Shown here piece by piece: positions 1 to 64,000 of a stretch of DNA of 64,000 nt (position 1 is the stretch's first letter; each line of letters opens with the position of its first letter). The notes below the pieces were generated by a model. It had not been told where the DNA came from and ran no database searches. It was given only the letters and a program-made list of their open reading frames with translations. Made by a program: the position numbers and the translations under genes. Source of the DNA: Cyclobacteriaceae bacterium (GTDB lineage Bacteria > Bacteroidota > Bacteroidia > Cytophagales > Cyclobacteriaceae); assembly GCA_019638355.1 (NCBI GenBank), contig JAHBTY010000003.1:186001-250000 (forward strand), read 5' to 3'.

Positions 1-1
1 G

Positions 2-391
2 TCAACGAGGCTGGCTCAAAGGTTTAATCTGAAGTTTATTGAGCGATAACTCCCGATTGGTATAAAGTGTTTGAAAAACCTGCTGGTCTTTTTGCAATAC
101 CGGGTCGCGACTTAAAAACTGAAAAATCTGCCGGGTAATATCAAACACTTCTTCTTTTAATTGATAGAAAGCCCATTGGTTGATTTTACGCGAAGTAAGA
201 ATGCCGGAGTTTTTGAGGTACAGTAAATGGCGCGAGGTTTTGGTTTGTGTAAATTCCAGAATATGCTCCAGATCGGTAATGCACATTTCACCGTTGGTCA
301 AAATCAGGTTTAAAATTCGTAACCGCGAAGTATCGGAACAAGCCAGAAAAATTTGAGAACCAAGGTCGATATTGAAATGTTTTAAGCGCAT
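2..391 (-). CDS. ArsR-type winged-helix transcriptional regulator
   Basis: Protein of about 129 residues with an ArsR-like fold. An N-terminal helix reads SQIFLACSDTSRLRILNLIL, followed by a recognition-helix region around TQTKTSRHLLYLKNSG and a beta-wing (residues about 55-75). No metal-binding CxC pair is seen in the recognition helix, so the inducer is unknown. The frame stays open 10 codons further upstream, but those codons overlap a TATCTTAG promoter-like element. I therefore place the start at 391, a few bases downstream of it. The stop codon lies at the very left edge, so the gene is complete but its downstream neighbour is outside the window. Confidence 0.8.
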   Translation of the reverse strand: MRLKHFNIDLGSQIFLACSDTSRLRILNLILTNGEMCITDLEHILEFTQTKTSRHLLYLKNSGILTSRKINQWAFYQLKEEVFDITRQIFQFLSRDPVLQKDQQVFQTLYTNRELSLNKLQIKPLSQPR

Positions 392-402
392 AAACCGGGC
401 CG

Positions 403-410
403 CTAAGATA
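403..410 (-). promoter_or_regulatory. -7 element of the ArsR-type gene
   Basis: On the minus strand the sequence reads TATCTTAG, one mismatch from the Bacteroidota consensus TAnnTTTG. It ends 11 bases before the ATG at 391, which implies a very short or absent leader. The geometry matches better examples elsewhere in the window. Confidence 0.45.
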
Positions 411-457
411 GCAAAAACCATTGGTGGATGGGATTAGGCATAAACAGGAGGAACCTA

Positions 458-465
458 TATATTTG
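458..465 (+). promoter_or_regulatory. -7 element (TATATTTG)
   Basis: Perfect TAnnTTTG match 22 bases upstream of the GTG start at 488. It is the likely promoter of the carboxypeptidase-like regulatory-domain gene. Confidence 0.5.
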
Positions 466-487
466 ATTGATTAAATTTTAAAGAACT

Positions 488-1102
488 GTGCGGAAATTAA
501 TTGGCTTAATCGTTTTTGTAATGGTATGTGCGGGCTCGTTTACCGATGCACAGGCTCAGAGCAAAAGAAGAATTATTCAGCTTTCGGGTTTTGTTAGCGA
601 TAGTGTAAACGTATTGCCAGGCGTGCACATTTATGTGCCGAAGGCTGGCCGTGGTACCAGTACCAGTCCGGCTGGTTTTTTTTCGATGCCCGTATTGGAA
701 GGTGATAGCGTTGTAATTAGTTCAATCGGTTATCACCGTCAACATTACATTGTTCCGAACGGAGCTCCGGATAATCTTACTATTGTAATTGAAATGGTAT
801 CGGATGTTACCTACTTACGCGAAGTACAGATTATGCCGTTTCCTACCGAAGAAGTTTTTAAAGAAGCAGTTTTGGCACTGAATATCCCTATGGACAATGG
901 TATTGACCAAAAAAATATCAATGCAGAATTAATTGCCTTAATGTTAAAAACCACCCCCATGGATGGGGCGGCTAATTATAAGTATTACATGGATCAGTGG
1001 AGTACTTCGGCAGCCGATCGGTTTCAGCCGCGCACCAATCCGTTTCTTAATCCTTTCAACTGGGCCCGATTTATTCGCGATCTGAAACAAAATAAGAAAT
1101 GA
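488..1102 (+). CDS. Exported protein with carboxypeptidase-like regulatory domain
   Basis: 204 residues with a signal peptide (residues 1-23, ending AQAQ). A beta-sandwich CarboxypepD_reg-like domain follows (about residues 30-105: FVSDSVNVLPGVHIYVPKAG, then GFFSMPVLEGDSVVISSIGY). This domain is common at the N-terminus of SusC-type receptors, but here it stands alone. The C-terminal half (residues 110-204) has no motif I recognise. The start is GTG; no ATG gives a better signal peptide. Likely periplasmic or outer-membrane associated; function unknown. Confidence 0.8.
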   Translation: MRKLIGLIVFVMVCAGSFTDAQAQSKRRIIQLSGFVSDSVNVLPGVHIYVPKAGRGTSTSPAGFFSMPVLEGDSVVISSIGYHRQHYIVPNGAPDNLTIVIEMVSDVTYLREVQIMPFPTEEVFKEAVLALNIPMDNGIDQKNINAELIALMLKTTPMDGAANYKYYMDQWSTSAADRFQPRTNPFLNPFNWARFIRDLKQNKK

Positions 1103-1165
1103 GCTTTAGATTAAGAATTTGGTTCATCAATTTTTGCTATACTTGCACCCTCATTTTTTAAGCAT

Positions 1166-1240
1166 CGAGATGTAGCGCAGCCCGGTTAGCGCATCACGTT
1201 AGGGACGTGGAGGCCGGAGGTTCGAATCCTCTCATCTCGA
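1166..1240 (+). tRNA. tRNA-Pro (anticodon AGG)
   Basis: A full cloverleaf can be drawn. The acceptor is CGAGATG/CATCTCG with C1:G72, typical of bacterial tRNA-Pro. The D arm is GCGC/GCGC and the anticodon arm is TCACG-TTAGGGA-CGTGG. A 5-base variable loop is followed by the T arm GGAGG-TTCGAAT-CCTCT and discriminator A. T33 and G37 are in place, which puts AGG at positions 34-36. CCA is not encoded. A TATACTTG promoter-like element lies about 20 bases upstream, and a terminator follows directly. Confidence 0.9.
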
Positions 1241-1245
1241 CACCA

Positions 1246-1275
1246 AAAAAGCCTTTTCTAATGGAAAGGCTTTTT
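1246..1275 (+). terminator. Rho-independent terminator after tRNA-Pro
   Basis: Perfect 11-bp stem AAAAAGCCTTT / AAAGGCTTTTT with an 8-base loop, five bases after the tRNA. The A and T flanks make it potentially bidirectional, so it could also serve the converging minus-strand gene. Confidence 0.8.
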
Positions 1276-1338
1276 GCTATCAGTGGGTGACCTTTAGAAC
1301 AAATTTGACAAGCTCCAAAAGCATGGCCGGGTTGCGGC

Positions 1339-1713
1339 TCACGCAATATACTTTAGTATTACTTGCCGGATTTCGGCATGTACAAACTCCTCTATAACCG
1401 GTGGGTTGGGCCACGATTCTGATTCTTTTGCCTTGCGGATAAGCATAGCATAATGAACCAGATCCAGCGAAGATTCTGAAAGCTGTTTTAAGTCACGTTT
1501 CAAAAATTCAGCCTTCACCTGACTTAGTTTTTGTCCTTCATACAGCTCGGCCAGGTACAAATCCAATTGTTGGTCATTAAATAACTCTTTAATGAGTATT
1601 ACTCTCCGGGTTTGAATATCCTCAATAATCCTGTCGGTATTCCAGGTGGCTAGTGAAGGGGCTTGCATAGACATTTCGGGACTCAAAATACTAAAAAGTA
1701 TGAACTGATACAT
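1339..1713 (-). CDS. Hypothetical protein
   Basis: Up to 124 residues; not recognised. The body is predicted helical and charged (QKLSQVKAEFLKRDLKQLSE), with no signal peptide or membrane segment in the core. Internal ATGs at residues 14 and 16 (start about 1674 or 1668) are plausible alternative starts because the first 13 residues are hydrophobic and unlike the rest. The gene stands alone, between the tRNA terminator and a divergently oriented ExbD gene. Coding potential is supported only by length and composition. Confidence 0.5.
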   Translation of the reverse strand: MYQFILFSILSPEMSMQAPSLATWNTDRIIEDIQTRRVILIKELFNDQQLDLYLAELYEGQKLSQVKAEFLKRDLKQLSESSLDLVHYAMLIRKAKESESWPNPPVIEEFVHAEIRQVILKYIA

Positions 1714-1802
1714 GGCCGACTTGCATCTGCCTGAAATTCAAATGAATTATTTTTTGTGACGATCCTGATCAGGATGCGTTACAAACGCAAAACATATTAT
1801 TT

Positions 1803-2360
1803 ATGAGTCTGCTACGGAAAGTGGGCGGTGTTGAAGTAAACACCAGCTCTATGGCTGATATTGCCTTTTTATTATTAACTTTTTTCTTAACAACTACGGT
1901 TATTAATAATGATAAAGGGCTTACGCTCATGCTGCCGTTGTGGGAAGAACACCCGATTAAAATCGATAAGAATAAACGTAACATGTTTACCATTCAATTA
2001 AATTCAGAAAATAGTTTATTGATAGAAGGTGAGCCTCGAAACAATCTGAATGGTATTACCGAAGAAATCAGGAAATTTATTCTTAACAACAACATTGATC
2101 CCACCTTGTCTGAAAACCCATTGGAAGCCGTTGTTTCACTCAAGACTGACCGGGGTACATCGCACAAAGCATTTGTTGATGCATTGGACGCGATACAAGC
2201 AGCTTACTATGAAATTTATGCCGAGCGTGCCGGTATTTCTGCAAAGGCTTTTCGCGAACTTGATTTGAATGATAGGTCGCAAAAGCGGATTTATGATATG
2301 GCCCGTAAGGATATTCCGATGAATATTTCAATAGCAGAGCCAACTCAGGTTAATAATTAG
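1803..2360 (+). CDS. exbD: ExbD/TolR-family biopolymer transport protein
   Basis: 185 residues. ExbD-type proteins use the proton gradient, with ExbB, to energise TonB or Tol systems at the inner membrane. A short cytoplasmic N-terminus is followed by one membrane helix (about residues 17-36) that carries the essential membrane Asp in SSMADIAFLLLTFFL. A periplasmic domain with a long C-terminal extension follows. In this phylum exbD usually sits in an exbB-exbD-exbD-tonB cluster. Here no exbB or tonB is adjacent, so it is an orphan copy whose partner must be elsewhere. Its stop overlaps the stop of the converging sixA-like gene by 4 bases. Confidence 0.85.
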   Translation: MSLLRKVGGVEVNTSSMADIAFLLLTFFLTTTVINNDKGLTLMLPLWEEHPIKIDKNKRNMFTIQLNSENSLLIEGEPRNNLNGITEEIRKFILNNNIDPTLSENPLEAVVSLKTDRGTSHKAFVDALDAIQAAYYEIYAERAGISAKAFRELDLNDRSQKRIYDMARKDIPMNISIAEPTQVNN

Positions 2361-2866
2361 TCATTTTTACTTTTTGGAAAATCAAAAAACAGTATGTTGC
2401 CGCAACCGAACGAAACATCTTGCCAACGCTTAACCACAAGTTCAGCCCCAACAACACCGCAGGTGGGAATATTATCGATAGTCTGGTTCAGCAACGAGTT
2501 GGCAAACTCCGTAAGACCAGGGTTATGCCCAAACAGCAATACCACTTCTTCACTATCGCGTGGCGAGTCTTTCAGGTTGCGTAAAACATTCAGAATTTCA
2601 TCTTCACTGGCGTGATACAGCTTACGTTCAGTTTTAATTTTAGATTGATCAAAATTTAAAACTTTTGCAATTGCTATACAGGTTGCAAGGGCACGTTCAG
2701 CCGGACTACTAATCATAATATCGGGTGTTACACGCTTTTCTTTTAACCGTTTGCCCATGCGGGGCGCATCTTTTTGTCCGCGTTTATTTAAAGGTCGATC
2801 AAAGTCATCAAGCTCTGGATCATCCCAACTGGATTTTGCATGGCGGATAAGGATTAGTTTTTTCAT
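2357..2866 (-). CDS. SixA-like histidine phosphatase
   Basis: 169 residues of the histidine phosphatase (phosphoglycerate mutase-like) superfamily, short SixA branch. The catalytic RH motif is in LILIRHAKSSW (His9), a second basic site is SSPAERALAT, and the second catalytic His is in LLFGHNPGLTEF. SixA enzymes remove phosphate from phosphohistidine; the substrate here cannot be told from sequence. Cytoplasmic, no signal peptide. Transcribed away from the acyltransferase gene at 2919. Confidence 0.85.
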   Translation of the reverse strand: MKKLILIRHAKSSWDDPELDDFDRPLNKRGQKDAPRMGKRLKEKRVTPDIMISSPAERALATCIAIAKVLNFDQSKIKTERKLYHASEDEILNVLRNLKDSPRDSEEVVLLFGHNPGLTEFANSLLNQTIDNIPTCGVVGAELVVKRWQDVSFGCGNILFFDFPKSKND

Positions 2867-2901
2867 GGAATGTAAACAACTTCTAAATTAAGCAAAGCCT
2901 G

Positions 2902-2909
2902 TATCTTTG
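2902..2909 (+). promoter_or_regulatory. -7 element (TATCTTTG)
   Basis: Perfect TAnnTTTG match whose last base lies 9 bases before the ATG at 2919. It overlaps an in-frame TTG upstream of that ATG, which argues that the TTG is promoter rather than coding sequence. Confidence 0.65.
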
Positions 2910-2918
2910 CGTTGCTTT

Positions 2919-3839
2919 ATGAAAAAACGCCCGGTAAAAAAACGGATCAAGTACACGGCACTTTATTACTTCATTCGGTTTTTGATTTTTTTCTCAAACC
3001 TGCTGCCGCGCAAAGCCTGGCTTACTTTCTGTGGCTGGTTGGGTAAGCTTGCCTATTCTTTTTCTCCTAAGCCTCGCGAACGCACCATCTATCACCTGGG
3101 CCTGGCTTATAGTGGCAAAAAATCTACCCGCGAAATACTTGATCTCAGCAAGCAGGTGTTTGTTATGTTAGGTAAAAATGCAGGCGAGATTCTGCGATCG
3201 TTAAAAGTAAAATCCCTTGCTGATCTTGAAAAATTTTTAGTTACCGAAGGTCTTGAGAATTATGAGCGCGCACATGCCAAAGGCAAAGGCGTTATGTTTC
3301 TTACCTCGCATGTTGGTGCTTTCGATCTACAGGTAACCAATATGGCACTGCGCGGTCTGAAACCCAACATTATTGGGACAGCTTTGAAAGATGAACGATT
3401 AAACGAACTCTTGTTTGAATACCGCAATGCGTTTGGCGCAATTGCTATTGAACGGGGTAAAGAGAGTGTAAGGTTATTTAAAATTCTAAAGTCGGGTGGA
3501 TCCATCGCCATTCTGATCGATCAGGATACGAAAGTGAAAAGCCGCTTTGTTAATTTTTTTGGGATGCCAGCAGCAACGCCAATAGGAGCAACTGTATTGG
3601 CATTGCGAACCGGTTGTGCCGTGGTGCCAACCTATATTTATTTGGGTGAGGATGGGAAGCAGCACATGTGCATCTTACCCGAAATTCCGTTGGTGATAAC
3701 GGGTGATGAAGAAACAGATCTGGTTGTAAACACGCAGAACTTTACCAATGTAACTGAACAAATAGTACGCGAACACCCTGAACAATGGGTGTGGATGCAC
3801 GAGCGCTGGAAGACAAAGCCGGGGGAGGAGATTCGATGA
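2919..3839 (+). CDS. LpxL/HtrB-family lysophospholipid or lipid A acyltransferase
   Basis: 306 residues. Members transfer an acyl chain to lipid A precursors or related lipids at the inner face of the cytoplasmic membrane. There is an N-terminal hydrophobic anchor (about residues 12-30) and the HX4D catalytic motif in SHVGAFDL. Further conserved blocks are IERGKESVRLFKIL, IAILIDQD and the C-terminal WVWMHERWKTKP typical of the family. The start at 2919 is chosen over an in-frame TTG 12 bases upstream because that codon belongs to the -7 promoter element. Confidence 0.85.
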   Translation: MKKRPVKKRIKYTALYYFIRFLIFFSNLLPRKAWLTFCGWLGKLAYSFSPKPRERTIYHLGLAYSGKKSTREILDLSKQVFVMLGKNAGEILRSLKVKSLADLEKFLVTEGLENYERAHAKGKGVMFLTSHVGAFDLQVTNMALRGLKPNIIGTALKDERLNELLFEYRNAFGAIAIERGKESVRLFKILKSGGSIAILIDQDTKVKSRFVNFFGMPAATPIGATVLALRTGCAVVPTYIYLGEDGKQHMCILPEIPLVITGDEETDLVVNTQNFTNVTEQIVREHPEQWVWMHERWKTKPGEEIR

Positions 3840-3874
3840 TTTCGGATTCAAAATTTTAAATCCTGAATTCGAAA

Positions 3875-4243
3875 TTATTTCTTGAAAACAAAGTAAACAG
3901 CCAGGATCAAAAAGATAAATCCGATTAAATGATTCCACCGAAAGGTTTCGGTTTTGAAGAATAACAAGGAGAACACCACAAATACAACCAGCGTAATTAC
4001 TTCCTGCATTACTTTTAGCTCCATTAATGAAAACGGGCCACCATTTTCTTTGAAGCCAATGCGGTTGGCGGGTACTTGTAAGATGTATTCAAACAAGGCA
4101 ATACCCCAGCTAATCAAAATGATTGCCACCAGGCCCAGGTTCTTGCCCCAACTCATATCCTTAAACTTCAAATGACCATACCAGGCGAAGGTCATGAAGG
4201 TGTTGCTGAGCACAAGTAGAATGATGGTGTAGAATGCTTTCAT
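3875..4243 (-). CDS. DUF486 (DMT-like) small membrane protein
   Basis: About 122 residues with four predicted membrane helices, matching the DUF486 family. Characteristic blocks are FMTFAWYGHLKF, a FEYILQVPANRIG segment and LMELKVMQEVITL. The family belongs to the drug/metabolite transporter superfamily; its substrate is unknown. The frame extends 14 codons upstream, but those codons fall in an intergenic inverted repeat, so the ATG at 4243 is preferred and matches the usual family length. It lies downstream of ettA on the same strand, separated by that repeat. Confidence 0.8.
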   Translation of the reverse strand: MKAFYTIILLVLSNTFMTFAWYGHLKFKDMSWGKNLGLVAIILISWGIALFEYILQVPANRIGFKENGGPFSLMELKVMQEVITLVVFVVFSLLFFKTETFRWNHLIGFIFLILAVYFVFKK

Positions 4244-4280
4244 ATACCAATTTGCAATTGACAACCCCGATAGCAATCGA

Positions 4281-4326
4281 GACAATTGACAAGTATCAAG
4301 TTGTCAATTGATACTTGTCAATTGTC
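4281..4326. repeat. Perfect 19-bp inverted repeat between ettA and DUF486 gene
   Basis: Arms 4281-4299 and 4308-4326 are exact reverse complements (core ACAATTGACAAGTATCAA) around an 8-base loop. Further CAATTGACAA-type half copies lie on both sides. It begins 4 bases after the ettA stop. On the minus strand it could act as a terminator or mRNA-end stem, but no T run follows. Confidence 0.75.
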
Positions 4327-4329
4327 AAT

Positions 4330-6012
4330 TTATTTAACAAGTTTTTTATACCTGATGCGATGTGGTTGATCATCGCCCACGCGCTTCTTGCGATTTTCTT
4401 CGTACTCACTAAAAGTTCCTTCATACCAGAACATTTGCGAATCGCCTTCAAAGGCAAGAATGTGCGTACACACCCGATCGAGGAACCAACGGTCGTGCGA
4501 GATAATTACGGCACAGCCACCAAAGTTTTCCAGTGCTTCTTCCAGTGCGCGCAGTGTGTTTACATCCAAATCGTTGGTAGGTTCATCCAACAACAATAAG
4601 TTACCACCTTGCTTTAGTGCAATAGCCAAGTGCGCACGGTTGCGCATCCCACCCGAAAGTTCTTTTACTTTTTTCTGTTGATCGGTTCCGCTAAAATTAA
4701 ACTTGCTTACATAGGCACGCGAGTTAATTTCCTTACCACCCACCATAATCAAATCTTGCCCACCGGTTATTGCCTGAAACACGGTGTCTTCCGGTTTTAA
4801 ATCATCGTGTTCCTGATCTACATAAGCAATCTTTACTGTTTCACCCACTTCAAATGTTCCGGCATCGGGTTTCAATTGACCGGTAATCATTTTGAACAAT
4901 GTAGTTTTACCGGCACCATTCGGCCCGATAATTCCCACAATGCCCGCAGGAGGAAGTGAGAACGTTAAATTTTCGTACAACAACTTATCGCCAAATGCTT
5001 TTGACACTCCGTGGGCTTCAATAACCTTGTTACCCAAACGCGGACCGGGCGGAATAAACAATTCTAGCTTGTCTTCTTTCTCGCGCGTTTCCTGGCTCAT
5101 TAGTTTATCGTACGCACTTAAGCGCGCTTTACCTTTTGCATGGCGGCCTTTCGGGCTCATGCGCACCCACTCTAATTCGCGCTCCAACGCTTTCTGACGT
5201 TTCGATTCTGTTTTTTCTTCTTGAGCTAAACGTTTTTGTTTTTGATCCAGCCAGCTTGAATAATTTCCTTTCCAGGGAATTCCTTCTCCGCGATCAAGTT
5301 CCAGAATCCAACCGGCCACGTTATCCAAAAAGTATCGGTCGTGCGTTACCGCGATGATGGTTCCTTTGTATTGGCGTAAGTGTTCTTCCAACCAGTGTAC
5401 CGACTCGGCATCTAAGTGGTTGGTAGGTTCGTCCAACAATAACACATCGGGTGTTTGTAACAACAACCGACACAAAGCAACTCTTCTTTTCTCACCACCA
5501 GAAAGATGTTCTACTTTGGCATCGGGTGGAGGACAACGCAGAGCATCCATAGCGCGTTCCAGTTTATGATCGAGTTCCCATGCGTTTACGGCATCTAGTT
5601 TTTCCTGCACTTCGCCCTGGCGGCTGATGAGCTTGTCCATCTTATCCGGATCTTCCAACACTTCCGGGTCGGCAAATTTTTCGTTGATGGCTTCAAATTC
5701 TTTTAAGAGTGCCACCACATCTTTCACACCTTCTTCAACAATTTCTTTTACCGTTTTGGTTTTATCCAACTGCGGCTCCTGCTCTAAGTACCCAACCGAA
5801 TACCCCAAATCGGAAACAACTTCGCCTTGAAACTCCTTATCAATACCGGCAATAATCCGCAAGAGCGATGACTTACCCGAGCCATTTAAACCCAGCACAC
5901 CAATTTTGGCTCCGTAGAAAAAAGAGAGGTAAATATTTTTTAGAACTTGTTTTTGGGGCGGGTAAATCTTGTTTACGCCCGTCATCGAGAAAATTATTTT
6001 TTCGTCTGCCAT
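4330..6012 (-). CDS. ettA: Energy-dependent translational throttle protein EttA (ABC-F ATPase)
   Basis: 560 residues, close to the usual EttA length. Two ATP-binding cassettes are present: Walker A GLNGSGKSS with signature LSGGEKRRVALCR and LLLDEPTNHLD in the first; GPNGAGKTT, LSGGMRNRAHLA and LLLDEPTNDLD in the second. An arm segment in the first cassette and an inter-domain linker rich in charged residues (QKALERELEWVRMSPKGRHA) are diagnostic for EttA. There are no membrane helices. ABC-F proteins bind the ribosomal E site; EttA gates the first elongation step according to energy level. It appears monocistronic. Confidence 0.93.
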   Translation of the reverse strand: MADEKIIFSMTGVNKIYPPQKQVLKNIYLSFFYGAKIGVLGLNGSGKSSLLRIIAGIDKEFQGEVVSDLGYSVGYLEQEPQLDKTKTVKEIVEEGVKDVVALLKEFEAINEKFADPEVLEDPDKMDKLISRQGEVQEKLDAVNAWELDHKLERAMDALRCPPPDAKVEHLSGGEKRRVALCRLLLQTPDVLLLDEPTNHLDAESVHWLEEHLRQYKGTIIAVTHDRYFLDNVAGWILELDRGEGIPWKGNYSSWLDQKQKRLAQEEKTESKRQKALERELEWVRMSPKGRHAKGKARLSAYDKLMSQETREKEDKLELFIPPGPRLGNKVIEAHGVSKAFGDKLLYENLTFSLPPAGIVGIIGPNGAGKTTLFKMITGQLKPDAGTFEVGETVKIAYVDQEHDDLKPEDTVFQAITGGQDLIMVGGKEINSRAYVSKFNFSGTDQQKKVKELSGGMRNRAHLAIALKQGGNLLLLDEPTNDLDVNTLRALEEALENFGGCAVIISHDRWFLDRVCTHILAFEGDSQMFWYEGTFSEYEENRKKRVGDDQPHRIRYKKLVK

Positions 6013-6160
6013 GGGTAGTGAATATTAAATGGGAACGCAAATATGGCGTTTTTGAGTCAATATCCACAGGTATGCCCGAATGGTATAAAGCCCGGAATCG
6101 GTTACTTTCTTAAATCTGGAACAATCGACTCGCAACTCTTGACTATGGGGTATTTAATTT

Positions 6161-6168
6161 TATTTTTG
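6161..6168 (+). promoter_or_regulatory. -7 element (TATTTTTG) with -33 TTG
   Basis: Perfect TAnnTTTG, with a TTG (6139-6141) 19 bases upstream at the expected -33 position. The following leader contains GGGAGGA about 10 bases before the ATG at 6198, one of the few Shine-Dalgarno-like sequences in this window. Confidence 0.6.
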
Positions 6169-6197
6169 CGGAAAATTTAATCGGGAGGACAACCACT

Positions 6198-6419
6198 ATG
6201 TATTGGACACTTGAATTAGCCTCGTACCTGGAAGACGCACCCTGGCCGGCAACAAAAGATGAGTTGATTGACTTCTCCATACGCTCAGGCGCACCGCTCG
6301 AGGTAGTGGAAAACCTGCAAGAGTTGGAAGACGATGGTCAACCTTATGAAAGCATTGAAGAGATTTGGCCGGATTACCCGACTAAAGAAGATTTCTTTTT
6401 TAACGAAGACGAGTATTAA
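6198..6419 (+). CDS. DUF2795 domain-containing protein
   Basis: 73 residues, acidic, beginning MYWTLELASYLEDAPWPATK and ending in an acidic tail (KEDFFFNEDEY). This is a short, strongly conserved member of the DUF2795 family, widespread in Bacteroidota and of unknown function. No membrane segment. It has its own promoter (6161), an unusual Shine-Dalgarno-like leader and its own terminator. A small, highly conserved monocistronic gene with a ribosome-binding site suggests steady, high expression (inference). Confidence 0.88.
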   Translation: MYWTLELASYLEDAPWPATKDELIDFSIRSGAPLEVVENLQELEDDGQPYESIEEIWPDYPTKEDFFFNEDEY

Positions 6420-6451
6420 GAGACTTTAGTCGTTAGTATTGAGTAGATAGT

Positions 6452-6471
6452 GGGGCTGGGCCCCTTTTTTT
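6452..6471 (+). terminator. Rho-independent terminator after the DUF2795 gene
   Basis: GC stem GGGGC / GCCCC with a 3-base loop, followed by seven T. It lies between the converging DUF2795 and ispD genes. Confidence 0.75.
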
Positions 6472-6483
6472 ATTTCTGATCTT

Positions 6484-7158
6484 CTAGCGCCTGTTTTTCA
6501 CCAGCGCTTCGGCCACAATCAAATCCTCAGGCGTAGTAATCTTGATGTTTTCGTAGCTGCCTTCAAAGAGAGAAATAGTGTGGCCTAACTTTTCCACTAC
6601 ACTTGCATCGTCCGTCATGGTAACATCTTCTTTCAATTGGTAGGCTTGTTTGATCAGATCAATTGAAAAAGTTTGCGGAGTTTGAATGAGGCGAAAGCGT
6701 GAACGATCCATTGCTTTTGCATTGTCCTGATCCGTCATGCGGATGGATTCTTTCAAACGCACGGCTGCTACTGCCGATTGATGTACAGCCGCCAACCGGA
6801 ACGAGGCCCCAATAATATCTTCACTTACCAGCGGTCGCACCCCATCGTGAATGGCTACTAGTCCGGGGCCGGTAATTTTTTCTAATCCATTCTTTACGGA
6901 TTGAAACCGGGTTTCGCCACCTTTTTGCAAAAGAATTGGTTTCGTGAAGTTGTGTTTTTTGCAGATGTCGTACCAGATCGCGAAATCATCTTCTGGCAAT
7001 ACCAACACGATGGTAATATTTTCTGAATACCGGTAAAACGCTTCCAACGTGTGCAGCAGAATAGGTTTACCGGTTAGTTCCAGAAACTGTTTCGGCAATT
7101 TGCTTTTAATGCGCGTGCCTTTGCCACCGGCAACAATAAGGGCGTATTCAGAATTCAT
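6484..7158 (-). CDS. ispD: 2-C-methyl-D-erythritol 4-phosphate cytidylyltransferase
   Basis: 224 residues, full family length. IspD joins CTP and MEP to give CDP-ME, the third step of the MEP isoprenoid pathway. The N-terminal nucleotide-binding loop is ALIVAGGKGTRIKSKLPKQF. Conserved blocks include VAIHDGVRPLVS, the RLIQTPQTF segment and MTDDASVVEKLG. Cytoplasmic. Its start lies inside the end of hepT (11-base overlap), so it is the third gene of a mntA-hepT-ispD string. An essential gene translated behind a toxin gene is unusual. Confidence 0.93.
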   Translation of the reverse strand: MNSEYALIVAGGKGTRIKSKLPKQFLELTGKPILLHTLEAFYRYSENITIVLVLPEDDFAIWYDICKKHNFTKPILLQKGGETRFQSVKNGLEKITGPGLVAIHDGVRPLVSEDIIGASFRLAAVHQSAVAAVRLKESIRMTDQDNAKAMDRSRFRLIQTPQTFSIDLIKQAYQLKEDVTMTDDASVVEKLGHTISLFEGSYENIKITTPEDLIVAEALVKNRR

Positions 7159-7501
7159 CAGGAGAATTTTGAAGTATTTCGTGAGGAACTTTTTTAAGTT
7201 CAGGCAAGTAGATATCGCGAATTCTCCACACGATCTCTAAAGTGATCATATCATATTCATGAACCAGAATGTGGCGGCATCGAATTATTCGACTCCATTC
7301 TACTTGCTGGTATTTATCGCGATATTCTTTTGATAGGCGATTTGAAGCTTCGCCAATTACAATGAGTTTATAAACAATCGCGGCTTGAGCTTTTTTGTCA
7401 GATGTGAATTGGTCATACGTCTGACCTTCCGTAAAACTCTCAACATCAGCAATGGCGTTAAGAATATCAATAATAAGTAATCGTTGTAATTTCTTAGACA
7501 T
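7148..7501 (-). CDS. hepT: HepT-like toxin (HEPN, DUF86)
   Basis: 117 residues, all-helical HEPN protein. The conserved RX4HXY active site is visible as RHILVHEY near residues 80-87. HepT toxins are RNases that are silenced when the partner MntA adenylylates the Tyr of this motif. It overlaps mntA by 8 bases and ispD by 11 bases, indicating translational coupling. The motif is intact, so the toxin is predicted active. Confidence 0.88.
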   Translation of the reverse strand: MSKKLQRLLIIDILNAIADVESFTEGQTYDQFTSDKKAQAAIVYKLIVIGEASNRLSKEYRDKYQQVEWSRIIRCRHILVHEYDMITLEIVWRIRDIYLPELKKVPHEILQNSPDEF

Positions 7502-7784
7502 CTATTGCATCAGCTTCAATATAAGGCCGGTAGTGAGGTTTTAAGTATTTTCTTGAAATCAAATCAACTTTTTTAACTCGAAGTAGATTTTCCAGATATT
7601 CAACTAAATCAACTATTTCAAGCCCGATTGGCCCATTAAATTCTACAAGCAAATCCACATCACTCTCAGACGTTTGTTCGCCACGCGCAAACGATCCAAA
7701 TAAAGCCAGGCTTGCAACGGGGTATTTTTTTTGGATTTCGGCCTTATGAGCCCGGAGTATGGTAAGAATGTCTTCCCGCGTCAT
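7494..7784 (-). CDS. mntA: MntA-like nucleotidyltransferase antitoxin
   Basis: 96 residues with a minimal nucleotidyltransferase domain. The GSX10DXD motif is intact: GSFARGEQTSESDVDLL. MntA family members transfer AMP from ATP to the Tyr of HepT and so neutralise it. This is the first gene of the mntA-hepT-ispD string. A TAACTTTA promoter-like element lies just before the start, back to back with the promoter of the gene at 7828. Confidence 0.88.
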   Translation of the reverse strand: MTREDILTILRAHKAEIQKKYPVASLALFGSFARGEQTSESDVDLLVEFNGPIGLEIVDLVEYLENLLRVKKVDLISRKYLKPHYRPYIEADAIDV

Positions 7785-7816
7785 GCTGTAAAGTTATAAA
7801 AAACCGAGTTAAAGAT

Positions 7817-7824
7817 TATTTTTG
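7817..7824 (+). promoter_or_regulatory. -7 element (TATTTTTG)
   Basis: Perfect TAnnTTTG ending 3 bases before the ATG at 7828. The transcript is expected to be leaderless. An in-frame TTG at 7822 is part of this element and is not taken as the start. Confidence 0.6.
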
Positions 7825-7827
7825 TAT

Positions 7828-8070
7828 ATGATTCTGATCCGGGCTTTGTTATTGGCGTTTAATGTGGCTGTGGTAGCTTACCTGATCTACCGCATTCTAC
7901 AAATTCAAAAAACGGATCATCCCTATAAAACTTGGATAATACTAATCAGTATTTTTTTACTCTTGTTGCCCGCAACCATGTTAATGGGATTGGTACGACC
8001 ATCTGTTGTTTACGGGTTACTCTATCCCATCGCAATTGGTGTACATCTCTATTTGATTCGTAATTCGTAA
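7828..8070 (+). CDS. Small two- or three-helix membrane protein
   Basis: 80 residues and very hydrophobic. Helices are predicted at about residues 4-24 and 36-54, with a third stretch near 60-76. There are no conserved polar residues that suggest a function, and the family is not recognised. It is monocistronic, read divergently from the mntA-hepT-ispD string and ahead of the sugar acetyltransferase gene, which has its own promoter. Confidence 0.6.
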   Translation: MILIRALLLAFNVAVVAYLIYRILQIQKTDHPYKTWIILISIFLLLLPATMLMGLVRPSVVYGLLYPIAIGVHLYLIRNS

Positions 8071-8100
8071 AATCTTCATTCCGCATCGGCATCTATTCCC

Positions 8101-8108
8101 TACCTTTG
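8101..8108 (+). promoter_or_regulatory. -7 element (TACCTTTG)
   Basis: Perfect TAnnTTTG ending 4 bases before the ATG at 8113, predicting a leaderless transcript. Confidence 0.6.
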
Positions 8109-8112
8109 CGGT

Positions 8113-8748
8113 ATGGAAAATCCGGTTATAATTTTTGGAGCAAATGCTTTGGGTCGTGCGGCCCGCGAAATTTTTGAAACAAACGAAGTGGTGGTCTATG
8201 GCTTTCTAGACGACAATAAAAAATTGCATAACACCCAGCTTGATGAAGTTACCATCTTAGGCGATACCGATAACGATGGTTTTCTGAAACTGATTGGTAA
8301 AAAGTGCGAGGCCTTTGTGGCAATTGATGATAATAAATTACGCAAATCAATTGTAAAGATGTTGCAGGAAGTGCGCCATGTACAACCCGTTAATGCAATT
8401 CATTCGAAAGCAACTGTTTCGGTGTTGGCAGCCATTGGGCATGGAAATTTTATTGACTTCAATTCATACCTGGCACCGGGCTCTAAAGTTGGTAATCATT
8501 GTTTAATACATGCGAAAGCATTTATTGGCGTAGAAGCTTCGGTGGGCGATTTTGTGCAGATAGGTGCCGGTAGCAACATTAACGCAGGTGTTAAAATTGA
8601 AGACGAGGTTTTTATTGGTTCGGGCGTAACCATAGTTTCGGGTGTAACCATTGGTAAAGGTGCACGTATTGGTGCCGGTTCGGTTGTGGTGGCTCCGGTT
8701 AAAGCTGGCGAAACGGTGTTTGGCAATCCCGCGAAAGCGGTTAATTAA
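8113..8748 (+). CDS. PglD/NeuD-type sugar O- or N-acetyltransferase
   Basis: 211 residues. The N-terminal Rossmann-like domain (VIIFGANALGRAAREIFE; residues about 1-95) is the substrate-binding half of PglD/NeuD proteins. The C-terminal left-handed beta-helix is built of hexapeptide repeats (GSKVGNHCLI, GASVGDFVQI, GVTIGKGARIGAGSVV). Such enzymes acetylate nucleotide-sugar precursors of surface polysaccharides. The catalytic His expected at the helix edge may be the one in NHCLIHAKAF. No sugar-biosynthesis genes flank it, so its substrate is open. Confidence 0.85.
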   Translation: MENPVIIFGANALGRAAREIFETNEVVVYGFLDDNKKLHNTQLDEVTILGDTDNDGFLKLIGKKCEAFVAIDDNKLRKSIVKMLQEVRHVQPVNAIHSKATVSVLAAIGHGNFIDFNSYLAPGSKVGNHCLIHAKAFIGVEASVGDFVQIGAGSNINAGVKIEDEVFIGSGVTIVSGVTIGKGARIGAGSVVVAPVKAGETVFGNPAKAVN

Positions 8749-8802
8749 AAATTTAGAATTTAAGATTTAAAATTGACCGAGTAGCGGAGATGCGTGAACC
8801 TT

Positions 8803-8829
8803 AAATTTTGAATCCGAAATTTTAAATTC
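8803..8829. repeat. Copy of an AT-rich dispersed intergenic repeat
   Basis: An 18-base core (8803-8820) is the exact reverse complement of 3839-3856, the stretch directly after the acyltransferase gene. Both copies are intergenic and flanked by further AATTTAAAA-type sequence. Confidence 0.5.
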
Positions 8830-8834
8830 AATCT

Positions 8835-9689
8835 ATGAAAATCTCCGAAACCGATCTGATCTTAAATCCTGATGGCAGCGTGTACCACCTTAACCTGCTG
8901 CCAAAAAATATTTCAGATACGATTATTGCAGTGGGCGATCCCAGCCGCGTGTACATGGTTAGTCAATATTTCGATGAAGTAGAATTTGAAATGAACAAGC
9001 GCGAGTTCATCACGCATGTAGGCAAATACAAAGGCAAACGGATAACGGTTATCAGTACCGGTATAGGTTCCGACAACGTGGAAATTTTCTTTAATGAGTT
9101 GGATGCGTTGGTAAACATCGACCTGAAAACCCGTGAACCAAAATCGCGCAAGAAAAAATTGAAAGTAGTGCGCATCGGTACCTCTGGCGCATTGCAGGAA
9201 GATATTCCTGTAGGTACACATCTGCTTTCGGATTATGCAGTAGGTTTAGATAACCTGATGAACTTTTACGATTTGCCCATGGATGATTTTGAAACCGGGC
9301 TAGCGCACGATATTCAGAAAAAAACCGGGTTGCCATTTATGCCTTATGTAGTGCGTGGATCAGAAACATTGCGCGATCAGATTGAAAACGACATGCAGAT
9401 TGGTAATACGGTAACCTGTCCCGGTTTTTATGCACCCCAAGGTCGCGAGTTACGGTTGCCTATTCGCTTTCCAAAGTTGCTGGAGGACTTGAATTATTAT
9501 CACAAAGGCGATTTCTGGCTAACCAATTTCGAAATGGAAACTTCGGCCTATTATGCCTTTGGTAGATTGCTGGGTCATGAAGTACTGAGTGCGAATGCCA
9601 TTATTGCCAATCGTATCAAGAATAAATTCGCGAAAGACCCGAATAAAGTGGTTGAGAGTTTGATCAAAAAAGTATTGGATAGAATTTAA
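8835..9689 (+). CDS. Nucleoside phosphorylase (uridine phosphorylase-like)
   Basis: 284 residues of the PNP/UDP phosphorylase superfamily, which cleave a nucleoside with phosphate to base and ribose 1-phosphate. Visible landmarks are the N-terminal VGDPSRVYMV, the STGIGSDNVEIFF loop, the VRIGTSGALQ phosphate-binding block and the sugar-binding NFEMETSAYYAFG with its conserved Glu-Met-Glu. Cytoplasmic. Base specificity cannot be read from the sequence with confidence. Confidence 0.85.
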   Translation: MKISETDLILNPDGSVYHLNLLPKNISDTIIAVGDPSRVYMVSQYFDEVEFEMNKREFITHVGKYKGKRITVISTGIGSDNVEIFFNELDALVNIDLKTREPKSRKKKLKVVRIGTSGALQEDIPVGTHLLSDYAVGLDNLMNFYDLPMDDFETGLAHDIQKKTGLPFMPYVVRGSETLRDQIENDMQIGNTVTCPGFYAPQGRELRLPIRFPKLLEDLNYYHKGDFWLTNFEMETSAYYAFGRLLGHEVLSANAIIANRIKNKFAKDPNKVVESLIKKVLDRI

Positions 9690-9727
9690 CTCCCATGCAA
9701 TACTTTCGAATTCGTTTAATTATTTGA

Positions 9728-9982
9728 TCACATCGTGGAACTCATGCTCTCCATGCGCACAATGTGCTTGCTGGCGGTATAGGTATCGGTGTTATAGAAG
9801 CCCGATAAAATGCGGTGTGCAATCTGCTCCACAATTAATTCATCATCGGTTTTACCTTCTTTACCCCGCCAGAATACGCGTTGTGGATGGCGCCTCATAT
9901 CTTCCACGTATGCGCGTGCATGGTTAAACTGATCGTCAGTAAAAGTAATGGTAAAGCAGGTTTTAACTTTTTGGGTTTCCAT
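9728..9982 (-). CDS. Small conserved hypothetical protein
   Basis: 84 residues starting METQKVKTCFTITFTDDQFN. Mixed alpha/beta, no signal peptide or membrane segment; the family is not recognised. The reading frame continues 44 codons upstream to 10114. That extension is Cys-rich and compositionally different, and it overlaps the promoter region of the M16 peptidase, so the inner ATG at 9982 is preferred. Confidence 0.6.
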   Translation of the reverse strand: METQKVKTCFTITFTDDQFNHARAYVEDMRRHPQRVFWRGKEGKTDDELIVEQIAHRILSGFYNTDTYTASKHIVRMESMSSTM

Positions 9983-10123
9983 AATCCTGGGTTTGATTCG
10001 ACTAATTTCAATAATTGTGCCGCAGCACAAAGGCGATTTTACAAAAAACAGAAGTAACCTGTCAACTGCATTGCCCGTATGCGGGCATTTATGTTCGGGG
10101 TTGGTACAGCGCACCGCAAAGAT

Positions 10124-10131
10124 TACTTTTG
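10124..10131 (+). promoter_or_regulatory. -7 element (TACTTTTG)
   Basis: Perfect TAnnTTTG ending 10 bases before the ATG at 10142. It decides between that ATG and an upstream in-frame ATG at 10079. Confidence 0.6.
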
Positions 10132-10141
10132 CAGTTCGCTT

Positions 10142-11389
10142 ATGAGAGAGTACGAGATTTATACATTAAAAAACGGAATTCGTGTAATACACAACCGGGT
10201 TACCACTACCAAAATTGTTCACTGCGGCATCATGCTGGATATTGGTAGTCGCGATGAAACACCCGCCAACCAGGGCATTGCCCATTTCTGGGAACACATG
10301 GCCTTTAAAGGTACACGCAAACGTAAAGCATTTCATATCATTAACCGGTTAGAATCGCTGGGTGGTGAATTGAATGCCTACACCGACAAAGAAAAGATTT
10401 TATTCTACGCGTCTTTGCGCGATGATTATTTTGAGCGCGCCATTGAATTACTAACCGACATCACCTTCGATTCAGTTTTTCCGGCTTCGCAGATTGAGCG
10501 TGAGCGGCAGGTGATACTGGAAGAAATGATGATGTACATGGACGATCCGGACGATTCGCTGCAAGATGAATTTGATGGGGTTATCTTTTCAGGACACTCA
10601 CTCGGCATGAATATTCTCGGTACTGAAAAGACGGTACGCACTTTCAAGCGAAATAACTTTCAGCAGTTTATTCGTGAACACGTAGACACGAGGCGGGTTG
10701 TGTTTTCGTGTGTGGGTAATATTCCAATGGAGCAAGTAATTAAACTGGCCGAAAAATACCTGGGTGCAATACCGTCATTACGGTCGAAGAAAAAGCGCAT
10801 TCCGTTTAAGGGCTATAAGCCTCGCGAAATAGTATTGAAGCGCCCGGTAAAACAAGCACGATGTGCCATCGGTCGGCCAGCCTATTCATTTACCGATGCA
10901 AAGCGTAGTCCGTTCTACATGCTCACCAGCATTTTGGGTGGTTCGGGCATGAACTCACGTTTAAATCTGGCACTACGCGAAAAGCATGGCTTTGTTTATT
11001 CAATCGGTGCCCAATATGTTCCCTTTACCGATACCGGGTTGTTTGCCATTACGTTTGGAACCGAACCCAAACAACTAAAGCGAAGCCTTGTATTAATAAA
11101 ACAAGAACTGAAAAAGCTTTACGATGCCCCCATGGGTGTAAAACAATTGTCATCATCAAAAGAACAATTGCTGGGGCAGATTGCCATGGCCGAAGAAAAC
11201 AACGTGAGTTTTATGATGATGATGGCCCGTAATATTCTGGATCAGGGTCGCGTAACGTCTATGGATGAAATTTTTGATCGCGTAAAAAATACTTCTGCCC
11301 AACAGTTACAACAATTAGCATTCGAAATGTTTGATGAAGACAAACTCAGTTACCTGATTATGGAACCCGCACATGGAGTTTCTGCCTGA
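10142..11389 (+). CDS. M16 family zinc metallopeptidase
   Basis: 415 residues, one M16 unit pair (PqqL/insulinase-like fold). The inverted zinc motif HXXEH is present as HFWEH (His48, Glu51, His52), with the downstream acidic ligand in the RQVILEEMMMY segment. A C-terminal inactive-type M16 half contains GGSGMNSRLNLALREKHGFVYSI, including the R..Y substrate pair. No signal peptide. Processing peptidases of this family cut small peptides or leader segments. It overlaps the next gene by 17 bases, so the two are probably co-translated. Confidence 0.88.
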   Translation: MREYEIYTLKNGIRVIHNRVTTTKIVHCGIMLDIGSRDETPANQGIAHFWEHMAFKGTRKRKAFHIINRLESLGGELNAYTDKEKILFYASLRDDYFERAIELLTDITFDSVFPASQIERERQVILEEMMMYMDDPDDSLQDEFDGVIFSGHSLGMNILGTEKTVRTFKRNNFQQFIREHVDTRRVVFSCVGNIPMEQVIKLAEKYLGAIPSLRSKKKRIPFKGYKPREIVLKRPVKQARCAIGRPAYSFTDAKRSPFYMLTSILGGSGMNSRLNLALREKHGFVYSIGAQYVPFTDTGLFAITFGTEPKQLKRSLVLIKQELKKLYDAPMGVKQLSSSKEQLLGQIAMAEENNVSFMMMMARNILDQGRVTSMDEIFDRVKNTSAQQLQQLAFEMFDEDKLSYLIMEPAHGVSA

Positions 11390-12008
11390 CGATATTGCTG
11401 CTTACGTGCAGGCGCATACCGCTGCCGAACCAGAACTGCTTAAAAAGATAGCTCGTGATACGCATGCGCAGGTGCTTAAACCCCGCATGCTTTCGGGTAA
11501 TGTGCAGGGTCGGTTTCTTTCGCTGATCAGTAAGTTGATGCAGCCCAAATTGATTTTGGAGATAGGCACCTATACCGGTTACTCTGCTATTTGTTTGGCC
11601 GAAGGCCTTGCTGCCGATGGTAAACTGATTACCATCGATGTTAATGAAGAGTTGGAAAATCGTGTGCGTGGTTACTTTGAGCTGGCCGGTTTAAAAAACA
11701 TAATTGATTACCGTATTGGCAACGCACTGAATTTACTGCCGGCTATCCACGAAACGGTTGATCTGGTATTTATTGATGCCGATAAGGAGAACTATCTGAA
11801 CTATTATAACCTGATTTTTGATAAAGTACGATCTGGCGGACTTATTCTGGCCGATAATGTATTGTGGAGTGGAAAAATTACTCAGGGTAAAACCGATAAG
11901 GACACCCGCGCCCTTCAGCAGTTTAACGATGCTGTGGTTGCTGATACCCGGGTGGAGTGTATGTTGCTCCCCTTGCGGGATGGGATTATGATGGCGCGCA
12001 AGAAATAA
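11373..12008 (+). CDS. SAM-dependent O-methyltransferase (CCoAOMT-like)
   Basis: 211 residues with a class I methyltransferase fold. The SAM loop is LEIGTYTGYSAICLAEGL, followed by the acidic ITIDVNEELE strand and the metal-binding VFIDADKENYLNYY of the cation-dependent O-methyltransferase family; LADNVLWSGKI is also typical. It likely methylates a catechol-type or related hydroxyl; the substrate is unknown. It starts inside the end of the M16 peptidase gene. Confidence 0.87.
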   Translation: MEFLPDDIAAYVQAHTAAEPELLKKIARDTHAQVLKPRMLSGNVQGRFLSLISKLMQPKLILEIGTYTGYSAICLAEGLAADGKLITIDVNEELENRVRGYFELAGLKNIIDYRIGNALNLLPAIHETVDLVFIDADKENYLNYYNLIFDKVRSGGLILADNVLWSGKITQGKTDKDTRALQQFNDAVVADTRVECMLLPLRDGIMMARKK

Positions 12009-12012
12009 AAAC

Positions 12013-12396
12013 TCACCAAAGAAGTTTTGTAGGGTACTTTGAGAAGATAGCGTCTTTGCTCAACAGTATGAGTTTATCAACGACTGCCTGACTAACCAGT
12101 AACCTGTCGAATGGATCGCGATGATGTAATTCGAGCTTAGCTAATTGTTCAATATGGTAAATGGTAATGGGTAATATGATAAACCCGTCTTTATCCGCTT
12201 GTTTATACAAATCTTGAATGGACACAGTAAGTTGGAGTTTACCGAGATTGGCTTTAATGGCTACCTCCCAAAAAGATGCTATGCTTATAAACTTATCCTC
12301 ATCAGGATTACTTATGCAAAACTTGGCTTTTTCTGAAAGTTGATCGCTTCCTTGAGCAAACCATAAAAAAGTATGGGTATCAAGTAGGTACGGCAT
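12013..12396 (-). CDS. VapC-family PIN-domain toxin
   Basis: 127 residues. PIN-domain RNase with the acidic residues expected for Mg binding: Asp in LLDTHTFLWF, Glu in ASFWEVAIK and Asp in HRDPFDRLLVSQA. VapC toxins cleave tRNA or rRNA. Its ATG overlaps the antitoxin stop in a TAATG arrangement. The converging O-methyltransferase gene ends 4 bases away. Active-site residues look intact. Confidence 0.88.
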   Translation of the reverse strand: MPYLLDTHTFLWFAQGSDQLSEKAKFCISNPDEDKFISIASFWEVAIKANLGKLQLTVSIQDLYKQADKDGFIILPITIYHIEQLAKLELHHRDPFDRLLVSQAVVDKLILLSKDAIFSKYPTKLLW

Positions 12397-12596
12397 TACA
12401 TATATTCCTTGAAATCTTCCAAAGGAGCATCGAAGTCATCAGCGAGCTGGATCTTACCTTTAAGAGATCCGAATTTTGGAGTTTTCTTTTGATCTTTAGG
12501 GGTATTGCTGATCAAGGAATCAACAAAGTCATTCACTTTTTTCTTAAGATCATCTGGCAAGAACTCAAGTTTAGTATTTAGAGATAGTGCTTTCAT
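12396..12596 (-). CDS. VapB-type antitoxin (DUF2281-like)
   Basis: 66 residues starting MKALSLNTKLEFLPDDLKKK. The C-terminal FGSLKGKIQLADDFDAPLED tail is typical of the antitoxin partners of PIN toxins and should wrap the toxin. The frame is open 22 codons further upstream, but a TATCTTTG promoter element (12603-12610, minus strand) sits there, so the start at 12596 is chosen. Such antitoxins usually repress their own promoter. Confidence 0.82.
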   Translation of the reverse strand: MKALSLNTKLEFLPDDLKKKVNDFVDSLISNTPKDQKKTPKFGSLKGKIQLADDFDAPLEDFKEYM

Positions 12597-12602
12597 CTTC
12601 GT

Positions 12603-12610
12603 CAAAGATA
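12603..12610 (-). promoter_or_regulatory. -7 element of the vapBC operon (TATCTTTG)
   Basis: Perfect TAnnTTTG on the minus strand, ending 6 bases before the antitoxin ATG at 12596. Confidence 0.6.
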
Positions 12611-12724
12611 AACTTTTTGAATGAAATTGGATACATAAGTTTCTATTTGGGTCAAAGGCCACTTCCTTCTATACGAAAGGATAATTGATACCGTTACCCT
12701 ATTTCAATTCCTGATCTTTTCACG

Positions 12725-12732
12725 TAATTTTG
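12725..12732 (+). promoter_or_regulatory. -7 element (TAATTTTG)
   Basis: Perfect TAnnTTTG ending 6 bases before the ATG at 12739. The in-frame TTG at 12730 is part of the element. Confidence 0.6.
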
Positions 12733-12738
12733 AACCCA

Positions 12739-14496
12739 ATGAGATTTTTTGCAGCCGCACTCATTTTTTTCGGAGTTGCTGCCTCAAACGCCCAAACTCC
12801 TGAAGTGCCACATAAAATGCATTTCGCTGACATGACGCTCACCATCCGAGACGATGCCAGACGCGAAATTCAAAAAGATGTAGATGCACTTACGCAGCAT
12901 CCCCGCTACTTTAATATTAAAGTAGAGCGGGCCAAAACCTATTTCCCGATTATTGAAAAAATTTTTGAAGAAGAACGCCTTCCGCTGGACTTCAAATACC
13001 TGGTGTTGCAGGAAAGTGCCTTGATTGCCGATGCGGTTTCGGTTAGTAATGCCGTTGGGTTCTGGCAGTTTAAAGACTTTACAGCATTGGAAATGGGTTT
13101 GCGGGTAGATAAAGAAGTGGATGAGCGCATGAACATCCATTCCGCTACGCGTGCAGCGGCCCGGTATCTCAAGAAAAACAATTTCATATTCAACAACTGG
13201 TTGCTTGCGTTGCAATCGTATCAAATGGGTGGTGGCGGAGTGCAGCGATCGGTTGGCGATAAATACAATGGAGCCCGCCACATGGAAATTACAGCGGATA
13301 CCTACTGGTATATTAAAAAATACCTGGCTCACAAAGTAGCCTTTGAAAACGCTGTGAAAGGCGAGCCTGTGCTGAAGGTTTCGCACTATCCGATTACATC
13401 CGCCAAAAGTTTTTCAGAATTGGCAAATGAACTTGCCCTGGAAGAATCACTTTTGCGCGATTACAATAAATGGGTACGCAAGGACAAAATACCGGCCGAT
13501 AAGACCTATGTAGTTGTTATTCCCACAGGTACTTTATCTTCTGATTTTAACACACTCAACATTGCCTCTACTTCAAAACCAGAGGTTATTGAAGTTAAGC
13601 CCACCGCCCGTACCGAAAAGAAAAGACACAACAATATAATGGCCATACAGGCAATGCCTGGCGAAACGGCCACCGAGCTCGCAAAACGAGCGGGAATTGG
13701 TATTACTGAATTCCTGAAATACAACGAGATAGCAATTGATCATTCCGTTTCGGCAGGAACTTATTATTATCTGGCCCGAAAAAAAACCAGGTTACCAGGC
13801 GAGAGCTATACTGCCAAAGCCGGTGACGATTTGTGGTTAGTGAGTCAAATAACAGGGGTACAACTCAAACGCCTAAAGAGATTTAATAAACACCTTACCG
13901 GGTTGTTAAAACCAGGCGATGTAGTACGTTTGGATAACACAAAACCAACAACCACTCCTGCAGTGCCAGTTCTGGAGCCTGTAATAGAAGAGACCTCGGT
14001 AATCGCAGCCGTAGATTCCGACTCGTTTTTTAATTGGGACGTACGGCCCAAAGAAGATATTGCCGAAAAACAACAACCCGTTATTCAACCAGAAATACAA
14101 AAAAAAATAATGAAGGATTCTTTCCGGTTAGAATTGCGGCAGGCAGATTCATCCCGGCAGCAACCCACATCGCACCTGGTAAAACAAGGTGAAACATTGT
14201 ATGCGATTGCCCGACAATACCAGGTAGGAGTTACCGACCTGGTAGAATGGAATTCATTGGATCTTACCACTGGTATTAAACCCAACCAGGTATTGCTTTT
14301 GAAACCGTCCGAAAAACCACCAGCCCACACACAAAATTCGCAACCTCAGTTTATTGTGCATGAAGTGCGCGAATCTGATACGCTATACAGCGTGGCCAGG
14401 CAGTATAACGTTACCATCAAGGACATAATGGAATGGAATAAAAAAGAAGATTTTAAACTTGCCCGGGGTGAAAAGCTTAAAATACGTACCCAATAA
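12739..14496 (+). CDS. LysM-containing lytic transglycosylase (MltD-like)
   Basis: 585 residues. A signal peptide (1-18, ASNAQ) is followed by an SLT domain (about 60-215). The catalytic Glu92 is in LVLQESAL, with the family motifs SNAVGFWQF and ALQSYQMGGGGV. Then comes a poorly conserved LysM-like stretch (about 220-265) and at least four LysM repeats (about 295-345, 350-395, 470-515 and 525-580; for example HLVKQGETLYAIARQYQVGV). It cleaves peptidoglycan glycan strands in the periplasm and is anchored to the wall by LysM. Having four or five LysM units is at the high end for MltD-like enzymes. Confidence 0.9.
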   Translation: MRFFAAALIFFGVAASNAQTPEVPHKMHFADMTLTIRDDARREIQKDVDALTQHPRYFNIKVERAKTYFPIIEKIFEEERLPLDFKYLVLQESALIADAVSVSNAVGFWQFKDFTALEMGLRVDKEVDERMNIHSATRAAARYLKKNNFIFNNWLLALQSYQMGGGGVQRSVGDKYNGARHMEITADTYWYIKKYLAHKVAFENAVKGEPVLKVSHYPITSAKSFSELANELALEESLLRDYNKWVRKDKIPADKTYVVVIPTGTLSSDFNTLNIASTSKPEVIEVKPTARTEKKRHNNIMAIQAMPGETATELAKRAGIGITEFLKYNEIAIDHSVSAGTYYYLARKKTRLPGESYTAKAGDDLWLVSQITGVQLKRLKRFNKHLTGLLKPGDVVRLDNTKPTTTPAVPVLEPVIEETSVIAAVDSDSFFNWDVRPKEDIAEKQQPVIQPEIQKKIMKDSFRLELRQADSSRQQPTSHLVKQGETLYAIARQYQVGVTDLVEWNSLDLTTGIKPNQVLLLKPSEKPPAHTQNSQPQFIVHEVRESDTLYSVARQYNVTIKDIMEWNKKEDFKLARGEKLKIRTQ

Positions 14497-14581
14497 CTTC
14501 TTGTTTTTTTACTTTTTTGAATAAATACTTACGTGCAACTCTAACAACAGGGCCAAAAGTTTAGGAACTGCCAAAAAAGAA

Positions 14582-14589
14582 TAATTTTG
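14582..14589 (+). promoter_or_regulatory. -7 element (TAATTTTG)
   Basis: Perfect TAnnTTTG about 43 bases before the response-regulator start. This promoter would leave a leader of some 35 to 40 bases, longer than most in the window. Confidence 0.5.
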
Positions 14590-14632
14590 CAACAGTTGAA
14601 AAGTGCAGGGACTATACTAAAGCAGGTTGTAC

Positions 14633-15049
14633 ATGGAAATGGCCGCAATTAAAACGATTGATCTGGTATTGCTGGTTGATGACAACGACACTGATAATTT
14701 TATCAGTAAGCGGATTATTGAAATTACGAAGTTTGCAAGGCGTGTGGAGGTTAAAAGCTCGGGTAAAGGAGCATTGGACTACCTGAAACAACATCAGCAC
14801 GAACCCGAAAACATCCCCAACCTTATATTTTTGGATATCAATATGCCGATTGTAGATGGCTTTGTGTTTTTATATGAGTTTGAAAAATTCAATGAGCTCG
14901 TTAGAAGCAAATGCAAAGTTATTATCCTCTCCAGTTCTGATAACAAACGCGATATTGATAAGATTGTTAATAACAATCATGTAATCAAGTTTATAACCAA
15001 GCCGCTAACCGAAGTAGCGCTTGACGAAATCAGATTAAACAATATCTGA
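14633..15049 (+). CDS. Single-domain response regulator (CheY-like)
   Basis: About 138 residues, receiver domain only. The acidic pair is in VLLVDDNDTDNFISKRI, the phosphoacceptor Asp in NLIFLDINMPIVDGF, Ser in IILSSS and the conserved Lys in FITKPL. There is no output domain, so it acts through protein contact, probably with a hybrid kinase encoded elsewhere. ATGs at 14633 and 14639 are equally plausible starts. No kinase is adjacent. Confidence 0.85.
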   Translation: MEMAAIKTIDLVLLVDDNDTDNFISKRIIEITKFARRVEVKSSGKGALDYLKQHQHEPENIPNLIFLDINMPIVDGFVFLYEFEKFNELVRSKCKVIILSSSDNKRDIDKIVNNNHVIKFITKPLTEVALDEIRLNNI

Positions 15050-15084
15050 CAAGGTTTTTCAACTTAAGCATTTCGGTTATTTCT

Positions 15085-15092
15085 TATTTTTG
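15085..15092 (+). promoter_or_regulatory. -7 element (TATTTTTG)
   Basis: Perfect TAnnTTTG 18 bases before the ATG pair at 15111/15114. Confidence 0.55.
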
Positions 15093-15110
15093 TATCCGAA
15101 ATTCAAAAAA

Positions 15111-16040
15111 ATGATGAAAACCACCCTCTTCTCTTTAAAAAGGCCTCTTTTTGCGGGTTTGCTTGTATCATTTTCCTTCCTGGCTTCGGCCCAGGTGGTA
15201 AAAGTTGATTCAACCAGCAATTGGAAAAAAGCATTTAAAGCTGGATTAAATATTAATCAAGCCTCTTTTACTTCAAATTGGAAGGCCGGTGGTGTTAACT
15301 CAATTGGCTTCAATGGATTTTTGAACTACAAGGCCAACTATAAAAAAGAGAAAAACTCGTGGGATAACGAGTTGGACTTCTTGTATGGGATGGTTAACAA
15401 CCAAGGCCAGGGTTACCGCAAAACTTTAGACCGGATTTTTATGCAGACCAAATACGGTCGCGAACTTAATTCAAAATGGAGTTTTACAACCTCGCTTTCG
15501 TTTTTATCGCAGTTTGCCAAAGGGTATAGTTATGCCAAGGATGCAAATGGCGTGGAGCAGGCCACACTAATCTCAGATATTTTTGCACCGGCCTTTGTTA
15601 CTTCAGCCTGGGGTTTTGAATACAAGCCCGTTGACTTTTTTAAAGTAAACCTTTCACCTTTCTCGCCACGCGTAACTATTGTTGCTGATAACAATGGTCG
15701 CTTTGATGCAGTTAGTACCTCCAATCCTTATGGAGTTACTGTAAATGAAAATACCCGCTTCGAATGGCTGGCCTTCCAGATGGTTGCCGAATTTAACAAA
15801 GACATTGCCGAAAATATAAACCTGAAGTGGCGGTATGTCGTATTTGCCAACTACGAAACACTCGAAGCAAAAACAATCGACCATCGGTTAGATCTTAACC
15901 TTACCGCTAAAGTTAATAAGTTCGTAAACGTATCGTTGGGTGGCATTTTAGTATATGATTTCGATCAGGATAGTGGCGTGCAACTAAGCCAGGCCTTCTC
16001 GTTAGGTGTACTTTACACCTTTCAAAACTTTGATAAATAA
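15111..16040 (+). CDS. DUF3078 outer-membrane-type protein
   Basis: About 309 residues. The signal peptide ends at ASAQ. A beta-strand-rich body with alternating aromatic residues follows, starting WKKAFKAGLNINQASFTSNW, a hallmark of DUF3078. It ends in an aromatic-terminated strand (SLGVLYTFQNF), as beta-barrel proteins do. Function unknown; likely an outer-membrane barrel. The start at 15111 is used because the upstream TTG lies in the -7 element. Monocistronic. Confidence 0.85.
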   Translation: MMKTTLFSLKRPLFAGLLVSFSFLASAQVVKVDSTSNWKKAFKAGLNINQASFTSNWKAGGVNSIGFNGFLNYKANYKKEKNSWDNELDFLYGMVNNQGQGYRKTLDRIFMQTKYGRELNSKWSFTTSLSFLSQFAKGYSYAKDANGVEQATLISDIFAPAFVTSAWGFEYKPVDFFKVNLSPFSPRVTIVADNNGRFDAVSTSNPYGVTVNENTRFEWLAFQMVAEFNKDIAENINLKWRYVVFANYETLEAKTIDHRLDLNLTAKVNKFVNVSLGGILVYDFDQDSGVQLSQAFSLGVLYTFQNFDK

Positions 16041-16104
16041 GGGCGCAAAACACGGATTGCTGAGTACATAAAAATTTAAACTTCTAAGTTGGTTTTATAT
16101 CCTT

Positions 16105-16617
16105 ATGATTCGTGTTGAGCAAGCCAGTTTTGAGCAGCTGCCTGCCATGCAGCAGGTAGCCATTACTTCCTACACTGATACATTTGCCGATTCGAATACG
16201 CCCGAAAACCTGAAAGCTTTTCTTGACTCGACTTACAATCTGCCACAACTGGTACGCGAATTTCATGAACCGGGTTCCAAACTTTACCTGGCGGTGGATG
16301 AAAACGATGTAGTTGGTTTTGTGCGATTACGACAAAGTAACGAGGTGATTTCCTATCTGGGTGAAAACACCATTGAATTACAACGCCTTTATGTACTCCC
16401 TGCGGCCCAGGGAAAATCGGTTGGTAAATTACTAATGGCGCAAGCTGTGGAGTATGCCATAGCTAATAAGTTTGAATGGATATGGCTGGGTGTGTGGGAA
16501 AAAAATTACAAGGCACAAAAGTTTTACGAGCGCTGGGGTTTTGAGCGGTTCTCTGAACACACTTTTTGGATGGGGGATGATCCGCAGGTGGATTGGTTGC
16601 TTAAGAAAAAACTTTAA
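16105..16617 (+). CDS. GNAT family N-acetyltransferase
   Basis: 170 residues. The acetyl-CoA-binding core is ELQRLYVLPAAQGKSVGKLL, the Q/RxxGxG/A-type pyrophosphate loop, followed by IWLGVWEKNYKAQKFYERWG, the typical motif B helix. The acceptor substrate is unknown. The family includes polyamine and small-molecule acetylases. It stands alone, between the DUF3078 gene and the HerA-like gene. Confidence 0.85.
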   Translation: MIRVEQASFEQLPAMQQVAITSYTDTFADSNTPENLKAFLDSTYNLPQLVREFHEPGSKLYLAVDENDVVGFVRLRQSNEVISYLGENTIELQRLYVLPAAQGKSVGKLLMAQAVEYAIANKFEWIWLGVWEKNYKAQKFYERWGFERFSEHTFWMGDDPQVDWLLKKKL

Positions 16618-16687
16618 CCTGAAAAACTATCCCTCCAATTTTTTAGGGTTAATTTCCCATTGTAAAAGAGTTCAAACCTAATTGAGC

Positions 16688-18229
16688 ATGTCAGCAGAAA
16701 AGTTTATTGAATCAATTTCCAAATCTTATTCGATTTCGGGCCCCAGTATTTACCTCGGTGCCGGAATTTACGAGGGCACTATTCACGCATCGGCTAAGGT
16801 AAATCTTCCTTTACGGATGATGAACCGCCACGGATTGGTTACCGGAGCCACCGGTTCGGGCAAAACGCGCACGCTGCAATTATTGGCCGAGCAACTTTCG
16901 GCAGCAGGTGTGCCCGTGTTTATGCCCGACATGAAAGGCGATATTTCTGGTATGGCAAAGGAGGGGGCAGCAAACGATAAGATAAACGAGCGTGCCAATG
17001 CGCTGGGAATTCATTACACGCCATCGGGTTATCCTGTAGAGTTATACTCGCTTAGCGGAAAAGCAGGGGCGCAAATGCGGGCAACCGTTACCGAGTTTGG
17101 GCCTGTGTTGTTGAGTAAAATTCTGGAGTTGAATGAAGTGCAGCGTGGCGTAATGATGATTTTGTTCAAGTATGCCGATGATAAAGAACTTCCGATTGTT
17201 GATCTGAACGATCTGAAGAAAGTTCTCAACTACCTATCAGAAGGAGCGGGTGCTGCCGAAATAAAAAATGATTATGGAAAAATTTCTCCTGCTACTGCCA
17301 GCACGATTCTCAGAAAGATTGTAGCGTTGGAACAGCAAGGTGTAAATCATTTATTTGGTGAGAAATCGTTTGAGATAGAAGACTTATTTGAAAAGGTAGA
17401 TGGTCGCGGGGTAATCAGTTTGTTGAATGTATCTGATATTCAAAGTCAACCCGCGGTGTTCTCAACATTTATGCTGGCCTTGTTGGCCGAGTTATATCAA
17501 AATCTGCCAGAGGCTGGTGATCTTGATAAACCCAAGTTGATTTTCTTTTTAGACGAAGCGCATTTATTGTTCAAGGATGCACCCAAAGCATTTATGGATC
17601 AGATCGACCAGATTATCCGGTTGATTCGTTCAAAAGGTGTGGGTGTGTTTTTCTGTACACAACTTACACAAGATGTACCCGCTACTGTGTTATCGCAATT
17701 GGGTAATCGGGTGCATCATGTTATACGGGCTTTTACGCCCAACGATGTAAAGGCGTTAAAAGAAACAATCAAAACTTTTCCCAAGTCGGAGTATTATGAC
17801 ATGGAACAACAGTTTACCCAATTGGGAACGGGCCAGGCATTTATTACGGTCTTAAATGAGAAAGGAATTCCTACTGAAACGGTTGTCACTCATCTTGCGC
17901 CACCGGCTTCGTTTATGGGGCCACTCAGCGAATCGGAATACAAAGCTCAACTTGAAAGTTCTGATAAGTATAAAAAATACAAGGATGCTATTGACCCGCG
18001 CAGTGCTTTTGAAATGCTGGACGAAAAAATGCAATCAGCACGGAAGGAAGAAGAAGTAAAGCGCGAATTGCAGCAACAACGAACCACCACCACAACTACA
18101 CGAACACGCAAGGAGAAAAGTACTCTGGAAGAAGTAATGTCATCGCCTGTATCCAAACAGATTGGGCGCGAATTGGTACGGGGCGTTTTCGGAATGTTGT
18201 TTGGTACAACCCGTACGCGCAGGCGTTAA
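16688..18229 (+). CDS. HerA-like ATPase (DUF853 family)
   Basis: 513 residues. The P-loop is GLVTGATGSGKTRTLQLLAE, with a VFMPDMKGDISGMA block, a Walker B LIFFLDEAHLLFKDAPKAF, and a Gln/Arg-rich tail with a Thr run near the C-terminus. It matches the DUF853 (YjgR-like) branch of HerA/FtsK ATPases; its cellular role is not established. Not part of a NurA-HerA nuclease pair: no nuclease gene is adjacent. The start at 16688 is used rather than the TTG two codons upstream. It overlaps the converging AraC gene by 4 bases. Confidence 0.85.
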   Translation: MSAEKFIESISKSYSISGPSIYLGAGIYEGTIHASAKVNLPLRMMNRHGLVTGATGSGKTRTLQLLAEQLSAAGVPVFMPDMKGDISGMAKEGAANDKINERANALGIHYTPSGYPVELYSLSGKAGAQMRATVTEFGPVLLSKILELNEVQRGVMMILFKYADDKELPIVDLNDLKKVLNYLSEGAGAAEIKNDYGKISPATASTILRKIVALEQQGVNHLFGEKSFEIEDLFEKVDGRGVISLLNVSDIQSQPAVFSTFMLALLAELYQNLPEAGDLDKPKLIFFLDEAHLLFKDAPKAFMDQIDQIIRLIRSKGVGVFFCTQLTQDVPATVLSQLGNRVHHVIRAFTPNDVKALKETIKTFPKSEYYDMEQQFTQLGTGQAFITVLNEKGIPTETVVTHLAPPASFMGPLSESEYKAQLESSDKYKKYKDAIDPRSAFEMLDEKMQSARKEEEVKRELQQQRTTTTTTRTRKEKSTLEEVMSSPVSKQIGRELVRGVFGMLFGTTRTRRR

Positions 18230-19122
18230 TGCCGGTTCATTAAATATTTCTTGGGCGTAATACCAAACTTCTTTTTAAACGCTGCAATAAAGTGGCTGGG
18301 GTTGGTGTAACCAATCTGGTAGGCCACTTCGTTTACCTGAAACCGACTTGTATCTAATAACATGCGCGAATGATCTAACCGATGATCGAGCAAATAACCG
18401 AATACAGTGTTGCCATAAATTTCTTTAAAACCAACTTTTAACTGATACTCATTAAGCCCCGCAATTTTTGCTAACTCTTTCAGGCTGGGTGGTGCCTCCA
18501 TGTGTTTCAACAAATACTCCTTGGCATTTTTTATTTTTCTTACAGTTTCCTGATCGTTTAAGAAAGGACAACTTTCAGTATTAGCTTTCTTCTCTGAAAA
18601 GTAAAGGCCTAAAAGTTCAAGTGTTTTTCCGTGGTAATAAAGTTTTTCTGCGTTGGGGCTGAGGTTAATCGTAAAGAGTTGATTTAGCACGACATAAAGT
18701 TGAGCCGGAATCTCACGCTCATCGTAAAACTTGGTCTTTACATTTTCTGGTTTTAGAAAAGGAAGCGCATCGTGCGTAAAAAGTTTGTGCAGGCTTTCCA
18801 GCATAATAGAAAGAATAACCAATCGTCCACCGGGTGCCAGCTTCAACGTAAAAGGCAAATCGGCATCCGGGTTATAGAAAAAATAGTTTCGCTGCTTTTC
18901 GATCTGACGGCTGTAGTGCGGCCCGAATGCAAACTCGGCAGGGCCATCTACACAAAAGTAAAAGTGTATGATGTTGCGGTTCACCAGCATAGGTTGTTCT
19001 GTCCATTGCTCCGTTGGATTTTCAATGGTTTGCAACACCATGTCTTCTTTCTCCAAAAGTACTTTTAGGTTTCCTTTTTGGGTATTTTCAATTGCGGGGG
19101 TATCTACTTGTAAATCTATCAT
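18226..19122 (-). CDS. AraC family transcriptional regulator
   Basis: 298 residues. The C-terminal pair of helix-turn-helix motifs spans about 200-298 (LKELAKIAGLNEYQLKVGFK and VAYQIGYTNPSHFIAAFKKK, the classic AraC signature). The N-terminal ligand domain is beta-rich. It is divergent from the TonB haem-receptor gene with 159 bases between them. PchR-like AraC proteins commonly activate neighbouring iron-uptake receptors, so control of the receptor at 19282 is a reasonable inference. Confidence 0.88.
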   Translation of the reverse strand: MIDLQVDTPAIENTQKGNLKVLLEKEDMVLQTIENPTEQWTEQPMLVNRNIIHFYFCVDGPAEFAFGPHYSRQIEKQRNYFFYNPDADLPFTLKLAPGGRLVILSIMLESLHKLFTHDALPFLKPENVKTKFYDEREIPAQLYVVLNQLFTINLSPNAEKLYYHGKTLELLGLYFSEKKANTESCPFLNDQETVRKIKNAKEYLLKHMEAPPSLKELAKIAGLNEYQLKVGFKEIYGNTVFGYLLDHRLDHSRMLLDTSRFQVNEVAYQIGYTNPSHFIAAFKKKFGITPKKYLMNRH

Positions 19123-19255
19123 AACTTTAAAATGACGTAAGTCACTCGATTAATTAACTGATTTCATAACATTTCGTTCAAAAGTATCAAAAATTTGTGG
19201 TACCGTAATTCAATGCTATGGCTGTCATTAATTATACTTAATGGGGTATTTTTTA

Positions 19256-19272
19256 TTTAGAACGATTCTAAT
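19256..19272. promoter_or_regulatory. Palindromic operator of the haem locus, copy 1
   Basis: TTTAGAA-CGA-TTCTAAT, 10 bases before the GTG of the TonB receptor and overlapping the start of its AATCTTTG -7 element. The same palindrome occurs at 23550 and 23970. A repressor bound here would block the promoter. The regulator is not identified; a Fur-like or DtxR-like metal sensor is an inference. Confidence 0.7.
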
Positions 19273-19281
19273 CTTTGTGCC

Positions 19282-21309
19282 GTGAAAAAAATATCCCTCA
19301 TGCTGCTTTATCTGTTTCCCTTTCTTTCGAACGGGCAGGCAGGCGATACTTTAAAAACCTCGGTGCTGGAAGAGGTTGTGATAACGGGTCAATTCGAACC
19401 CCAATCAGCGCACAAATCAGTTTACCAGGTAAAAACAATTCCGCTGGAGCGACTTGCTGCAAGGGGTGCCGTGCGGCTGCAAGATGTGTTGAACACAGAA
19501 CTCAACATTCGTTTTTCGCAAGACCTTGCTTTGGGTGGTTCCAATCTTTCCATGCAAGGGTTGGCTGGCCAAAATGTAAAAGTGTTGATTGACGGTGTAC
19601 CGATGATCGGGCGGCAAGGAACATCCAACGAAATCAACATCAATCAACTGAATGTAAATGCGATTGAACGTGTGGAAATAATTGAAGGACCCATGTCGGT
19701 GGTATATGGTGCCGATGCCCTGGCGGGTGTAATCAACATTATTACCAAAAAAGCTGTTGATGGAAAGTTTGAACTGCAAGCTAAAGTACATGAAGAAACT
19801 GTTGGGAGTGAGTACGGTTGGAACACGGGAATTCATAACGAGAGCGTGGGCCTGGGCTTTTCAAAAAGCAATTGGCGCACACGTGCTGATGTTAGCCGAA
19901 ATTATTTTGGTGGTTGGCAGGGTAGTGCTGCAGGTCGCGATAAACAGTGGCACCCCAAAACCCAATACCTGGCAAGTGGTTTGGTGGGCTACAACAAAAA
20001 CAAATCGGATGTGTACTATCGGGCGGATTATTTGTTTGAGGACATCTACAATCCGGGTGGGTTTATAAATGGCGAAGCATTAGACCAAACTTATTATACC
20101 AACCGGTTAATGCAACAACTACAAGGAGCACACACATTTTCGAGCCGGCTAAATTTTAATGGAGTTTTATCATACACTAACTACGCGCGCGAAACACAGA
20201 CCACTACCGTAAATGAAGCTACTAACCAAAGCAGATTAGCGTTAGGCCCCGGCTTGCAGGATGTAACAAAGTTTAACGGTGTTACACTGCGCAGCACATT
20301 TCAATACAAAGTGAATGAAAAAATTTCGCTGCAACCAGGTATCGATGTCAACTATGAAACCGGCAGTGGTGGACGAATAAAAACCGGTACACAAGCCGTT
20401 GGTGATTATGCCGTGTTCCTTTCCGCTGAATGGAAAGTAACTGATTGGTTACAGGTTAGGCCCGGAGTGCGTTCTGTTTATAATTCTGTTTATCTGGCTC
20501 CTCCGGTTATTCCTTCTGTAAACACAAAGATTAAGTTGGGCGAAAGGCAAGATTTACGTTTATCGTACGGCCGTGGATTTCGTGCACCTTCCTTACGGGA
20601 ATTGTATTTTGATTTCTTTGATGCGAGTCATTCCATTGAAGGCAATCCAAATCTTGAATCGGAATTATCGCACAGTATAAATGCATCATTTAACTGGCGA
20701 TTGATTGAAGGTGATGGATTTACATACACTTCTATCCTGGGTGGATTTTACAACTCGGTAAAAAATATGATTGGCTATGGCCAGAAGCCCGGCAATAACC
20801 TGATCACGACTTATCTCAATATTGATCGCTACCAAACAAAAGGGTTTACCTGGAATAATACATTGAAGGGTAACGTGTGGGAACTGAATGCTGGTTATGC
20901 ACTTACTGCTCGGTTTAATCAATACAGTGAAAGCTATTCTGATCTGGAAGAATTTCAGTGGTCGCCTGAAATAACTACTGCCGCTTCTTATCGCATTCCA
21001 CGCGCAGGTTTAAAGTTTTCAGTGTACCACAAGTTTACCGGGGTTACGCCATTCTTTGAATTGGTTACAGTTGATGGCCAACCAGTAGCCCGACTGGCCC
21101 AAACCGATTCATTCCATTGGGCCGATTTCACCATTCAAAAAGATTTTGGTAAGTCGGTTTCGGTAACAGCCGGTGCGCGCAATCTCTTTGATATTAACAG
21201 CATTAATACAACTTCCGTAGCCACAGGCGTACACACAAGTGGCGGGGCACGCCCGATTGGTTATGGCCGATCTTATTTTTTAAATGTTTCCTATTCTTTA
21301 ACCAAATAA
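19282..21309 (+). CDS. TonB-dependent haem receptor
   Basis: 675 residues. The signal peptide is 1-19, with a plug domain at about 30-150 (VLIDGVPMIGRQGT; IERVEIIEGPMSVVYGADAL) and then a 22-strand barrel ending in an aromatic-rich strand. The barrel carries FRAP (433-436) and NPNL (455-458) with His450 between them, the arrangement of haem/haemoglobin receptors such as HemR and HasR. It imports haem across the outer membrane with TonB energy. The start is GTG. It is followed after 12 bases by hmuY, so both form one transcript ending at the 22773 terminator. The operator at 19256 should control it. Confidence 0.88.
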   Translation: MKKISLMLLYLFPFLSNGQAGDTLKTSVLEEVVITGQFEPQSAHKSVYQVKTIPLERLAARGAVRLQDVLNTELNIRFSQDLALGGSNLSMQGLAGQNVKVLIDGVPMIGRQGTSNEININQLNVNAIERVEIIEGPMSVVYGADALAGVINIITKKAVDGKFELQAKVHEETVGSEYGWNTGIHNESVGLGFSKSNWRTRADVSRNYFGGWQGSAAGRDKQWHPKTQYLASGLVGYNKNKSDVYYRADYLFEDIYNPGGFINGEALDQTYYTNRLMQQLQGAHTFSSRLNFNGVLSYTNYARETQTTTVNEATNQSRLALGPGLQDVTKFNGVTLRSTFQYKVNEKISLQPGIDVNYETGSGGRIKTGTQAVGDYAVFLSAEWKVTDWLQVRPGVRSVYNSVYLAPPVIPSVNTKIKLGERQDLRLSYGRGFRAPSLRELYFDFFDASHSIEGNPNLESELSHSINASFNWRLIEGDGFTYTSILGGFYNSVKNMIGYGQKPGNNLITTYLNIDRYQTKGFTWNNTLKGNVWELNAGYALTARFNQYSESYSDLEEFQWSPEITTAASYRIPRAGLKFSVYHKFTGVTPFFELVTVDGQPVARLAQTDSFHWADFTIQKDFGKSVSVTAGARNLFDINSINTTSVATGVHTSGGARPIGYGRSYFLNVSYSLTK

Positions 21310-21321
21310 ATAATAATTAAC

Positions 21322-22755
21322 ATGAATTCAGTTTTTAAAAATGCATTGAGTGCGATAGCGATAGGCGGACTTTTATTTTTTACTGCGTGTAAAGAAGACC
21401 CGGAGTTGCCGGAAAATCTCACAGTGTTTCAATCTACCGAATTGGGTATATCAGATACGGAAACATCGTTGGAAATACTCATAAAACTTACCCGACCTGC
21501 TACCGAAGCAGCCTCTGTTACCATAAGTGTAGAAGAAATTGGCCTTACCTATGGTACCGATTATACAACCTCACCCGTGGCATCTTCCAATCTGATTACA
21601 ATTCCGGTGGCTGTGGGTGATACCGAAATAAAATTTACCGTAGCAAAAACACCCACAGCCCTTTTTGATGGCGATGAGTCGTTAGTGTTTACGATCATAA
21701 ATGCGCACACATCATTGGTAGTGGGTGAAAAAAAACAACTTACGCTTTCTTTTGCCGAAATAGTTTCAACTGCGGGCGCGATGGAAATTAATGGTGGTGG
21801 AGCTACCTACCCTAACAAAGTGTTTATTGATTTAAGCGCGAACAGGCAAACTGCCGTTGCCCGCACTGCGTGGGACCTTGGTTTTTATACCGGTAATGAT
21901 TTTCGCGTGATCTTGAATTCATCGAATGGAATGCTGGCCTACGCATTGAATAAAACCGATCTTACAACCGTTACCAATGCTGATACCGCAGTACTTCGTA
22001 GCCGGTTATCTGCCGATGCAATTTTTGCAGCCATTACCTCCAACCCGGTTCCAGATTGGGTACCAACATCTATAAATTGGATTGATGATCCGGCTGGTGA
22101 TTTAACTAAAACTGCGGTTGCGCAGATTTCAGCTACCGCATCGGAAAACAAGGTGTATATAATTAACCGTGGTGCAGGCCCCGGCACTCCGGCACCAGCG
22201 TTGGGCTGGAAGAAAATTCGCATAATCCGCAACGGAAACGGCTACACCTTACAACATGCAGATATCAACGCTACAACATTTTCTGAGATTCAAATAACCA
22301 AAAACGCTGCACTGGAATTTCAATATGTAAGTTTTAGTAACGGAAGTGTTTCGGTAGAACCTTTGCGCGAACGGTGGGATATTGCATGGACCGGCTTTAA
22401 TAACTCTACCAATTTTGGCTCGGGCCCCATTCCTTATTACTTTCAGGATATAATCCTTCAAAATAGGGTTGGTGTTCAAACAGTTCAAATCTTAAACACT
22501 ACCAAGACGTACGAAGCATTTGCTGAAGCAGACCTGACTGGTTTGGATTTTGGTGTACAATCGCAAATAAAAATTGGCGCTAACTGGCGCTCAGGTGGCG
22601 GTCCAGGTACAGCACCTGCCATTCGTACCGATCGTTTCTATGTAATTAAAGATGCCGATGGCAATTATTATAAACTGAAGTTTACAGCCCTTACTACCAG
22701 TGGCGAGCGCGGCCGACCACAGTTTGAATTTGCATTACTTAAAAAAGGTGTTTGA
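21322..22755 (+). CDS. hmuY: HmuY family haem-binding surface lipoprotein
   Basis: 477 residues. The lipoprotein signal peptide has lipobox FFTAC (Cys23) followed by K-E-D, matching the Bacteroidota lipoprotein export signal for surface display. Residues about 35-145 form a Calx-beta-like sandwich. Residues about 150-477 match HmuY (ARTAWDLGFYTGNDFRVIL; RWDIAWTGF), the haemophore of Porphyromonas that strips haem from host proteins and passes it to the TonB receptor. At 477 residues it is about twice the length of classical HmuY, partly because of the extra N-terminal domain. The haem-ligand histidines of P. gingivalis HmuY could not be aligned by eye. Confidence 0.83.
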   Translation: MNSVFKNALSAIAIGGLLFFTACKEDPELPENLTVFQSTELGISDTETSLEILIKLTRPATEAASVTISVEEIGLTYGTDYTTSPVASSNLITIPVAVGDTEIKFTVAKTPTALFDGDESLVFTIINAHTSLVVGEKKQLTLSFAEIVSTAGAMEINGGGATYPNKVFIDLSANRQTAVARTAWDLGFYTGNDFRVILNSSNGMLAYALNKTDLTTVTNADTAVLRSRLSADAIFAAITSNPVPDWVPTSINWIDDPAGDLTKTAVAQISATASENKVYIINRGAGPGTPAPALGWKKIRIIRNGNGYTLQHADINATTFSEIQITKNAALEFQYVSFSNGSVSVEPLRERWDIAWTGFNNSTNFGSGPIPYYFQDIILQNRVGVQTVQILNTTKTYEAFAEADLTGLDFGVQSQIKIGANWRSGGGPGTAPAIRTDRFYVIKDADGNYYKLKFTALTTSGERGRPQFEFALLKKGV

Positions 22756-22772
22756 TAAATTTCAACTAACCA

Positions 22773-22809
22773 AAATGGCTGATCAACCGCAGATCAGCCA
22801 TTTCTTTTT
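22773..22809 (+). terminator. Rho-independent terminator after hmuY
   Basis: Perfect 12-bp stem (22773-22784 with 22792-22803; core AATGGCTGATC), 7-base loop and a T-rich tail. It ends directly at the ATG of the DUF3817 gene at 22810, so that gene must be expressed by read-through or by a promoter not seen here. Confidence 0.85.
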
Positions 22810-23118
22810 ATGAAAGAGCTTAAACTGTATCGAAGAATTGCATTAGCCGAAGGTATTTCCTTTCTGGTCTTATTATTAATTGCCATGCCCCTCAAATACT
22901 ATTTCGACATGCCGATGGCTGTTAAAGCGGTGGGCTGGGTACATGGTTTGTTATTTATTGCCTACATACTGCTAACCTTTTCGGTTGTAGGTACTATGCA
23001 GTGGAACTGGTTCAGTACACTGGTAGCGCTGGCCGTTTCATTAATACCCGCGGGTACTTTTTGGTTGGATAAATCCCTGAAGAAACGTGAAAAGGAATTG
23101 ACCAATCAAACGAGATAG
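22810..23118 (+). CDS. DUF3817 membrane protein
   Basis: 102 residues with three predicted membrane helices (about 13-32, 42-62 and 70-88). It matches the DUF3817 family (RRIALAEGISFLVLLLIAMP; KAVGWVHGLLFIAYILL). Function unknown. The start codon abuts the hmuY terminator tail. It may be expressed at low level by read-through from the haem operon (inference). Confidence 0.85.
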   Translation: MKELKLYRRIALAEGISFLVLLLIAMPLKYYFDMPMAVKAVGWVHGLLFIAYILLTFSVVGTMQWNWFSTLVALAVSLIPAGTFWLDKSLKKREKELTNQTR

Positions 23119-23123
23119 CTCGC

Positions 23124-23324
23124 TTAAATCGCCTTTACCAACTTGAACGGGAACAACAAAATTCCTTTAATCAAACGGAAGACTACATCCAGTGTAAAGC
23201 CAACGATTCGGAAAGGCAACAGAATTAGCCACACAATTGGAAATAGAAAAAGCATAATCAGCGCAAGCGGCCAGCATAGCACCAGCAAAATAAACCACAG
23301 GGCAAGGGATAGGAATATTCTCAT
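23124..23324 (-). CDS. Small hydrophobic membrane protein
   Basis: 66 residues beginning MRIFLSLALWFILLVLCWPL, nearly all hydrophobic with repeated LLPFR/LLFPFK amphipathic stretches. One long or two short membrane helices. The frame continues 21 codons upstream, but that part is charged and unlike the rest, so the inner ATG is preferred. Not recognised. It converges on the DUF3817 gene, with 5 bases between stops. Confidence 0.55.
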   Translation of the reverse strand: MRIFLSLALWFILLVLCWPLALIMLFLFPIVWLILLPFRIVGFTLDVVFRLIKGILLFPFKLVKAI

Positions 23325-23541
23325 TTTTTTTTTGAATCGATTTCTTATATGCTCATGAACAAAATCGGGCCAAACAAGAATACGCATAAAATGAACTTAA
23401 TTACCGGTCGTAATCAGATAGCCTGGGCAAATTTGTACACTATTGCGAACGATTTTGAACAACAACTTTAATGGGCACAATTATTCCGGTTAAGGACGTA
23501 AATAGGATAGCCCGTGCACGCATTCTTGAGATTCCACCAGC

Positions 23542-23549
23542 TAACTTTG
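23542..23549 (+). promoter_or_regulatory. -7 element (TAACTTTG) of the DUF6686-like gene
   Basis: Perfect TAnnTTTG. The haem-locus operator follows immediately at 23550, so it covers the expected transcription start. Confidence 0.65.
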
Positions 23550-23566
23550 TTTAGAATAATTCTAAA
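23550..23566. promoter_or_regulatory. Palindromic operator of the haem locus, copy 2
   Basis: Perfect 7-3-7 palindrome TTTAGAA-TAA-TTCTAAA, placed between the -7 element (23542-23549) and the ATG at 23569. It is the best copy in the window and defines the consensus. Confidence 0.8.
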
Positions 23567-23568
23567 TA

Positions 23569-23898
23569 ATGAGCTGTAATTTCAATATAATCGCGGAGTG
23601 CCCTAAAGGTTACATTGGCCAGTGCACGTGCTGCAACGAGTATAATTTTGCCTTCAACAACCTGCTGATCACCTTTTCAGAGGAACATTTGGCTTGGTTT
23701 TTCGATTGGCTGCTCCAAAATCGAAATAACCCCGATTTGTACTTTCCCTTAGCCAACGGACAGGACAGAATTTATCGCAGTCCGCTCGATAATTTATTTA
23801 TTACCTTCAATGACAATGAGTTAGAAGAACTTGAGCTGCTTTATGGCCAGGTACAAATGGTTTGGCAAGCTCGTAGCATTGTAAGCTCAAAGGTTTAA
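23569..23898 (+). CDS. Small Cys-rich protein, DUF6686-like, in the haem regulon
   Basis: 109 residues, cytoplasmic. The N-terminus carries five Cys (residues 3, 11, 19, 21 and 22) in the pattern C-x7-C-x7-CTCC, followed by an acidic helical body (FSEEHLAWFFDWLLQ; DNELEELELLYGQ). It resembles the DUF6686 family, whose function is unknown. It carries the same operator as the receptor and hmuT genes, so it is predicted to be iron- or haem-responsive. The Cys cluster could bind a metal or haem (inference). Monocistronic. Confidence 0.7.
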   Translation: MSCNFNIIAECPKGYIGQCTCCNEYNFAFNNLLITFSEEHLAWFFDWLLQNRNNPDLYFPLANGQDRIYRSPLDNLFITFNDNELEELELLYGQVQMVWQARSIVSSKV

Positions 23899-23930
23899 AA
23901 CTGCCGATTAGGGTATTTTTTTAACATTAA

Positions 23931-23947
23931 CTTGGATTAATTCTAAA
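23931..23947. promoter_or_regulatory. Degenerate upstream operator half of hmuT
   Basis: CTTGGAT-TAA-TTCTAAA: a perfect right arm but only four of six inner left-arm bases match. It lies upstream of the hmuT -7 element, while the better copy lies downstream, so a regulator could bind both sides. Confidence 0.4.
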
Positions 23948-23969
23948 TAGTACCTTCATTTGCGATCTA

Positions 23970-23986
23970 TTTAGAAAGAATCTAAA
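23970..23986. promoter_or_regulatory. Palindromic operator of the haem locus, copy 3
   Basis: TTTAGAA-AGA-ATCTAAA, one mismatch from a perfect palindrome, ending 2 bases before the hmuT ATG. A TTCATTTG -7-like element lies at 23955-23962, so the operator covers the likely transcription start. Confidence 0.7.
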
Positions 23987-23988
23987 CA

Positions 23989-24816
23989 ATGCGATATTTC
24001 ATTCAACTCATGCTGTTGATTGCAGCATTATCGGCAAACGGACAGCGTATTATTACTGCGGGCAGCGCCATAACCGAAACCGTGTGTGCCCTGGGCGATT
24101 GTTCAAAAATCGTAGCCTCCGATCGTACCAGCTTGTACCCGACCGAAATTCAAAAACTTCCTTCTATTGGTTATAGAACCAGCATTAGTGCCGAAGGTAT
24201 TATCAGCCTTAAGCCAACCTTGTTTATAGTGGAAGAAGATTATGTAAAAGCAGAAGTGATTGAACAAATAAAATCGGTAGGGATAAAAGTAGTAGCCATT
24301 GAACGCACTTTTTCTTTTGAAGGTACCAGCAACATGATCGAAAAAATTGCTACTACATTAAATCGACCAGAAGAAGGCAAAAAGCTGATCGCAAAAATTG
24401 AAAACGAACTTAGTGAAGCAAAAAAAATAGTTAATCAATCAGGAACAACACCGCGCGTACTATGTGTATTCAACCGCGATAAGTCGGCATTGAATATTGC
24501 CGGTACCCAAACGTTTTCAGAAATTTTAAAATATGCAGGTGCTATTCCAGCCGTTACCGGTGTAGCGGGATACAAACCACTAAGCACAGAAACCCTTATT
24601 ACATCAAAAGCTGATTTCATTCTCATGTTTGAAAATGGAGTGCAGGCTTTAGGTGGTGTAGAAGGTGTGTTGGCAATACCAGGTGTACAACAATTACCAG
24701 CTGGACAAAAAAAACAAATCATTCAAATGGAAGGGATCAAGCTTTCCAACTTTGGGCCGCGTTTAGGTGAAGCGGTGAAAGAACTCGCCACGCAACTTCA
24801 TTCACCTAGGCCATAA
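23989..24816 (+). CDS. hmuT: Haem ABC transporter, periplasmic binding protein
   Basis: 275 residues. The signal peptide is 1-19 (ALSANGQ), then a BtuF/TroA-type two-lobed binding fold (ITAGSAITETVCALGDCSKIVASD; SLKPTLFIVEEDYVK; APKT-type C-lobe). It captures haem in the periplasm and delivers it to HmuUV. It is first of a tight four-gene operon, hmuT-hmuU-hmuV-hmuS, and its promoter carries operator copy 3. The assignment to haem rather than siderophore or cobalamin rests on the linked hmuS and hmuY. Confidence 0.9.
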   Translation: MRYFIQLMLLIAALSANGQRIITAGSAITETVCALGDCSKIVASDRTSLYPTEIQKLPSIGYRTSISAEGIISLKPTLFIVEEDYVKAEVIEQIKSVGIKVVAIERTFSFEGTSNMIEKIATTLNRPEEGKKLIAKIENELSEAKKIVNQSGTTPRVLCVFNRDKSALNIAGTQTFSEILKYAGAIPAVTGVAGYKPLSTETLITSKADFILMFENGVQALGGVEGVLAIPGVQQLPAGQKKQIIQMEGIKLSNFGPRLGEAVKELATQLHSPRP

Positions 24817-24817
24817 C

Positions 24818-25888
24818 ATGATTGCAGCCATTCCACTAAAACAACAGAAAGTAGGCACTGTACTGGGTGTACTCGCGGTTGTGTTGGTGATGGTTATGAT
24901 AGTAGCGTTAAGTATTGGTCAGGTTACCATTCCGGTAAAAGACATTGTCATGATCATGTTGTATAAAGCAGGACTTACTGCGCAAGAACCTGATGCAGTA
25001 TTGGAAACTGTTTTGTGGAGCATTCGCTTGCCGCGGATTATAATGACAGTTTTAATTGGTGCGGCATTGGCCATAAGTGGCGCAGCCATGCAAGGATTGT
25101 TTCGCAATCCATTGGTTGAACCCGGTTTGATTGGAGTATCAAGCGGTGCAGCATTGGCGGTGGTAGCCTTTGTTGTTTTTGGTATCGCATTAATTGGCAA
25201 TTCTGTTTTTGGAACCAGTGTAATGATGCCGGTGGCTGCATTTGTAGGTGGCTTTGTAGCAACCATGTTGGTGATGAAGATCGGTCAACAACTGGGTAAA
25301 ACAAACATCGCAGTTCTTATTCTGGGTGGAGTAGCCATCAATGCATTGGCTGGTGCGTTAATGGGGCTTGTAATTTTTTATGCAGATGAAAACCAACTGC
25401 GCATGTTCACTTTCTGGACGTTAGGTGACTTAGGCGGAGCTACGTGGCAAAAAGTTTTAATCACGGCTCCGGTTTTACTTTTATCAAGTGTGTGGATGTT
25501 AACGTATCAATTCCCCTTGAATGCTATTGCCATTGGCGAAGCAGAAGCGTTTCACATGGGTGTGGATGTAGAGCGCGTAAAAAAATCAATTGTGTTTTTT
25601 AGTGCACTGGCAGTAGGGGTAAGTGTATCGTTGGCAGGAATAATCGGGTTTATAGGATTAGTAGTTCCACATTTGGTGCGGGTAATTTTTCGTGCCGATA
25701 ACCGGTTGGTATTACCGGCTTCCTTATTAGGCGGCCCCATCTTGTTATTGCTTTCCGATTTATTGGCTCGTACACTGGTAGCGCCTACCGAACTCCCTAT
25801 TGGAGTTGTAACGGCTTTAATCGGAGCTCCCTTCTTTATTTTTTTGCTGATAAGAGCAAATCATAGAAATGAATTCAATACACGATGA
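24818..25888 (+). CDS. hmuU: Haem ABC transporter permease (FecCD family)
   Basis: 356 residues with about ten membrane helices. FecCD/BtuC signatures are visible: SIRLPRIIMTVLIGAALAIS, GAAMQGLFRNPLVEPGLIGV, the coupling segment GEAEAFHMGVDVERVK, and GFIGLVVPHLVR with the conserved Gly-Leu-Val-Val-Pro-His. It forms the inner-membrane channel with HmuV. It starts 1 base after the hmuT stop region and overlaps hmuV by 4 bases (ATGA). Confidence 0.92.
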   Translation: MIAAIPLKQQKVGTVLGVLAVVLVMVMIVALSIGQVTIPVKDIVMIMLYKAGLTAQEPDAVLETVLWSIRLPRIIMTVLIGAALAISGAAMQGLFRNPLVEPGLIGVSSGAALAVVAFVVFGIALIGNSVFGTSVMMPVAAFVGGFVATMLVMKIGQQLGKTNIAVLILGGVAINALAGALMGLVIFYADENQLRMFTFWTLGDLGGATWQKVLITAPVLLLSSVWMLTYQFPLNAIAIGEAEAFHMGVDVERVKKSIVFFSALAVGVSVSLAGIIGFIGLVVPHLVRVIFRADNRLVLPASLLGGPILLLLSDLLARTLVAPTELPIGVVTALIGAPFFIFLLIRANHRNEFNTR

Positions 25889-26691
25889 TTGAGGCGAAGC
25901 ATATCGGATTATCCATAAATGGAAAAACTTTACTGAATGATGTAAATCTTTCGGTACAACCCGGCACGTTTACCGCAATAGCCGGCCCGAATGGAGCAGG
26001 CAAAAGTTCATTGCTGAAAATTTTATCGCACGAGTTAACTCATTATAAAGGTGAGGTTCGCATCAATGATGTGGTTGCTTCTTCCTATTCGGTAGCACAA
26101 CTTTCGGCTGTTCGTGCGGTATTGCCACAACATTCGCATGTTCAATTTCCATTTACGGTAAAGCAAATTGTGGAGATGGGTAGGCAGCACTTTAAAACCA
26201 CTTCTAAAAATAACGATGCCTTACTGGAGGAAGTAATGGAACTTACCGGTGTGGTAGATTGGGCAAACCGAAACTACCTTACATTATCGGGTGGTGAACA
26301 GCAGCGCGTACAACTTACGCGCGTGTTGGCGCAAGTGTGGGATCAGAAAACCTTTCCGCGTTATGTGCTATTGGATGAACCAACTTCCAGTCTCGACATA
26401 GCACAACAACAACTTATTTTCAGCCTGGTAAAAAAAGCCTGCGAACGCAACATCGGTGTGCTGGCTGTTGTTCACGATTTAAATCAGGCAGTTCAGTTTG
26501 CCGATCATCTTTATTTTATGCGCAATGGTGCCGTAGTAGCACAAGGCGAATCCAAAACTGTATTTACGAAACCTATTATAGAAGAAACGTTTTGTTGTCG
26601 GGTAAATGTGTATCACGATCCGTGTACCAATTGTCCGTACATCGTACCTGAAAGAACTACATTATCTACTTTAAAAACTGCATCTGTATGA
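25885..26691 (+). CDS. hmuV: Haem ABC transporter ATPase
   Basis: 268 residues. Walker A GPNGAGKSS, Q-loop LPQHS, signature LSGGEQQRVQLTRVLAQVW, Walker B YVLLDEPTSSLD and the switch His in AVVHDLNQ. It powers HmuU. The C-terminal tail holds four Cys in a short stretch (FCCRVNVYHDPCTNCPYIVP), where many homologues have a HP-T-x-P turn; a metal- or redox-linked role is speculative. It overlaps hmuU and hmuS by 4 bases each. Confidence 0.92.
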   Translation: MIEAKHIGLSINGKTLLNDVNLSVQPGTFTAIAGPNGAGKSSLLKILSHELTHYKGEVRINDVVASSYSVAQLSAVRAVLPQHSHVQFPFTVKQIVEMGRQHFKTTSKNNDALLEEVMELTGVVDWANRNYLTLSGGEQQRVQLTRVLAQVWDQKTFPRYVLLDEPTSSLDIAQQQLIFSLVKKACERNIGVLAVVHDLNQAVQFADHLYFMRNGAVVAQGESKTVFTKPIIEETFCCRVNVYHDPCTNCPYIVPERTTLSTLKTASV

Positions 26692-27767
26692 ATTCAATTG
26701 CCGAACCTAAAACATCTACCTTACGGGCTGCCTGGGAAGAACTGAAAAAATCTAAACCAACCCTTCGCATTCGCGATTGCGCACAAGAACTTGGTGTAAG
26801 TGAAGCCGAGTTGTTAGCCACAACCGTAGGCGATTATACTACTAAACTGGAAGGCGATTGGACCAAACTTGTTGAGCGATTGCCCGAGTTAGGTCGGGTA
26901 ATGTCGCTTACGCGAAACGAAGGTTGTGTATTGGAACACAAAGGACCATTTCAAAAAATTGAAATTATGGGTCCCCCCACACATCGTATGGCAACGGTGA
27001 TTGGCCCAATTGAAACACGGGTTTTCTTTTCAGCCTGGAAATTTGGTTTTGCAGTTCGTTTGCAAACACCACACGGGTTACAACAAAGCATTCAGATTTT
27101 TGATGAGGCCGGAAATGCTGTAACAAAAATATTTCTGGTGGCTGCTGGCCCTGGTAATAAAGCCGGAAGTAATCAGGAAGCATTTGATAAATTGGTTAAT
27201 GATTTTACAGCCGCTGACCAATCAACCGAAATAGCGGTAACAGTGGTGCGCGAAATGCCTACCAAAGCCATTGCCGATGTTGATAAAGAAACGTTGCTGA
27301 CTGAATGGGAAAACATGAAAGACACGCACGATTTTTTTGGAATGTTGCGTAAGCACCAGGTAAATCGTCTGGATGCAGTTGTAATATCGGAGGGTAGGTT
27401 TTCAGAACGCATTCAAAAATCATCTTTAAAGAATTTACTGGAGACTGCAGCCAGCGAACATTTACCCATCATGGTGTTTGCCGGAAGTCGTGGAAACATT
27501 CAGATCCACCAGGGAAAAATTCAAACCATTCGGGTGATGGATAACTGGTTGAACATTCTCGATCCGGATTTTAATATGCACTTGCGTGAAGACCTGATCG
27601 ACTCGGCCTGGATTGTGAAGAAGCCTACTACCGATGGTGTGGTTACTGCCATTGAAGTATTTGATAAGAATAAAGAAATGATTGTGCAGTTCTTTGGGTT
27701 ACGTAAACCGGGTATTCCGGAGTTGGAAAAATGGCGCACACTGGTTGCCAGTTTACCACGCGCCTGA
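26688..27767 (+). CDS. hmuS: Cytoplasmic haem-handling protein (HemS/ChuS/HmuS family)
   Basis: 359 residues built of two similar halves (about 20-180 and 190-355), as in HemS/ChuS. Family blocks include LRAAWEELKKSKPTLRIRDC, the LGRVMSLTRNEGCVLEHKG segment and FGMLRKHQVNRLDA. Members bind haem from HmuTUV and either pass it on or open the ring to release iron. Last gene of the operon. No terminator is visible before the next gene, 58 bases downstream. Confidence 0.9.
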   Translation: MNSIAEPKTSTLRAAWEELKKSKPTLRIRDCAQELGVSEAELLATTVGDYTTKLEGDWTKLVERLPELGRVMSLTRNEGCVLEHKGPFQKIEIMGPPTHRMATVIGPIETRVFFSAWKFGFAVRLQTPHGLQQSIQIFDEAGNAVTKIFLVAAGPGNKAGSNQEAFDKLVNDFTAADQSTEIAVTVVREMPTKAIADVDKETLLTEWENMKDTHDFFGMLRKHQVNRLDAVVISEGRFSERIQKSSLKNLLETAASEHLPIMVFAGSRGNIQIHQGKIQTIRVMDNWLNILDPDFNMHLREDLIDSAWIVKKPTTDGVVTAIEVFDKNKEMIVQFFGLRKPGIPELEKWRTLVASLPRA

Positions 27768-27825
27768 TTTTAAATACTTTGATTTTAACTGCGGGATTCT
27801 TTACTTTCAAATAAAAGAATTCCGC

Positions 27826-28938
27826 ATGTTATTAAACCAAAACCGCTACCTCTCGCTCGATGTCTTCCGGGGAATGGATGTTGCCCTGATGATTGTTGTT
27901 AATTCATTAGGCAGTTCCAACACGTATTCACCTTTGCTGCATGCCGAGTGGCATGGCTTTACACTTACCGATCTGGTGTTCCCCACATTTTTATTTGTCG
28001 TAGGCAATGCCATGAGTTTTAGTCAAGCGAAGTATGAAGCTGCTGGTGAAGGTTCTTTTTTAAAGAAGGTGCTGAAACGCACCCTGATCATTTTTTTGCT
28101 CGGCTACCTGATGTATTGGTTTCCTTTTGTAACACAAAACGAAGTTGGTGAATGGGTTTTTAAGCCGTTCGAAACTACGCGTGTGTTTGGCGTGTTGCAG
28201 CGCATTGCACTGTGTTATGGTATTGCATCTTTGGTTATTCATTATTTCAAAATAAAGGGGGCGCTATGGTTTAGCGTGCTGGCACTTATCTTTTACCGGG
28301 TTATCCTGTTTGAGTTTGGCGATTTAACCATAGAAGGCAATGCCGGTACTAAACTCGATTTGTGGTTGTTAGGGGCCAGTCATTTATATCATGGTGAAGG
28401 TGTGGCGTTCGATCCGGAAGGACTATTAAGCACACTACCGGCTACCGTAAACGTAATTGCAGGTTATGTGGCCGGTATGTTTCTGCAGCGAAGTGGTAAA
28501 AACTATGAAACCATTGCCAAATTGCTGATGGTAGGAGCGGTGCTACTGGTTATGGCAAGCTGGTGGGGGTTGATGTTTCCCATCAATAAAAAATTATGGA
28601 CCAGTACGTATGTTTTACATACGGTCGGTATTGATTTGATGATACTGGCCGTGCTGGTGTTTGTTATCGAAATAGCCAAGCTGAATAAATGGACATACTT
28701 TTTTGAAGTCTTTGGTAAGAACACACTCTTTATTTATCTGCTATCAGAGGTATTTGTGATTATGATGTGGACCTTTAGCGTGGGCGATAGCGATTTGTAT
28801 GGCTGGATTTACAAAAATGTATTTCAATCTTGGGCTGGCGATTATAACGGCTCGGTATTGTTTGCCCTTTGGGTGATGCTTACGTGTTGGGTTGTGGGTT
28901 ATTGGATGGATAAGAAAAAGATTTATGTAAAGGTGTGA
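27826..28938 (+). CDS. Multi-helix membrane protein, NagX/DUF5009-type acyltransferase-like
   Basis: 370 residues with about ten membrane helices. N-terminal signature YLSLDVFRGMDVALMIVVNS, then HAEWHGFTLTDLVFPTFLFV, matches the COG4299 family (heparan-alpha-glucosaminide N-acetyltransferase-like, NagX). In glycan-using bacteria these genes accompany amino-sugar metabolism. Here no such genes are adjacent. The open frame extends 48 codons upstream into hmuS, so the ATG at 27826, directly before the conserved N-terminus, is chosen. Confidence 0.85.
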   Translation: MLLNQNRYLSLDVFRGMDVALMIVVNSLGSSNTYSPLLHAEWHGFTLTDLVFPTFLFVVGNAMSFSQAKYEAAGEGSFLKKVLKRTLIIFLLGYLMYWFPFVTQNEVGEWVFKPFETTRVFGVLQRIALCYGIASLVIHYFKIKGALWFSVLALIFYRVILFEFGDLTIEGNAGTKLDLWLLGASHLYHGEGVAFDPEGLLSTLPATVNVIAGYVAGMFLQRSGKNYETIAKLLMVGAVLLVMASWWGLMFPINKKLWTSTYVLHTVGIDLMILAVLVFVIEIAKLNKWTYFFEVFGKNTLFIYLLSEVFVIMMWTFSVGDSDLYGWIYKNVFQSWAGDYNGSVLFALWVMLTCWVVGYWMDKKKIYVKV

Positions 28939-28947
28939 TGAGTTTGA

Positions 28948-29025
28948 ATTAACCGCAGAGTGTGCTGAGATTCGCAAAGAATATTTTCTTGGGCTTTGCT
29001 TATCTCTGTGTCCTCTGCGGTTTAA
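28948..29025. repeat. Long imperfect inverted repeat (TTAACCGCAGAG type)
   Basis: Left arm starts TTAACCGCAGAG (28949-28960) and the right arm ends CTCTGCGGTTTAA (about 29013-29024). Further pairing is possible inside (GCTGAGAT with ATCTCTG; GCAAAGAA with TTCTTGGGCTTTGC). It lies between two converging genes and may serve as a two-way terminator. The outer arms resemble an intergenic repeat seen in many bacteria. Confidence 0.65.
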
Positions 29026-29032
29026 TATAAAC

Positions 29033-29812
29033 TTACTCCTTCGGATTTATCAGCATAGGCGATTTGCCATCGGTAATAATTGTTTTTGTGTTTGGTGATT
29101 TAGCCAATTCCCGAAAGGCCTCAATACTTTGCCATTCAATAATATTTTTACTTAGTCCTTCCGAAATAATTTTCTGTGCATCACGAATACCTTCGGCTTC
29201 AATCTTTTTACGTTGTGCTTCGCGCTTTTCACGTTCCAGTAAAAACTCCATACGCTGTGCATCTTGTTCGGCTTCTAATTTTTCTTCCACAGCCCGGGCA
29301 AGACCAGCCGGTAATTGAATGTTCTTTAAGAGTACGGCTTCAATTACGAACCCACGCGGCACCAGCAATTCCGACATTTGCGTAGCAATTTCTTTTTCAA
29401 TGTTGGCACGTTGGGCTGAGTGCATATCCTTGGCAAAGAAACGCGAGCATACATCGGCAGCAGTAGAGCGGAATACGCTGCTGATCACATTTTGCTCATT
29501 ACCAACACCAATATTCTCCACAATGTAGGGAGCTTTCGTGGGTTCAATCCTATATAGAATTGAAATAACTGCAGCAACGTTCAACCCTTCTTTAGAAGGA
29601 AGGTTGGAACTGATTTCCATATTCATAGTGCGAATAGGCATTTTGATAACGGTGCTGGTAAACGGATTAAACCCAACCGAACCCGGTTGAATTATTTTCT
29701 GGTTCAAAACACCAAGCCTTCGCTTCATACCAACTTCGCCTTGACGAACGATGGCACAACTTGAAAATGCGATGGCAACAATAATGAATAAGACATACTG
29801 AGTTGTTCTCAT
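29033..29812 (-). CDS. SPFH/prohibitin-like lipoprotein
   Basis: 259 residues. N-terminal lipobox AFSSC (Cys19), then an SPFH/band-7 domain (about 25-190: VGMKRRLGVLNQKIIQPGSV; LLVPRGFVIEAVLLKNIQLP), then a charged coiled coil (about 170-225, EKLEAEQDAQRMEFLLEREK). SPFH proteins form large membrane rings with scaffold roles. Lipid anchoring in place of a membrane helix is characteristic of this Bacteroidota subgroup. Probably monocistronic. Confidence 0.85.
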   Translation of the reverse strand: MRTTQYVLFIIVAIAFSSCAIVRQGEVGMKRRLGVLNQKIIQPGSVGFNPFTSTVIKMPIRTMNMEISSNLPSKEGLNVAAVISILYRIEPTKAPYIVENIGVGNEQNVISSVFRSTAADVCSRFFAKDMHSAQRANIEKEIATQMSELLVPRGFVIEAVLLKNIQLPAGLARAVEEKLEAEQDAQRMEFLLEREKREAQRKKIEAEGIRDAQKIISEGLSKNIIEWQSIEAFRELAKSPNTKTIITDGKSPMLINPKE

Positions 29813-29871
29813 ATCAGATTAAGTTAAGAGTGAATAATAAAATAGATAAGAAGGATAATCGCGGTTGCGAT

Positions 29872-30147
29872 TTAAGTCAGTATTGCCCGATGGTAAAGCC
29901 AGCGGCTAACAGTTAATGCAGGTTGAGAATTCGGGTATCCGGTTGAAGTTGGTATTATGGGAGCAACTATGAAAACGTAACGAACAATTTTTTTGAGAAC
30001 AAGTTGCTGCTGTGGAATAGATTCTTCTCTGGCGCTTGAGTTTTCTTCAACAATTTCAAATTGGGGCGACTGAATGAAAGTACCGATGTTGCGAACCACC
30101 AACAGTGCAGAAAGAACAATCAGTAAAATTCTCAAGGTGATAATCAT
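29872..30147 (-). CDS. Putative small membrane protein
   Basis: 91 residues with an N-terminal hydrophobic helix (MIITLRILLIVLSALLVVRN), a charged middle and a second hydrophobic stretch near residue 58. No family is recognised and composition is only moderately gene-like. It may be real because it lies in the same direction as its neighbours and has a credible membrane anchor. Low certainty. Confidence 0.4.
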   Translation of the reverse strand: MIITLRILLIVLSALLVVRNIGTFIQSPQFEIVEENSSAREESIPQQQLVLKKIVRYVFIVAPIIPTSTGYPNSQPALTVSRWLYHRAILT

Positions 30148-30246
30148 GTGTCAGTACTTAACTCTAAGTAACGACATTTATGGGGTTTGGTTTAGATCAA
30201 ACCTACTTTAGTAGTGGAAATGGCAAAACTACCAGTCAATAGAAAA

Positions 30247-30842
30247 TCAAAAATCCGGATCTAACCCAAACTTTTCCTGCAATTTTTTTAGCAAAGGATT
30301 TTTTTCGACCAGCGCATCAAATTTTTCTTTGTTCGTGTAGGCCATGCGCCTGGTTTCGAACTGTGCAAACTGATATTCCAACTGAATTAAACTGTTATTC
30401 AGATTATCGCGCAAGTAAGTGAGCAGATCAGATTTAATGGTGTGCAACAAGGGTTCTTCAACCGGGTTGGTAAGGGTAAGGTTTATTACATTGTTATGAA
30501 ACGTGAAGGGTTGCTTTAATAAATGATACTCAGCAACCTGAGTTTTCTTTAATTCAGCAAAATCATTCCACACCTGTAACAAATCGGCTTCTTTTACCGG
30601 TTTGTTTTCTTTTCCTGGTGTTATAACAACTGGTTTGGTTGTTTCCTCTTTTGCTTTCCCTTTTAAAAGATTGCTGAGGTTTAAAGTAGTGCGGGGTTTA
30701 TTACTTTCGTCAGCCGTTTTAGCTATTGGTTCTTTTACAACTTTGGCAACCAGGTTTACTGTTTCAATTGCTTCCGCAGATACAGGAGCTGCGTTTGATT
30801 CAATTACCGGAGCGGTATTGGTTACGGGTTCAATTTTTTTTT
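30247..30842 (-). CDS. dnaX: DnaX tau-specific extension (-1 frame)
   Basis: This stretch is open without a stop from the A10 run to 30247, in the -1 frame relative to the upstream dnaX frame. It reads as a Pro/Ala/Glu-rich linker (about 85 residues, starting KKKIEPVTNTAPVIES) and then a folded domain (LLQVWNDFAELKKTQVAEYH) like the tau C-terminal region of Bacteroidota DnaX. Tau links the clamp loader to polymerase and helicase. A slip of -1 at the A run would give a protein of about 562 residues, counting from 31934. It has no credible start of its own. Confidence 0.8.
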
Positions 30843-31934
30843 TACTCCTTCCTGTAAAGAAGCAGTGCCGTTGGTTTTTATTACAGCATTAACATGAGCC
30901 ATTTTCATCAGGGCGAGCTCAACAAGCAAGCGTTGGTTTTTGCTACTCTTGTAATTCAAGTCGCATTGATTAGCAATGTTTAGCCACGATAATAAAAGTG
31001 ACGGTGTTGCGGTAGCAGCCTGCTCCAGGTATTTTTTACGGGTGCTTTCGGGTACATCCATCAGGTCAACGGTGCGGGCGTCCTGTGCAACTAATAAATT
31101 GCGCAGGTGATCGCTCAAGCCCACAATAAAGTTGTGGCCGTCAAAACCTTTTTTTAGAATTTCATCTAACAACAAAAGTGGCTGGGCATGATTTTCAGAA
31201 AGTAACCCATCCACTATTTTGAAATAATAATCATGATCCAGAATGTGCAGGTTGTTGAGCACATTCTTAAACTTTACCTCGTTGCCCGATGAAAATGTTA
31301 CCATCAGGTCGAAGATGGAAAGCGCATCGCGCAAAGCACCATCGGCTTTCTGGGCTATCAGGTGCAAAGCCTCTTCTTCAGCTTTTATCTTTTCACGATC
31401 GGCTACTTTTTTAAGTTGACGCGCAATATCCGAAACCTGAATGCGATTAAAATCATAGATCTGGCAGCGCGATAAAATTGTTGGCAGCAACTTATGTTTT
31501 TCGGTTGTGGCCAGAATAAAAATGGCGTATGGCGGTGGTTCTTCCAACGTTTTCAAAAAGGCATTAAATGCAGAGGTTGAAAGCATGTGCACCTCGTCAA
31601 TAATATAAACTTTAAATTTTCCGAATTGCGGTGGGTAGCGTACCTGGTCAATCAGGTTTCGGATATCATCTACTGAGTTATTGGAGGCCGCATCTAATTC
31701 AAAAATGTTGAGTGAATTAACTTCGGCCCGCTCCTCAAAACCATTAATCATGCGGGCTACGATGCGCGCACAAGTTGTTTTACCCACTCCACGCGGCCCG
31801 CAAAACAGTAAGGCTTGCGCAAGCTTATTGTTATCGATGGCATTTTTAAGTGTAGTGGTAATATGCTCCTGCCCCACCACTTCTTCGAAACCAAGCGGGC
31901 GATACTTACGAGCCGATACCACAAAATTTTCCAT
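30822..31934 (-). CDS. dnaX: DNA polymerase III clamp-loader subunit gamma/tau (0-frame, gamma-like product)
   Basis: 370 residues. AAA+ domain with Walker A CGPRGVGKTTCARI, Walker B YIIDEVHML, sensor 1 LATTEKHKLLPTILSRCQ and the domain III helical region. It loads the sliding clamp at replication forks. The zinc-binding four-Cys module usually found after Walker A is absent: the chain goes from ARMIN through about 15 polar residues to FELDAASNN. The 0 frame ends at TAA just after the A10 run, giving a gamma-length protein. The start at 31934 follows a TATCTTG promoter-like element. Confidence 0.9.
   Translation of the reverse strand: MENFVVSARKYRPLGFEEVVGQEHITTTLKNAIDNNKLAQALLFCGPRGVGKTTCARIVARMINGFEERAEVNSLNIFELDAASNNSVDDIRNLIDQVRYPPQFGKFKVYIIDEVHMLSTSAFNAFLKTLEEPPPYAIFILATTEKHKLLPTILSRCQIYDFNRIQVSDIARQLKKVADREKIKAEEEALHLIAQKADGALRDALSIFDLMVTFSSGNEVKFKNVLNNLHILDHDYYFKIVDGLLSENHAQPLLLLDEILKKGFDGHNFIVGLSDHLRNLLVAQDARTVDLMDVPESTRKKYLEQAATATPSLLLSWLNIANQCDLNYKSSKNQRLLVELALMKMAHVNAVIKTNGTASLQEGVKKKLNP
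30834..30843 (-). other. Slippery A10 run in dnaX (transcript slippage or -1 frameshift site)
   Basis: On the coding strand the 0 frame reads GTA AAA AAA AAA TTG AAC CCG TAA, so the upstream frame stops 4 codons after the run. The -1 frame continues for about 198 codons. This mirrors known dnaX recoding: ribosomal -1 frameshift in E. coli and transcriptional slippage on nine A in Thermus. Confidence 0.8.
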
Positions 31935-31940
31935 CGGCCG

Positions 31941-31947
31941 CAAGATA
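31941..31947 (-). promoter_or_regulatory. -7-like element of dnaX (TATCTTG)
   Basis: Minus-strand TATCTTG, one T short of TAnnTTTG, 6 bases before the ATG at 31934. The geometry matches other near-leaderless genes here. Confidence 0.4.
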
Positions 31948-32017
31948 GTTTAATTTGAAAATTGGACAATTTGAAATTTGAAATTTTAAGGCTAAGTCTT
32001 TTACGGTAGATTTACTA

Positions 32018-32046
32018 TAAAAATGCGAAGTAGTATCGTATTTTTA
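32018..32046. promoter_or_regulatory. Inverted repeat upstream of the second vapBC
   Basis: Arms TAAAAATGCG (32018-32027) and CGTATTTTTA (32037-32046) pair except at one position, with 9 bases between them. They end 16 bases before the antitoxin ATG. VapB proteins usually bind such palindromes for autoregulation. Confidence 0.5.
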
Positions 32047-32062
32047 CTTTAAACATACTTGC

Positions 32063-32278
32063 ATGAAAATCACCGCGTTAGTTCCTGAATCTTTAATGGA
32101 TGAGGTAAAAAAATATTCTGGGGGAAAGAATGTTACTGAAAGTCTGATAATTGCTTTAACTGACTATACTAACAGGCAAAAGCTGAGGAAGGCGATTCAA
32201 AAGTTGAAAAAGAACCCACTTGAGTTTGCTGATGATTTTAATGCAGAAAAAATCCGCAAGGTTAACCGTGATTTATGA
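32063..32278 (+). CDS. VapB-type antitoxin
   Basis: 71 residues. The N-terminal ribbon-helix-helix-like segment (MKITALVPESLMDEVKKYSG) and the following GKNVTESLIIALTDYTNRQK are typical of DUF2191-type VapB antitoxins. The C-terminal acidic part should contact the toxin. It overlaps vapC by 4 bases (ATGA). The gene is intact, although its partner is truncated. Confidence 0.82.
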   Translation: MKITALVPESLMDEVKKYSGGKNVTESLIIALTDYTNRQKLRKAIQKLKKNPLEFADDFNAEKIRKVNRDL

Positions 32279-32598
32279 TTATTGTTGACACCTCAGTCTG
32301 GATTGAATTTTTTAGGCAGGCTGATGATAAGATTATAGATTTAATGACTTCTTACATAGAAAATGGAGAAGCGGTAGCGTTAAGTTTCGTATTTGGCGAA
32401 TTGCTTCAAGGTGCTAAAAACGAAGCCGAAGAAAAGTTGATTTTAGAATTTTGGACATCCTTGCCAAAAGTGAATGAAGGCGCAATCGTGATTGAAGCAG
32501 GAAAGTTATCATACAAAAGAAAACTTCCAACTAAAGGAATTGGTCTGATAGACAGTTGTTTATTGTTAGCTTGTAAATCAAACAAGATGTCGCTATGA
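32275..32598 (+). pseudogene. VapC-family PIN toxin, truncated by an in-frame TGA
   Basis: 107 residues. PIN motifs present are IIVDTSVWIEFFRQ, the Glu of VFGELLQGA and the GIGLIDSCLL Asp. The frame stops at TGA (32596-32598), exactly where family members have Trp in a L-W-T-x-D-K block. Reading on in the same frame gives TFDKKLLEEYRNG and a natural TAA at 32638-32640, one base before the stop of the converging gene. A single TGG-to-TGA change therefore removes 14 residues, including the fourth acidic position. Activity is probably reduced or lost (inference). Confidence 0.8.
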
Positions 32599-32640
32599 AC
32601 ATTTGATAAAAAGCTTCTTGAAGAATATAGAAATGGTTAA

Positions 32641-34155
32641 TTACAACTTCTCCATTAGTATCGCCAGAAAAGTTTTTACAGCATCTGCATAATTTCCCAC
32701 CCGGATATTTTCGTTTTCGGCATGTTGGTTATTATCGGCATTTACGGTGGGAACACTTACTGCCGGAATATTTAAGGTTGTGACAAATGGAGAAATTGGA
32801 ATCGAACCACCCATCATTCTGATTTTAATGGGTTCTTTACCAAAGGCTTTTACCATAGCTTTATTCAACCAAAGCCCAGGCTCTGAATTAAATGATGTTT
32901 GAAAAGCTGCGTATGAAAAATTTGATTTGAACGATATGATTTTTTCGTGTTGCATGCGCTCGTCTTCGGTAGGTTCGCGATCAATTACATAATAACCTTG
33001 ATTTTGCACATGCTTTTTTACCAGCCCGATTAGCCGACCCGGATCGCTGCCGGGTACCAATCTTATATCAATTTCGGCAGTAGCCGTTGCCGGAATTAAG
33101 GTTCGAACTTCTTTCCCAATAAACAAAGCATCTAACCCACGAATATTTAAGGTGGGATATTGCAGCGACTCCTGAAAATTATCGCCAATGTTGTCTGCTT
33201 TCGCGATTCCCAAAAATTTTCTGATCTCAATCTCGTTATCCGGAACTTGTTTCAAGATTTTTTTCTCTTCGTCTGTCAAAGAAATACCATCGTAGAAAGT
33301 TGGTATTGTTACGCGACCGTTATCATCTTTCATGGATGCCAGCAAGCGTGCCAGCCGCATGGCTGGGTTGGGTGTATAGTTTCCATAATTACCACTGTGC
33401 ACTGGCACACGGGGGCCAAACGTGGTAAGGGTAATTTCGCAGATGCCCCGCGCTCCAAAACTTAATGTAGGTTGATTGCTTACATGCCGTGGTCCGTCAT
33501 AAATAATCAGCATATCAGCGGCCAGTTCATTTTTGTGTTTCAACACGGCCGGTGGCAGGTTGGGCGAACCCAACTCTTCTTCAAAATCCATTATTATTTT
33601 CATGTTGTAATTTGGCTGAACCTTAATAGCTTGAGCAGCATCCAGTGCAGCCAAAAAGGCCATGGCCGGACCTTTGGCATCGGATGTAGCGCGCGCAAAA
33701 ATCCGCCAGTCGGGATTGAAGCCATCGTATAAACGTTCATAGGGAATAATGGTCCAGTTGCCGGCAGCATCTTTTTCCTTTAGTGTGGGTATCCACGGAC
33801 TTTCCTGTTGCCATTGCGATGGATTAACCGGTTGGCCATCAATTTGCAAATAGATCAACACTGTTTTGGTAGCATTCTTTACCCTACGTTCGGCTAATAG
33901 TAGTGGAACAGTTGGCGTGTTTAATCGTTGCGTGGTAAACCCGCGTTTGGCAAAGGCTTGTTCGCACCAGTGTACATTTTTTTCAATGTCCTGCGGAAAG
34001 TGTGCATCATTGGGCAAACTCAGCATTTCATAAAATTCGTTGAACGATTGTGTGGCATACGCTGCTGCAACTTTATCGAGATCGATTTTTTTCTGGCCGA
34101 TGCTTACCGTGATTGAAAGTACACCAAGGATTAGTAGCAGGATTGATTTTTTCAT
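32641..34155 (-). CDS. Exported M20-family metallopeptidase
   Basis: 504 residues. The signal peptide ends SIGQ. M20 landmarks are FARATSDAKGPAMAFLAALD, the catalytic DFEEELGSPN, the dimerisation-domain His in VPVHSGNYGNYTPNPAMRL and a C-terminal metal His in NQHAENENI. At the usual first ligand site (Y-G-H-x-D-x-Q-P) this protein reads YLQIDGQPV, so His is replaced by Gln. The enzyme should cleave peptides in the periplasm, but its metal site is atypical. Read divergently from the glycosyltransferase gene. Confidence 0.82.
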   Translation of the reverse strand: MKKSILLLILGVLSITVSIGQKKIDLDKVAAAYATQSFNEFYEMLSLPNDAHFPQDIEKNVHWCEQAFAKRGFTTQRLNTPTVPLLLAERRVKNATKTVLIYLQIDGQPVNPSQWQQESPWIPTLKEKDAAGNWTIIPYERLYDGFNPDWRIFARATSDAKGPAMAFLAALDAAQAIKVQPNYNMKIIMDFEEELGSPNLPPAVLKHKNELAADMLIIYDGPRHVSNQPTLSFGARGICEITLTTFGPRVPVHSGNYGNYTPNPAMRLARLLASMKDDNGRVTIPTFYDGISLTDEEKKILKQVPDNEIEIRKFLGIAKADNIGDNFQESLQYPTLNIRGLDALFIGKEVRTLIPATATAEIDIRLVPGSDPGRLIGLVKKHVQNQGYYVIDREPTEDERMQHEKIISFKSNFSYAAFQTSFNSEPGLWLNKAMVKAFGKEPIKIRMMGGSIPISPFVTTLNIPAVSVPTVNADNNQHAENENIRVGNYADAVKTFLAILMEKL

Positions 34156-34222
34156 ATTTAAAAGTACAAAATCACATCGGCTACGGTAGTAACTGTATGC
34201 AATTTTCTGCTAACAGATTGAT

Positions 34223-34230
34223 TACTTTTG
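34223..34230 (+). promoter_or_regulatory. -7 element (TACTTTTG)
   Basis: Perfect TAnnTTTG ending 5 bases before the ATG at 34236. It supports that start over the longer open frame beginning at 34113. Confidence 0.6.
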
Positions 34231-34235
34231 TTGAA

Positions 34236-35189
34236 ATGCATGTACCCAGGTATTCGGTTATTGTTCCGGTTTACAACCGCCCGCACGAAGTGGAAGAATT
34301 GTTAGCGAGCTTAACCCAACAAACGTATAAAAACTTTGAAGTGCTGCTGGTGGAAGATGGCTCCACCCAAACCAGCATGGAAGTATATGAACACTATTCA
34401 TCGGTACTTAACATTACTTATTTTTTTAAACCTAATAGTGGCCCCGGCCCCAGCCGCAACTTTGGTTTTGAACGGGCGCGTGGCGCGTACTTTGTAGTGT
34501 TTGATAGTGATTGCGTTATTCCGGAAACCTATTTTGAATCGGTTGAGAAGTTCATGCAATCACAACCGGCAGATGCATGGGGTGGGCCTGATCGTGGCCG
34601 CGCAGATTTTACACCACTTCAGCAGGCAATGGCCTATACCATGGCTTCTGTTCTTACAACGGGTGGCATTCGCGGTGGTAAAAAGAATGGATTTCAACCG
34701 CGTAGTTTTAACATGGGTATTAGCCGCCAGGTGTTTGAGCAAACAAAGGGTTTTGTATTTGATCGGTTTGCCGAGGATATTGAGTTGAGCATTCGTATGC
34801 GCAAGCTGAAATTTAAGGTAGTACTTATACCCGATGCATTTGTATATCACAAGCGCAGGGCAACCTTGCACGATTTTTTCAAACAAGTTTCCAACTTTGG
34901 TAAAGGTCGGGTGCTGGTAGGGCAGGTACATCCGGGCGAAATAAAAATTACGCATTGGTTTCCGGCTATCTTTTTGGCTGGGCTTTGTGCCATACCGGTC
35001 TTGCTATTACTTGTTCCGCAAGCAGGCGTTAGTTTGTTGGCGGGTTATGTGCTTTATTTTTTATTGATCGGTTTCCATTCATGGTCTACTATAAAATCAA
35101 GCTACATAGCAGTGCTCAGCATACCATCGGCATTTGTTCAGTTAACTGGTTATGGTTTTGGATTTTTGAAACAGTTGGCAAAGCGTTGA
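34236..35189 (+). CDS. Family 2 glycosyltransferase
   Basis: 317 residues. GT-A fold with YSVIVPVYNRPHEVEELLAS at the N-terminus, nucleotide-binding Asp in LLVEDGS and the DXD-like FDSDCVIP. The acceptor-side block AEDIELSIRMR is the ED motif of family 2. Two membrane helices lie near the C-terminus (about 240-290). It likely adds a sugar to a membrane-linked glycan on the cytoplasmic face. The upstream 41 codons of the open frame overlap the divergent peptidase gene and were left out. Confidence 0.85.
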   Translation: MHVPRYSVIVPVYNRPHEVEELLASLTQQTYKNFEVLLVEDGSTQTSMEVYEHYSSVLNITYFFKPNSGPGPSRNFGFERARGAYFVVFDSDCVIPETYFESVEKFMQSQPADAWGGPDRGRADFTPLQQAMAYTMASVLTTGGIRGGKKNGFQPRSFNMGISRQVFEQTKGFVFDRFAEDIELSIRMRKLKFKVVLIPDAFVYHKRRATLHDFFKQVSNFGKGRVLVGQVHPGEIKITHWFPAIFLAGLCAIPVLLLLVPQAGVSLLAGYVLYFLLIGFHSWSTIKSSYIAVLSIPSAFVQLTGYGFGFLKQLAKR

Positions 35190-35249
35190 GTTTTTGGATT
35201 GCATAAGTCATAATTTTATATAAACTTTAGTAAACCAAAAGACCTGCTT

Positions 35250-36509
35250 ATGAAAGGCTATGCACTGGCACTCGTTGTTTTTGGCGCTGCTTTCATGTCG
35301 TTTACCGATCCTGCACCCAAAGGTGAGTATCTACAAAAAGGTCATTATATAGTAGTGGCGGCTTATCGCATCGGGCAAGAGAAATACATGGAGAATTATG
35401 TAGCCCAACTGAATAATGCAGGCCACCATTCCAAATACGGTTACGATGCCGGTCGCAAATTCTACTACATCTATCTGGATTATTATGCCGACTTTGATGA
35501 GTCGATTGCTGAAATGCTGAAGACCCGGAAAGAGGGTGGCTTCGACAGGGCCTGGGTACGCGTAATGAAAGAAGGCTACGGTGCACCCTCTGTAACTATC
35601 GAAAAAACTCCCGATACAAAAGTTAATCCCGATTCTAACGCCAGCGCATTGTTAGTAACCGAACCTAAAACAGCAACAGAACCAGTTAAGAAAGAAGAAC
35701 CTGTTGTTGCGAAACAACCCGAATCTGAAAAACCAAAGGAAGAACCGAAAGAAGAGAAAGCGAAACAAGAAAAACCCAAGGGTGCACCTTCGCTAAAAGA
35801 AGCTAACGTATTATTCTATTTATACAATCCCACCAATAGCCAGCCTATAGACGGAGAAGTTGAATTGGTGGATAGCGATGTATCGCGATTGATTAAGAAA
35901 GTAAAGGCGCATGAGGTTATGCCAATGGTTGATCCGAAAAACAAGAGCGGAAAAATTACCTTGATCGGATCTTCTTTCGGTTTTCGAAAAGTGCAACATG
36001 ATTTTAATCTGAACGAAATTAGCCCCGAAGATTTACCAGAACACATAGAGTGGAAAGATGATAAGTATATTATTCACTTCGACCTGGCGCGTTTGCACCG
36101 GGGCGACATCGAAACCCTTTACAATGTTTACTTCTATAACGATGCGGCCATCATGCTGCCTGAATCAAAGTATGAATTAAACCGGCTACTCGATTTTATG
36201 AATTCGAACGAGCGCTATAAAATTGTGCTGCACGGCCACACCAACGGTAATGCACGCGGTAAAATTATTACCATGGGCCCTTCTAAAAATTTCTTTGCAT
36301 TAACCAACGATGTTGTGGATGGTTCGGGCTCAGCCAAAGAGCTTTCGCAGGCCCGGGCTCAGGTAATTAAAGATTGGTTGCAGGCCAATGGTATTGCAGG
36401 TGCACGCATTAATATAAAAGCCTGGGGTGGCAGCCGCATGCTGCACGATAAAAACAGCAACAACGCCCGCAGAAACGTACGCGTGGAGGTAGAAGTGATT
36501 GAAGAATAA
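35250..36509 (+). CDS. SPOR-like and OmpA-domain cell-envelope protein
   Basis: 419 residues. The signal peptide is 1-20. A SPOR-like domain spans about 28-105 (YIVVAAYRIGQEKYMENYVA; FYYIYLDYYADFDESI). A Pro/Glu/Lys-rich linker follows (about 115-180), then a beta-rich middle domain. The C-terminal OmpA/MotB peptidoglycan-binding domain spans about 290-419 (YKIVLHGHTNGNARGK; SQARAQVIKDWLQANGI; NNARRNVRVEVEV). Binding of glycan by both ends suggests an envelope-tethering role (inference). Monocistronic. Confidence 0.85.
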   Translation: MKGYALALVVFGAAFMSFTDPAPKGEYLQKGHYIVVAAYRIGQEKYMENYVAQLNNAGHHSKYGYDAGRKFYYIYLDYYADFDESIAEMLKTRKEGGFDRAWVRVMKEGYGAPSVTIEKTPDTKVNPDSNASALLVTEPKTATEPVKKEEPVVAKQPESEKPKEEPKEEKAKQEKPKGAPSLKEANVLFYLYNPTNSQPIDGEVELVDSDVSRLIKKVKAHEVMPMVDPKNKSGKITLIGSSFGFRKVQHDFNLNEISPEDLPEHIEWKDDKYIIHFDLARLHRGDIETLYNVYFYNDAAIMLPESKYELNRLLDFMNSNERYKIVLHGHTNGNARGKIITMGPSKNFFALTNDVVDGSGSAKELSQARAQVIKDWLQANGIAGARINIKAWGGSRMLHDKNSNNARRNVRVEVEVIEE

Positions 36510-36581
36510 TCATCAATTTGAGCTTAACAATTTGGTAATGTCCGCCCTTTTTGGAAATTTTCGCGGCCTTTACAACCCCCT

Positions 36582-37358
36582 ATGAAGCGTATCATTCGCA
36601 GTTTCTCTCTTATTATCAACTACAAAACATTTATTATAACCGCACTGGCGGTAATTTCTACTTATTTCTGCTTTCAATATGGATTGATTGCAAAGTTTCC
36701 GGATATGTTGGTGGGCGTGGCCATTGTATTTCCGGTAGTGTTTTCCATTGGTTCGGCTTACACCCGCAGAGAAACGGCACTTCAGCGGCTTGCCGATTTT
36801 AAAGGCCATGCAATAGCCATTTATTATGCTACGCGCGATTGGCCCCCCGTTCGTGAAAAAGCTTTACCCGATCGTAGCAAACAAATCATCTTTGAAATGA
36901 TGAAACTGATGCGCGACATGTTTAAAACCAACCATAGCCCTGAGTGGAAACAAAATGAGTTGATGATGTACAAACTCTTTTCGCGGTTATCGGAATTTAC
37001 CAATGATTTGAGGAAGCATGATGTGCAAAGCAGTGAGATCTCGCGGATAAATCAATATGTAAGTAAAATGATAATCGCGTTCGATAACATGAAGATTATT
37101 CATAATTATCGTACGCCTGTAACCCTGCGCACCTACAGCAAGGTGTTTATTTATGTGTTTCCGATAATTTACGGGCCGTACTTTGCCAGCACGGTGGGCG
37201 ATTATGCCGATTCATTGGAGTATGTGATGCCCGTTTTATACAGTTTCATACTGGTTAGCCTGGATAATATTCAAGATCACCTCGAAAATCCTTTTGATGA
37301 TGTGGGCGAAGATGACATTACGATTGATGCCGAAGAAACCACGCAACTGCTGAATTAG
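36582..37358 (+). CDS. Bestrophin-like membrane protein
   Basis: 258 residues with a 2+2 arrangement of membrane helices (about 14-33, 38-58, 188-208 and 212-235) and a charged helical middle. The C-terminal ENPFDDVGEDDI resembles the bestrophin ENPF-acidic signature, and RTPVTLRTYSKVFIYVFPII fits the pore-following region. Bestrophins are anion or cation channels. The similarity is partial, so a conserved membrane protein of unknown function is the fallback. Confidence 0.55.
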   Translation: MKRIIRSFSLIINYKTFIITALAVISTYFCFQYGLIAKFPDMLVGVAIVFPVVFSIGSAYTRRETALQRLADFKGHAIAIYYATRDWPPVREKALPDRSKQIIFEMMKLMRDMFKTNHSPEWKQNELMMYKLFSRLSEFTNDLRKHDVQSSEISRINQYVSKMIIAFDNMKIIHNYRTPVTLRTYSKVFIYVFPIIYGPYFASTVGDYADSLEYVMPVLYSFILVSLDNIQDHLENPFDDVGEDDITIDAEETTQLLN

Positions 37359-37367
37359 GTATAAGGC

Positions 37368-37388
37368 ATCCGTGCCAGCACGGATTTT
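37368..37388 (+). terminator. Putative terminator after the bestrophin-like gene
   Basis: Stem ATCCGTG / CACGGAT with a CCAG loop followed by TTTT. Short T run, so termination may be partial. Confidence 0.5.
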
Positions 37389-37462
37389 GTAATCTTCCTG
37401 TTTGTAAGCACACATTAGCGCCCTAAAAATGCCTAAATTTTCTGCGCTTTTTAATTCCGATT

Positions 37463-40400
37463 ATGCGCTTCTTATTTATGCTGTTTATGCTTCTATTGGC
37501 AGGCCCCGCAGTGGTGGCTCAATCAGAAGAAATGTGGTTTGCCTTTCCGATAGTTTCAGTTGAAAACAAAGGTGCGAATAAGTACCTGGTAACAATCAAT
37601 TATGGCACGGAAGTAGGGTTGAAGAAAGGTGGCAGTGGCGAAGTGTGGGCAACCCTGCAGCAACAACGAAAAGGCGAAGCCCATTACCTTAACTCCATCA
37701 CCTTTCAGGAAGTAGGTACTAAAAAAGCAACCACGCTAATCGAAACCAAAGAACCGGTTTACATGGGCGACCTGGTGTTTGCACAGATTCCGGTTAACCT
37801 GAAATTCAAGAGTACGTATTTCTACCTTGCCTCGTACGGAATATTTTTTACCGATGAAGCCGGTAAACCCTACTACACCATTGAAGAAGTTTTAAAGTCA
37901 GATGGTTATAGGTTGCGCACCGATAAGTTTATACAAATGCAAATGGCACTTAACGATGCCGGCCGAAAATTAAAAGCAGCCAACAATATCGATCGTGTAA
38001 AAGAAGGTCCGCAAAAAGGAATGTTCTTACACGAAGTGTTGGAAAAGGCTGATACCCTTACCGTGTGGAGCTACCTGTATCATTCTATAATACAATACAC
38101 AACTAATTCGGGCTTATCACAACCCTGGGTTAAAAGCTTTACCGACTATGCTTTGGATGGCGATCGCATTACGGCTACCGAACTTCGCTCATTATTTGTA
38201 GGCGCAACAAAAGAAAAAATGGAAGCCAGTTTTACCCATTATCAGCGCAGGATTACAAAAACAATGGTAACCGATTGGTATGCAGACGCACAGGAATTAC
38301 GCAAGTCGCAGCAGTATGCAGAAGCAATAAAAATATTGGATGCTTGTATATTTCTGAGTGGCAGGTTAAAAGATCATTATAACCAGGCCCTCTATTATTA
38401 TGAAATGGCATTGATAGAAGAGGCGCAGGTTCAGTATGCGGCCGCTATACCCTGGTACGAAAGGGCAGTTGAAAAATTTAAAGAAGCCGGGAGTGAATAT
38501 GGCGAGGGCTATGCCCGCCACTACATGGCAGTGGCTTACGTAAACGTTCGGCAAAATGCAAAAGCAGTTGAGAATTTTTTACTGGCAAAAGAATTACGCA
38601 CAAAAGTTTTTACAACAAACCGCGATTCAAAGTCAGCACAAAAAGAATTAATAGAAACACTGCGTGAATTAGCGAAGCTGGAGCGGGTAAATCAAAATTA
38701 TACCAAAGCAATTGCATGGTACGATCAGGCCTTGGGTGTTGCACGCTCCGTAGATAACCGCGATTCGGAAGCAGATATTTTGTGGAGCGTGGGCTTTATG
38801 TATTCCGATGAGATGAATAAACCCGAAGATGGTATTGCCAACTATGATCGGGCTTTTAAAATTTATACAGCGTTGCGCGATACTGCCAGTATGATTGACC
38901 TGAAGCGGAATATGGCTATCAACTACAACAAACTAAAGGCCACCAACAAAGCAAAAGCTTCCATTGCCGAAGCAGTGGCATACGGCCGTGCATGGAACAA
39001 ACCATCCAAGCTAGCTTATGCATTGGATTACGAAGGGCTATTGCATTTCGACCTGGGCGAATTTTCAAGATCAAACGCAAGCTATACCGAATCTGAAAAA
39101 ATTTATTCGCAATTAAAAGATACCTCGAAGCTAATAAGCGCAAAGCGAAATATTTATAAGAACTATCGCGATAGTAAAAATGCAAAGGCGGCCATGCTTA
39201 AAATTAAAGAAGTGTTTCCGCTCATAAAAAAAACAGACTATGCCCGCCTTTCCGATGCCTGGTGGGATTTGGCTTATATTCACAGTAAGGACTACCTGAA
39301 CGATCCGCGCAAAGCGATTGAGTATTATGGTGAAGCCATAAAAATTTACAAACTTAATTATGACACAACCAACCTGGCTACAATTTACAACAACGTAGCT
39401 TATCAATACCGCGACTTGCGCGACTCGGTAAATGCCTATAAGCACCATCAAATGGCACTTACACTTACCCATGTAAAACACCGTGCACACGAACAAGCCG
39501 ATACGCACGATCGGTGGGCTGTAACCTGCAAACACTTTGGTAACAAAACCCAATCGTTTTTTCATTACCGCGAAGCAGCCCGGCTTTTTAAGGAAGCCGG
39601 CAACGAGCACAAGTATGCCCAATTGTTGCTGAATGTGGGCAAAAACTATGCAGCTATTAAGAACTACAGCAAGGCAAATGAATCGTTTCTGGAGGCAGTT
39701 GAAGTTTTTAAAAAATTAAACGATAAAAGCCTGGAGGCTGAATCGCATTGGGAGTATGCTTTTAATGTGGGCACCAATTTGTTTAAATACGATGAAGCCA
39801 TCGGTCGTTATCGCGTAGCTTACAATTTATACATGGAGGCTGGCGATTCTGTTAATGCTTCGGTTATGCTCTCGAATGTAGGCCAAAATTATTGGAGCAA
39901 ACTGGAGTTTGATAAAGCGATTAGTTCGCACCAGGCTGCTATCACATTGGCCAAAAAGTGCCGCAACCTTACGCAGGTAGCCAGTTCGTGGTCCAAACTT
40001 GCTTCACTCTTTACAGAAACCAATAACCCCGTAGCTGCGCAGGAAGCTTTGAATAATACGGTTGATGCGTTACATCAGTTAAATGATTCTACACAATTGC
40101 CAACCGCGTATCAGGATTTGGCAGCGAGTTATGTAAAAACAAAAGAGTTTACCACAGCTTTCGATTATTATAATAAAGCCATCGGTATTCTCAAATATAA
40201 CAAAGACACGGTTAACTGGGCGTTGGCAGTTTCAAATCTGGCCAGTGGTTATCAAACCAAAACAGATTATAAGCAGGCCGAAAAACTTTACATGGAAGCA
40301 CTGGCATTGCAGCGTAAGCTCAAAGACAAACCCAACCTGATTTACACGCTTGCAAGTTTGGGTACATTGGCTCAGGCTGCCGATAACAACTATAAAAAAG

Positions 40401-43048
40401 CAGGTACGTATTTCGATGAAGCTGTAAAGCTGGCCCTTGAAATTAAAGACGATAACATTCTTGCATTTTGCTACCTGCGTTTAAAAGGCCTTAACCGCTC
40501 ACAAGGCAAGTTTGCAGTTGCTGAGGATTACATCAAAAGAGCTCTGGATATCTATACCAAAACCAATCGCAGTAAAGATGCTGCCTACACCCTGGCTGAA
40601 ATGGGTAACGATGCCTCGTATGTATATGGCGATAATGTGAAGGCTTTAAAATTGTTGGATCAAGCCCAGGTTATTTCCGATACGCTAAACGATGTTACGT
40701 TGAAAGCTTATCTGCTGGAAGTGCGCAGCAATATCATGTCTGAGGCTGGTGAATTTCAAAAAGCGTTGGAGTTGGGGCACCAGAGTTTTGAATTGTATCG
40801 CAGCATTAATAACGAGTGGGGTTTGGCGGGTGCGTATATCGATCTGGGTAACATATACAAGCAACTGAGCGAATATGATAAATCGTTGCGCTACCAACTG
40901 GCGAGCGATAGTTTGTATCGTAAGGTAAATTCAGAATATAACCGGCTGGCTCCGTTGGCCAACATTGGTACCGTTTATACAGCGCAAGGAGATTATAAGA
41001 AGGGATTGGAGTATTACCAAAAGTCGTATGAACTGATGAAGAAGGCAGGCGACTATAACGAGAACTTTGGAATTATTCATAATCTGATTGGTGAATCCTA
41101 TTTCTACCTGAATGATTATGCGCAGGCTGATAAATGGTTGCGCGAAGGCTTGGCGGTGTTTGATAAAGTAGGAGCCCCGCGCCCCAAAACGGAAGCCTTA
41201 AGTGTTATCGGTCGGCTAAAGATTGAAGAAAAGAAATTCGATGAAGCCGCCCGGTTTTTAAATGAAGGCGTAAAGTCTGCCAGGGAAAAAGCCTTGCGGG
41301 TGGATTACATCACCAACCTGAACTTGCTGGGACAATTGGAAGTGCTAAAAAAAAATTATTCAAAAGCTAAGCCAATTTTAGAGGAAACCATAAGTGCTTC
41401 GCGCGAGATGAGTAAGTACAACACTTTGTGGGAAAGTTTGTATTGGCTGGGCATACTTTATAAAGAGAATAAGCAATTGCCACAAAGTCGCGATTACCTG
41501 AAGGAAGCAGTAGCGGTAATTGAAAAAATCAGAAACAAAGTTACAGGTGGGGAAGAAGCCCGTAAATTATTTTCGTCCGATAAAAACATTTTGAAGGTAT
41601 ATGAGGCACTGATAGATGTGTTGTTACAATTAGGTGAAACCGAACTGGCCATGAGTTACCTGCAAAAGAATAACGAAGATAACCTGAAGGCCAAGTTCAA
41701 AAACCTGGATGTAAAGTTTGAAGACAAAAACAAAAGCAAAATTGTAGAACAAGAGCGCAATATGAAGGCGCGGTTGGATGGAATTGAACTACAGATTGCC
41801 AATGAAAAAGCGTTGCCGACCGATCAGCAAAACAAAGAACGCTTAAAAAACCTGGAGGGAACCAAAACCATTGCCGAAGGCGATTACCTGAAGTTTGTAA
41901 ATCAACAGGTAAATGTGCGGCCCGAGCTTACCAAGTATTTTAATAATAGTGTGCAGCCGGTGGAGTTCAGGCGCGAGAAGAAGAATATTCCGGAGGACAT
42001 GGCCTTGCTCTCGTACCTGCCGGGTGAAAATCAGCTTTACATTTTTGTCGCCACACGCGATACCGTAATTGCCAAGATTGTAAATGTGGGCCGCGAGCAA
42101 TTGGGTCGCAATGTAAGCGCTATGTTGAATGTAGCCCGCAACCAGATGGGTGCTTTCAATAAGCTTGACCTGACACACGAAGCCAGCTACCGGCAGGAGT
42201 TGGTTTTTTCACTCAAGCAGAAAGATAAAGCTATGGTGCCTTTTGAAGAAATGTACCAGCATTTAATTGCCCCGGCTGCGGCCGAAATTGCCAACAAAAA
42301 ACGTTTGGGCATAATAGCCACCGGGGTATTGAATTATATCCCGTTTCAGCTGTTGGGTAAAACATTGGCTACTGGCGAGTTTAATTTGCTGGCCAACCAG
42401 TTTGCAATTTTTTATGTAAGCTCAACCAATATTTTGCGGTTGGCCGATACGGAACGTAACATGAAAATTATTGCGTTTGGTAATCCGGATAAAACCTTGC
42501 CAAGTACCGAACGTGAAGTAGCAGAGATAAAAAAATTATATCCATCATCTGCTGTATTTCTGCATGAACAAGCTACGGAAGACAAAGTAAAAACGGCCGG
42601 TGAAGATTTTACCGTTATGCACTTTGCCACACACGGTAATTTAGACTATGAAGATTTTACACAGTCATTTCTTACTATGGCTGGTGGCAATGCCCAGGGC
42701 GATGGTAAGCTTACGCTGGAAGAATTGTGGGGCATGGAAGTAATGAATCATTTGGATATAGTGGTGCTTTCCGCTTGCCAAACGGCTGTAACCAAAGGCT
42801 CGGCCGAGAGCTCGCCTGTAAGCCCGGCCAGTGGTTTTTTACAAAATGGAGTAAAGAGTGTGGTGGCAACTTTATGGAAAGTTGATGATGAAGCTACCTC
42901 GCTGTTGATGACCGAGTTTTATAAAAACATGCGCACGATGGCAACACTCGATGCCCTGCGCGAAGCCCAGGTTACACTCTCGCGCAACCCGAAATACCAA
43001 CATCCTTACTATTGGGCAGGGGCAATATTGCTGGGTGATTGGCGATAA
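37463..43048 (+). CDS. Exported giant TPR-CHAT protease-like protein
   Basis: 1861 residues. The signal peptide is 1-19 (VVAQ), followed by a unique N-terminal domain (about 25-270). More than twenty TPR-like helical hairpins span about 275-1410 (examples: YNQALYYYEMALIEEAQVQY; ADIYNPGG-free repeats such as DYKKGLEYYQKSYELMKKAG). A coiled-coil linker runs to about 1520, with a C-terminal CHAT domain at about 1580-1861. The CHAT His-Cys pair is present: His1724 in MHFATHG and Cys1772 in VLSACQTA. CHAT is a caspase-like peptidase fold. Export to the periplasm separates it from the cytoplasmic CRISPR-linked Craspases. Substrate unknown. Monocistronic. Confidence 0.88.
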   Translation: MRFLFMLFMLLLAGPAVVAQSEEMWFAFPIVSVENKGANKYLVTINYGTEVGLKKGGSGEVWATLQQQRKGEAHYLNSITFQEVGTKKATTLIETKEPVYMGDLVFAQIPVNLKFKSTYFYLASYGIFFTDEAGKPYYTIEEVLKSDGYRLRTDKFIQMQMALNDAGRKLKAANNIDRVKEGPQKGMFLHEVLEKADTLTVWSYLYHSIIQYTTNSGLSQPWVKSFTDYALDGDRITATELRSLFVGATKEKMEASFTHYQRRITKTMVTDWYADAQELRKSQQYAEAIKILDACIFLSGRLKDHYNQALYYYEMALIEEAQVQYAAAIPWYERAVEKFKEAGSEYGEGYARHYMAVAYVNVRQNAKAVENFLLAKELRTKVFTTNRDSKSAQKELIETLRELAKLERVNQNYTKAIAWYDQALGVARSVDNRDSEADILWSVGFMYSDEMNKPEDGIANYDRAFKIYTALRDTASMIDLKRNMAINYNKLKATNKAKASIAEAVAYGRAWNKPSKLAYALDYEGLLHFDLGEFSRSNASYTESEKIYSQLKDTSKLISAKRNIYKNYRDSKNAKAAMLKIKEVFPLIKKTDYARLSDAWWDLAYIHSKDYLNDPRKAIEYYGEAIKIYKLNYDTTNLATIYNNVAYQYRDLRDSVNAYKHHQMALTLTHVKHRAHEQADTHDRWAVTCKHFGNKTQSFFHYREAARLFKEAGNEHKYAQLLLNVGKNYAAIKNYSKANESFLEAVEVFKKLNDKSLEAESHWEYAFNVGTNLFKYDEAIGRYRVAYNLYMEAGDSVNASVMLSNVGQNYWSKLEFDKAISSHQAAITLAKKCRNLTQVASSWSKLASLFTETNNPVAAQEALNNTVDALHQLNDSTQLPTAYQDLAASYVKTKEFTTAFDYYNKAIGILKYNKDTVNWALAVSNLASGYQTKTDYKQAEKLYMEALALQRKLKDKPNLIYTLASLGTLAQAADNNYKKAGTYFDEAVKLALEIKDDNILAFCYLRLKGLNRSQGKFAVAEDYIKRALDIYTKTNRSKDAAYTLAEMGNDASYVYGDNVKALKLLDQAQVISDTLNDVTLKAYLLEVRSNIMSEAGEFQKALELGHQSFELYRSINNEWGLAGAYIDLGNIYKQLSEYDKSLRYQLASDSLYRKVNSEYNRLAPLANIGTVYTAQGDYKKGLEYYQKSYELMKKAGDYNENFGIIHNLIGESYFYLNDYAQADKWLREGLAVFDKVGAPRPKTEALSVIGRLKIEEKKFDEAARFLNEGVKSAREKALRVDYITNLNLLGQLEVLKKNYSKAKPILEETISASREMSKYNTLWESLYWLGILYKENKQLPQSRDYLKEAVAVIEKIRNKVTGGEEARKLFSSDKNILKVYEALIDVLLQLGETELAMSYLQKNNEDNLKAKFKNLDVKFEDKNKSKIVEQERNMKARLDGIELQIANEKALPTDQQNKERLKNLEGTKTIAEGDYLKFVNQQVNVRPELTKYFNNSVQPVEFRREKKNIPEDMALLSYLPGENQLYIFVATRDTVIAKIVNVGREQLGRNVSAMLNVARNQMGAFNKLDLTHEASYRQELVFSLKQKDKAMVPFEEMYQHLIAPAAAEIANKKRLGIIATGVLNYIPFQLLGKTLATGEFNLLANQFAIFYVSSTNILRLADTERNMKIIAFGNPDKTLPSTEREVAEIKKLYPSSAVFLHEQATEDKVKTAGEDFTVMHFATHGNLDYEDFTQSFLTMAGGNAQGDGKLTLEELWGMEVMNHLDIVVLSACQTAVTKGSAESSPVSPASGFLQNGVKSVVATLWKVDDEATSLLMTEFYKNMRTMATLDALREAQVTLSRNPKYQHPYYWAGAILLGDWR

Positions 43049-43143
43049 AACAGGCGTATATAAGCCGAATGAGTTGCTTATACTTAGGTTGTCAGTCATT
43101 GAAGAACGACTCCCATAAAATCATAATTAACGACATAGAAATA

Positions 43144-43695
43144 ATGCAAAACTTCATAGACCAAGCAAATAAAAATGGTGTAACACTCCTCAACAACGGA
43201 ATGTGTCAATTTTGTGGTGCGGACTATCAAAGAGGCATTTTTGAATGTTTGGACAACTACAACAATGGACTTGAATATTTAGACTTTAACGATGTGGAAA
43301 ATCACTTGTTTAGATTTTTAAGTGTTGATGCTCATGCTTTGCAACATCCAGAAATTCACGGACGATGGAGCAATCATTTTCACTTGACAAGGTTGACTTT
43401 GATACTTGATAAAAAGCAAACTTGGGACTACAAAAAATCACCAATGCTAAGCGACTACTTGAACGCATACAAACAAAACAGGCCGAATGAGTTTCTTACT
43501 ATACCGAAACCATTAGAAAGAGGAAAAATAACAGCAAAAGACTTGATTAAGGCGACTAAAGCAAACGAATGTGTTGAACTAATAAAAAAATGGGCAGACG
43601 AAGTATATCTTTCTTGGAGTTCAAACCATTCACTAGTTTCTCAAATTGCAGACGGTTTTTTAGACAACAAGTACAATGAAAAAACACAAAGATGA
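43144..43695 (+). CDS. DUF5946-like protein
   Basis: 183 residues. The N-terminal CQFCG zinc-like knuckle is followed by a body containing FRFLSVDAHALQHPEIHGRW and HFHLTRLTLILDKK, resembling DUF5946, a family of unknown function. The frame is open from 43039, overlapping the CHAT gene, but the first 35 codons look non-coding, so the ATG at 43144 is preferred. Base composition is more AT-rich than the preceding gene. It is followed by an imperfect dyad, as cassette genes are. Confidence 0.65.
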   Translation: MQNFIDQANKNGVTLLNNGMCQFCGADYQRGIFECLDNYNNGLEYLDFNDVENHLFRFLSVDAHALQHPEIHGRWSNHFHLTRLTLILDKKQTWDYKKSPMLSDYLNAYKQNRPNEFLTIPKPLERGKITAKDLIKATKANECVELIKKWADEVYLSWSSNHSLVSQIADGFLDNKYNEKTQR

Positions 43696-43708
43696 AAAAC
43701 AACGAACT

Positions 43709-43783
43709 GCTAACAGCACATACACGAAATTGGCTGTTCATTGGTTAAATGAAGCTTCGTGCTTTGTGTTAAGTGCAGTGCTG
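43709..43783 (+). repeat. Imperfect dyad after the DUF5946-like gene (attC-like?)
   Basis: Outer arms CAGCAC (43714-43719) / GTGCTG (43778-43783) and inner arms CACGAA (43723-43728) / TTCGTG (43756-43761), with an asymmetric bulge. A GTTAAGT (43768-43774) fits the integron GTTRRRY half-site, but the expected RYYYAAC partner is imperfect. The surrounding 43696-43904 holds no gene I trust. Confidence 0.35.
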
Positions 43784-43904
43784 GCAAACAGTTTTGTACT
43801 TCTGAAATCGCCAACTTCTTGTAGCTGCCAACCGTTACTGCCAAATGCCCCGAGTCCGCGAACAGTGACAACCAACCGACAAAAATTCGCTTATAAAGAC
43901 CGGA

Positions 43905-44285
43905 CTAAAAACCAATTTCGGACTCAATAAAATCTTTTGTGCCTTCGGGACCAGATAACTCTAATGTGACAAGACCTTCGAATTGACCGACAACAAGATT
44001 GAATTCAAAAAACGAACAACAAAGACGTTCGGTCTTGATAAAATTTGTGAGTAAATCAATTGTGTTATCGGAGTCATAGAATGAATAGCGGACACCATTC
44101 GTAACTTCAACCCGTTGAACAACGAGTTTCTTCACATCTGCAATGACAGTCTTTTTTCGTTCCTGAAGTTCATGAGTTGTTAACTTACAAGTGACAGATT
44201 CTTTACTCATAATTTTTGGATTATCCTGACTAAAGGTTTGAAAAGCTAAACCGACTAACATTGACAATAAGATTATTTGCTTCAT
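43905..44285 (-). CDS. Exported CC-motif protein of a MerR metal module
   Basis: 126 residues. A signal peptide (ends TFSQ) precedes a domain with an ERLCCSFFEF motif followed by VTLELSGPEGTKDFIESEIG. Cytosolic relatives with an E-x-CC-x-F-x-F core occur next to merR-type genes, so a metal-related role is inferred. Here the protein is exported. A palindrome (44312-44325) matching that of the merF-like gene lies upstream, implying joint control by the MerR at 44356. The first nine codons of the longer frame overlap this operator and were dropped. Confidence 0.65.
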   Translation of the reverse strand: MKQIILLSMLVGLAFQTFSQDNPKIMSKESVTCKLTTHELQERKKTVIADVKKLVVQRVEVTNGVRYSFYDSDNTIDLLTNFIKTERLCCSFFEFNLVVGQFEGLVTLELSGPEGTKDFIESEIGF

Positions 44286-44311
44286 AAGTCCTTTTAAAAG
44301 AGCAAACGACA

Positions 44312-44325
44312 TGGAGTTTACTCCA
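44312..44325. promoter_or_regulatory. MerR-type operator, copy 1
   Basis: Perfect palindrome TGGAGT-TT-ACTCCA upstream of the CC-motif gene. It matches the copy at 44780 at 13 of 14 positions, allowing for strand (ends and core conserved). Confidence 0.65.
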
Positions 44326-44355
44326 CGGTTTCAGGACGAACGGAAAAAATGAGAT

Positions 44356-44751
44356 TTATTTACAGATGCAGGACGGAATAGTTTTCTCAAACTCGCATTC
44401 ACTACTCCGACATTTTTGAAGTGACTCGTTCAGACGCTCCTTCAATTGGCGGAGACGGCCTAACTGCTGGTCGACCTGATTGACTTTATTCTCAAGAGTA
44501 AAAACAAGGTTCTCACAAGACGCATCTTCATCACCCCAAAGCTCAAAAAAGGTATCAATTTCGTTAAGCGTAAAGCCGAGTTCCTTAACCTTAATAATGA
44601 GATTCAGTTTATTTAACACAGTTTCGGGGTACTCCTTATAGTTATTTTCTCTTCGGAGTTTTTTAGGCATTTCGATTAAGCCTTTTTTCTCGTAAAAGCG
44701 AATTGTGTCCCTAGACAATCCCGTCTTTTCTGATAACTCACCTATTAGCAT
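44356..44751 (-). CDS. MerR family metal-responsive regulator
   Basis: 131 residues. N-terminal winged helix (LIGELSEKTGLSRDTIRFYE), dimerisation coiled coil (about 80-110) and a Cys-rich C-terminus. Cys79 and Cys114 match the numbering of ZntR ligands, with Cys119, Cys128 and Cys130 following. Cys at 79, where the Cu(I) sensor CueR has Ser, points to a divalent soft-metal sensor (Hg, Zn, Cd or Pb). MerR proteins bend promoters with long spacers. It is divergent from the MerF-like gene, and two matching operators flank its gene. Confidence 0.85.
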   Translation of the reverse strand: MLIGELSEKTGLSRDTIRFYEKKGLIEMPKKLRRENNYKEYPETVLNKLNLIIKVKELGFTLNEIDTFFELWGDEDASCENLVFTLENKVNQVDQQLGRLRQLKERLNESLQKCRSSECEFEKTIPSCICK

Positions 44752-44772
44752 AAATATTCTTTACTCAAACCC

Positions 44773-44802
44773 TTGACAGTGGACTATACTCCATGGTATA
44801 CA
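44773..44802 (+). promoter_or_regulatory. MerR-type promoter and operator, copy 2
   Basis: TTGACA (44773-44778) and TATACA (44797-44802) are separated by 18 bases that contain the palindrome TGGACT-AT-ACTCCA (44780-44793). This looks like a sigma-70 promoter of Proteobacterial type with an operator in a long spacer, unlike the TAnnTTTG promoters around it. Confidence 0.65.
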
Positions 44803-44831
44803 TTTGACGGAAACTTTAAATCAAGAAAGAG

Positions 44832-45116
44832 ATGAAAACAAAATCAAGTAACCACACAAATTTATTCAAAAACTTTGGGTTTGTAGGCATTGCCTTATGC
44901 ACAATCTGTTGTGCATTACCTATTGCCGGGGCAATTTTTGGTATCGGTACATTAACAGTGCTGGCTAAGTATTTTGAGTTGGCAGGTATTGCAGCCATTC
45001 TATTAGCATTAACATTCTTCATTGTATGGGCAGTCAAGAAAAAGAAAGCTCCAGCTTGTGACATCGACTGTGGGTGTAAGACGGAGAATTTAAAAATCAA
45101 GGAAAACGTTTCATAA
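44832..45116 (+). CDS. MerF/MerT-like metal transport membrane protein
   Basis: 94 residues with two membrane helices (about 14-38 and 45-68). A vicinal Cys cluster lies in helix 1 (GIALCTICCALPI) and a Cys-rich cytoplasmic tail follows (CDIDCGCK). The plan, helices plus both Cys pairs, matches MerF, which carries Hg(II) across the inner membrane. No merA reductase or merP is adjacent, so the metal and direction of transport are open. Controlled by the promoter/operator at 44773. Purine-rich AAGAAAGAG lies just before the ATG. Confidence 0.72.
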   Translation: MKTKSSNHTNLFKNFGFVGIALCTICCALPIAGAIFGIGTLTVLAKYFELAGIAAILLALTFFIVWAVKKKKAPACDIDCGCKTENLKIKENVS

Positions 45117-45348
45117 CTTGGTTACAACCGAAAGTGAAAAGGGGCACAGGCGGTAACAAAAAATGTTTCTTCAATGCGGGGGTTTGGTGTAGATATTAAA
45201 GGCATTTTTAGCCCTCCTATTCCCCGCCCCCTGTAATATCCCCTAAATTGGATCAATCAATAGTTTAAAACAGGTGCTTACACTAAGGCATTTACTCTTG
45301 GATATCTTACAGGTAGATTCGTTAACCAATAATTATGGAAAATTTTGT

Positions 45349-45364
45349 GTAACTCAAAAGTTAC
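45349..45364. promoter_or_regulatory. Tandem operator 1 of the SRPBCC-ArsR-DinB operon
   Basis: GTAAC-N6-GTTAC palindrome (GTAACTCAAAAGTTAC), upstream of the -7 element. It is repeated 26 bases further on. This is the likely binding site of the ArsR protein encoded at 45826. Confidence 0.72.
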
Positions 45365-45367
45365 ATA

Positions 45368-45375
45368 TATATTTG
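45368..45375 (+). promoter_or_regulatory. -7 element (TATATTTG) of the SRPBCC-ArsR-DinB operon
   Basis: Perfect TAnnTTTG lying between the two GTAAC-N6-GTTAC operators and overlapping the first base of the second. Confidence 0.65.
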
Positions 45376-45390
45376 TAACCTAAAAGTTAC
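45375..45390. promoter_or_regulatory. Tandem operator 2 of the SRPBCC-ArsR-DinB operon
   Basis: GTAACCTAAAAGTTAC, the second GTAAC-N6-GTTAC palindrome, covering the expected transcription start and ending 5 bases before the ATG at 45396. The 279 bases from 45117 to this operon otherwise hold no gene or structure I can name. Confidence 0.72.
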
Positions 45391-45395
45391 ACAAT

Positions 45396-45845
45396 ATGCA
45401 AAAGGAAATTAAACACGAGTGGTTCTATGAACAACCTCCAAATGAAGTATGGGAGTATCTTACACAAGCGGAACTCATCGCTTCATGGCTAATGCCCAAC
45501 AATTTCATACTGAAACTTGGACATGAGTTTCAACTTACAACAAAGGCAATGCCTGATCTTGGATTAGATGGTGTTTTCCATTGCAAAGTCCTTGAAATTG
45601 TTCCATTAAAAAAACTAATCTATAGTTGGAAAGGTGGTTCAGGAGATGGAGTTTTTACGCTTGACACAATCTGTGAGTGGACTTTAGAACCAAATGGAAG
45701 CGGAACAAAGTTGTATTTAAAACATTCCGGGTTCAGAGAAAACAACACAGACATTTTTATCGGAATGACAGATGGTTGGTTAAAAAAAATTCAAAAAATA
45801 CTTACGCTCTTAAATACAAAAAACGATGGCAATACCCAACCTTGA
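45396..45845 (+). CDS. SRPBCC (AHSA1-like) domain protein
   Basis: 149 residues. START/SRPBCC fold: KHEWFYEQPPNEVWEYLTQA at the start, a hydrophobic cavity, and the C-terminal FIGMTDGWLKKIQKILTLL helix. These proteins bind small hydrophobic ligands; AHSA1-type members are often paired with an ArsR regulator, as here. The next gene starts 20 bases before this one ends, so they are co-translated. AT-rich coding sequence. Confidence 0.85.
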   Translation: MQKEIKHEWFYEQPPNEVWEYLTQAELIASWLMPNNFILKLGHEFQLTTKAMPDLGLDGVFHCKVLEIVPLKKLIYSWKGGSGDGVFTLDTICEWTLEPNGSGTKLYLKHSGFRENNTDIFIGMTDGWLKKIQKILTLLNTKNDGNTQP

Positions 45846-46152
45846 CGCTTTCCAAGTAATTGCAGACCCAAGCAGACGACAGATATTACAATTACTTACC
45901 CAAGACAGTTACAACATAAATAGTATTTCCGAAAACTTTGAAATGAGCAGGCCTGCGGTTTCAAAACACATTAAAATATTGCAAACCGCTGGTTTTGTCT
46001 CCATTCAAATAGTTGGTAGAGAACATTATTGCATATTAAATCAGCAAGGATTTAATGAAATAAGAAAATGGATAAATCATTTCGACAAGTTTTGGAACAA
46101 CAAACTGAATAAGTTAGAAACCGTATTAAACAGTAAAAAATTAAATCAATAA
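45826..46152 (+). CDS. ArsR family repressor of the SRPBCC operon
   Basis: 108 residues. Winged helix with FQVIADPSRRQILQLLTQDS, recognition helix MSRPAVSKHIKILQTAG and wing VGREHYCIL. It lacks the CxC metal site, as do ArsR proteins paired with SRPBCC genes. It probably binds the two GTAAC-N6-GTTAC sites upstream of its own operon (inference from position and symmetry). Confidence 0.88.
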   Translation: MAIPNLDAFQVIADPSRRQILQLLTQDSYNINSISENFEMSRPAVSKHIKILQTAGFVSIQIVGREHYCILNQQGFNEIRKWINHFDKFWNNKLNKLETVLNSKKLNQ

Positions 46153-46156
46153 AAAA

Positions 46157-46603
46157 ATGCAAAAAGAAATAATGCTTCAGCAACTAGAACAGAACAAAAT
46201 GGATTGCTTAAGAATTCTAAAAAATATTAATCCAGAAAATGCTTCCTTTCGCTTGACTGAAAAAACAGCATCAGTTGGATTTATCTACCGACATATTGGT
46301 GAGTCAGTTCATTTATTGGCACAATTCTTTGGATACCCAACAACTATAGAGGGTACAACCATGGGGCAGTCAGATACGGGAGCAAGGTACGATTTGAACA
46401 CAAGTCAGGAAATCTTTGACCAAGGGTACAAAACGCTTGAAAACCTTGTAAATGAAACAAGCGAAAAGGACTGGTTGGAAGAAATTGAAACCACTTGGTT
46501 TGGAAGAATTTCCAGAATTAAACTGTATTCGATCACCCTGTTTCATAATTCACACCACTGCGGGCAAATAGCCTCTGCATTGGTAAAGGGTAAGAATTTC
46601 TAA
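46157..46603 (+). CDS. DinB family protein
   Basis: 148 residues, four-helix DinB/YfiT fold with the metal-binding His triad visible in part: YRHIGESVHLL and FHNSHHCGQIA. DinB-like proteins include thiol-dependent transferases; the substrate is unknown. Third gene of the SRPBCC-ArsR-DinB operon, 4 bases after arsR, and the end of the AT-rich island. Confidence 0.85.
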   Translation: MQKEIMLQQLEQNKMDCLRILKNINPENASFRLTEKTASVGFIYRHIGESVHLLAQFFGYPTTIEGTTMGQSDTGARYDLNTSQEIFDQGYKTLENLVNETSEKDWLEEIETTWFGRISRIKLYSITLFHNSHHCGQIASALVKGKNF

Positions 46604-46698
46604 AAGTCAATTAGATGGAAGCAAAAGATTTCAACTTTCACCGCAAAGTGAACAAACCTATTTGTTGTACTTGCAACGAAATTTAAAGTAAAACAAGG

Positions 46699-47271
46699 AT
46701 GACAATGACTCACCACGAATACTTCAAACGCTTTCATTCAATAACCGAGGCGGAGTATGAGTTGCTGGCAAGGCGGTTTAAAGCAAAGTTTTTTGCCAAA
46801 GATGAACCCCTGCTAGTACCGGGGCAGGTACAGCGCGAAGTATATTTTATAAAGCACGGTGTGCAAATGGCATATGTAGATTCGGGTAAAAAGCAACATG
46901 TACTGGCCTTTACCTATTCGCCCAACCTGTGTGCCAACCCCGAGTCGTTTCATGCACAAATACCTTCGAAGTATTTTGTTACTTGTCTTACTGCGAGCGA
47001 GGCTGAGGCCATCAGTTTTGATTCCTTACAGGAGTTGTTCAACAAATCGCAAAACCTGGAGCGCCTTTTTCGCAAAATGACAGAAGTGGTGCTGGCCGGA
47101 ATGATCAACCGCCACATCGAGTTACATGCACTTTCGATAGAAGAACGATATAAAATATTTTGCAAGCGCAGTGGCCATTTGTTGCAACTGGTACCGCACA
47201 AGTACATTGCCTCTTACCTCGGCATGGATGCCACAAACTTCAGTAAACTTTATAATCAGGTAAAAATTTAA
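46699..47271 (+). CDS. Crp/Fnr family transcriptional regulator
   Basis: 190 residues. Cyclic-nucleotide-binding-like beta-roll (about 20-115: LVPGQVQREVYFIKHGVQMA) and a short C-terminal helix-turn-helix (VPHKYIASYLGMDATNFSKL). Typical of the Bacteroidota Crp group whose ligand is unknown. The second codon pair offers an ATG at 46705 as an alternative start. It precedes the dehalogenase-like gene, 62 bases away, in the same direction. Confidence 0.87.
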   Translation: MTMTHHEYFKRFHSITEAEYELLARRFKAKFFAKDEPLLVPGQVQREVYFIKHGVQMAYVDSGKKQHVLAFTYSPNLCANPESFHAQIPSKYFVTCLTASEAEAISFDSLQELFNKSQNLERLFRKMTEVVLAGMINRHIELHALSIEERYKIFCKRSGHLLQLVPHKYIASYLGMDATNFSKLYNQVKI

Positions 47272-47333
47272 CATGTTGGTATAAACCAATATGATCAAAC
47301 CGTTTCATGTTCATCTTTCGGCAAAAAAGAAAA

Positions 47334-48191
47334 ATGAAATGGCTTAACCGTAATGAGTATCCTTTCGAATCCCGATATTGGAAAGTAAATGGCTGCAACC
47401 TGCATTATATTGATGAAGGTACTGGCGACCCGATTTTATTTGTGCACGGCACTCCTTCATGGAGTTTTGATTTTCGCAACGTAATCAAAAACCTGCGGGT
47501 AACCCATCGGTGTATGGCGGTGGATCATATCGGCTTTGGCTTGTCCGACAAGCCTGGGACGTACGACTACAGCACCCAAAATCATAGCGAAACATTAGCT
47601 CAATTTATAATGGCTCACAACCTGCATAACATTACTTTGGTGCTGCATGATTTCGGGGGCCCGATTGGATTTCAGGCAGCACTTCGTTTTCCGGAACGAA
47701 TTAAAAAGTTAGTCATGCTCAACTCGTGGTTGTGGAGTAGTACTTCCGATCCCGACTTTATTAAGCTGAGCCGGATTTTAAAAAGTCCGTTGCTGCCGTT
47801 TCTCTACCGGTACCTGAATTTTTCTCCCCGCTTTGTATTACCACAATCATTCGGGGATAAAAAGTTGAATCGGAAATTGCTTAGTCAATACACAAGGCCA
47901 TTTGTCACAAAGGCCGAGCGCAACGGGGCGCTGGCTTTTGCGCATTCGCTGTTAAACGATCAGGCCTGGTTTGAAACACTCTGGAATCAACGCGAGGTTT
48001 TCAGGCGCACGCCTATTCTCTTTATTTGGGGCATGAAAGATCCGGTTATTAAACAGCAGTACCTGCAAAAATTTATTTCAGGCTTTCCAAACGGCAAAGT
48101 ACTTCAACTCGAAACCTGCGGCCATTTTCCGCAGGAAGAAGAGCCAGAGAAAGTGAGTAGCGCAATAGAGGATTTTATTAAAGATGAGTAA
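47334..48191 (+). CDS. Haloalkane dehalogenase-like alpha/beta hydrolase
   Basis: 285 residues. The oxyanion loop is FVHGTPSWSF, the nucleophile elbow LVLHDFGGPIGFQ with Asp as nucleophile, the acid WGMKDPVI and the catalytic His CGHFPQEEEPE. Asp rather than Ser as nucleophile and the HGxP loop place it near haloalkane dehalogenases and epoxide hydrolases. The residue after the nucleophile is Phe rather than the halide-binding Trp, so dehalogenase activity is uncertain. An ATG nine codons upstream (47307) is an alternative start. Confidence 0.82.
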   Translation: MKWLNRNEYPFESRYWKVNGCNLHYIDEGTGDPILFVHGTPSWSFDFRNVIKNLRVTHRCMAVDHIGFGLSDKPGTYDYSTQNHSETLAQFIMAHNLHNITLVLHDFGGPIGFQAALRFPERIKKLVMLNSWLWSSTSDPDFIKLSRILKSPLLPFLYRYLNFSPRFVLPQSFGDKKLNRKLLSQYTRPFVTKAERNGALAFAHSLLNDQAWFETLWNQREVFRRTPILFIWGMKDPVIKQQYLQKFISGFPNGKVLQLETCGHFPQEEEPEKVSSAIEDFIKDE

Positions 48192-48202
48192 GTGCTAATA
48201 AC

Positions 48203-50323
48203 TTACTTCTTCACTTCCTGTATTGCAATGCTTAATTCTTTTAACTGTTCATCCGATATAGTGGACGGTGTATCGATCATCATATCGCGGCCCGAATTGT
48301 TTTTAGGGAACGCAATAAAGTCGCGAATGGAATCGGCACCTCCAAATAGCGAGCACAACCGATCGAAGCCAAAGGCAATACCACCGTGTGGCGGAGCGCC
48401 AAACTCGAATGCATCCATCAAAAAGCCAAATTGTTTTTTAGCTTCTTCATCGCTAAAGCCCAGATGTGTAAACATAAGTTGCTGTGTAGCGCGGTCGTGA
48501 ATCCGGATAGAACCACCGCCTACTTCGGTTCCATTAATTACCATGTCGTACGCATTAGCGCGCACGGCACCGGGGTTGGTATCCAACAACTGGATGTCTT
48601 CCGGCTTGGGCGAGGTGAAAGGATGGTGCATGGCATGCCAGCGGTTGGTTTCTTCATTCCATTCCAGTAATGGAAAGTCGATTACCCATAAGGCTGAAAA
48701 TTTATTTTTATGTAAAGGATTAAAGCCTTCATCAATCCCTTTTCTTACTTTTTGAGCAGTGTCCCAACCCTTAACGAAAATAAAATAGTGAGAATTTTTT
48801 CTTGGTTTACCTAATTTATTCAACTCTGCAATTTTTTGAATTTCTTTTTCGTCTAAGGAAATATCAATTGAGTTTAACTTGTTAATTCCTTTACCCTCAC
48901 CATTGTATTTTATAATCAAGGCAGTGTTATTACTAAGGTCATTTATAAGAGTTATAAGATTGCCGTTATCTATAGTTCCATTAAGTCTCAAAGAATAGAC
49001 GCTATTGCTTGGAGTTAAATTTTTGGTTCTATTCACAAGAATAGGTGACTTAAACAGTCGCTTAGCCATTGTAAGTCTTAGTTCACTCAATGCTTTTTGT
49101 GTCTTGGCAGTTTCGCCTGCGAGTACCAGTAATAAATCACCGGGTTGTGCATTGAATTTTTCGGCCCACTGTTTCAAATCTTCACCGGAATAAAACTTAT
49201 CGACCGATGATTTGAGTGTGCCATCGGCCTTGTATTGTACATACACTAATCCTTTGGCTCCGATCTGCGGGCGTTTTACAAACTCGGTAAGTTCATCCAA
49301 TTGTTTGCGGGTATATTCCGCACAACCTTTTGCACAAATACCTACTACAACTTCAGCAGAATCAAAAACACCGAAACCTTTTCCGCGTGCCAGGTCTGCT
49401 CCCCCCTCCTCCGGAGAGGGGCTGGGGGTGAGGTAAACGAATTTCATATCGAAGCGTGTATCGGGCTTGTCCGAGCCGTAGTATTTCATAGCATCGGCAT
49501 AACTCATGTGTGGTACCGATGGCATGTCGATACCTTTTACGGTTTTGAATAAATGGCGCACCAATCCTTCGAACGTATGGAGAATATCTTCCTGTGTGAT
49601 AAAGGCCATCTCGCAGTCGATCTGCGTAAACTCTGGCTGGCGATCGGCCCGTAAGTCTTCATCGCGAAAGCATTTTACAATTTGATAGTAGCGATCAAAA
49701 CCGGAAACCATCAGCAACTGCTTAAAGGTTTGGGGCGATTGCGGCAGTGCATAAAACTCACCGGGGTTCATGCGCGAAGGCACCACAAAATCGCGCGCAC
49801 CTTCGGGTGTTGATTTGATTAATACCGGAGTTTCAACTTCAATGAAGTTTAAACTATCCAAATAGATGCGGGTTTGCTGCGCCATTTTGTGACGCAGTTG
49901 CAGGTTTTCGCGCACAGTATTTCTGCGCAGGTCTAAGTAGCGGTATTTCATTCGCAGATCATCGCCACCATCGGTATTATCTTCAATAGTAAAGGGTGGA
50001 ACCTTTGAAGCATTGAGTACTTCCAAAGATGTAACCTTTACTTCAATATCGCCTGTAGGCATCTTATCGTTTTTAGATAGACGTTCTACAACAGTACCTT
50101 GTACTTTCAGCACGTATTCACGACCAAGTGTTCGGGCTACTGCCAGGGTTGGGGCATCGGTTTTACCTTCTTCCAGAAAAAGTTGGGTTATACCGTAGCG
50201 GTCGCGCAAATCAATCCAAAGCAGGCTGCCTTTATCGCGGGTACGTTGCACCCACCCCGTAAGGGTAACGGTTTTATTTATATCAGATAGCCGTAGCTCG
50301 CCACAAGTATGAGTTCTTAACAT
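48203..50323 (-). CDS. aspS: Aspartyl-tRNA synthetase with two in-frame insertions
   Basis: 706 residues against the usual 580-600. OB-fold anticodon domain 1-105. Class II motif 2 is in [20 protein letters not shown], the GAD domain spans about 300-415, and motif 3 is [16 protein letters not shown]. It charges tRNA-Asp (and perhaps tRNA-Asn). Two extra stretches are in frame. Residues 298-308 ([11 protein letters not shown]) are encoded by a GC-rich palindrome. Residues about 424-538 replace a four-residue turn between MAKRL and [12 protein letters not shown]. All catalytic motifs are kept, so the enzyme is presumably active. Confidence 0.9.
48710..49054 (-). other. AT-rich 115-codon insertion inside aspS
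   Basis: In-frame segment between the MAKRL helix and [12 protein letters not shown], where normal AspRS has about four residues. Its translation ([20 protein letters not shown] and on) is rich in Asn, Ile, Lys and Leu, and its DNA is visibly more AT-rich than the flanks. No splicing or endonuclease motifs of inteins are seen. Confidence 0.7.
49400..49432. repeat. GC-rich palindromic repeat captured in frame in aspS
   Basis: The DNA contains CCCCTCTCCGGAGGAGGGG-type symmetry (minus strand) and codes for [11 protein letters not shown], a peptide known from a dispersed palindromic repeat found in many Bacteroidota and Cyanobacteria genomes. Confidence 0.6.
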
Positions 50324-50401
50324 GGTAATTCTTAAATTTGGGTGCGCAAATTAATAAAGGTTGCCCGTTATATAGAGTGCACACACCTTTTTCGTTATAA
50401 A

Positions 50402-50956
50402 ATGGCTATGAAGCGATTTCTTATTTTCCTGTCGATTGTTAGTCTGTTTGGTTTTTCGCCCGATAAGCTGATTAAAACCAAAGTGGCCGAGGGTATTACC
50501 ATTTCATTACCCACAGAACTTTCGCCCATGACTGCCGAAGATATTGTTCAGCGCTACCCATCGGTACGGGCTCCGCTGGCGGCTTATACCGATTTAAACC
50601 GTACGCTCGATTTCAGTGTCAATATATCAGCTACCCAATGGCCTGATGGCAACCTGGAAATGGCGCAGAAATTTTTTAAGGCGAGTATTCAGAGTTTTTA
50701 TGATCGGGTGGATATGATTGACGAAGGTGTGCACGAGGTTCATAAGAAAAAATTGATATTTCTGGAGTTTGAATCGCGTGTGAATGGAAACAAAATGGTG
50801 TTGGGCGAACAGCAACCGGTGTATCGCTATACGTACATTCAATATTTGGTAGAACCTGAACGCACGCTGGTGTTTTCATTTAATTGCCCAAAATCATCGA
50901 AAGAAGATTGGCAGGAAATTGTGCGGACCATGATGAAGACGATAAGAATTAAATGA
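50402..50956 (+). CDS. Exported hypothetical protein
   Basis: About 184 residues. A signal peptide (MKRFLIFLSIVSLFGFS) is followed by a mixed alpha/beta domain reminiscent of PsbP-like folds (YTDLNRTLDFSVNISATQWP; FFKASIQSFYDRVDMIDEGV). Not recognised with confidence. The frame is open 20 codons upstream; ATGs at 50402 and 50408 directly precede the signal peptide. It overlaps the next gene by 4 bases, starting a three-gene string that ends with tadA. Confidence 0.68.
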   Translation: MAMKRFLIFLSIVSLFGFSPDKLIKTKVAEGITISLPTELSPMTAEDIVQRYPSVRAPLAAYTDLNRTLDFSVNISATQWPDGNLEMAQKFFKASIQSFYDRVDMIDEGVHEVHKKKLIFLEFESRVNGNKMVLGEQQPVYRYTYIQYLVEPERTLVFSFNCPKSSKEDWQEIVRTMMKTIRIK

Positions 50957-51504
50957 TGAAGAAATTAAAATTTTGGCTAAAGGTCATTTTTATTCATGTA
51001 GCGGGTATGAGTGCAATAATCTTTTATGAAAGTTGTTGCGGAAATCCTGATTTCCCCTTTTATGAAGTAACTTCTTATGATCTTCATGCAATTAAGACGG
51101 AGCTATCTTCGCAAGATACGCTCAAAATATTTCCGGTAGCCACTGCGTATCGTTATTTTACTCACTCGGGTTTTTTCCCGAATGCCTATGCCTGGCAATG
51201 CTTATCGAACGGATATGAGGGTCCGAAATTTAGATATACAACACTTAACTTGATAAGCAATAAAGACTTTGATGACAACCATCCTGCGGGAACATCACTT
51301 AACGATTTATTTGGTTTGTCAAGTTGGGATTCCAGCAAAACTCACTCATTAGCGGTACCATCTCCGGCAGATTCGTTGATGGGTAGTTATTTTCTTTATT
51401 GTGTTAACCGCCCGATCGAAAATTTTGAACATGTTCTTACCGTTAAAATCAACAATGAGAACAATACAGAATTGACAGCAGCAGTGAAGGTTAACTGGAA
51501 GTGA
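50953..51504 (+). CDS. Exported hypothetical protein (DUF5034-like?)
   Basis: 183 residues with an N-terminal hydrophobic signal segment (KVIFIHVAGMSAIIFYESCC). A tandem Cys may be a lipidation site or a disulphide. The body is beta-rich, with FFPNAYAWQCLSNGYEGPKF. It resembles small secreted Bacteroidota proteins such as DUF5034, but I cannot confirm the family. It overlaps its neighbours at both ends (ATGA, then TGATG). Confidence 0.6.
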   Translation: MMKKLKFWLKVIFIHVAGMSAIIFYESCCGNPDFPFYEVTSYDLHAIKTELSSQDTLKIFPVATAYRYFTHSGFFPNAYAWQCLSNGYEGPKFRYTTLNLISNKDFDDNHPAGTSLNDLFGLSSWDSSKTHSLAVPSPADSLMGSYFLYCVNRPIENFEHVLTVKINNENNTELTAAVKVNWK

Positions 51505-51947
51505 TGGACCTCTATACTGACGACTACTTTATGCGCGAGGCATTAAAAGAAGCCCGCAAAGCTTTGGAAGCAGGCGAAGTACCGGTAGGTGCAGTAATGG
51601 TTTGCCAGAATAAAATTATAGCCCGCGCCCACAATCAAACCGAACAATTAACAGATGCTACGGCTCATGCAGAGATGTTGGCCGTAACGGCTGCTGCCAA
51701 TTACCTCGGTTCGAAATACCTGAGTGAGTGTACACTCTATGTTACACTTGAACCTTGCGTGATGTGTGCAGGTGCATTGCATTGGGCACAACTGCAACAA
51801 GTAGTGTTTGGTGCAAGCGATGTTCAACGGGGCTATTCCTTGATTAGTTCGCCCTTGTTGCATCCCCGCACCATTGTAAAACGAGGTGTAGGTGAGCCAG
51901 AAAGCAAAGCCATGCTTCAGGAGTTTTTTAAGCGACTGCGGGATTAA
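51504..51947 (+). CDS. tadA: tRNA-specific adenosine deaminase
   Basis: 147 residues. Zinc deaminase with HAE (ATAHAEMLA) and the PCxxC ligand pair (LEPCVMCAGAL), plus the substrate-channel block ADALVFGASD-like QQVVFGASDVQRG. TadA turns A34 of tRNA-Arg(ACG) into inosine. The window also holds a tRNA-Pro with A34, a possible second substrate. The ATG at 51504 overlaps the preceding stop (TGATG) and is preferred over a GTG one codon earlier. Followed by a terminator. Confidence 0.92.
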   Translation: MDLYTDDYFMREALKEARKALEAGEVPVGAVMVCQNKIIARAHNQTEQLTDATAHAEMLAVTAAANYLGSKYLSECTLYVTLEPCVMCAGALHWAQLQQVVFGASDVQRGYSLISSPLLHPRTIVKRGVGEPESKAMLQEFFKRLRD

Positions 51948-52026
51948 CTACCCAAAACGAGTTTCCTTATAATATTTCTCGTTTTAAAACGAATTATATT
52001 ATCATTTTGACTTCAATTCAATAAAA

Positions 52027-52048
52027 AAGGCTACCTGTTGGTAGCCTT
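52027..52048 (+). terminator. Terminator hairpin between tadA and a small converging gene
   Basis: Perfect 9-bp stem AAGGCTACC / GGTAGCCTT with TGTT loop. The flanks are A-rich on one side and CCTTAAAG on the other, so it can act for the minus-strand gene at 52073 as well as for tadA. Confidence 0.65.
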
Positions 52049-52072
52049 CCTTAAAGTTTTAAGTCGCCCAGA

Positions 52073-52303
52073 TTAAGCTTCTTTTGCTTTTTTTGCTTTT
52101 GCGGCTTTGTCTTCTACTTTTTTGCCGTTTTTGTGTTCACCCATGATAATTACATCTTTGGTGGTTTCGTATTGCTTGGCGGCCTGCATCATAGCCACAT
52201 AGCTGTCGCGAATTAAAATTGTACCTGATTTTGCGCCTTTGTTGCGTACTTCCAGCCAAAAACCGTCTTTTTTCTTCTTAGGTAATACAGGAGGTCTTCC
52301 CAT
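52073..52303 (-). CDS. Small basic conserved protein
   Basis: 76 residues, highly basic. N-terminal MGRPPVLPKKKKDGFWLEVR, middle SGTILIRDSYVAMMQAAKQY, and a Lys/Ala-rich tail (KAAKAKKAKEA) like those of nucleic-acid-binding proteins. No named family recognised; nucleoid or ribosome association is a guess. Monocistronic. Confidence 0.65.
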   Translation of the reverse strand: MGRPPVLPKKKKDGFWLEVRNKGAKSGTILIRDSYVAMMQAAKQYETTKDVIIMGEHKNGKKVEDKAAKAKKAKEA

Positions 52304-52422
52304 GGTTATTGTGTTTTGTTGATTTTTAAGTCAAATAGCCTGTTTTCTTAACCGATGAACGCTTTTTTTAGTTCAACTGGCCGCGAAGTTACCAAATCTG
52401 CCCCAAATTTCCTTCCCAAACC

Positions 52423-53064
52423 TCAAAGCAGGTATGGTGGCACCGGTACCCCGGCCTTCAAGGCGGGGTCTGGAACCAAGGCCTTGCGTTCTAATTTTAC
52501 AGGTTGCACACCGGCCCAAACATCCAGGTTGTAATCCTCTTCGTCATCCTTGGGTGGCCCCACCCGTACTTTAGCCGAAGCTTCTTTAATATCAAAACCC
52601 AATACCATGGTGGCCTTCCATTCACCCTCCGTTGGTTTACGAACATCATCCCACCGGCCCGGACACATTTTGTTGGTGAATACTTCCAGGACCGTGTACA
52701 ATTCTTCCTCGTGGGAGATTAATTCGGGTTCGCTGAAGATTACTACGGACCGGTAATTAACTGAATGATGAAAAGCAGAGCGTGCAAGCACCATGCCGTC
52801 AAGCAACGTAGCACTTATGCATACTGGTAATTTTTTCTGCTGCAATTCGCGCATGTAAAAACTGCCTACTGAGCCATGGATGTAAACCTTGTTGCCGATC
52901 CTGCAAAACCCCGTTGGGATTTGAAACGGTTGACCTTCTAATGTGAACGCAACTGTGCAAACAAGCGCCTCATCCAAGATAGCGTAAACAGTTTCAACAT
53001 CATACACACCGCGTTTAGGCAAGCGTGTAATTTTTGTTTTGTCGGTGATGGGGAAGGTGCTCAT
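52423..53064 (-). CDS. Pyridoxamine 5'-phosphate oxidase-like flavin protein
   Basis: 213 residues with an FMN-binding split barrel. Blocks are GVYDVETVYAILDEALVCTV, IPTGFCRIGNKVYIHGSVGS and ARSAFHHSVNYRSVVIF. This subgroup (often annotated as nitroimidazole-resistance or 5-nitroimidazole-reductase-like) keeps an active-site His region. Substrate unknown. It is followed on the same strand by the alcohol dehydrogenase-like gene's upstream neighbour group; gaps of about 50 bases leave operon status open. Confidence 0.82.
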   Translation of the reverse strand: MSTFPITDKTKITRLPKRGVYDVETVYAILDEALVCTVAFTLEGQPFQIPTGFCRIGNKVYIHGSVGSFYMRELQQKKLPVCISATLLDGMVLARSAFHHSVNYRSVVIFSEPELISHEEELYTVLEVFTNKMCPGRWDDVRKPTEGEWKATMVLGFDIKEASAKVRVGPPKDDEEDYNLDVWAGVQPVKLERKALVPDPALKAGVPVPPYLL

Positions 53065-53116
53065 GGTGTTTTTGTTTTTCTATATTCTTGACATGTCAGA
53101 CTGAGCTTGTCGAAGT

Positions 53117-54109
53117 CTATTTTATCTTCAAAACAATCTTACCAAACTGGTTGGCACTTTTCATGCGTTGAAAAGCCTGATCAATTTGTTCAAGTGGATA
53201 TACCTGATCGATAACCGGTTTCAGATCCCGACTCTCCAGTAAATCCAACATCGATAAAAATTCATCGCGCGTGCCCATGGTAGTGCCATGAATAGAAATC
53301 TGCTTCCAATACAACAAGCGTGTAGGCACATCGGGAATATTCCCTGCAGTGCGACCAAAGATTGCAATGCGACCACCGGGCATCATCAGATCAAACAATT
53401 GCGAAAATTGTGGCCCACCGGCACTATCAATTACAATGTCAAACCCTCCGGCTTCTTTCAAGGCTTGTTGTGTCCATTGCGGATCGGTGTAGTTAAAGCC
53501 TTGTATCGCACCCAACGCTTTTGCCTTTTCAATTTTTTCGTTCGAGCTTGAGGTAACATACACACGTGCCTGGTAAGCAACTGCAAACTGCATAGCCCAC
53601 AATGCAGCACCACCACCAATACCGGTTATCAATACTTTTTCTTTCGCACGTAAGCGGGCTTTCGAAAATAATGCGCGATAGGCAGTTAATGCAGCTAATG
53701 GAACAGCGGCTGATTGTTCAAAGCTTAAATGCTCAGGTTTTTCAAAAATTTGTTTTTTAGAGATGCACACATAATCACTAAACGTACCGGCATCGGGGTA
53801 ACCCAGAATTTTAAACGTATCGCCTTGCACAATGGGATTGTTACCCCAGTTAAGGCTTGGGTTAATAATAACTTCGGCACCTACTAGCAAAGGATCAGCA
53901 TCTTCGCCTACATCTTCAATTACTCCGCAGCCATCCGAGCCTAAAATAACGGGTTGTTGTGGAATAGAATCCTGTTGAATCCACAAGTCGCGGTGATTAA
54001 GTGCGGCATAGTGTAAGCGCACCAACACTTGGTCTTTTACCGGTTTCAGTTTTTTTATTTCACGAACTTCTAAAGGCAAATTTTGCCCGGTAAAAAAAGC
54101 AGCCCGCAT
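53117..54109 (-). CDS. Zinc-type alcohol dehydrogenase / quinone reductase-like (MDR)
   Basis: 330 residues. GroES-like N-domain (ALNHRDLWIQQDSIPQQPVI; GSDGCGVIEDVG) and Rossmann domain with VLITGIGGGAALWAMQFA. The catalytic zinc Cys is replaced in the first domain (NHRDLW), and the structural four-Cys loop is absent. This fits the zinc-free quinone oxidoreductase branch that uses NADPH. It ends 6 bases from the ilvE start codon region, so it may be co-transcribed with ilvE. Confidence 0.85.
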   Translation of the reverse strand: MRAAFFTGQNLPLEVREIKKLKPVKDQVLVRLHYAALNHRDLWIQQDSIPQQPVILGSDGCGVIEDVGEDADPLLVGAEVIINPSLNWGNNPIVQGDTFKILGYPDAGTFSDYVCISKKQIFEKPEHLSFEQSAAVPLAALTAYRALFSKARLRAKEKVLITGIGGGAALWAMQFAVAYQARVYVTSSSNEKIEKAKALGAIQGFNYTDPQWTQQALKEAGGFDIVIDSAGGPQFSQLFDLMMPGGRIAIFGRTAGNIPDVPTRLLYWKQISIHGTTMGTRDEFLSMLDLLESRDLKPVIDQVYPLEQIDQAFQRMKSANQFGKIVLKIK

Positions 54110-54115
54110 CGTTAT

Positions 54116-55183
54116 TTATTTGATGATGTGGTTCCAGTTGTATTTATCAGGTGCAGCACCACTGCGTATATCCCGCAGGTTTTTCTTCACCGTTAATTGA
54201 AAGCTAGTGTCCTTCACTTCCGGCAGTTGGTAATCAATTCCATGAATGTTGATAGTGGCAATAGGCGATACCACGGCAGCAGTACCGGCACCAAAAGCTT
54301 CGGTTATTGTTTTTTGTTGAAATGCTTTTTCGATTTCATCGATGCTGATTTTTCTTTCTTCTACGGTAACACCCATGTCTTTGGCAAGTGTAATGATGGT
54401 ATTGCGTGTAACACCATCCAGAATAGAAGATGAAAGGGCAGGCGTAACCAGTTTGTTATCGATAACAAACATGATGTTCATCGCTCCGGATTCGTCAATG
54501 TATTTATGTTCTTTGGCATCCGTCCAGATTACCTGATCGAAACCTTGCTCGCGGGCTTGTTGTGTTGGATAAAATGCGCCTCCATAATTGCCGGCACATT
54601 TTGCAAATCCGGTTCCACCTTCTGCAGCCCGAACATATTCCAACTCAACTTTTAATCGTACCGGTTTGCTGAAGTAAGGTCCAACAGGGCTGGTAAGAAT
54701 TACAAACAAATATTGATCGGCAACTTTAACACCCAGCTTGGCTTCCGAAGCAAAAACCACCGGCCGCAGGTATAGCGAGCTGCCACTGTCTTTCGGAATC
54801 CAGGCAGCATCGGTTTTTACAATAGCTTCCAATCCTGCTGTAAATAAGTCTTCACTAATGGCAGGCATACACATCCGCGCAAGCGATTTATTCAAGCGCT
54901 TGTGGTGTCGCTCCACCCTAAAAATATTAATGGCACCATCGTTCATGTGAAAAGCTTTCATGCCTTCGAACACGGCCTGGCCATAATGAAGTGATAGCAT
55001 GGCGGGGCTCAGCATTAAATCACCGTAAGGAATAATTTCAGGTTCCTGCCAGGTGCCTTTATCGTATTTGGCCACCAGCATGTGGTCGGAAATGTAATTA
55101 CCGAACCCAAGGTTTTTAAAATCAACAGTGTTTAATCGCGACTGTGTAGTTTTTTTTACGGGTATAGAAGAGGTGAGTGTCAT
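54116..55183 (-). CDS. ilvE: Branched-chain amino acid aminotransferase
   Basis: 355 residues, PLP fold type IV. Blocks are HYGQAVFEGMKAFHMNDGAI, FRVERHHKRLNKSLARMCMP, the PLP-Lys region AKCAGNYGGAFYPTQQA, YIDESGAMNIMFVID and GVTRNTIITLAKDMGV. It performs the last step of Leu, Ile and Val synthesis and the first of their breakdown. Length matches the large-type BCAT. Downstream on the same strand lies the MDR gene, 6 bases away. Confidence 0.93.
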   Translation of the reverse strand: MTLTSSIPVKKTTQSRLNTVDFKNLGFGNYISDHMLVAKYDKGTWQEPEIIPYGDLMLSPAMLSLHYGQAVFEGMKAFHMNDGAINIFRVERHHKRLNKSLARMCMPAISEDLFTAGLEAIVKTDAAWIPKDSGSSLYLRPVVFASEAKLGVKVADQYLFVILTSPVGPYFSKPVRLKVELEYVRAAEGGTGFAKCAGNYGGAFYPTQQAREQGFDQVIWTDAKEHKYIDESGAMNIMFVIDNKLVTPALSSSILDGVTRNTIITLAKDMGVTVEERKISIDEIEKAFQQKTITEAFGAGTAAVVSPIATINIHGIDYQLPEVKDTSFQLTVKKNLRDIRSGAAPDKYNWNHIIK

Positions 55184-55252
55184 ACGCGGTTTGATTTTTT
55201 TGTCAGGTAAAGATATTATTTAATGTGAAAGTATAACAACAATCATGTTAGG

Positions 55253-55696
55253 CTAGTCAAGAAGCCTGCGGTGGTAATTCACTTGCCCCAGATGATAACC
55301 TAAGTGTACCGCTAAATGCACCAGAAAATATTCTGTCGTGGTCTTTTCTTTCAGAACTAACAATGGGTATTCTGCTGATAATGTTTTTTCATCTACACCG
55401 GGCAAAATTTGTTGAACCATTTTGATAGTGGCTTCAATTTTTTGTATCAACTCAGTACGGGGAATATTTTTCAACGCAAACTCTGCATCGCGATCGCGTA
55501 CATAACCGGTATTGCCCAACGTAGCGCCAATATAACTATTAAGGTTGCCTACCAAATGCAAACAAAGATTACCAGCTGTGTTGGCAATGTTCTTATCAAC
55601 TTTCCAGATGTTGGCTTCCTGCTGATATAGTTCCAACTCAGTTTTTAACTTTTGAAGATCGCGTGTGATCAGTGTTGTAAGGGTTTGAGTTATCAT
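55253..55696 (-). CDS. DinB-like protein (DUF1572 type)
   Basis: 147 residues, four-helix DinB fold. His residues expected to bind metal are in NLCLHLVGNLNSYIG and HLAVHLGYHLGQVNYHRR. Function unknown. It follows the GNAT gene by 3 bases, so EamA (56156), GNAT (55700) and this gene read as one tight minus-strand unit. Confidence 0.82.
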   Translation of the reverse strand: MITQTLTTLITRDLQKLKTELELYQQEANIWKVDKNIANTAGNLCLHLVGNLNSYIGATLGNTGYVRDRDAEFALKNIPRTELIQKIEATIKMVQQILPGVDEKTLSAEYPLLVLKEKTTTEYFLVHLAVHLGYHLGQVNYHRRLLD

Positions 55697-55699
55697 GGC

Positions 55700-56152
55700 T
55701 TATAAGTCAAGTTGCATTTTTATATCACTTCTTTTGTATGGCCCATCTAACGGCACTTCGCGAAAGCCAAGTTTACGATAGAGTGAAATAGCCGGAACCA
55801 GTTTCGTATTGGAGTAAAGTATAATCTGCCTTGCATTTTTGTTACGACACCAGCCAATAGCAGCTTCTGCCAACAGCTTTCCGATTTTTAGTCCGTGGTA
55901 ATTTTCATCAACCGCCATTTTTGTGAATTCATAATTACCAGCTGTAACAAGCTTTAAGGCAACAGTCCCTACAATTTCATTTTTGTATTCGGCCATTAAG
56001 ATGTGGCCACCTGGCGCGAGGATGTGTTCGTCAGGATGTTGAAGTACTGCTACATCTACCGGTTCCATCCAGAAATATTTTTCAATCCACTGGCGGTTTA
56101 ATGCCTCAAAGTGTGGTTGATGGGTGGATTGATAATTTAAAACAGTAACCAT
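55700..56152 (-). CDS. GNAT family N-acetyltransferase
   Basis: 150 residues. Acetyl-CoA loop in FTKMAVDENYHGLKIGKLLA, motif B in IILYSNTKLVPAISLYRKLG. Acceptor unknown. It lies between the EamA and DinB-like genes with gaps of 3 bases on each side. Confidence 0.85.
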   Translation of the reverse strand: MVTVLNYQSTHQPHFEALNRQWIEKYFWMEPVDVAVLQHPDEHILAPGGHILMAEYKNEIVGTVALKLVTAGNYEFTKMAVDENYHGLKIGKLLAEAAIGWCRNKNARQIILYSNTKLVPAISLYRKLGFREVPLDGPYKRSDIKMQLDL

Positions 56153-56155
56153 TGT

Positions 56156-57115
56156 TTAGCGCGTAAGTCCGAGTCTTCTGCCTATGGATTGCACAATTGT
56201 TCCGCCTGAATTTTTTGTGCGATAACCCATGTTCACAATGTAAATTCCGGCAATGGTTACCACAATCGCTAATACAATTTGCAGGTTAAGTTTTTCGTTT
56301 AGTAAAAGCCAACCCAATAATACAGCTACAATCGGGTTAATGTAAGCATACAACGAAACCACCGTCATCGGTAATTTTTTTATTGCGTAAGAATAACACA
56401 CGTAGGCAGCCATGGAGCCGATTACGATAATATACACCAGCGCAGCTACTACTTCGTTCGACCAATGAATTTTAGAATAATCATCAAACAACAAGCTTAA
56501 TGGTATGATTGCCAACGCACCAAAACTCATTTGCAATCCTGAACCCAGAAATGGATTTGTGTTTTCATTTTTCTTCTTCACCCAAATGCTGCCCACTGCC
56601 CACGAGATGTTGGCTGCGAAGGTGATTACGATTCCGAAAATATAGAGCGGGTTGGCAAACTCGGCCAGGTGTTCGCTAAAGATCATTACAATACCTGTAA
56701 GGCCAACCAGTACTCCGGTTATAATAATCCAGTTTGGTTTTTCATCTTTCAGAATCAATACATTGATTAAGATAGTCCACACGGGCATTACTGAACAAAT
56801 GACTGCCGCCAGTCCGCTTGAAATATACACTTCAGCCCAGCCCACCATCGCGACACCCATCGTAGTCATTAAGATGCCACTTACCGCTTGATTAGAAAGT
56901 GTTTTCTTATCGGGCCACTTTTGTTTGCCGATAGTGAGCATGAACAAAACCAGCAACGGACCGGCAATAGCGAAACGAATTAATGAAAAAAGAAAAGGTG
57001 GAAACTGCGTAACCCCCACACGCAATGCCAGGTAAGTGGTTCCCCAGATAATACACACAGCCGCCAGTGCGAGGTAAGCCAACGCACCCGCTTTTTGATT
57101 TGAGTTAGAATTCAT
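56156..57115 (-). CDS. EamA family (DMT) transporter
   Basis: 319 residues, ten membrane helices in two EamA repeats (ALAAVCIIWGTTYLALRVG; AANISWAVGSIWVKKKN). Members export amino acids or small metabolites. The longer open frame adds 34 basic residues that run into the divergent MocR gene's promoter, so the ATG at 57115 is used. Divergent pairing with a MocR regulator suggests that the regulator controls this transporter. Confidence 0.87.
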   Translation of the reverse strand: MNSNSNQKAGALAYLALAAVCIIWGTTYLALRVGVTQFPPFLFSLIRFAIAGPLLVLFMLTIGKQKWPDKKTLSNQAVSGILMTTMGVAMVGWAEVYISSGLAAVICSVMPVWTILINVLILKDEKPNWIIITGVLVGLTGIVMIFSEHLAEFANPLYIFGIVITFAANISWAVGSIWVKKKNENTNPFLGSGLQMSFGALAIIPLSLLFDDYSKIHWSNEVVAALVYIIVIGSMAAYVCYSYAIKKLPMTVVSLYAYINPIVAVLLGWLLLNEKLNLQIVLAIVVTIAGIYIVNMGYRTKNSGGTIVQSIGRRLGLTR

Positions 57116-57163
57116 GCTACAAATTTTCAGAGTTGAACGGATAAAAAACAGTTTCAGTTTTGA

Positions 57164-57171
57164 TAATTTTG
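57164..57171 (+). promoter_or_regulatory. -7 element (TAATTTTG) of the MocR gene
   Basis: Perfect TAnnTTTG 16 bases before the ATG at 57188, within the 72-base divergent region shared with the EamA gene. Confidence 0.55.
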
Positions 57172-57187
57172 ACCAGATCAATTTTTT

Positions 57188-58621
57188 ATGGAAGCTATTC
57201 TTGAAAAACCCGAACACTTGTACCTGGAGGTTGCTACGCGTATTGAATCACTTATTGATAAAGGTGCGCTGAAGATTGGCGATCGGTTGCTTTCGGTACG
57301 GGCACTTAGTAAAGAGCAAGGCATAAGTTTAAGCACAGCCTTTCAGGCTTACTATCATTTGGAGAGCAAAGGTTTGATTGAAGCGCGACCACAATCGGGG
57401 TATTATGTAAAATTTTCGGCTAATCTTCCGTTTGATGTGCCCGCCATCTGCGAACCCACCGATGAGGCGTTGCCTGTAAGTGTAGATGAAATGATCTCGA
57501 GTGTATATCATGATTTGCGTTCGCCTAAGCTTACTTCATTTTCATTGAGTGCACCCGATGCTTCCTTGTTGCCGGCAGCTAAACTCAATAAGTCTGTAAT
57601 CCACAGTTTGCGTAATGAACCCGATCATTGTTTGGGTTATGAACATATTCAAGGCAATGAAAAATTACGTAAACAAATTGCGCGCTTAAGTTTTAACTGG
57701 GGTGGTTCGTTGAGTGAAGATGATCTGGTGGTTACAGCGGGCTGCATGGAAGCAATTTCATTTTGCTTGCAGGCTGTAACCAAGCCAGGCGATGCCGTTG
57801 CTACGGAGAGTCCAACATTTTATGGAATCTTTCGGGTGATGCAAAGTTGGGGATTAAAGGTGGTGGAGGTACCAACCGATCCGGTAACGGGTATTGATCT
57901 GAACTACCTGCAAGGGGCGCTAGATCGATTTGATATTAAAGCGTGTGTGTTTGTTCCAAACTTCAACAACCCGTTGGGAAGTTGTATTCCGGATGAGCGG
58001 AAGAAACAATTGGTAGAGATGTTGGCGAAGAAAGAAATACCATTAATTGAAGATGATATTTATGGTGAAATGTACTTTGGTAAAATCCGTCCACGCACGT
58101 GTAAAACTTTCGATAAAAAAGGTTTGGTGTTGCATTGCGGCTCCTTTTCCAAATCGCTGGCACCAGGCTATCGCATTGGTTGGACTGCGCCCGGCAGGTT
58201 TAAGAAGCAAGTAATTCAATTGAAGCGAATGAATAATGTGGCGACAAACACGCTTGCTCAGGTTTCGATTGCGCACTTTTTACAAAATGGCCGCTATGAA
58301 TTGCACTTACGGCATCTGCGCAAAGCACTGCACACACAAAGTTTACGATACTTACAGGCCATTACAGAATATTTTCCAGATACTATTCGTATTGCCCGAC
58401 CGCAAGGTGGATTTGTATTTTGGGTAGAGATGGATAAAGCAGCGGATGGATTTAAGTTACACAAGCTGGCGTTGAAACATAATATTGGCATTGCTCCCGG
58501 CCAAATTTTTTCTGCACAAGGTCAGTTTCATAATTACTTCCGCTTGAGTTATGGTATGCCGTGGAGCGATAAAGTAGAGAAAGGGTTACGAACGTTGGGG
58601 GAGTTGATTCGTAAACAGTAG
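57188..58621 (+). CDS. MocR/GntR-type PLP-dependent transcriptional regulator
   Basis: 477 residues. GntR winged helix (about 10-75: LYLEVATRIESLIDKGALKI; EQGISLSTAFQAYYHLESKG) joined to an aminotransferase fold-type I domain (about 110-475). The PLP Lys is probably the one in HCGSFSKSLAPGYRIGW, and the substrate Arg in YFRLSYGMP. MocR proteins sense an amine or amino acid through PLP. The divergent EamA transporter gene is the probable target. Confidence 0.9.
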   Translation: MEAILEKPEHLYLEVATRIESLIDKGALKIGDRLLSVRALSKEQGISLSTAFQAYYHLESKGLIEARPQSGYYVKFSANLPFDVPAICEPTDEALPVSVDEMISSVYHDLRSPKLTSFSLSAPDASLLPAAKLNKSVIHSLRNEPDHCLGYEHIQGNEKLRKQIARLSFNWGGSLSEDDLVVTAGCMEAISFCLQAVTKPGDAVATESPTFYGIFRVMQSWGLKVVEVPTDPVTGIDLNYLQGALDRFDIKACVFVPNFNNPLGSCIPDERKKQLVEMLAKKEIPLIEDDIYGEMYFGKIRPRTCKTFDKKGLVLHCGSFSKSLAPGYRIGWTAPGRFKKQVIQLKRMNNVATNTLAQVSIAHFLQNGRYELHLRHLRKALHTQSLRYLQAITEYFPDTIRIARPQGGFVFWVEMDKAADGFKLHKLALKHNIGIAPGQIFSAQGQFHNYFRLSYGMPWSDKVEKGLRTLGELIRKQ

Positions 58622-58713
58622 TTAGTAGATAGTCCTTAGTCTTTAGTCTTTAGTCCTTAGTATCTAATTGTACTAAGGACTATATACTCAAGACTAAAGA
58701 CTATCTACTCAGG
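58622..58713. repeat. Large imperfect hairpin of TTTAGTC-type heptamers
   Basis: Left arm 58622-58662 is made of CTTTAGT / CCTTAGT heptamers. The right arm 58671-58713 is nearly its reverse complement. It lies between converging genes and may form a two-way terminator. A related fragment with TTTAGTCGTTAGTATTGAGT occurs at 6424-6443. Confidence 0.7.
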
Positions 58714-58732
58714 ACTAAATACCACCGACTAA

Positions 58733-58966
58733 TCACTTACCTTCTTTCAACTTCTTCACCTCAGCTTCGTACTGCGATAAAAACTGTTTTTGTGCTTCTG
58801 GTAAATTTTTCAATGCAAGTTCCCAATGCTTAATCGCATTCTTCTTATCGCCTGCTGCTGTGTAGGCACGGGCTAATCCTACATTGGGCGTAAATTTATC
58901 TTGCGGATTTTTCTGGGCGTTGAACTTAAACACTTCCATGGCCTTTTCTTTCTGGCCGCTGTTAAG
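58733..58966 (-). pseudogene. Detached C-terminal part of the DUF2911 gene
   Basis: Same reading frame as the DUF2911 gene upstream, separated from it only by the TAA at 58967-58969. It translates to LNSGQKEKAMEVFKFNAQKN and then a TPR-like helix pair ending in ...AEVKKLKEGK. An internal ATG at 58939 could start a 68-residue fragment, but this looks like the tail of the original protein. Confidence 0.75.
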
Positions 58967-59860
58967 TTAGGCTCTTCCGTATTGGTGAATATCCTGAACA
59001 GTAGCACTTGGATCTTTAATAGCTTTATCCATTTGGGCATTTGCTTCTGTAATTTTATCCATCGCCCGGTAAATGGCCGCACGGGTTTGATACGTATTAA
59101 AATTTTCAACACCAATAAACGGATTACTTACCGACTGATCTACCCATTTCAAAGCTTCTTCCAGATTGATTTTATGTTGCGCACAGAATTGTGCTGCTGT
59201 CAACCAATTCTCTTGCTTAAAACCAATTGAACTACGAAGGTCATCGCGCATTTTTGATACGTACACCTCATTGATGTTGGCTACTTCAATTGTAAACGGA
59301 ATTCTTTTTTTCTCCCAACGGAGATAGGCTTTTGCTGATGATGGCAAACGATCTTCAAAACCGAATGTGAGCCATTCTTTATAAGGAGCTTCCAATGGCA
59401 TTACATCCACACGCAATGCATCTTCTTTGGGATCGTAAAAATAACTTCCCCAACTGGATGAATTTTTAGAGAAGATCCACGTGTAAGGGCCTTCTTTGGC
59501 AACGGCCAGAAATAAACCATACGTACCGGCTTTCAATTCTTTGCCTTCAATCTTAACATCGTGCGAAACGGAAAACACGGTGTTCTCATTGGCACCCGCG
59601 CGCCAGGGTGCTGCCTTCGAAGGGCCAAAACCCTGATCGATAAATCCGAAGTGCGCCACTTCGCCCCAGATTTTTCCGGTGCGGTCTTCGCCATTCGGGC
59701 CGTGTACATCGGGGCTGCTATAGGCAATCGATACTTCAACGGGTCCGATAAACTGCGTTACTTTCGATTTTTGATTGTCGCCACTAGGTGGTGTGGTTAG
59801 TTGCTGGGCAGAAGCCGTAACAGCCCACATCAACATACAGAGTGTAATTAATTTTTTCAT
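58967..59860 (-). CDS. DUF2911 domain protein cut short by an in-frame stop
   Basis: 297 residues to the TAA. Signal peptide (TASAQ), DUF2911 domain (about 25-190: FIGPVEVSIAYSSPDVHGPN; WRAGANENTVFSVSHDVKIE) and the beginning of a TPR region (about 210-297). Reading through the TAA in frame gives another 77 codons of TPR sequence, so the ancestral protein was about 375 residues. The DUF2911 domain is whole, so a shorter functional protein is possible. Function of the family unknown; likely periplasmic. Confidence 0.82.
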   Translation of the reverse strand: MKKLITLCMLMWAVTASAQQLTTPPSGDNQKSKVTQFIGPVEVSIAYSSPDVHGPNGEDRTGKIWGEVAHFGFIDQGFGPSKAAPWRAGANENTVFSVSHDVKIEGKELKAGTYGLFLAVAKEGPYTWIFSKNSSSWGSYFYDPKEDALRVDVMPLEAPYKEWLTFGFEDRLPSSAKAYLRWEKKRIPFTIEVANINEVYVSKMRDDLRSSIGFKQENWLTAAQFCAQHKINLEEALKWVDQSVSNPFIGVENFNTYQTRAAIYRAMDKITEANAQMDKAIKDPSATVQDIHQYGRA

Positions 59861-59934
59861 TTGGGTAAGGGTTGATTTAACAATGCTTATACGGGTTCGG
59901 TTGCTAATTGGCTATCCGATTCCGAACAATGAAG

Positions 59935-60849
59935 TTAGATATTTTTTGATTGGTTGCCGGGAATCAACAAGCGGATTGAACCAGGATTGATTTTTACTTC
60001 AAACTTCTGCTCGGCCTGCATCGCCTCTCCATCAACATGAAATGCCACGGGCTCAGAAAAGCGTAGGCTTATTTCTTTGCCTTTTGAAAGCTTTATATAA
60101 TTTGATTTATCGAGCGTGCCCGAAAACATTTTGAGAGCAAATGCCGGTGCTTCCAGAAAAGGAACTTTCTTCACAAAACTGATGTCCAGTTCTCCATCGC
60201 ACACAGATGCATAGGGTGCAATGCGGGCATTGTTTCCAAATTGCGATGAGTTTGCAAACGCAATCACAAAGGCTTTCGCCTGAACAGATGTTCCGTCAAT
60301 AAATATCTCACCACTGATTTCATCATACTTCAAAAACTCTTGCACAACCAGGCGAGCGTAATTGGCTAAACCACGTTTTCCATTTTTTCCAAACAAACCA
60401 GCAATATGACCATCAAACCCAATACCCGAAACATTAATGGACAAATGATTATTTACTGTAAACGAGTCCATCGCAATTATTTCTGTAGAAGTAATATAAG
60501 GTAAAGTCTTTTTGAAATCGAGTGGTATGCCTAGGTGTCGTGCCAGTCCGTTGCCCGAACCTTTTGGGATAATACCCATAACCTGATTTGTATTTACAAC
60601 GCCTTTTGCAACTTCGTTAACAGTGCCATCGCCACCCATGGCAAACACTACATCAAAATTTTTTGATTGCGATGCTTCGCGGGCGAGTTGGGTTGCGTGT
60701 CCGCGACCTTGTGTAAATTCAAGATGTGCTTCAAGGCCAGCCTGCTGGCAAAATGAAAGTAACCGACCTTCCACGGCAGGTTTATAGCCGGTACCTGAAT
60801 ATTTATTAATGATAAATAATACCTGCTTGTTTCCGGTGGCCGAAGTCAT
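59935..60849 (-). CDS. Diacylglycerol kinase-like lipid kinase
   Basis: 304 residues. DAGK catalytic domain: nucleotide loop FAMGGDGTVNEVAKGVV, GIIPKGSGNGLARHLGIPL, and the C-terminal GEAMQAEQKFEV Gly-Asp/Glu site. It phosphorylates diacylglycerol or a similar lipid. The frame is open 33 codons upstream into the divergent gene, but a TACCTTTG promoter element lies just before the ATG at 60849, which is preferred. Confidence 0.87.
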   Translation of the reverse strand: MTSATGNKQVLFIINKYSGTGYKPAVEGRLLSFCQQAGLEAHLEFTQGRGHATQLAREASQSKNFDVVFAMGGDGTVNEVAKGVVNTNQVMGIIPKGSGNGLARHLGIPLDFKKTLPYITSTEIIAMDSFTVNNHLSINVSGIGFDGHIAGLFGKNGKRGLANYARLVVQEFLKYDEISGEIFIDGTSVQAKAFVIAFANSSQFGNNARIAPYASVCDGELDISFVKKVPFLEAPAFALKMFSGTLDKSNYIKLSKGKEISLRFSEPVAFHVDGEAMQAEQKFEVKINPGSIRLLIPGNQSKNI

Positions 60850-60852
60850 AAA

Positions 60853-60860
60853 CAAAGGTA
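60853..60860 (-). promoter_or_regulatory. -7 element (TACCTTTG) of the lipid kinase gene
   Basis: Perfect TAnnTTTG on the minus strand, 3 bases before the ATG at 60849. It shares two bases with the plus-strand element at 60859. Confidence 0.6.
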
Positions 60861-60866
60861 ACTTTA
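60859..60866 (+). promoter_or_regulatory. -7-like element (TAACTTTA) of the YopX-like gene
   Basis: One mismatch from TAnnTTTG, 5 bases before the ATG at 60872. The two divergent elements overlap head to head. Confidence 0.5.
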
Positions 60867-60871
60867 CTGGT

Positions 60872-61207
60872 ATGGATTTTAAGCCGCGTAAAATAAAATT
60901 TAAAGCCTGGGATGTTGAAAATAAGTTGTTGATGCGACTGAATAGCATCGACTGTAATAAGGGTGAGTTGGTTAAACGCGACCATATCTTGTTGCAGTTT
61001 ACGGGCCTGCACGATGGCGAAGGCGAAGAAATTTATGAGCTGGATGTGCTCATGCTTTCGCTCGAAAAATTTGTGGTGTTCTGGAATGAAGCCAGTAACA
61101 GTTGGCAGATAGCGCCTTTGAAAAATATGGCTGATGCGAAACCTTTTTTATCGGATACAGCGATAAAGATGAAACGCTTTGGTAGTTATTACCAGTTGGA
61201 GAATTAG
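60872..61207 (+). CDS. YopX-like protein
   Basis: 111 residues. It matches the YopX plan: N-terminal KPRKIKFKAWDVENKLLMRL, central ILLQFTGLHDGEGEEIYELD, and a C-terminal strand FVVFWNEASNSWQI. YopX proteins are mostly from phages and of unknown function. No other phage gene is near, and the gene sits between two core lipid-metabolism genes, so it may be a domesticated copy. The start follows the promoter element at 60859. Confidence 0.75.
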   Translation: MDFKPRKIKFKAWDVENKLLMRLNSIDCNKGELVKRDHILLQFTGLHDGEGEEIYELDVLMLSLEKFVVFWNEASNSWQIAPLKNMADAKPFLSDTAIKMKRFGSYYQLEN

Positions 61208-61208
61208 A

Positions 61209-61253
61209 GGCGTCAGACGGTTTTATAGATTAGCAATCAACCGTCAGGACGCC
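61209..61253. terminator. Inverted repeat between the YopX-like gene and acpP
   Basis: GGCGTC..ACGGTT (61209-61222) pairs with AACCGT...GACGCC (61239-61253), with a small internal bulge and 16-base loop. It lies 1 base after the YopX-like stop and before the converging acpP end. A long T run is absent, so strength is uncertain. Confidence 0.55.
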
Positions 61254-61263
61254 TGATGTCAAC

Positions 61264-61503
61264 TTACTTCGCCAGCTTGCTTTCAATGTAGCTGATAGCT
61301 TGCCCGATCGTTTGCATCTTTTCGGCATCGTCATCGGGAATTTTGATATCAAAGGTCTGTTCAAACTCCATTACCAGTTCGGCATAATCGAGTGAATCAA
61401 TGCCAAGGTCTTTTACAAAACTTGCTTCGGGTGTAATTTCAGAATCTGGAATGCCTAATTTTTCTTTCAGAATGGCATGTACCTTTTTTTGAACGTCTGG
61501 CAT
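61264..61503 (-). CDS. acpP: Acyl carrier protein
   Basis: 79 residues, acidic four-helix bundle. The phosphopantetheine site Ser37 is in VKDLGIDSLDYAELVMEFE, close to the canonical D-S-L motif. It carries growing fatty acyl chains. The gene is separated from the usual fab cluster: no fabF or rnc is adjacent. Its sequence differs slightly from standard AcpP (YAELV in place of VELVM), so an accessory carrier protein is possible. Confidence 0.85.
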   Translation of the reverse strand: MPDVQKKVHAILKEKLGIPDSEITPEASFVKDLGIDSLDYAELVMEFEQTFDIKIPDDDAEKMQTIGQAISYIESKLAK

Positions 61504-61573
61504 ACGGGCTTTTTTGATATCGGAAACAAAGCTAATAATCTTTTTAGATTTTCGCCTTTGGACTTGTGTAAGT

Positions 61574-62926
61574 TTAAAACCGCAACAAAAACTTCGTTCC
61601 TTTACCTAATTCTGATTTAACGGTAATGTTGCCTTCATGCTGCCGCATAATTTGTTTTGATAAACTTAGACCAATACCTGAGCCAGTTTTTTTGGTAGAG
61701 TAGAAGGGGATAAAGATTTTTTCGAGAGCTTCGCTATCAATACCTGAGCCGTTATCTTTTACTGAGATTATGGTGCGGCCTTTTTCGTTGGTATAACCGT
61801 TAAGTTCGATTTGTTTTTCGGGTTGTTCGTCAAAAGCCTGAATAGCATTCTTAATCAGGTTAATGATTACCTGTTCAATCATGGTTTTATCGGCCAGCAC
61901 ATATAGGTTAGCCGGGTCAACCGAAACGGAAATGGTAATCTGATTATCGGCTAATTCTTTTTTATGAAGTTGTGCGAGTTCATCCAACAACTCTTTTACG
62001 TTTACTTCAGCCAACTTCGGTTTGGGGATGTGCGTAAGATTCCGAAACTCTTTCACAAACTTAATCAGCCCTGCACTGCGTTTGCTAATGGTTTGCAACG
62101 ACAAGTACATGTCTTCCAAATCTTCTTTCTTTAATTCCGATTCGGTGGGCCGATCAATACGACCTTTCAGGTCTTCTTCCACAATTCCGGCCAACGATGA
62201 AATGGGCGTAACCGAATTCATGATCTCATGGGTAAGTACGCGCACCAGGTTTTGCCAGGCTTCCATTTCTTTTTCTTCCAGCTCGCTTTGGATGTTACTC
62301 ATCGAAATGAGTTTTACTTCTTCATCGCGTAAGGTAAGTTCAATGGCAAATACCGATAGCTGCACCGTTTCATCGCCAAACTTTAACTGCAACAACTCGC
62401 GGCCACCGGTTTTTAGTTTAAGAAACGTATCTACCAGCGATTCGCTCACAATTTTTAAATCCTCCACGCGATCGGCTTTGTTAACCCGCATCAGTCGCTT
62501 AGCTGCGCTGTTCATAATCTGAATGGAGCCATCGCGTTTAAACGTAAGCAACCCAATACCTACATGTTGCACAATGTTTTTGAAGAACTGGTATTCCGAA
62601 TCTTTTTCTTTACGCGCCTGCTTCAGTTTGGTTAACGCATCATTCAGTTCGCGTTGTAGTTTTTGAACTGTATCGGAGTTGGTATCGGATTTAAACGTTT
62701 GTGTGATTTCATCAAACCGGATAGAATCAAAAAAAGAACCAAGGGGAACATCATGGCCTTCTACTTCTTTCAGTAACAACTTAACCTGAAAGATAATAGC
62801 CCCCAGCATGGCTAATATTAAAATGTAGCTTCGGTTATCAGCCGAGACCAAAAACGCAAACACCACCGTAGTGGCCACCAGTATTGCAATACGGGTGACG
62901 AGTGGCGAGCGCTTGTTAGAGTCCAT
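61574..62926 (-). CDS. Sensor histidine kinase with PAS domain
   Basis: 450 residues. Two N-terminal membrane helices (about 9-27 and 32-50), a coiled linker, and a PAS domain (about 110-215: HVGIGLLTFKRDGSIQIMNS). The HisKA-like H box is VRVLTHEIMNSVTPI (His233), with the N, G1, F and G2 boxes of HATPase: INLIKNAIQAF, VKDNGSGID, FIPFYSTK and GSGIGLSL. It resembles NtrY-type kinases. It starts inside the end of the response regulator gene (11-base overlap), so the two are a cognate pair. Confidence 0.9.
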   Translation of the reverse strand: MDSNKRSPLVTRIAILVATTVVFAFLVSADNRSYILILAMLGAIIFQVKLLLKEVEGHDVPLGSFFDSIRFDEITQTFKSDTNSDTVQKLQRELNDALTKLKQARKEKDSEYQFFKNIVQHVGIGLLTFKRDGSIQIMNSAAKRLMRVNKADRVEDLKIVSESLVDTFLKLKTGGRELLQLKFGDETVQLSVFAIELTLRDEEVKLISMSNIQSELEEKEMEAWQNLVRVLTHEIMNSVTPISSLAGIVEEDLKGRIDRPTESELKKEDLEDMYLSLQTISKRSAGLIKFVKEFRNLTHIPKPKLAEVNVKELLDELAQLHKKELADNQITISVSVDPANLYVLADKTMIEQVIINLIKNAIQAFDEQPEKQIELNGYTNEKGRTIISVKDNGSGIDSEALEKIFIPFYSTKKTGSGIGLSLSKQIMRQHEGNITVKSELGKGTKFLLRF

Positions 62927-64000
62927 ACTTTTCCATTCTCCGGTAAAGGGAAGCGCGCGTTAAACCTAATTCTTCCGCAGCTTTTGAGATGTTACCGTTG
63001 TGCAGTTGTATTGCCTTTACCACCGCAGCCTTTTCAACTTCATCCAGGTTTAATGTATCGGAAGCAATGTCATTGGCGCTTTTACGGCTAAAAAGAAAAT
63101 CACTTTCCTGCAGGGTGGAGGAATCGGCCATAATAACAGCGCGCTCAATAGCATGTTGCAATTCACGTACATTGCCTGGCCACGGATATTTTTTCAGTTT
63201 GTTCATCGCATCCGCTGAAATGTTATGCACTTCCTTGCGGTATTTCTTGGCGTAATGATTCAGAAAATGATTGGCCAGTAAAGGGATATCATCAATGCGA
63301 TCGCCTAAGGGCGGAATAACAACTTCTACCGTATTGATTCGATACAACAAATCCTGACGGAATTTTCCTTCCTGCACCATTTGATGCAACGGCATGTTGG
63401 TAGCACAAATCAATCGAATGTCAACTTCAATCGGTTGGTTACTCCCCACACGTGTAACTTGCCTCGATTGCAATGCGCTCAATAATTTACTTTGCAATGC
63501 CATGCTCAGGTTACCTATCTCATCGAGAAACAATGTTCCGCCATTGGCTAACTCAAATCTTCCGGGCCTATCTTCACGTGCATCCGTAAAGGCACCTTTC
63601 TTGTGTCCGAATAATTCGCTTTCAAAAAGAGTTTCAGTAATAGCGCCCATATCGACTGCTACAAACGAACTATCCTTGCGCATCGATTTTTGATGAATAG
63701 CGCGTGCTACCAATTCCTTTCCGGTTCCGTTCTCGCCCAGTATTAACACGTTGGCATCGGTCTTGGCCACTTTATCAATTAAGGCAAATACATCTTTCAA
63801 GGCATTGCTTTGCCCAATAATATCGCGGAAAGGCTGGCTGATTTGTTCTTCCAGCATCTGCTTGGCCTTGCGCAGTTTATCAACTTCATTATATGATTTC
63901 TTTAACTTAATAGCAGTTGAAATAGTAGCCACCAGTTTTTCATTCTGCCAGGGCTTCAGGATAAAATCGGTAGCTCCTTCTTTTAAAGCCCGCACAGCCA
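62916..64000 (-). CDS. Sigma-54-dependent response regulator (NtrC type), 5' end outside the window
   Basis: About 361 residues are visible; the gene continues past the right edge. The end of a receiver domain (RALKEGATDFILKPWQ, with the conserved Lys) is followed by a sigma-54 AAA+ domain: Walker A LILGENGTGKELVARAIH, a GAFTDA loop (variant of GAFTGA), Walker B GGTLFLDEIGNL and the R-finger block. A Fis-type helix-turn-helix closes it (LHNGNISKAAEELGLTRASL). It activates sigma-54 promoters on phosphorylation by the downstream kinase. GTG at 63995 is internal, not a start. Confidence 0.9.
   Translation of the reverse strand, partial: AVRALKEGATDFILKPWQNEKLVATISTAIKLKKSYNEVDKLRKAKQMLEEQISQPFRDIIGQSNALKDVFALIDKVAKTDANVLILGENGTGKELVARAIHQKSMRKDSSFVAVDMGAITETLFESELFGHKKGAFTDAREDRPGRFELANGGTLFLDEIGNLSMALQSKLLSALQSRQVTRVGSNQPIEVDIRLICATNMPLHQMVQEGKFRQDLLYRINTVEVVIPPLGDRIDDIPLLANHFLNHYAKKYRKEVHNISADAMNKLKKYPWPGNVRELQHAIERAVIMADSSTLQESDFLFSRKSANDIASDTLNLDEVEKAAVVKAIQLHNGNISKAAEELGLTRASLYRRMEKYGL

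Follow-up and report, generated by a model that had tools for sequence, protein, structure and literature searches.

Putative Fur-type operators at a haem-uptake locus of a Cyclobacteriaceae bacterium and their association with iron genes in the Cytophagales

Described operators of Fur-family regulators

The classical Fur box has the core TGATAATnATTATCA and the PerR box reads TTATAATnATTATAA, and an Asn/Arg change in the ATVYR motif of the protein separates PerR from Fur boxes. The Bacteroidota, whose Fur regulon has been little mapped, have promoter and operator forms of their own; the TAnnTTTG form of the -7 promoter element is well established. For Riemerella anatipestifer a Fur box ATTTAGAATTATTCTAAAT was predicted, with ATTTAAAATTATTCTAAAT as the copy at hmuR, and EMSA showed binding of the purified protein to four promoters that carry putative boxes (PMC5609570, Guo et al. 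2017). The same report quotes the classical Fur box as GATAATGATAATCATTATC (PMC5609570); the Porphyromonas gingivalis homologue PgFur/Har is described as not binding the E. coli box (PMC6613475).

Palindromes of the haem-uptake locus

The window (the whole stretch of 64 kb that was analysed) contains a haem-uptake locus that encodes a TonB receptor, HmuY, a DUF3817 protein, a DUF6686 protein, HmuT, HmuU, HmuV and a HmuS of the HemS/ChuX type (Table 1). The initial annotation had described the same 17-base palindrome before three transcription units of this locus. All three copies were recovered with TTTAGAANNNTTCTAAA, but only that at 23550 is an exact 17-mer, those at 19256 and 23970 having one mismatch each (a T as final base and ATCTAAA as 3' arm, respectively). 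The weaker fourth copy that had been reported at 23931, 39 bases upstream of the one at 23970, is present with three mismatches and is kept in relatives. Beyond the copies at 19256, 23550 and 23970 none with zero or one mismatch was found in the window, and at this threshold the remark that no similarly placed copy exists elsewhere in it is correct. At three mismatches or fewer the window total (10) is that of shuffled sequence (mean 9.43), so only the copies with zero or one mismatch stand out.

Table 1. Genes, promoter parts and putative operators of the haem-uptake locus, in window coordinates
Feature	Coordinates	Strand	Basis or remark
Putative Fur box of the haem receptor (hmuR-like)-hmuY unit, TTTAGAACGATTCTAAT	19256..19272	+	Sequence; kept in L353-L356
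Best -7 candidate, AATCTTTG	19270..19277	+	One mismatch to TAnnTTTG; overlaps palindrome end
TonB-dependent receptor, HmuR-like	19282..21309	+	Pfam TonB barrel and Plug
HmuY-family haem-binding protein	21322..22755	+	Pfam HmuY, 93 bits
DUF3817 membrane protein after hmuY	22810..23118	+	Place in transcript putative
-7 element of DUF6686 gene, TAACTTTG	23542..23549	+	
Putative Fur box of DUF6686 gene, TTTAGAATAATTCTAAA, exact	23550..23566	+	Kept in L353, L354, L357
DUF6686 protein, 109 aa, CxxC	23569..23898	+	Pfam DUF6686, 38.5 bits (cut-off 23.9)
Weaker upstream putative Fur box of hmuT, CTTGGATTAATTCTAAA	23931..23947	+	
-7 candidate of hmuT, TTCATTTG	23955..23962	+	Between both boxes
Main putative Fur box of hmuT, TTTAGAAAGAATCTAAA	23970..23986	+	Exact for TTTAGA-N5-TCTAAA; kept in L353-L357
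HmuT, periplasmic binding protein	23989..24816	+	
HmuU, FecCD-family permease	24818..25888	+	
HmuV, ABC ATPase	25885..26691	+	
HmuS, HemS/ChuX type	26688..27767	+	

What the two best copies have in common are TTTAGA and TCTAAA arms around a 5-base spacer, not 7-base arms around a spacer of 3, and the window palindromes are best read as TTTAGA-N5-TCTAAA. With at most one mismatch this form has about 0.36 places per 64 kb genome-wide, and 4.7 kb of the window contain three. All four window copies precede genes of the haem locus; the palindromes are confirmed as real. Their placement at or just after the -7 element, as initially annotated, applies at 23550, where TAACTTTG directly precedes the palindrome, and loosely at 23970, where the -7 candidate TTCATTTG has one mismatch and lies 7 bases before the palindrome. 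It is imprecise at 19256, where the best candidate overlaps the palindrome end and the GTG start of the receptor gene follows 4 bases beyond it.

Five relatives (L353-L357) were retrieved through their HmuT, whose matching part is 95 to 77% identical; the closest named relative is the Cyclobacteriaceae MAG ACE_BAC22. Their flanks have diverged, yet the hmuT pair of palindromes survives together with the intervening TTCATTTG; the copy at 23931 has one further change in L354 and reads TTTGGATTAATTCTAAA in L355 and L356. The receptor copy is kept in four aligned loci and the DUF6686 copy in three, counted where the gene was aligned. In 80 named hmuT loci (981,870 bases) the site occurs exactly 40 times at spacer 5 and 0 to 2 times at each of the other spacers from 0 to 12, and with one mismatch allowed 78 times against 2 to 6. 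At least one site is present in 47 of the 80 loci; those in which none was found include loci of Chitinophaga, Niastella and most of the Flavobacterium loci.

Genes accompanied by the site

In the 4.49-Mb genome TTTAGA-N5-TCTAAA with at most one mismatch has 25 places and the reversed pattern 39, so that the number alone is uninformative. The genome scan proposed by the initial annotation, in which scattered hits without a link to iron or haem genes would count against the regulon, gave a mixed picture: 9 places lie upstream of iron or haem genes, 16 are without a counted link (8 inside genes, 8 intergenic), and the total is below the control. Those of the 25 that are exact or conserved are the ones with an iron link. 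We rejected the reading of all these places as targets, because 8 of the 25 fall inside genes. Three of the nine precede the hmuR-like gene, the DUF6686 gene and hmuT, and two, separated by 39 bases, a TonB receptor gene elsewhere in the genome. The others precede feoA, sufB, a multihaem cytochrome c gene at a distance of 205 bases from the start and, at 86 bases, an SdhC-like gene, which is linked to SdhC by its similarity to a gene of G018, itself an SdhC match just below the Pfam cut-off.

Across 19 genomes, this one included, 32 exact sites were found in 14 genomes; 29 are intergenic and 25 have a gene within 250 bases. Of the reversed pattern, 17 of 22 sites were examined and 3 of these are intergenic. 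Eighteen adjoin iron or haem functions, or 21 if DUF6686 and a solute-binding protein are counted, the links being assigned by our own judgement, not blind, and with TonB receptors and PepSY proteins (5 of 18) and CbiX-family chelatases (3 of 18) counted as iron-linked. Besides these eight there are three sites at hmuT, three at multihaem cytochromes and single ones at genes for haem oxygenase, HemA, SufB and SdhC. The haem-acquisition regulon that had been proposed has its haem genes with the site but is too narrow, since in this genome feoAB, a TonB receptor and sufB are preceded by it as well. A haem-only regulon was rejected because of feoA and sufB, and, judged from the genes behind it, the site very probably marks a wider iron regulon.

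The sufB gene served as a gauge across the order, for which 98 genomes were available, 86 of them with a SufB match; the 200 bases upstream were searched, and the shuffles of upstream regions, here as for the other genes, preserve base composition only. At spacer 5 the site was found in 33 of 86 genomes with at most one mismatch (shuffles 0.23) and in 63 with at most two (shuffles 4.2), while at the stricter threshold each of the other twelve spacers gave 0 to 3. Most of the sufB sites with at most two mismatches start 0 to 14 bases past a TAnnTTTG element. Elsewhere in the class the sufB site is present in 15 of 86 upstream regions, examined out of 130 genomes with a match, and in 0 to 3 at other spacers.

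DUF6686 was found at 25 loci in 23 of the 98 genomes of the order, and 8 of these loci have a site with at most one mismatch, where 0.04 are expected. The site thus ties DUF6686, a family of unknown function, to putative iron control. In an alignment of 15 members the CxxC motif and one Glu are invariant. Several neighbours of DUF6686 genes resemble, by their protein starts, HmuY, HmuT, ferritin, PepSY, a TonB receptor and a Fur paralogue.

Candidate regulators and comparison with known systems

The genome encodes two Fur-family and two DtxR-family genes. The single close Fur (G000:C2:72679-73140, in the gene order relA-fur-STAS-purA) scores 99 bits against Pfam FUR, has Fur proteins as its closest solved chains and retains the H/HDH/E ligands known from solved structures of iron-sensing Fur. 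The order fur-STAS-purA, preceded by relA or by another gene, was seen at four loci of the order, and fur is likewise upstream of purA in Flavobacterium psychrophilum (PMC9331221). In the 15 genomes, grouped by ourselves, that lack Fur or have one with less than 60% identity to the query, the sufB site with at most two mismatches is present in 3 cases, against 60 of 71 elsewhere (Fisher 2.6e-6, and 0.04 for at most one mismatch, both ignoring kinship). The three exceptions are G021 (closed, 98% complete, without a Fur-family match), G045 (84% complete) and G096; among the 71 genomes with a close Fur, 11 have no sufB site, and family f11 accounts for 4 of these. Autoregulation of fur was rejected, as none of 30 regions upstream of fur has a site with at most one mismatch.

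We regard it as highly likely that the palindromes are Fur boxes of the Bacteroidota type (TTTAGAATnATTCTAAA), through which Fe-Fur would repress the haem units, feoAB, the TonB receptor and suf. The earlier suggestion of a shared operator for a metal-sensing dimer, placed to block transcription, is supported, the operator being putative. From the Riemerella precedent we infer the binding of Fur at the window sites, iron rather than haem as signal, and repression itself. With iron present, a dimer of the single close Fur would bind the boxes and cover either the -7 element or the start of the transcribed sequence, so that RNA polymerase would be kept out; with iron absent, Fur would release the DNA and the haem receptor/hmuY, DUF6686 and hmuTUVS units would be made, with feoAB, the TonB receptor and the suf genes derepressed alongside.

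A regulator of the DtxR/MntR/IdeR type, sensing iron or manganese, could bind the sites instead, given two DtxR-family genes in the genome, palindromes with the same half-sites at the DtxR-family genes of the order, and G021, which keeps the site with DtxR and without Fur. We think this very unlikely: at DtxR-family genes the spacer is 4 (27 of the best 69 regions listed, against 1 of these 69 with 5), while it is 5 at sufB, DUF6686 and hmu. Moreover, all seven SufB-bearing genomes without a stand-alone DtxR (G015, G020, G030, G032, G035, G051 and G107, three of which have a DtxR domain as part of a larger fusion protein) keep the sufB site, and Riemerella Fur binds such a box (PMC5609570). 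Spacer and presence pattern led us to reject DtxR as reader of the 5-base site. That a haem-sensing regulator specific to haem genes is at work would suit the three best window sites, which serve haem genes, and the binding of haemin by Har (PMC4222909), but it is less likely still, for feoA and sufB carry the same site and Har is described as having Cys-Pro where the HxH sensor motif would be (PMC4222909), while the Fur here keeps HDH.

There is next to no probability that the sites are chance A/T-rich palindromes. Loose window matches equal the shuffle mean, genome counts do not exceed the reversed pattern, and G017, without Fur, has 5 exact sites of which none was counted iron-linked; against this stand the position, the strict spacer and the gene company of the sites, and for the three main ones chance is refuted by their conservation through diverged flanks. 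Read as Fur boxes, the sites are a dependable marker of putatively iron-controlled genes in the Cytophagales and neighbours.

Another finding was a difference of one base between otherwise identical operators. Before DtxR-family genes of the order, TTTAGA-N4-TCTAAA occurs exactly in 12 and with at most one mismatch in 27 of the best 69 upstream regions listed (cut locus L147 excluded), against 0.17 expected for the latter, and in this genome the site TTTAGACTAACCTAAA lies upstream of mntR, which is followed by an NRAMP gene. The half-sites are those of the 5-base sites at sufB, DUF6686 and hmu, and the spacing may thus be what keeps iron and manganese control apart. We lean slightly towards two metal regulators that share a half-site, 5 bases standing for iron (Fur) and 4 for DtxR/MntR (manganese, because of the NRAMP gene behind mntR). 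No earlier account of the 4-versus-5 spacing was found in the open literature, which omits most subscription journals. If this were true, a slip of one base would switch the metal to which a promoter responds, and the shared half-site poses the question how two metal regulators avoid each other's promoters.

Among known operators, those of the DtxR/MntR type in the order are thus alike in their TTTAGA/TCTAAA half-sites and unlike in being found at DtxR-family genes with a 4-base spacer, which is absent from the window sites. With the classical E. coli Fur box the sites share a 7-1-7 inverted repeat and an AATnATT centre, but the half-site at 23550 is TTAGAAT, not TGATAAT, and the initial view that this is no classical box was right; the present Fur carries Asn in the ATVYR motif at the position of the Arg of solved Fur proteins. 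The PerR box is likewise 7-1-7 and shares the first T-T-A of each half; it differs by the fourth base, G here for T, and the targets here are iron genes. In P. gingivalis, too, a Fur-family protein is linked to hmu control, though PgFur/Har is described as having no HxH sensor motif (PMC4222909).

The Riemerella anatipestifer box shares with the sites here the 17-base core TTTAGAATnATTCTAAA, the location at hmuR and at a ferric-dicitrate-type receptor, and the closeness to start codons; the published table also includes several loose boxes (PMC5609570). Tested against this core, the site at 23550 is exact and those at 19256 and 23970 show small departures. Riemerella belongs to the Flavobacteriales and the present genome to the Cytophagales, where the site is, by sequence, also placed at sufB, feoA, DUF6686 and haem-protein genes. 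Set beside the known Fur sites of the Bacteroidota, as the initial annotation had suggested, the window sites match the published Riemerella box ATTTAGAATTATTCTAAAT (PMC5609570), so that a further lineage very probably uses the same Fur box as its phylum.

Iron-using proteins

Fur-type sites (TTTAGA-N5-TCTAAA) were found 65 to 205 bases before multihaem cytochrome c genes in four genomes and therefore, judged from sequence, iron-using proteins may belong to the regulon, perhaps with control of the opposite sign.

Sites and paralogues
Feature	Position or locus	Setting
Fur-type site	G000:C4:485292 (genome of the window)	before multihaem cytochrome c gene
Fur-type site	G015 (L035)	before multihaem cytochrome c gene
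Fur-type site	G013 (L039)	before multihaem cytochrome c gene
Fur-type site	G005 (L041)	before multihaem cytochrome c gene
Second Fur paralogue	G036:C1:25356-26180	immediately 5' of DUF6686 gene, same strand
Second Fur paralogue	G052:C9:100374-101195	immediately 5' of DUF6686 gene, same strand
Second DtxR paralogue	G000:C1:989597-990262	divergent di-haem oxidoreductase-like gene adjoining

Promoter geometry

The HmuR-like receptor has its GTG start 4 bases downstream of the -7 candidate (window 19270-19284), so that its mRNA may be leaderless. Paired predicted Fur boxes (window 23931 and 23970, and those of the named hmuT loci) lie 39-40 or 57-60 bases apart, start to start, two classes that differ by about two helical turns. 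In some DUF6686 units (L222, L223, L224 and L225, the last with a ferritin-like gene next downstream) the box is found about 8 bases upstream of the -7 element, not behind it.

DtxR-family genes

The second DtxR paralogue has a variant palindrome of its own upstream, GTTAGATGCCTCTAAT. Another palindrome, TTTAGA-N4-TCTAAA, is located 5' of DtxR-family genes (e.g. at loci L127, L134, L137 and L442) and present at ≤1 mismatch in 27 of 69 examined upstream regions of such genes in the order. The half-sites of the latter are identical to those of the Fur box, whereas its spacer is 4 bases instead of 5.
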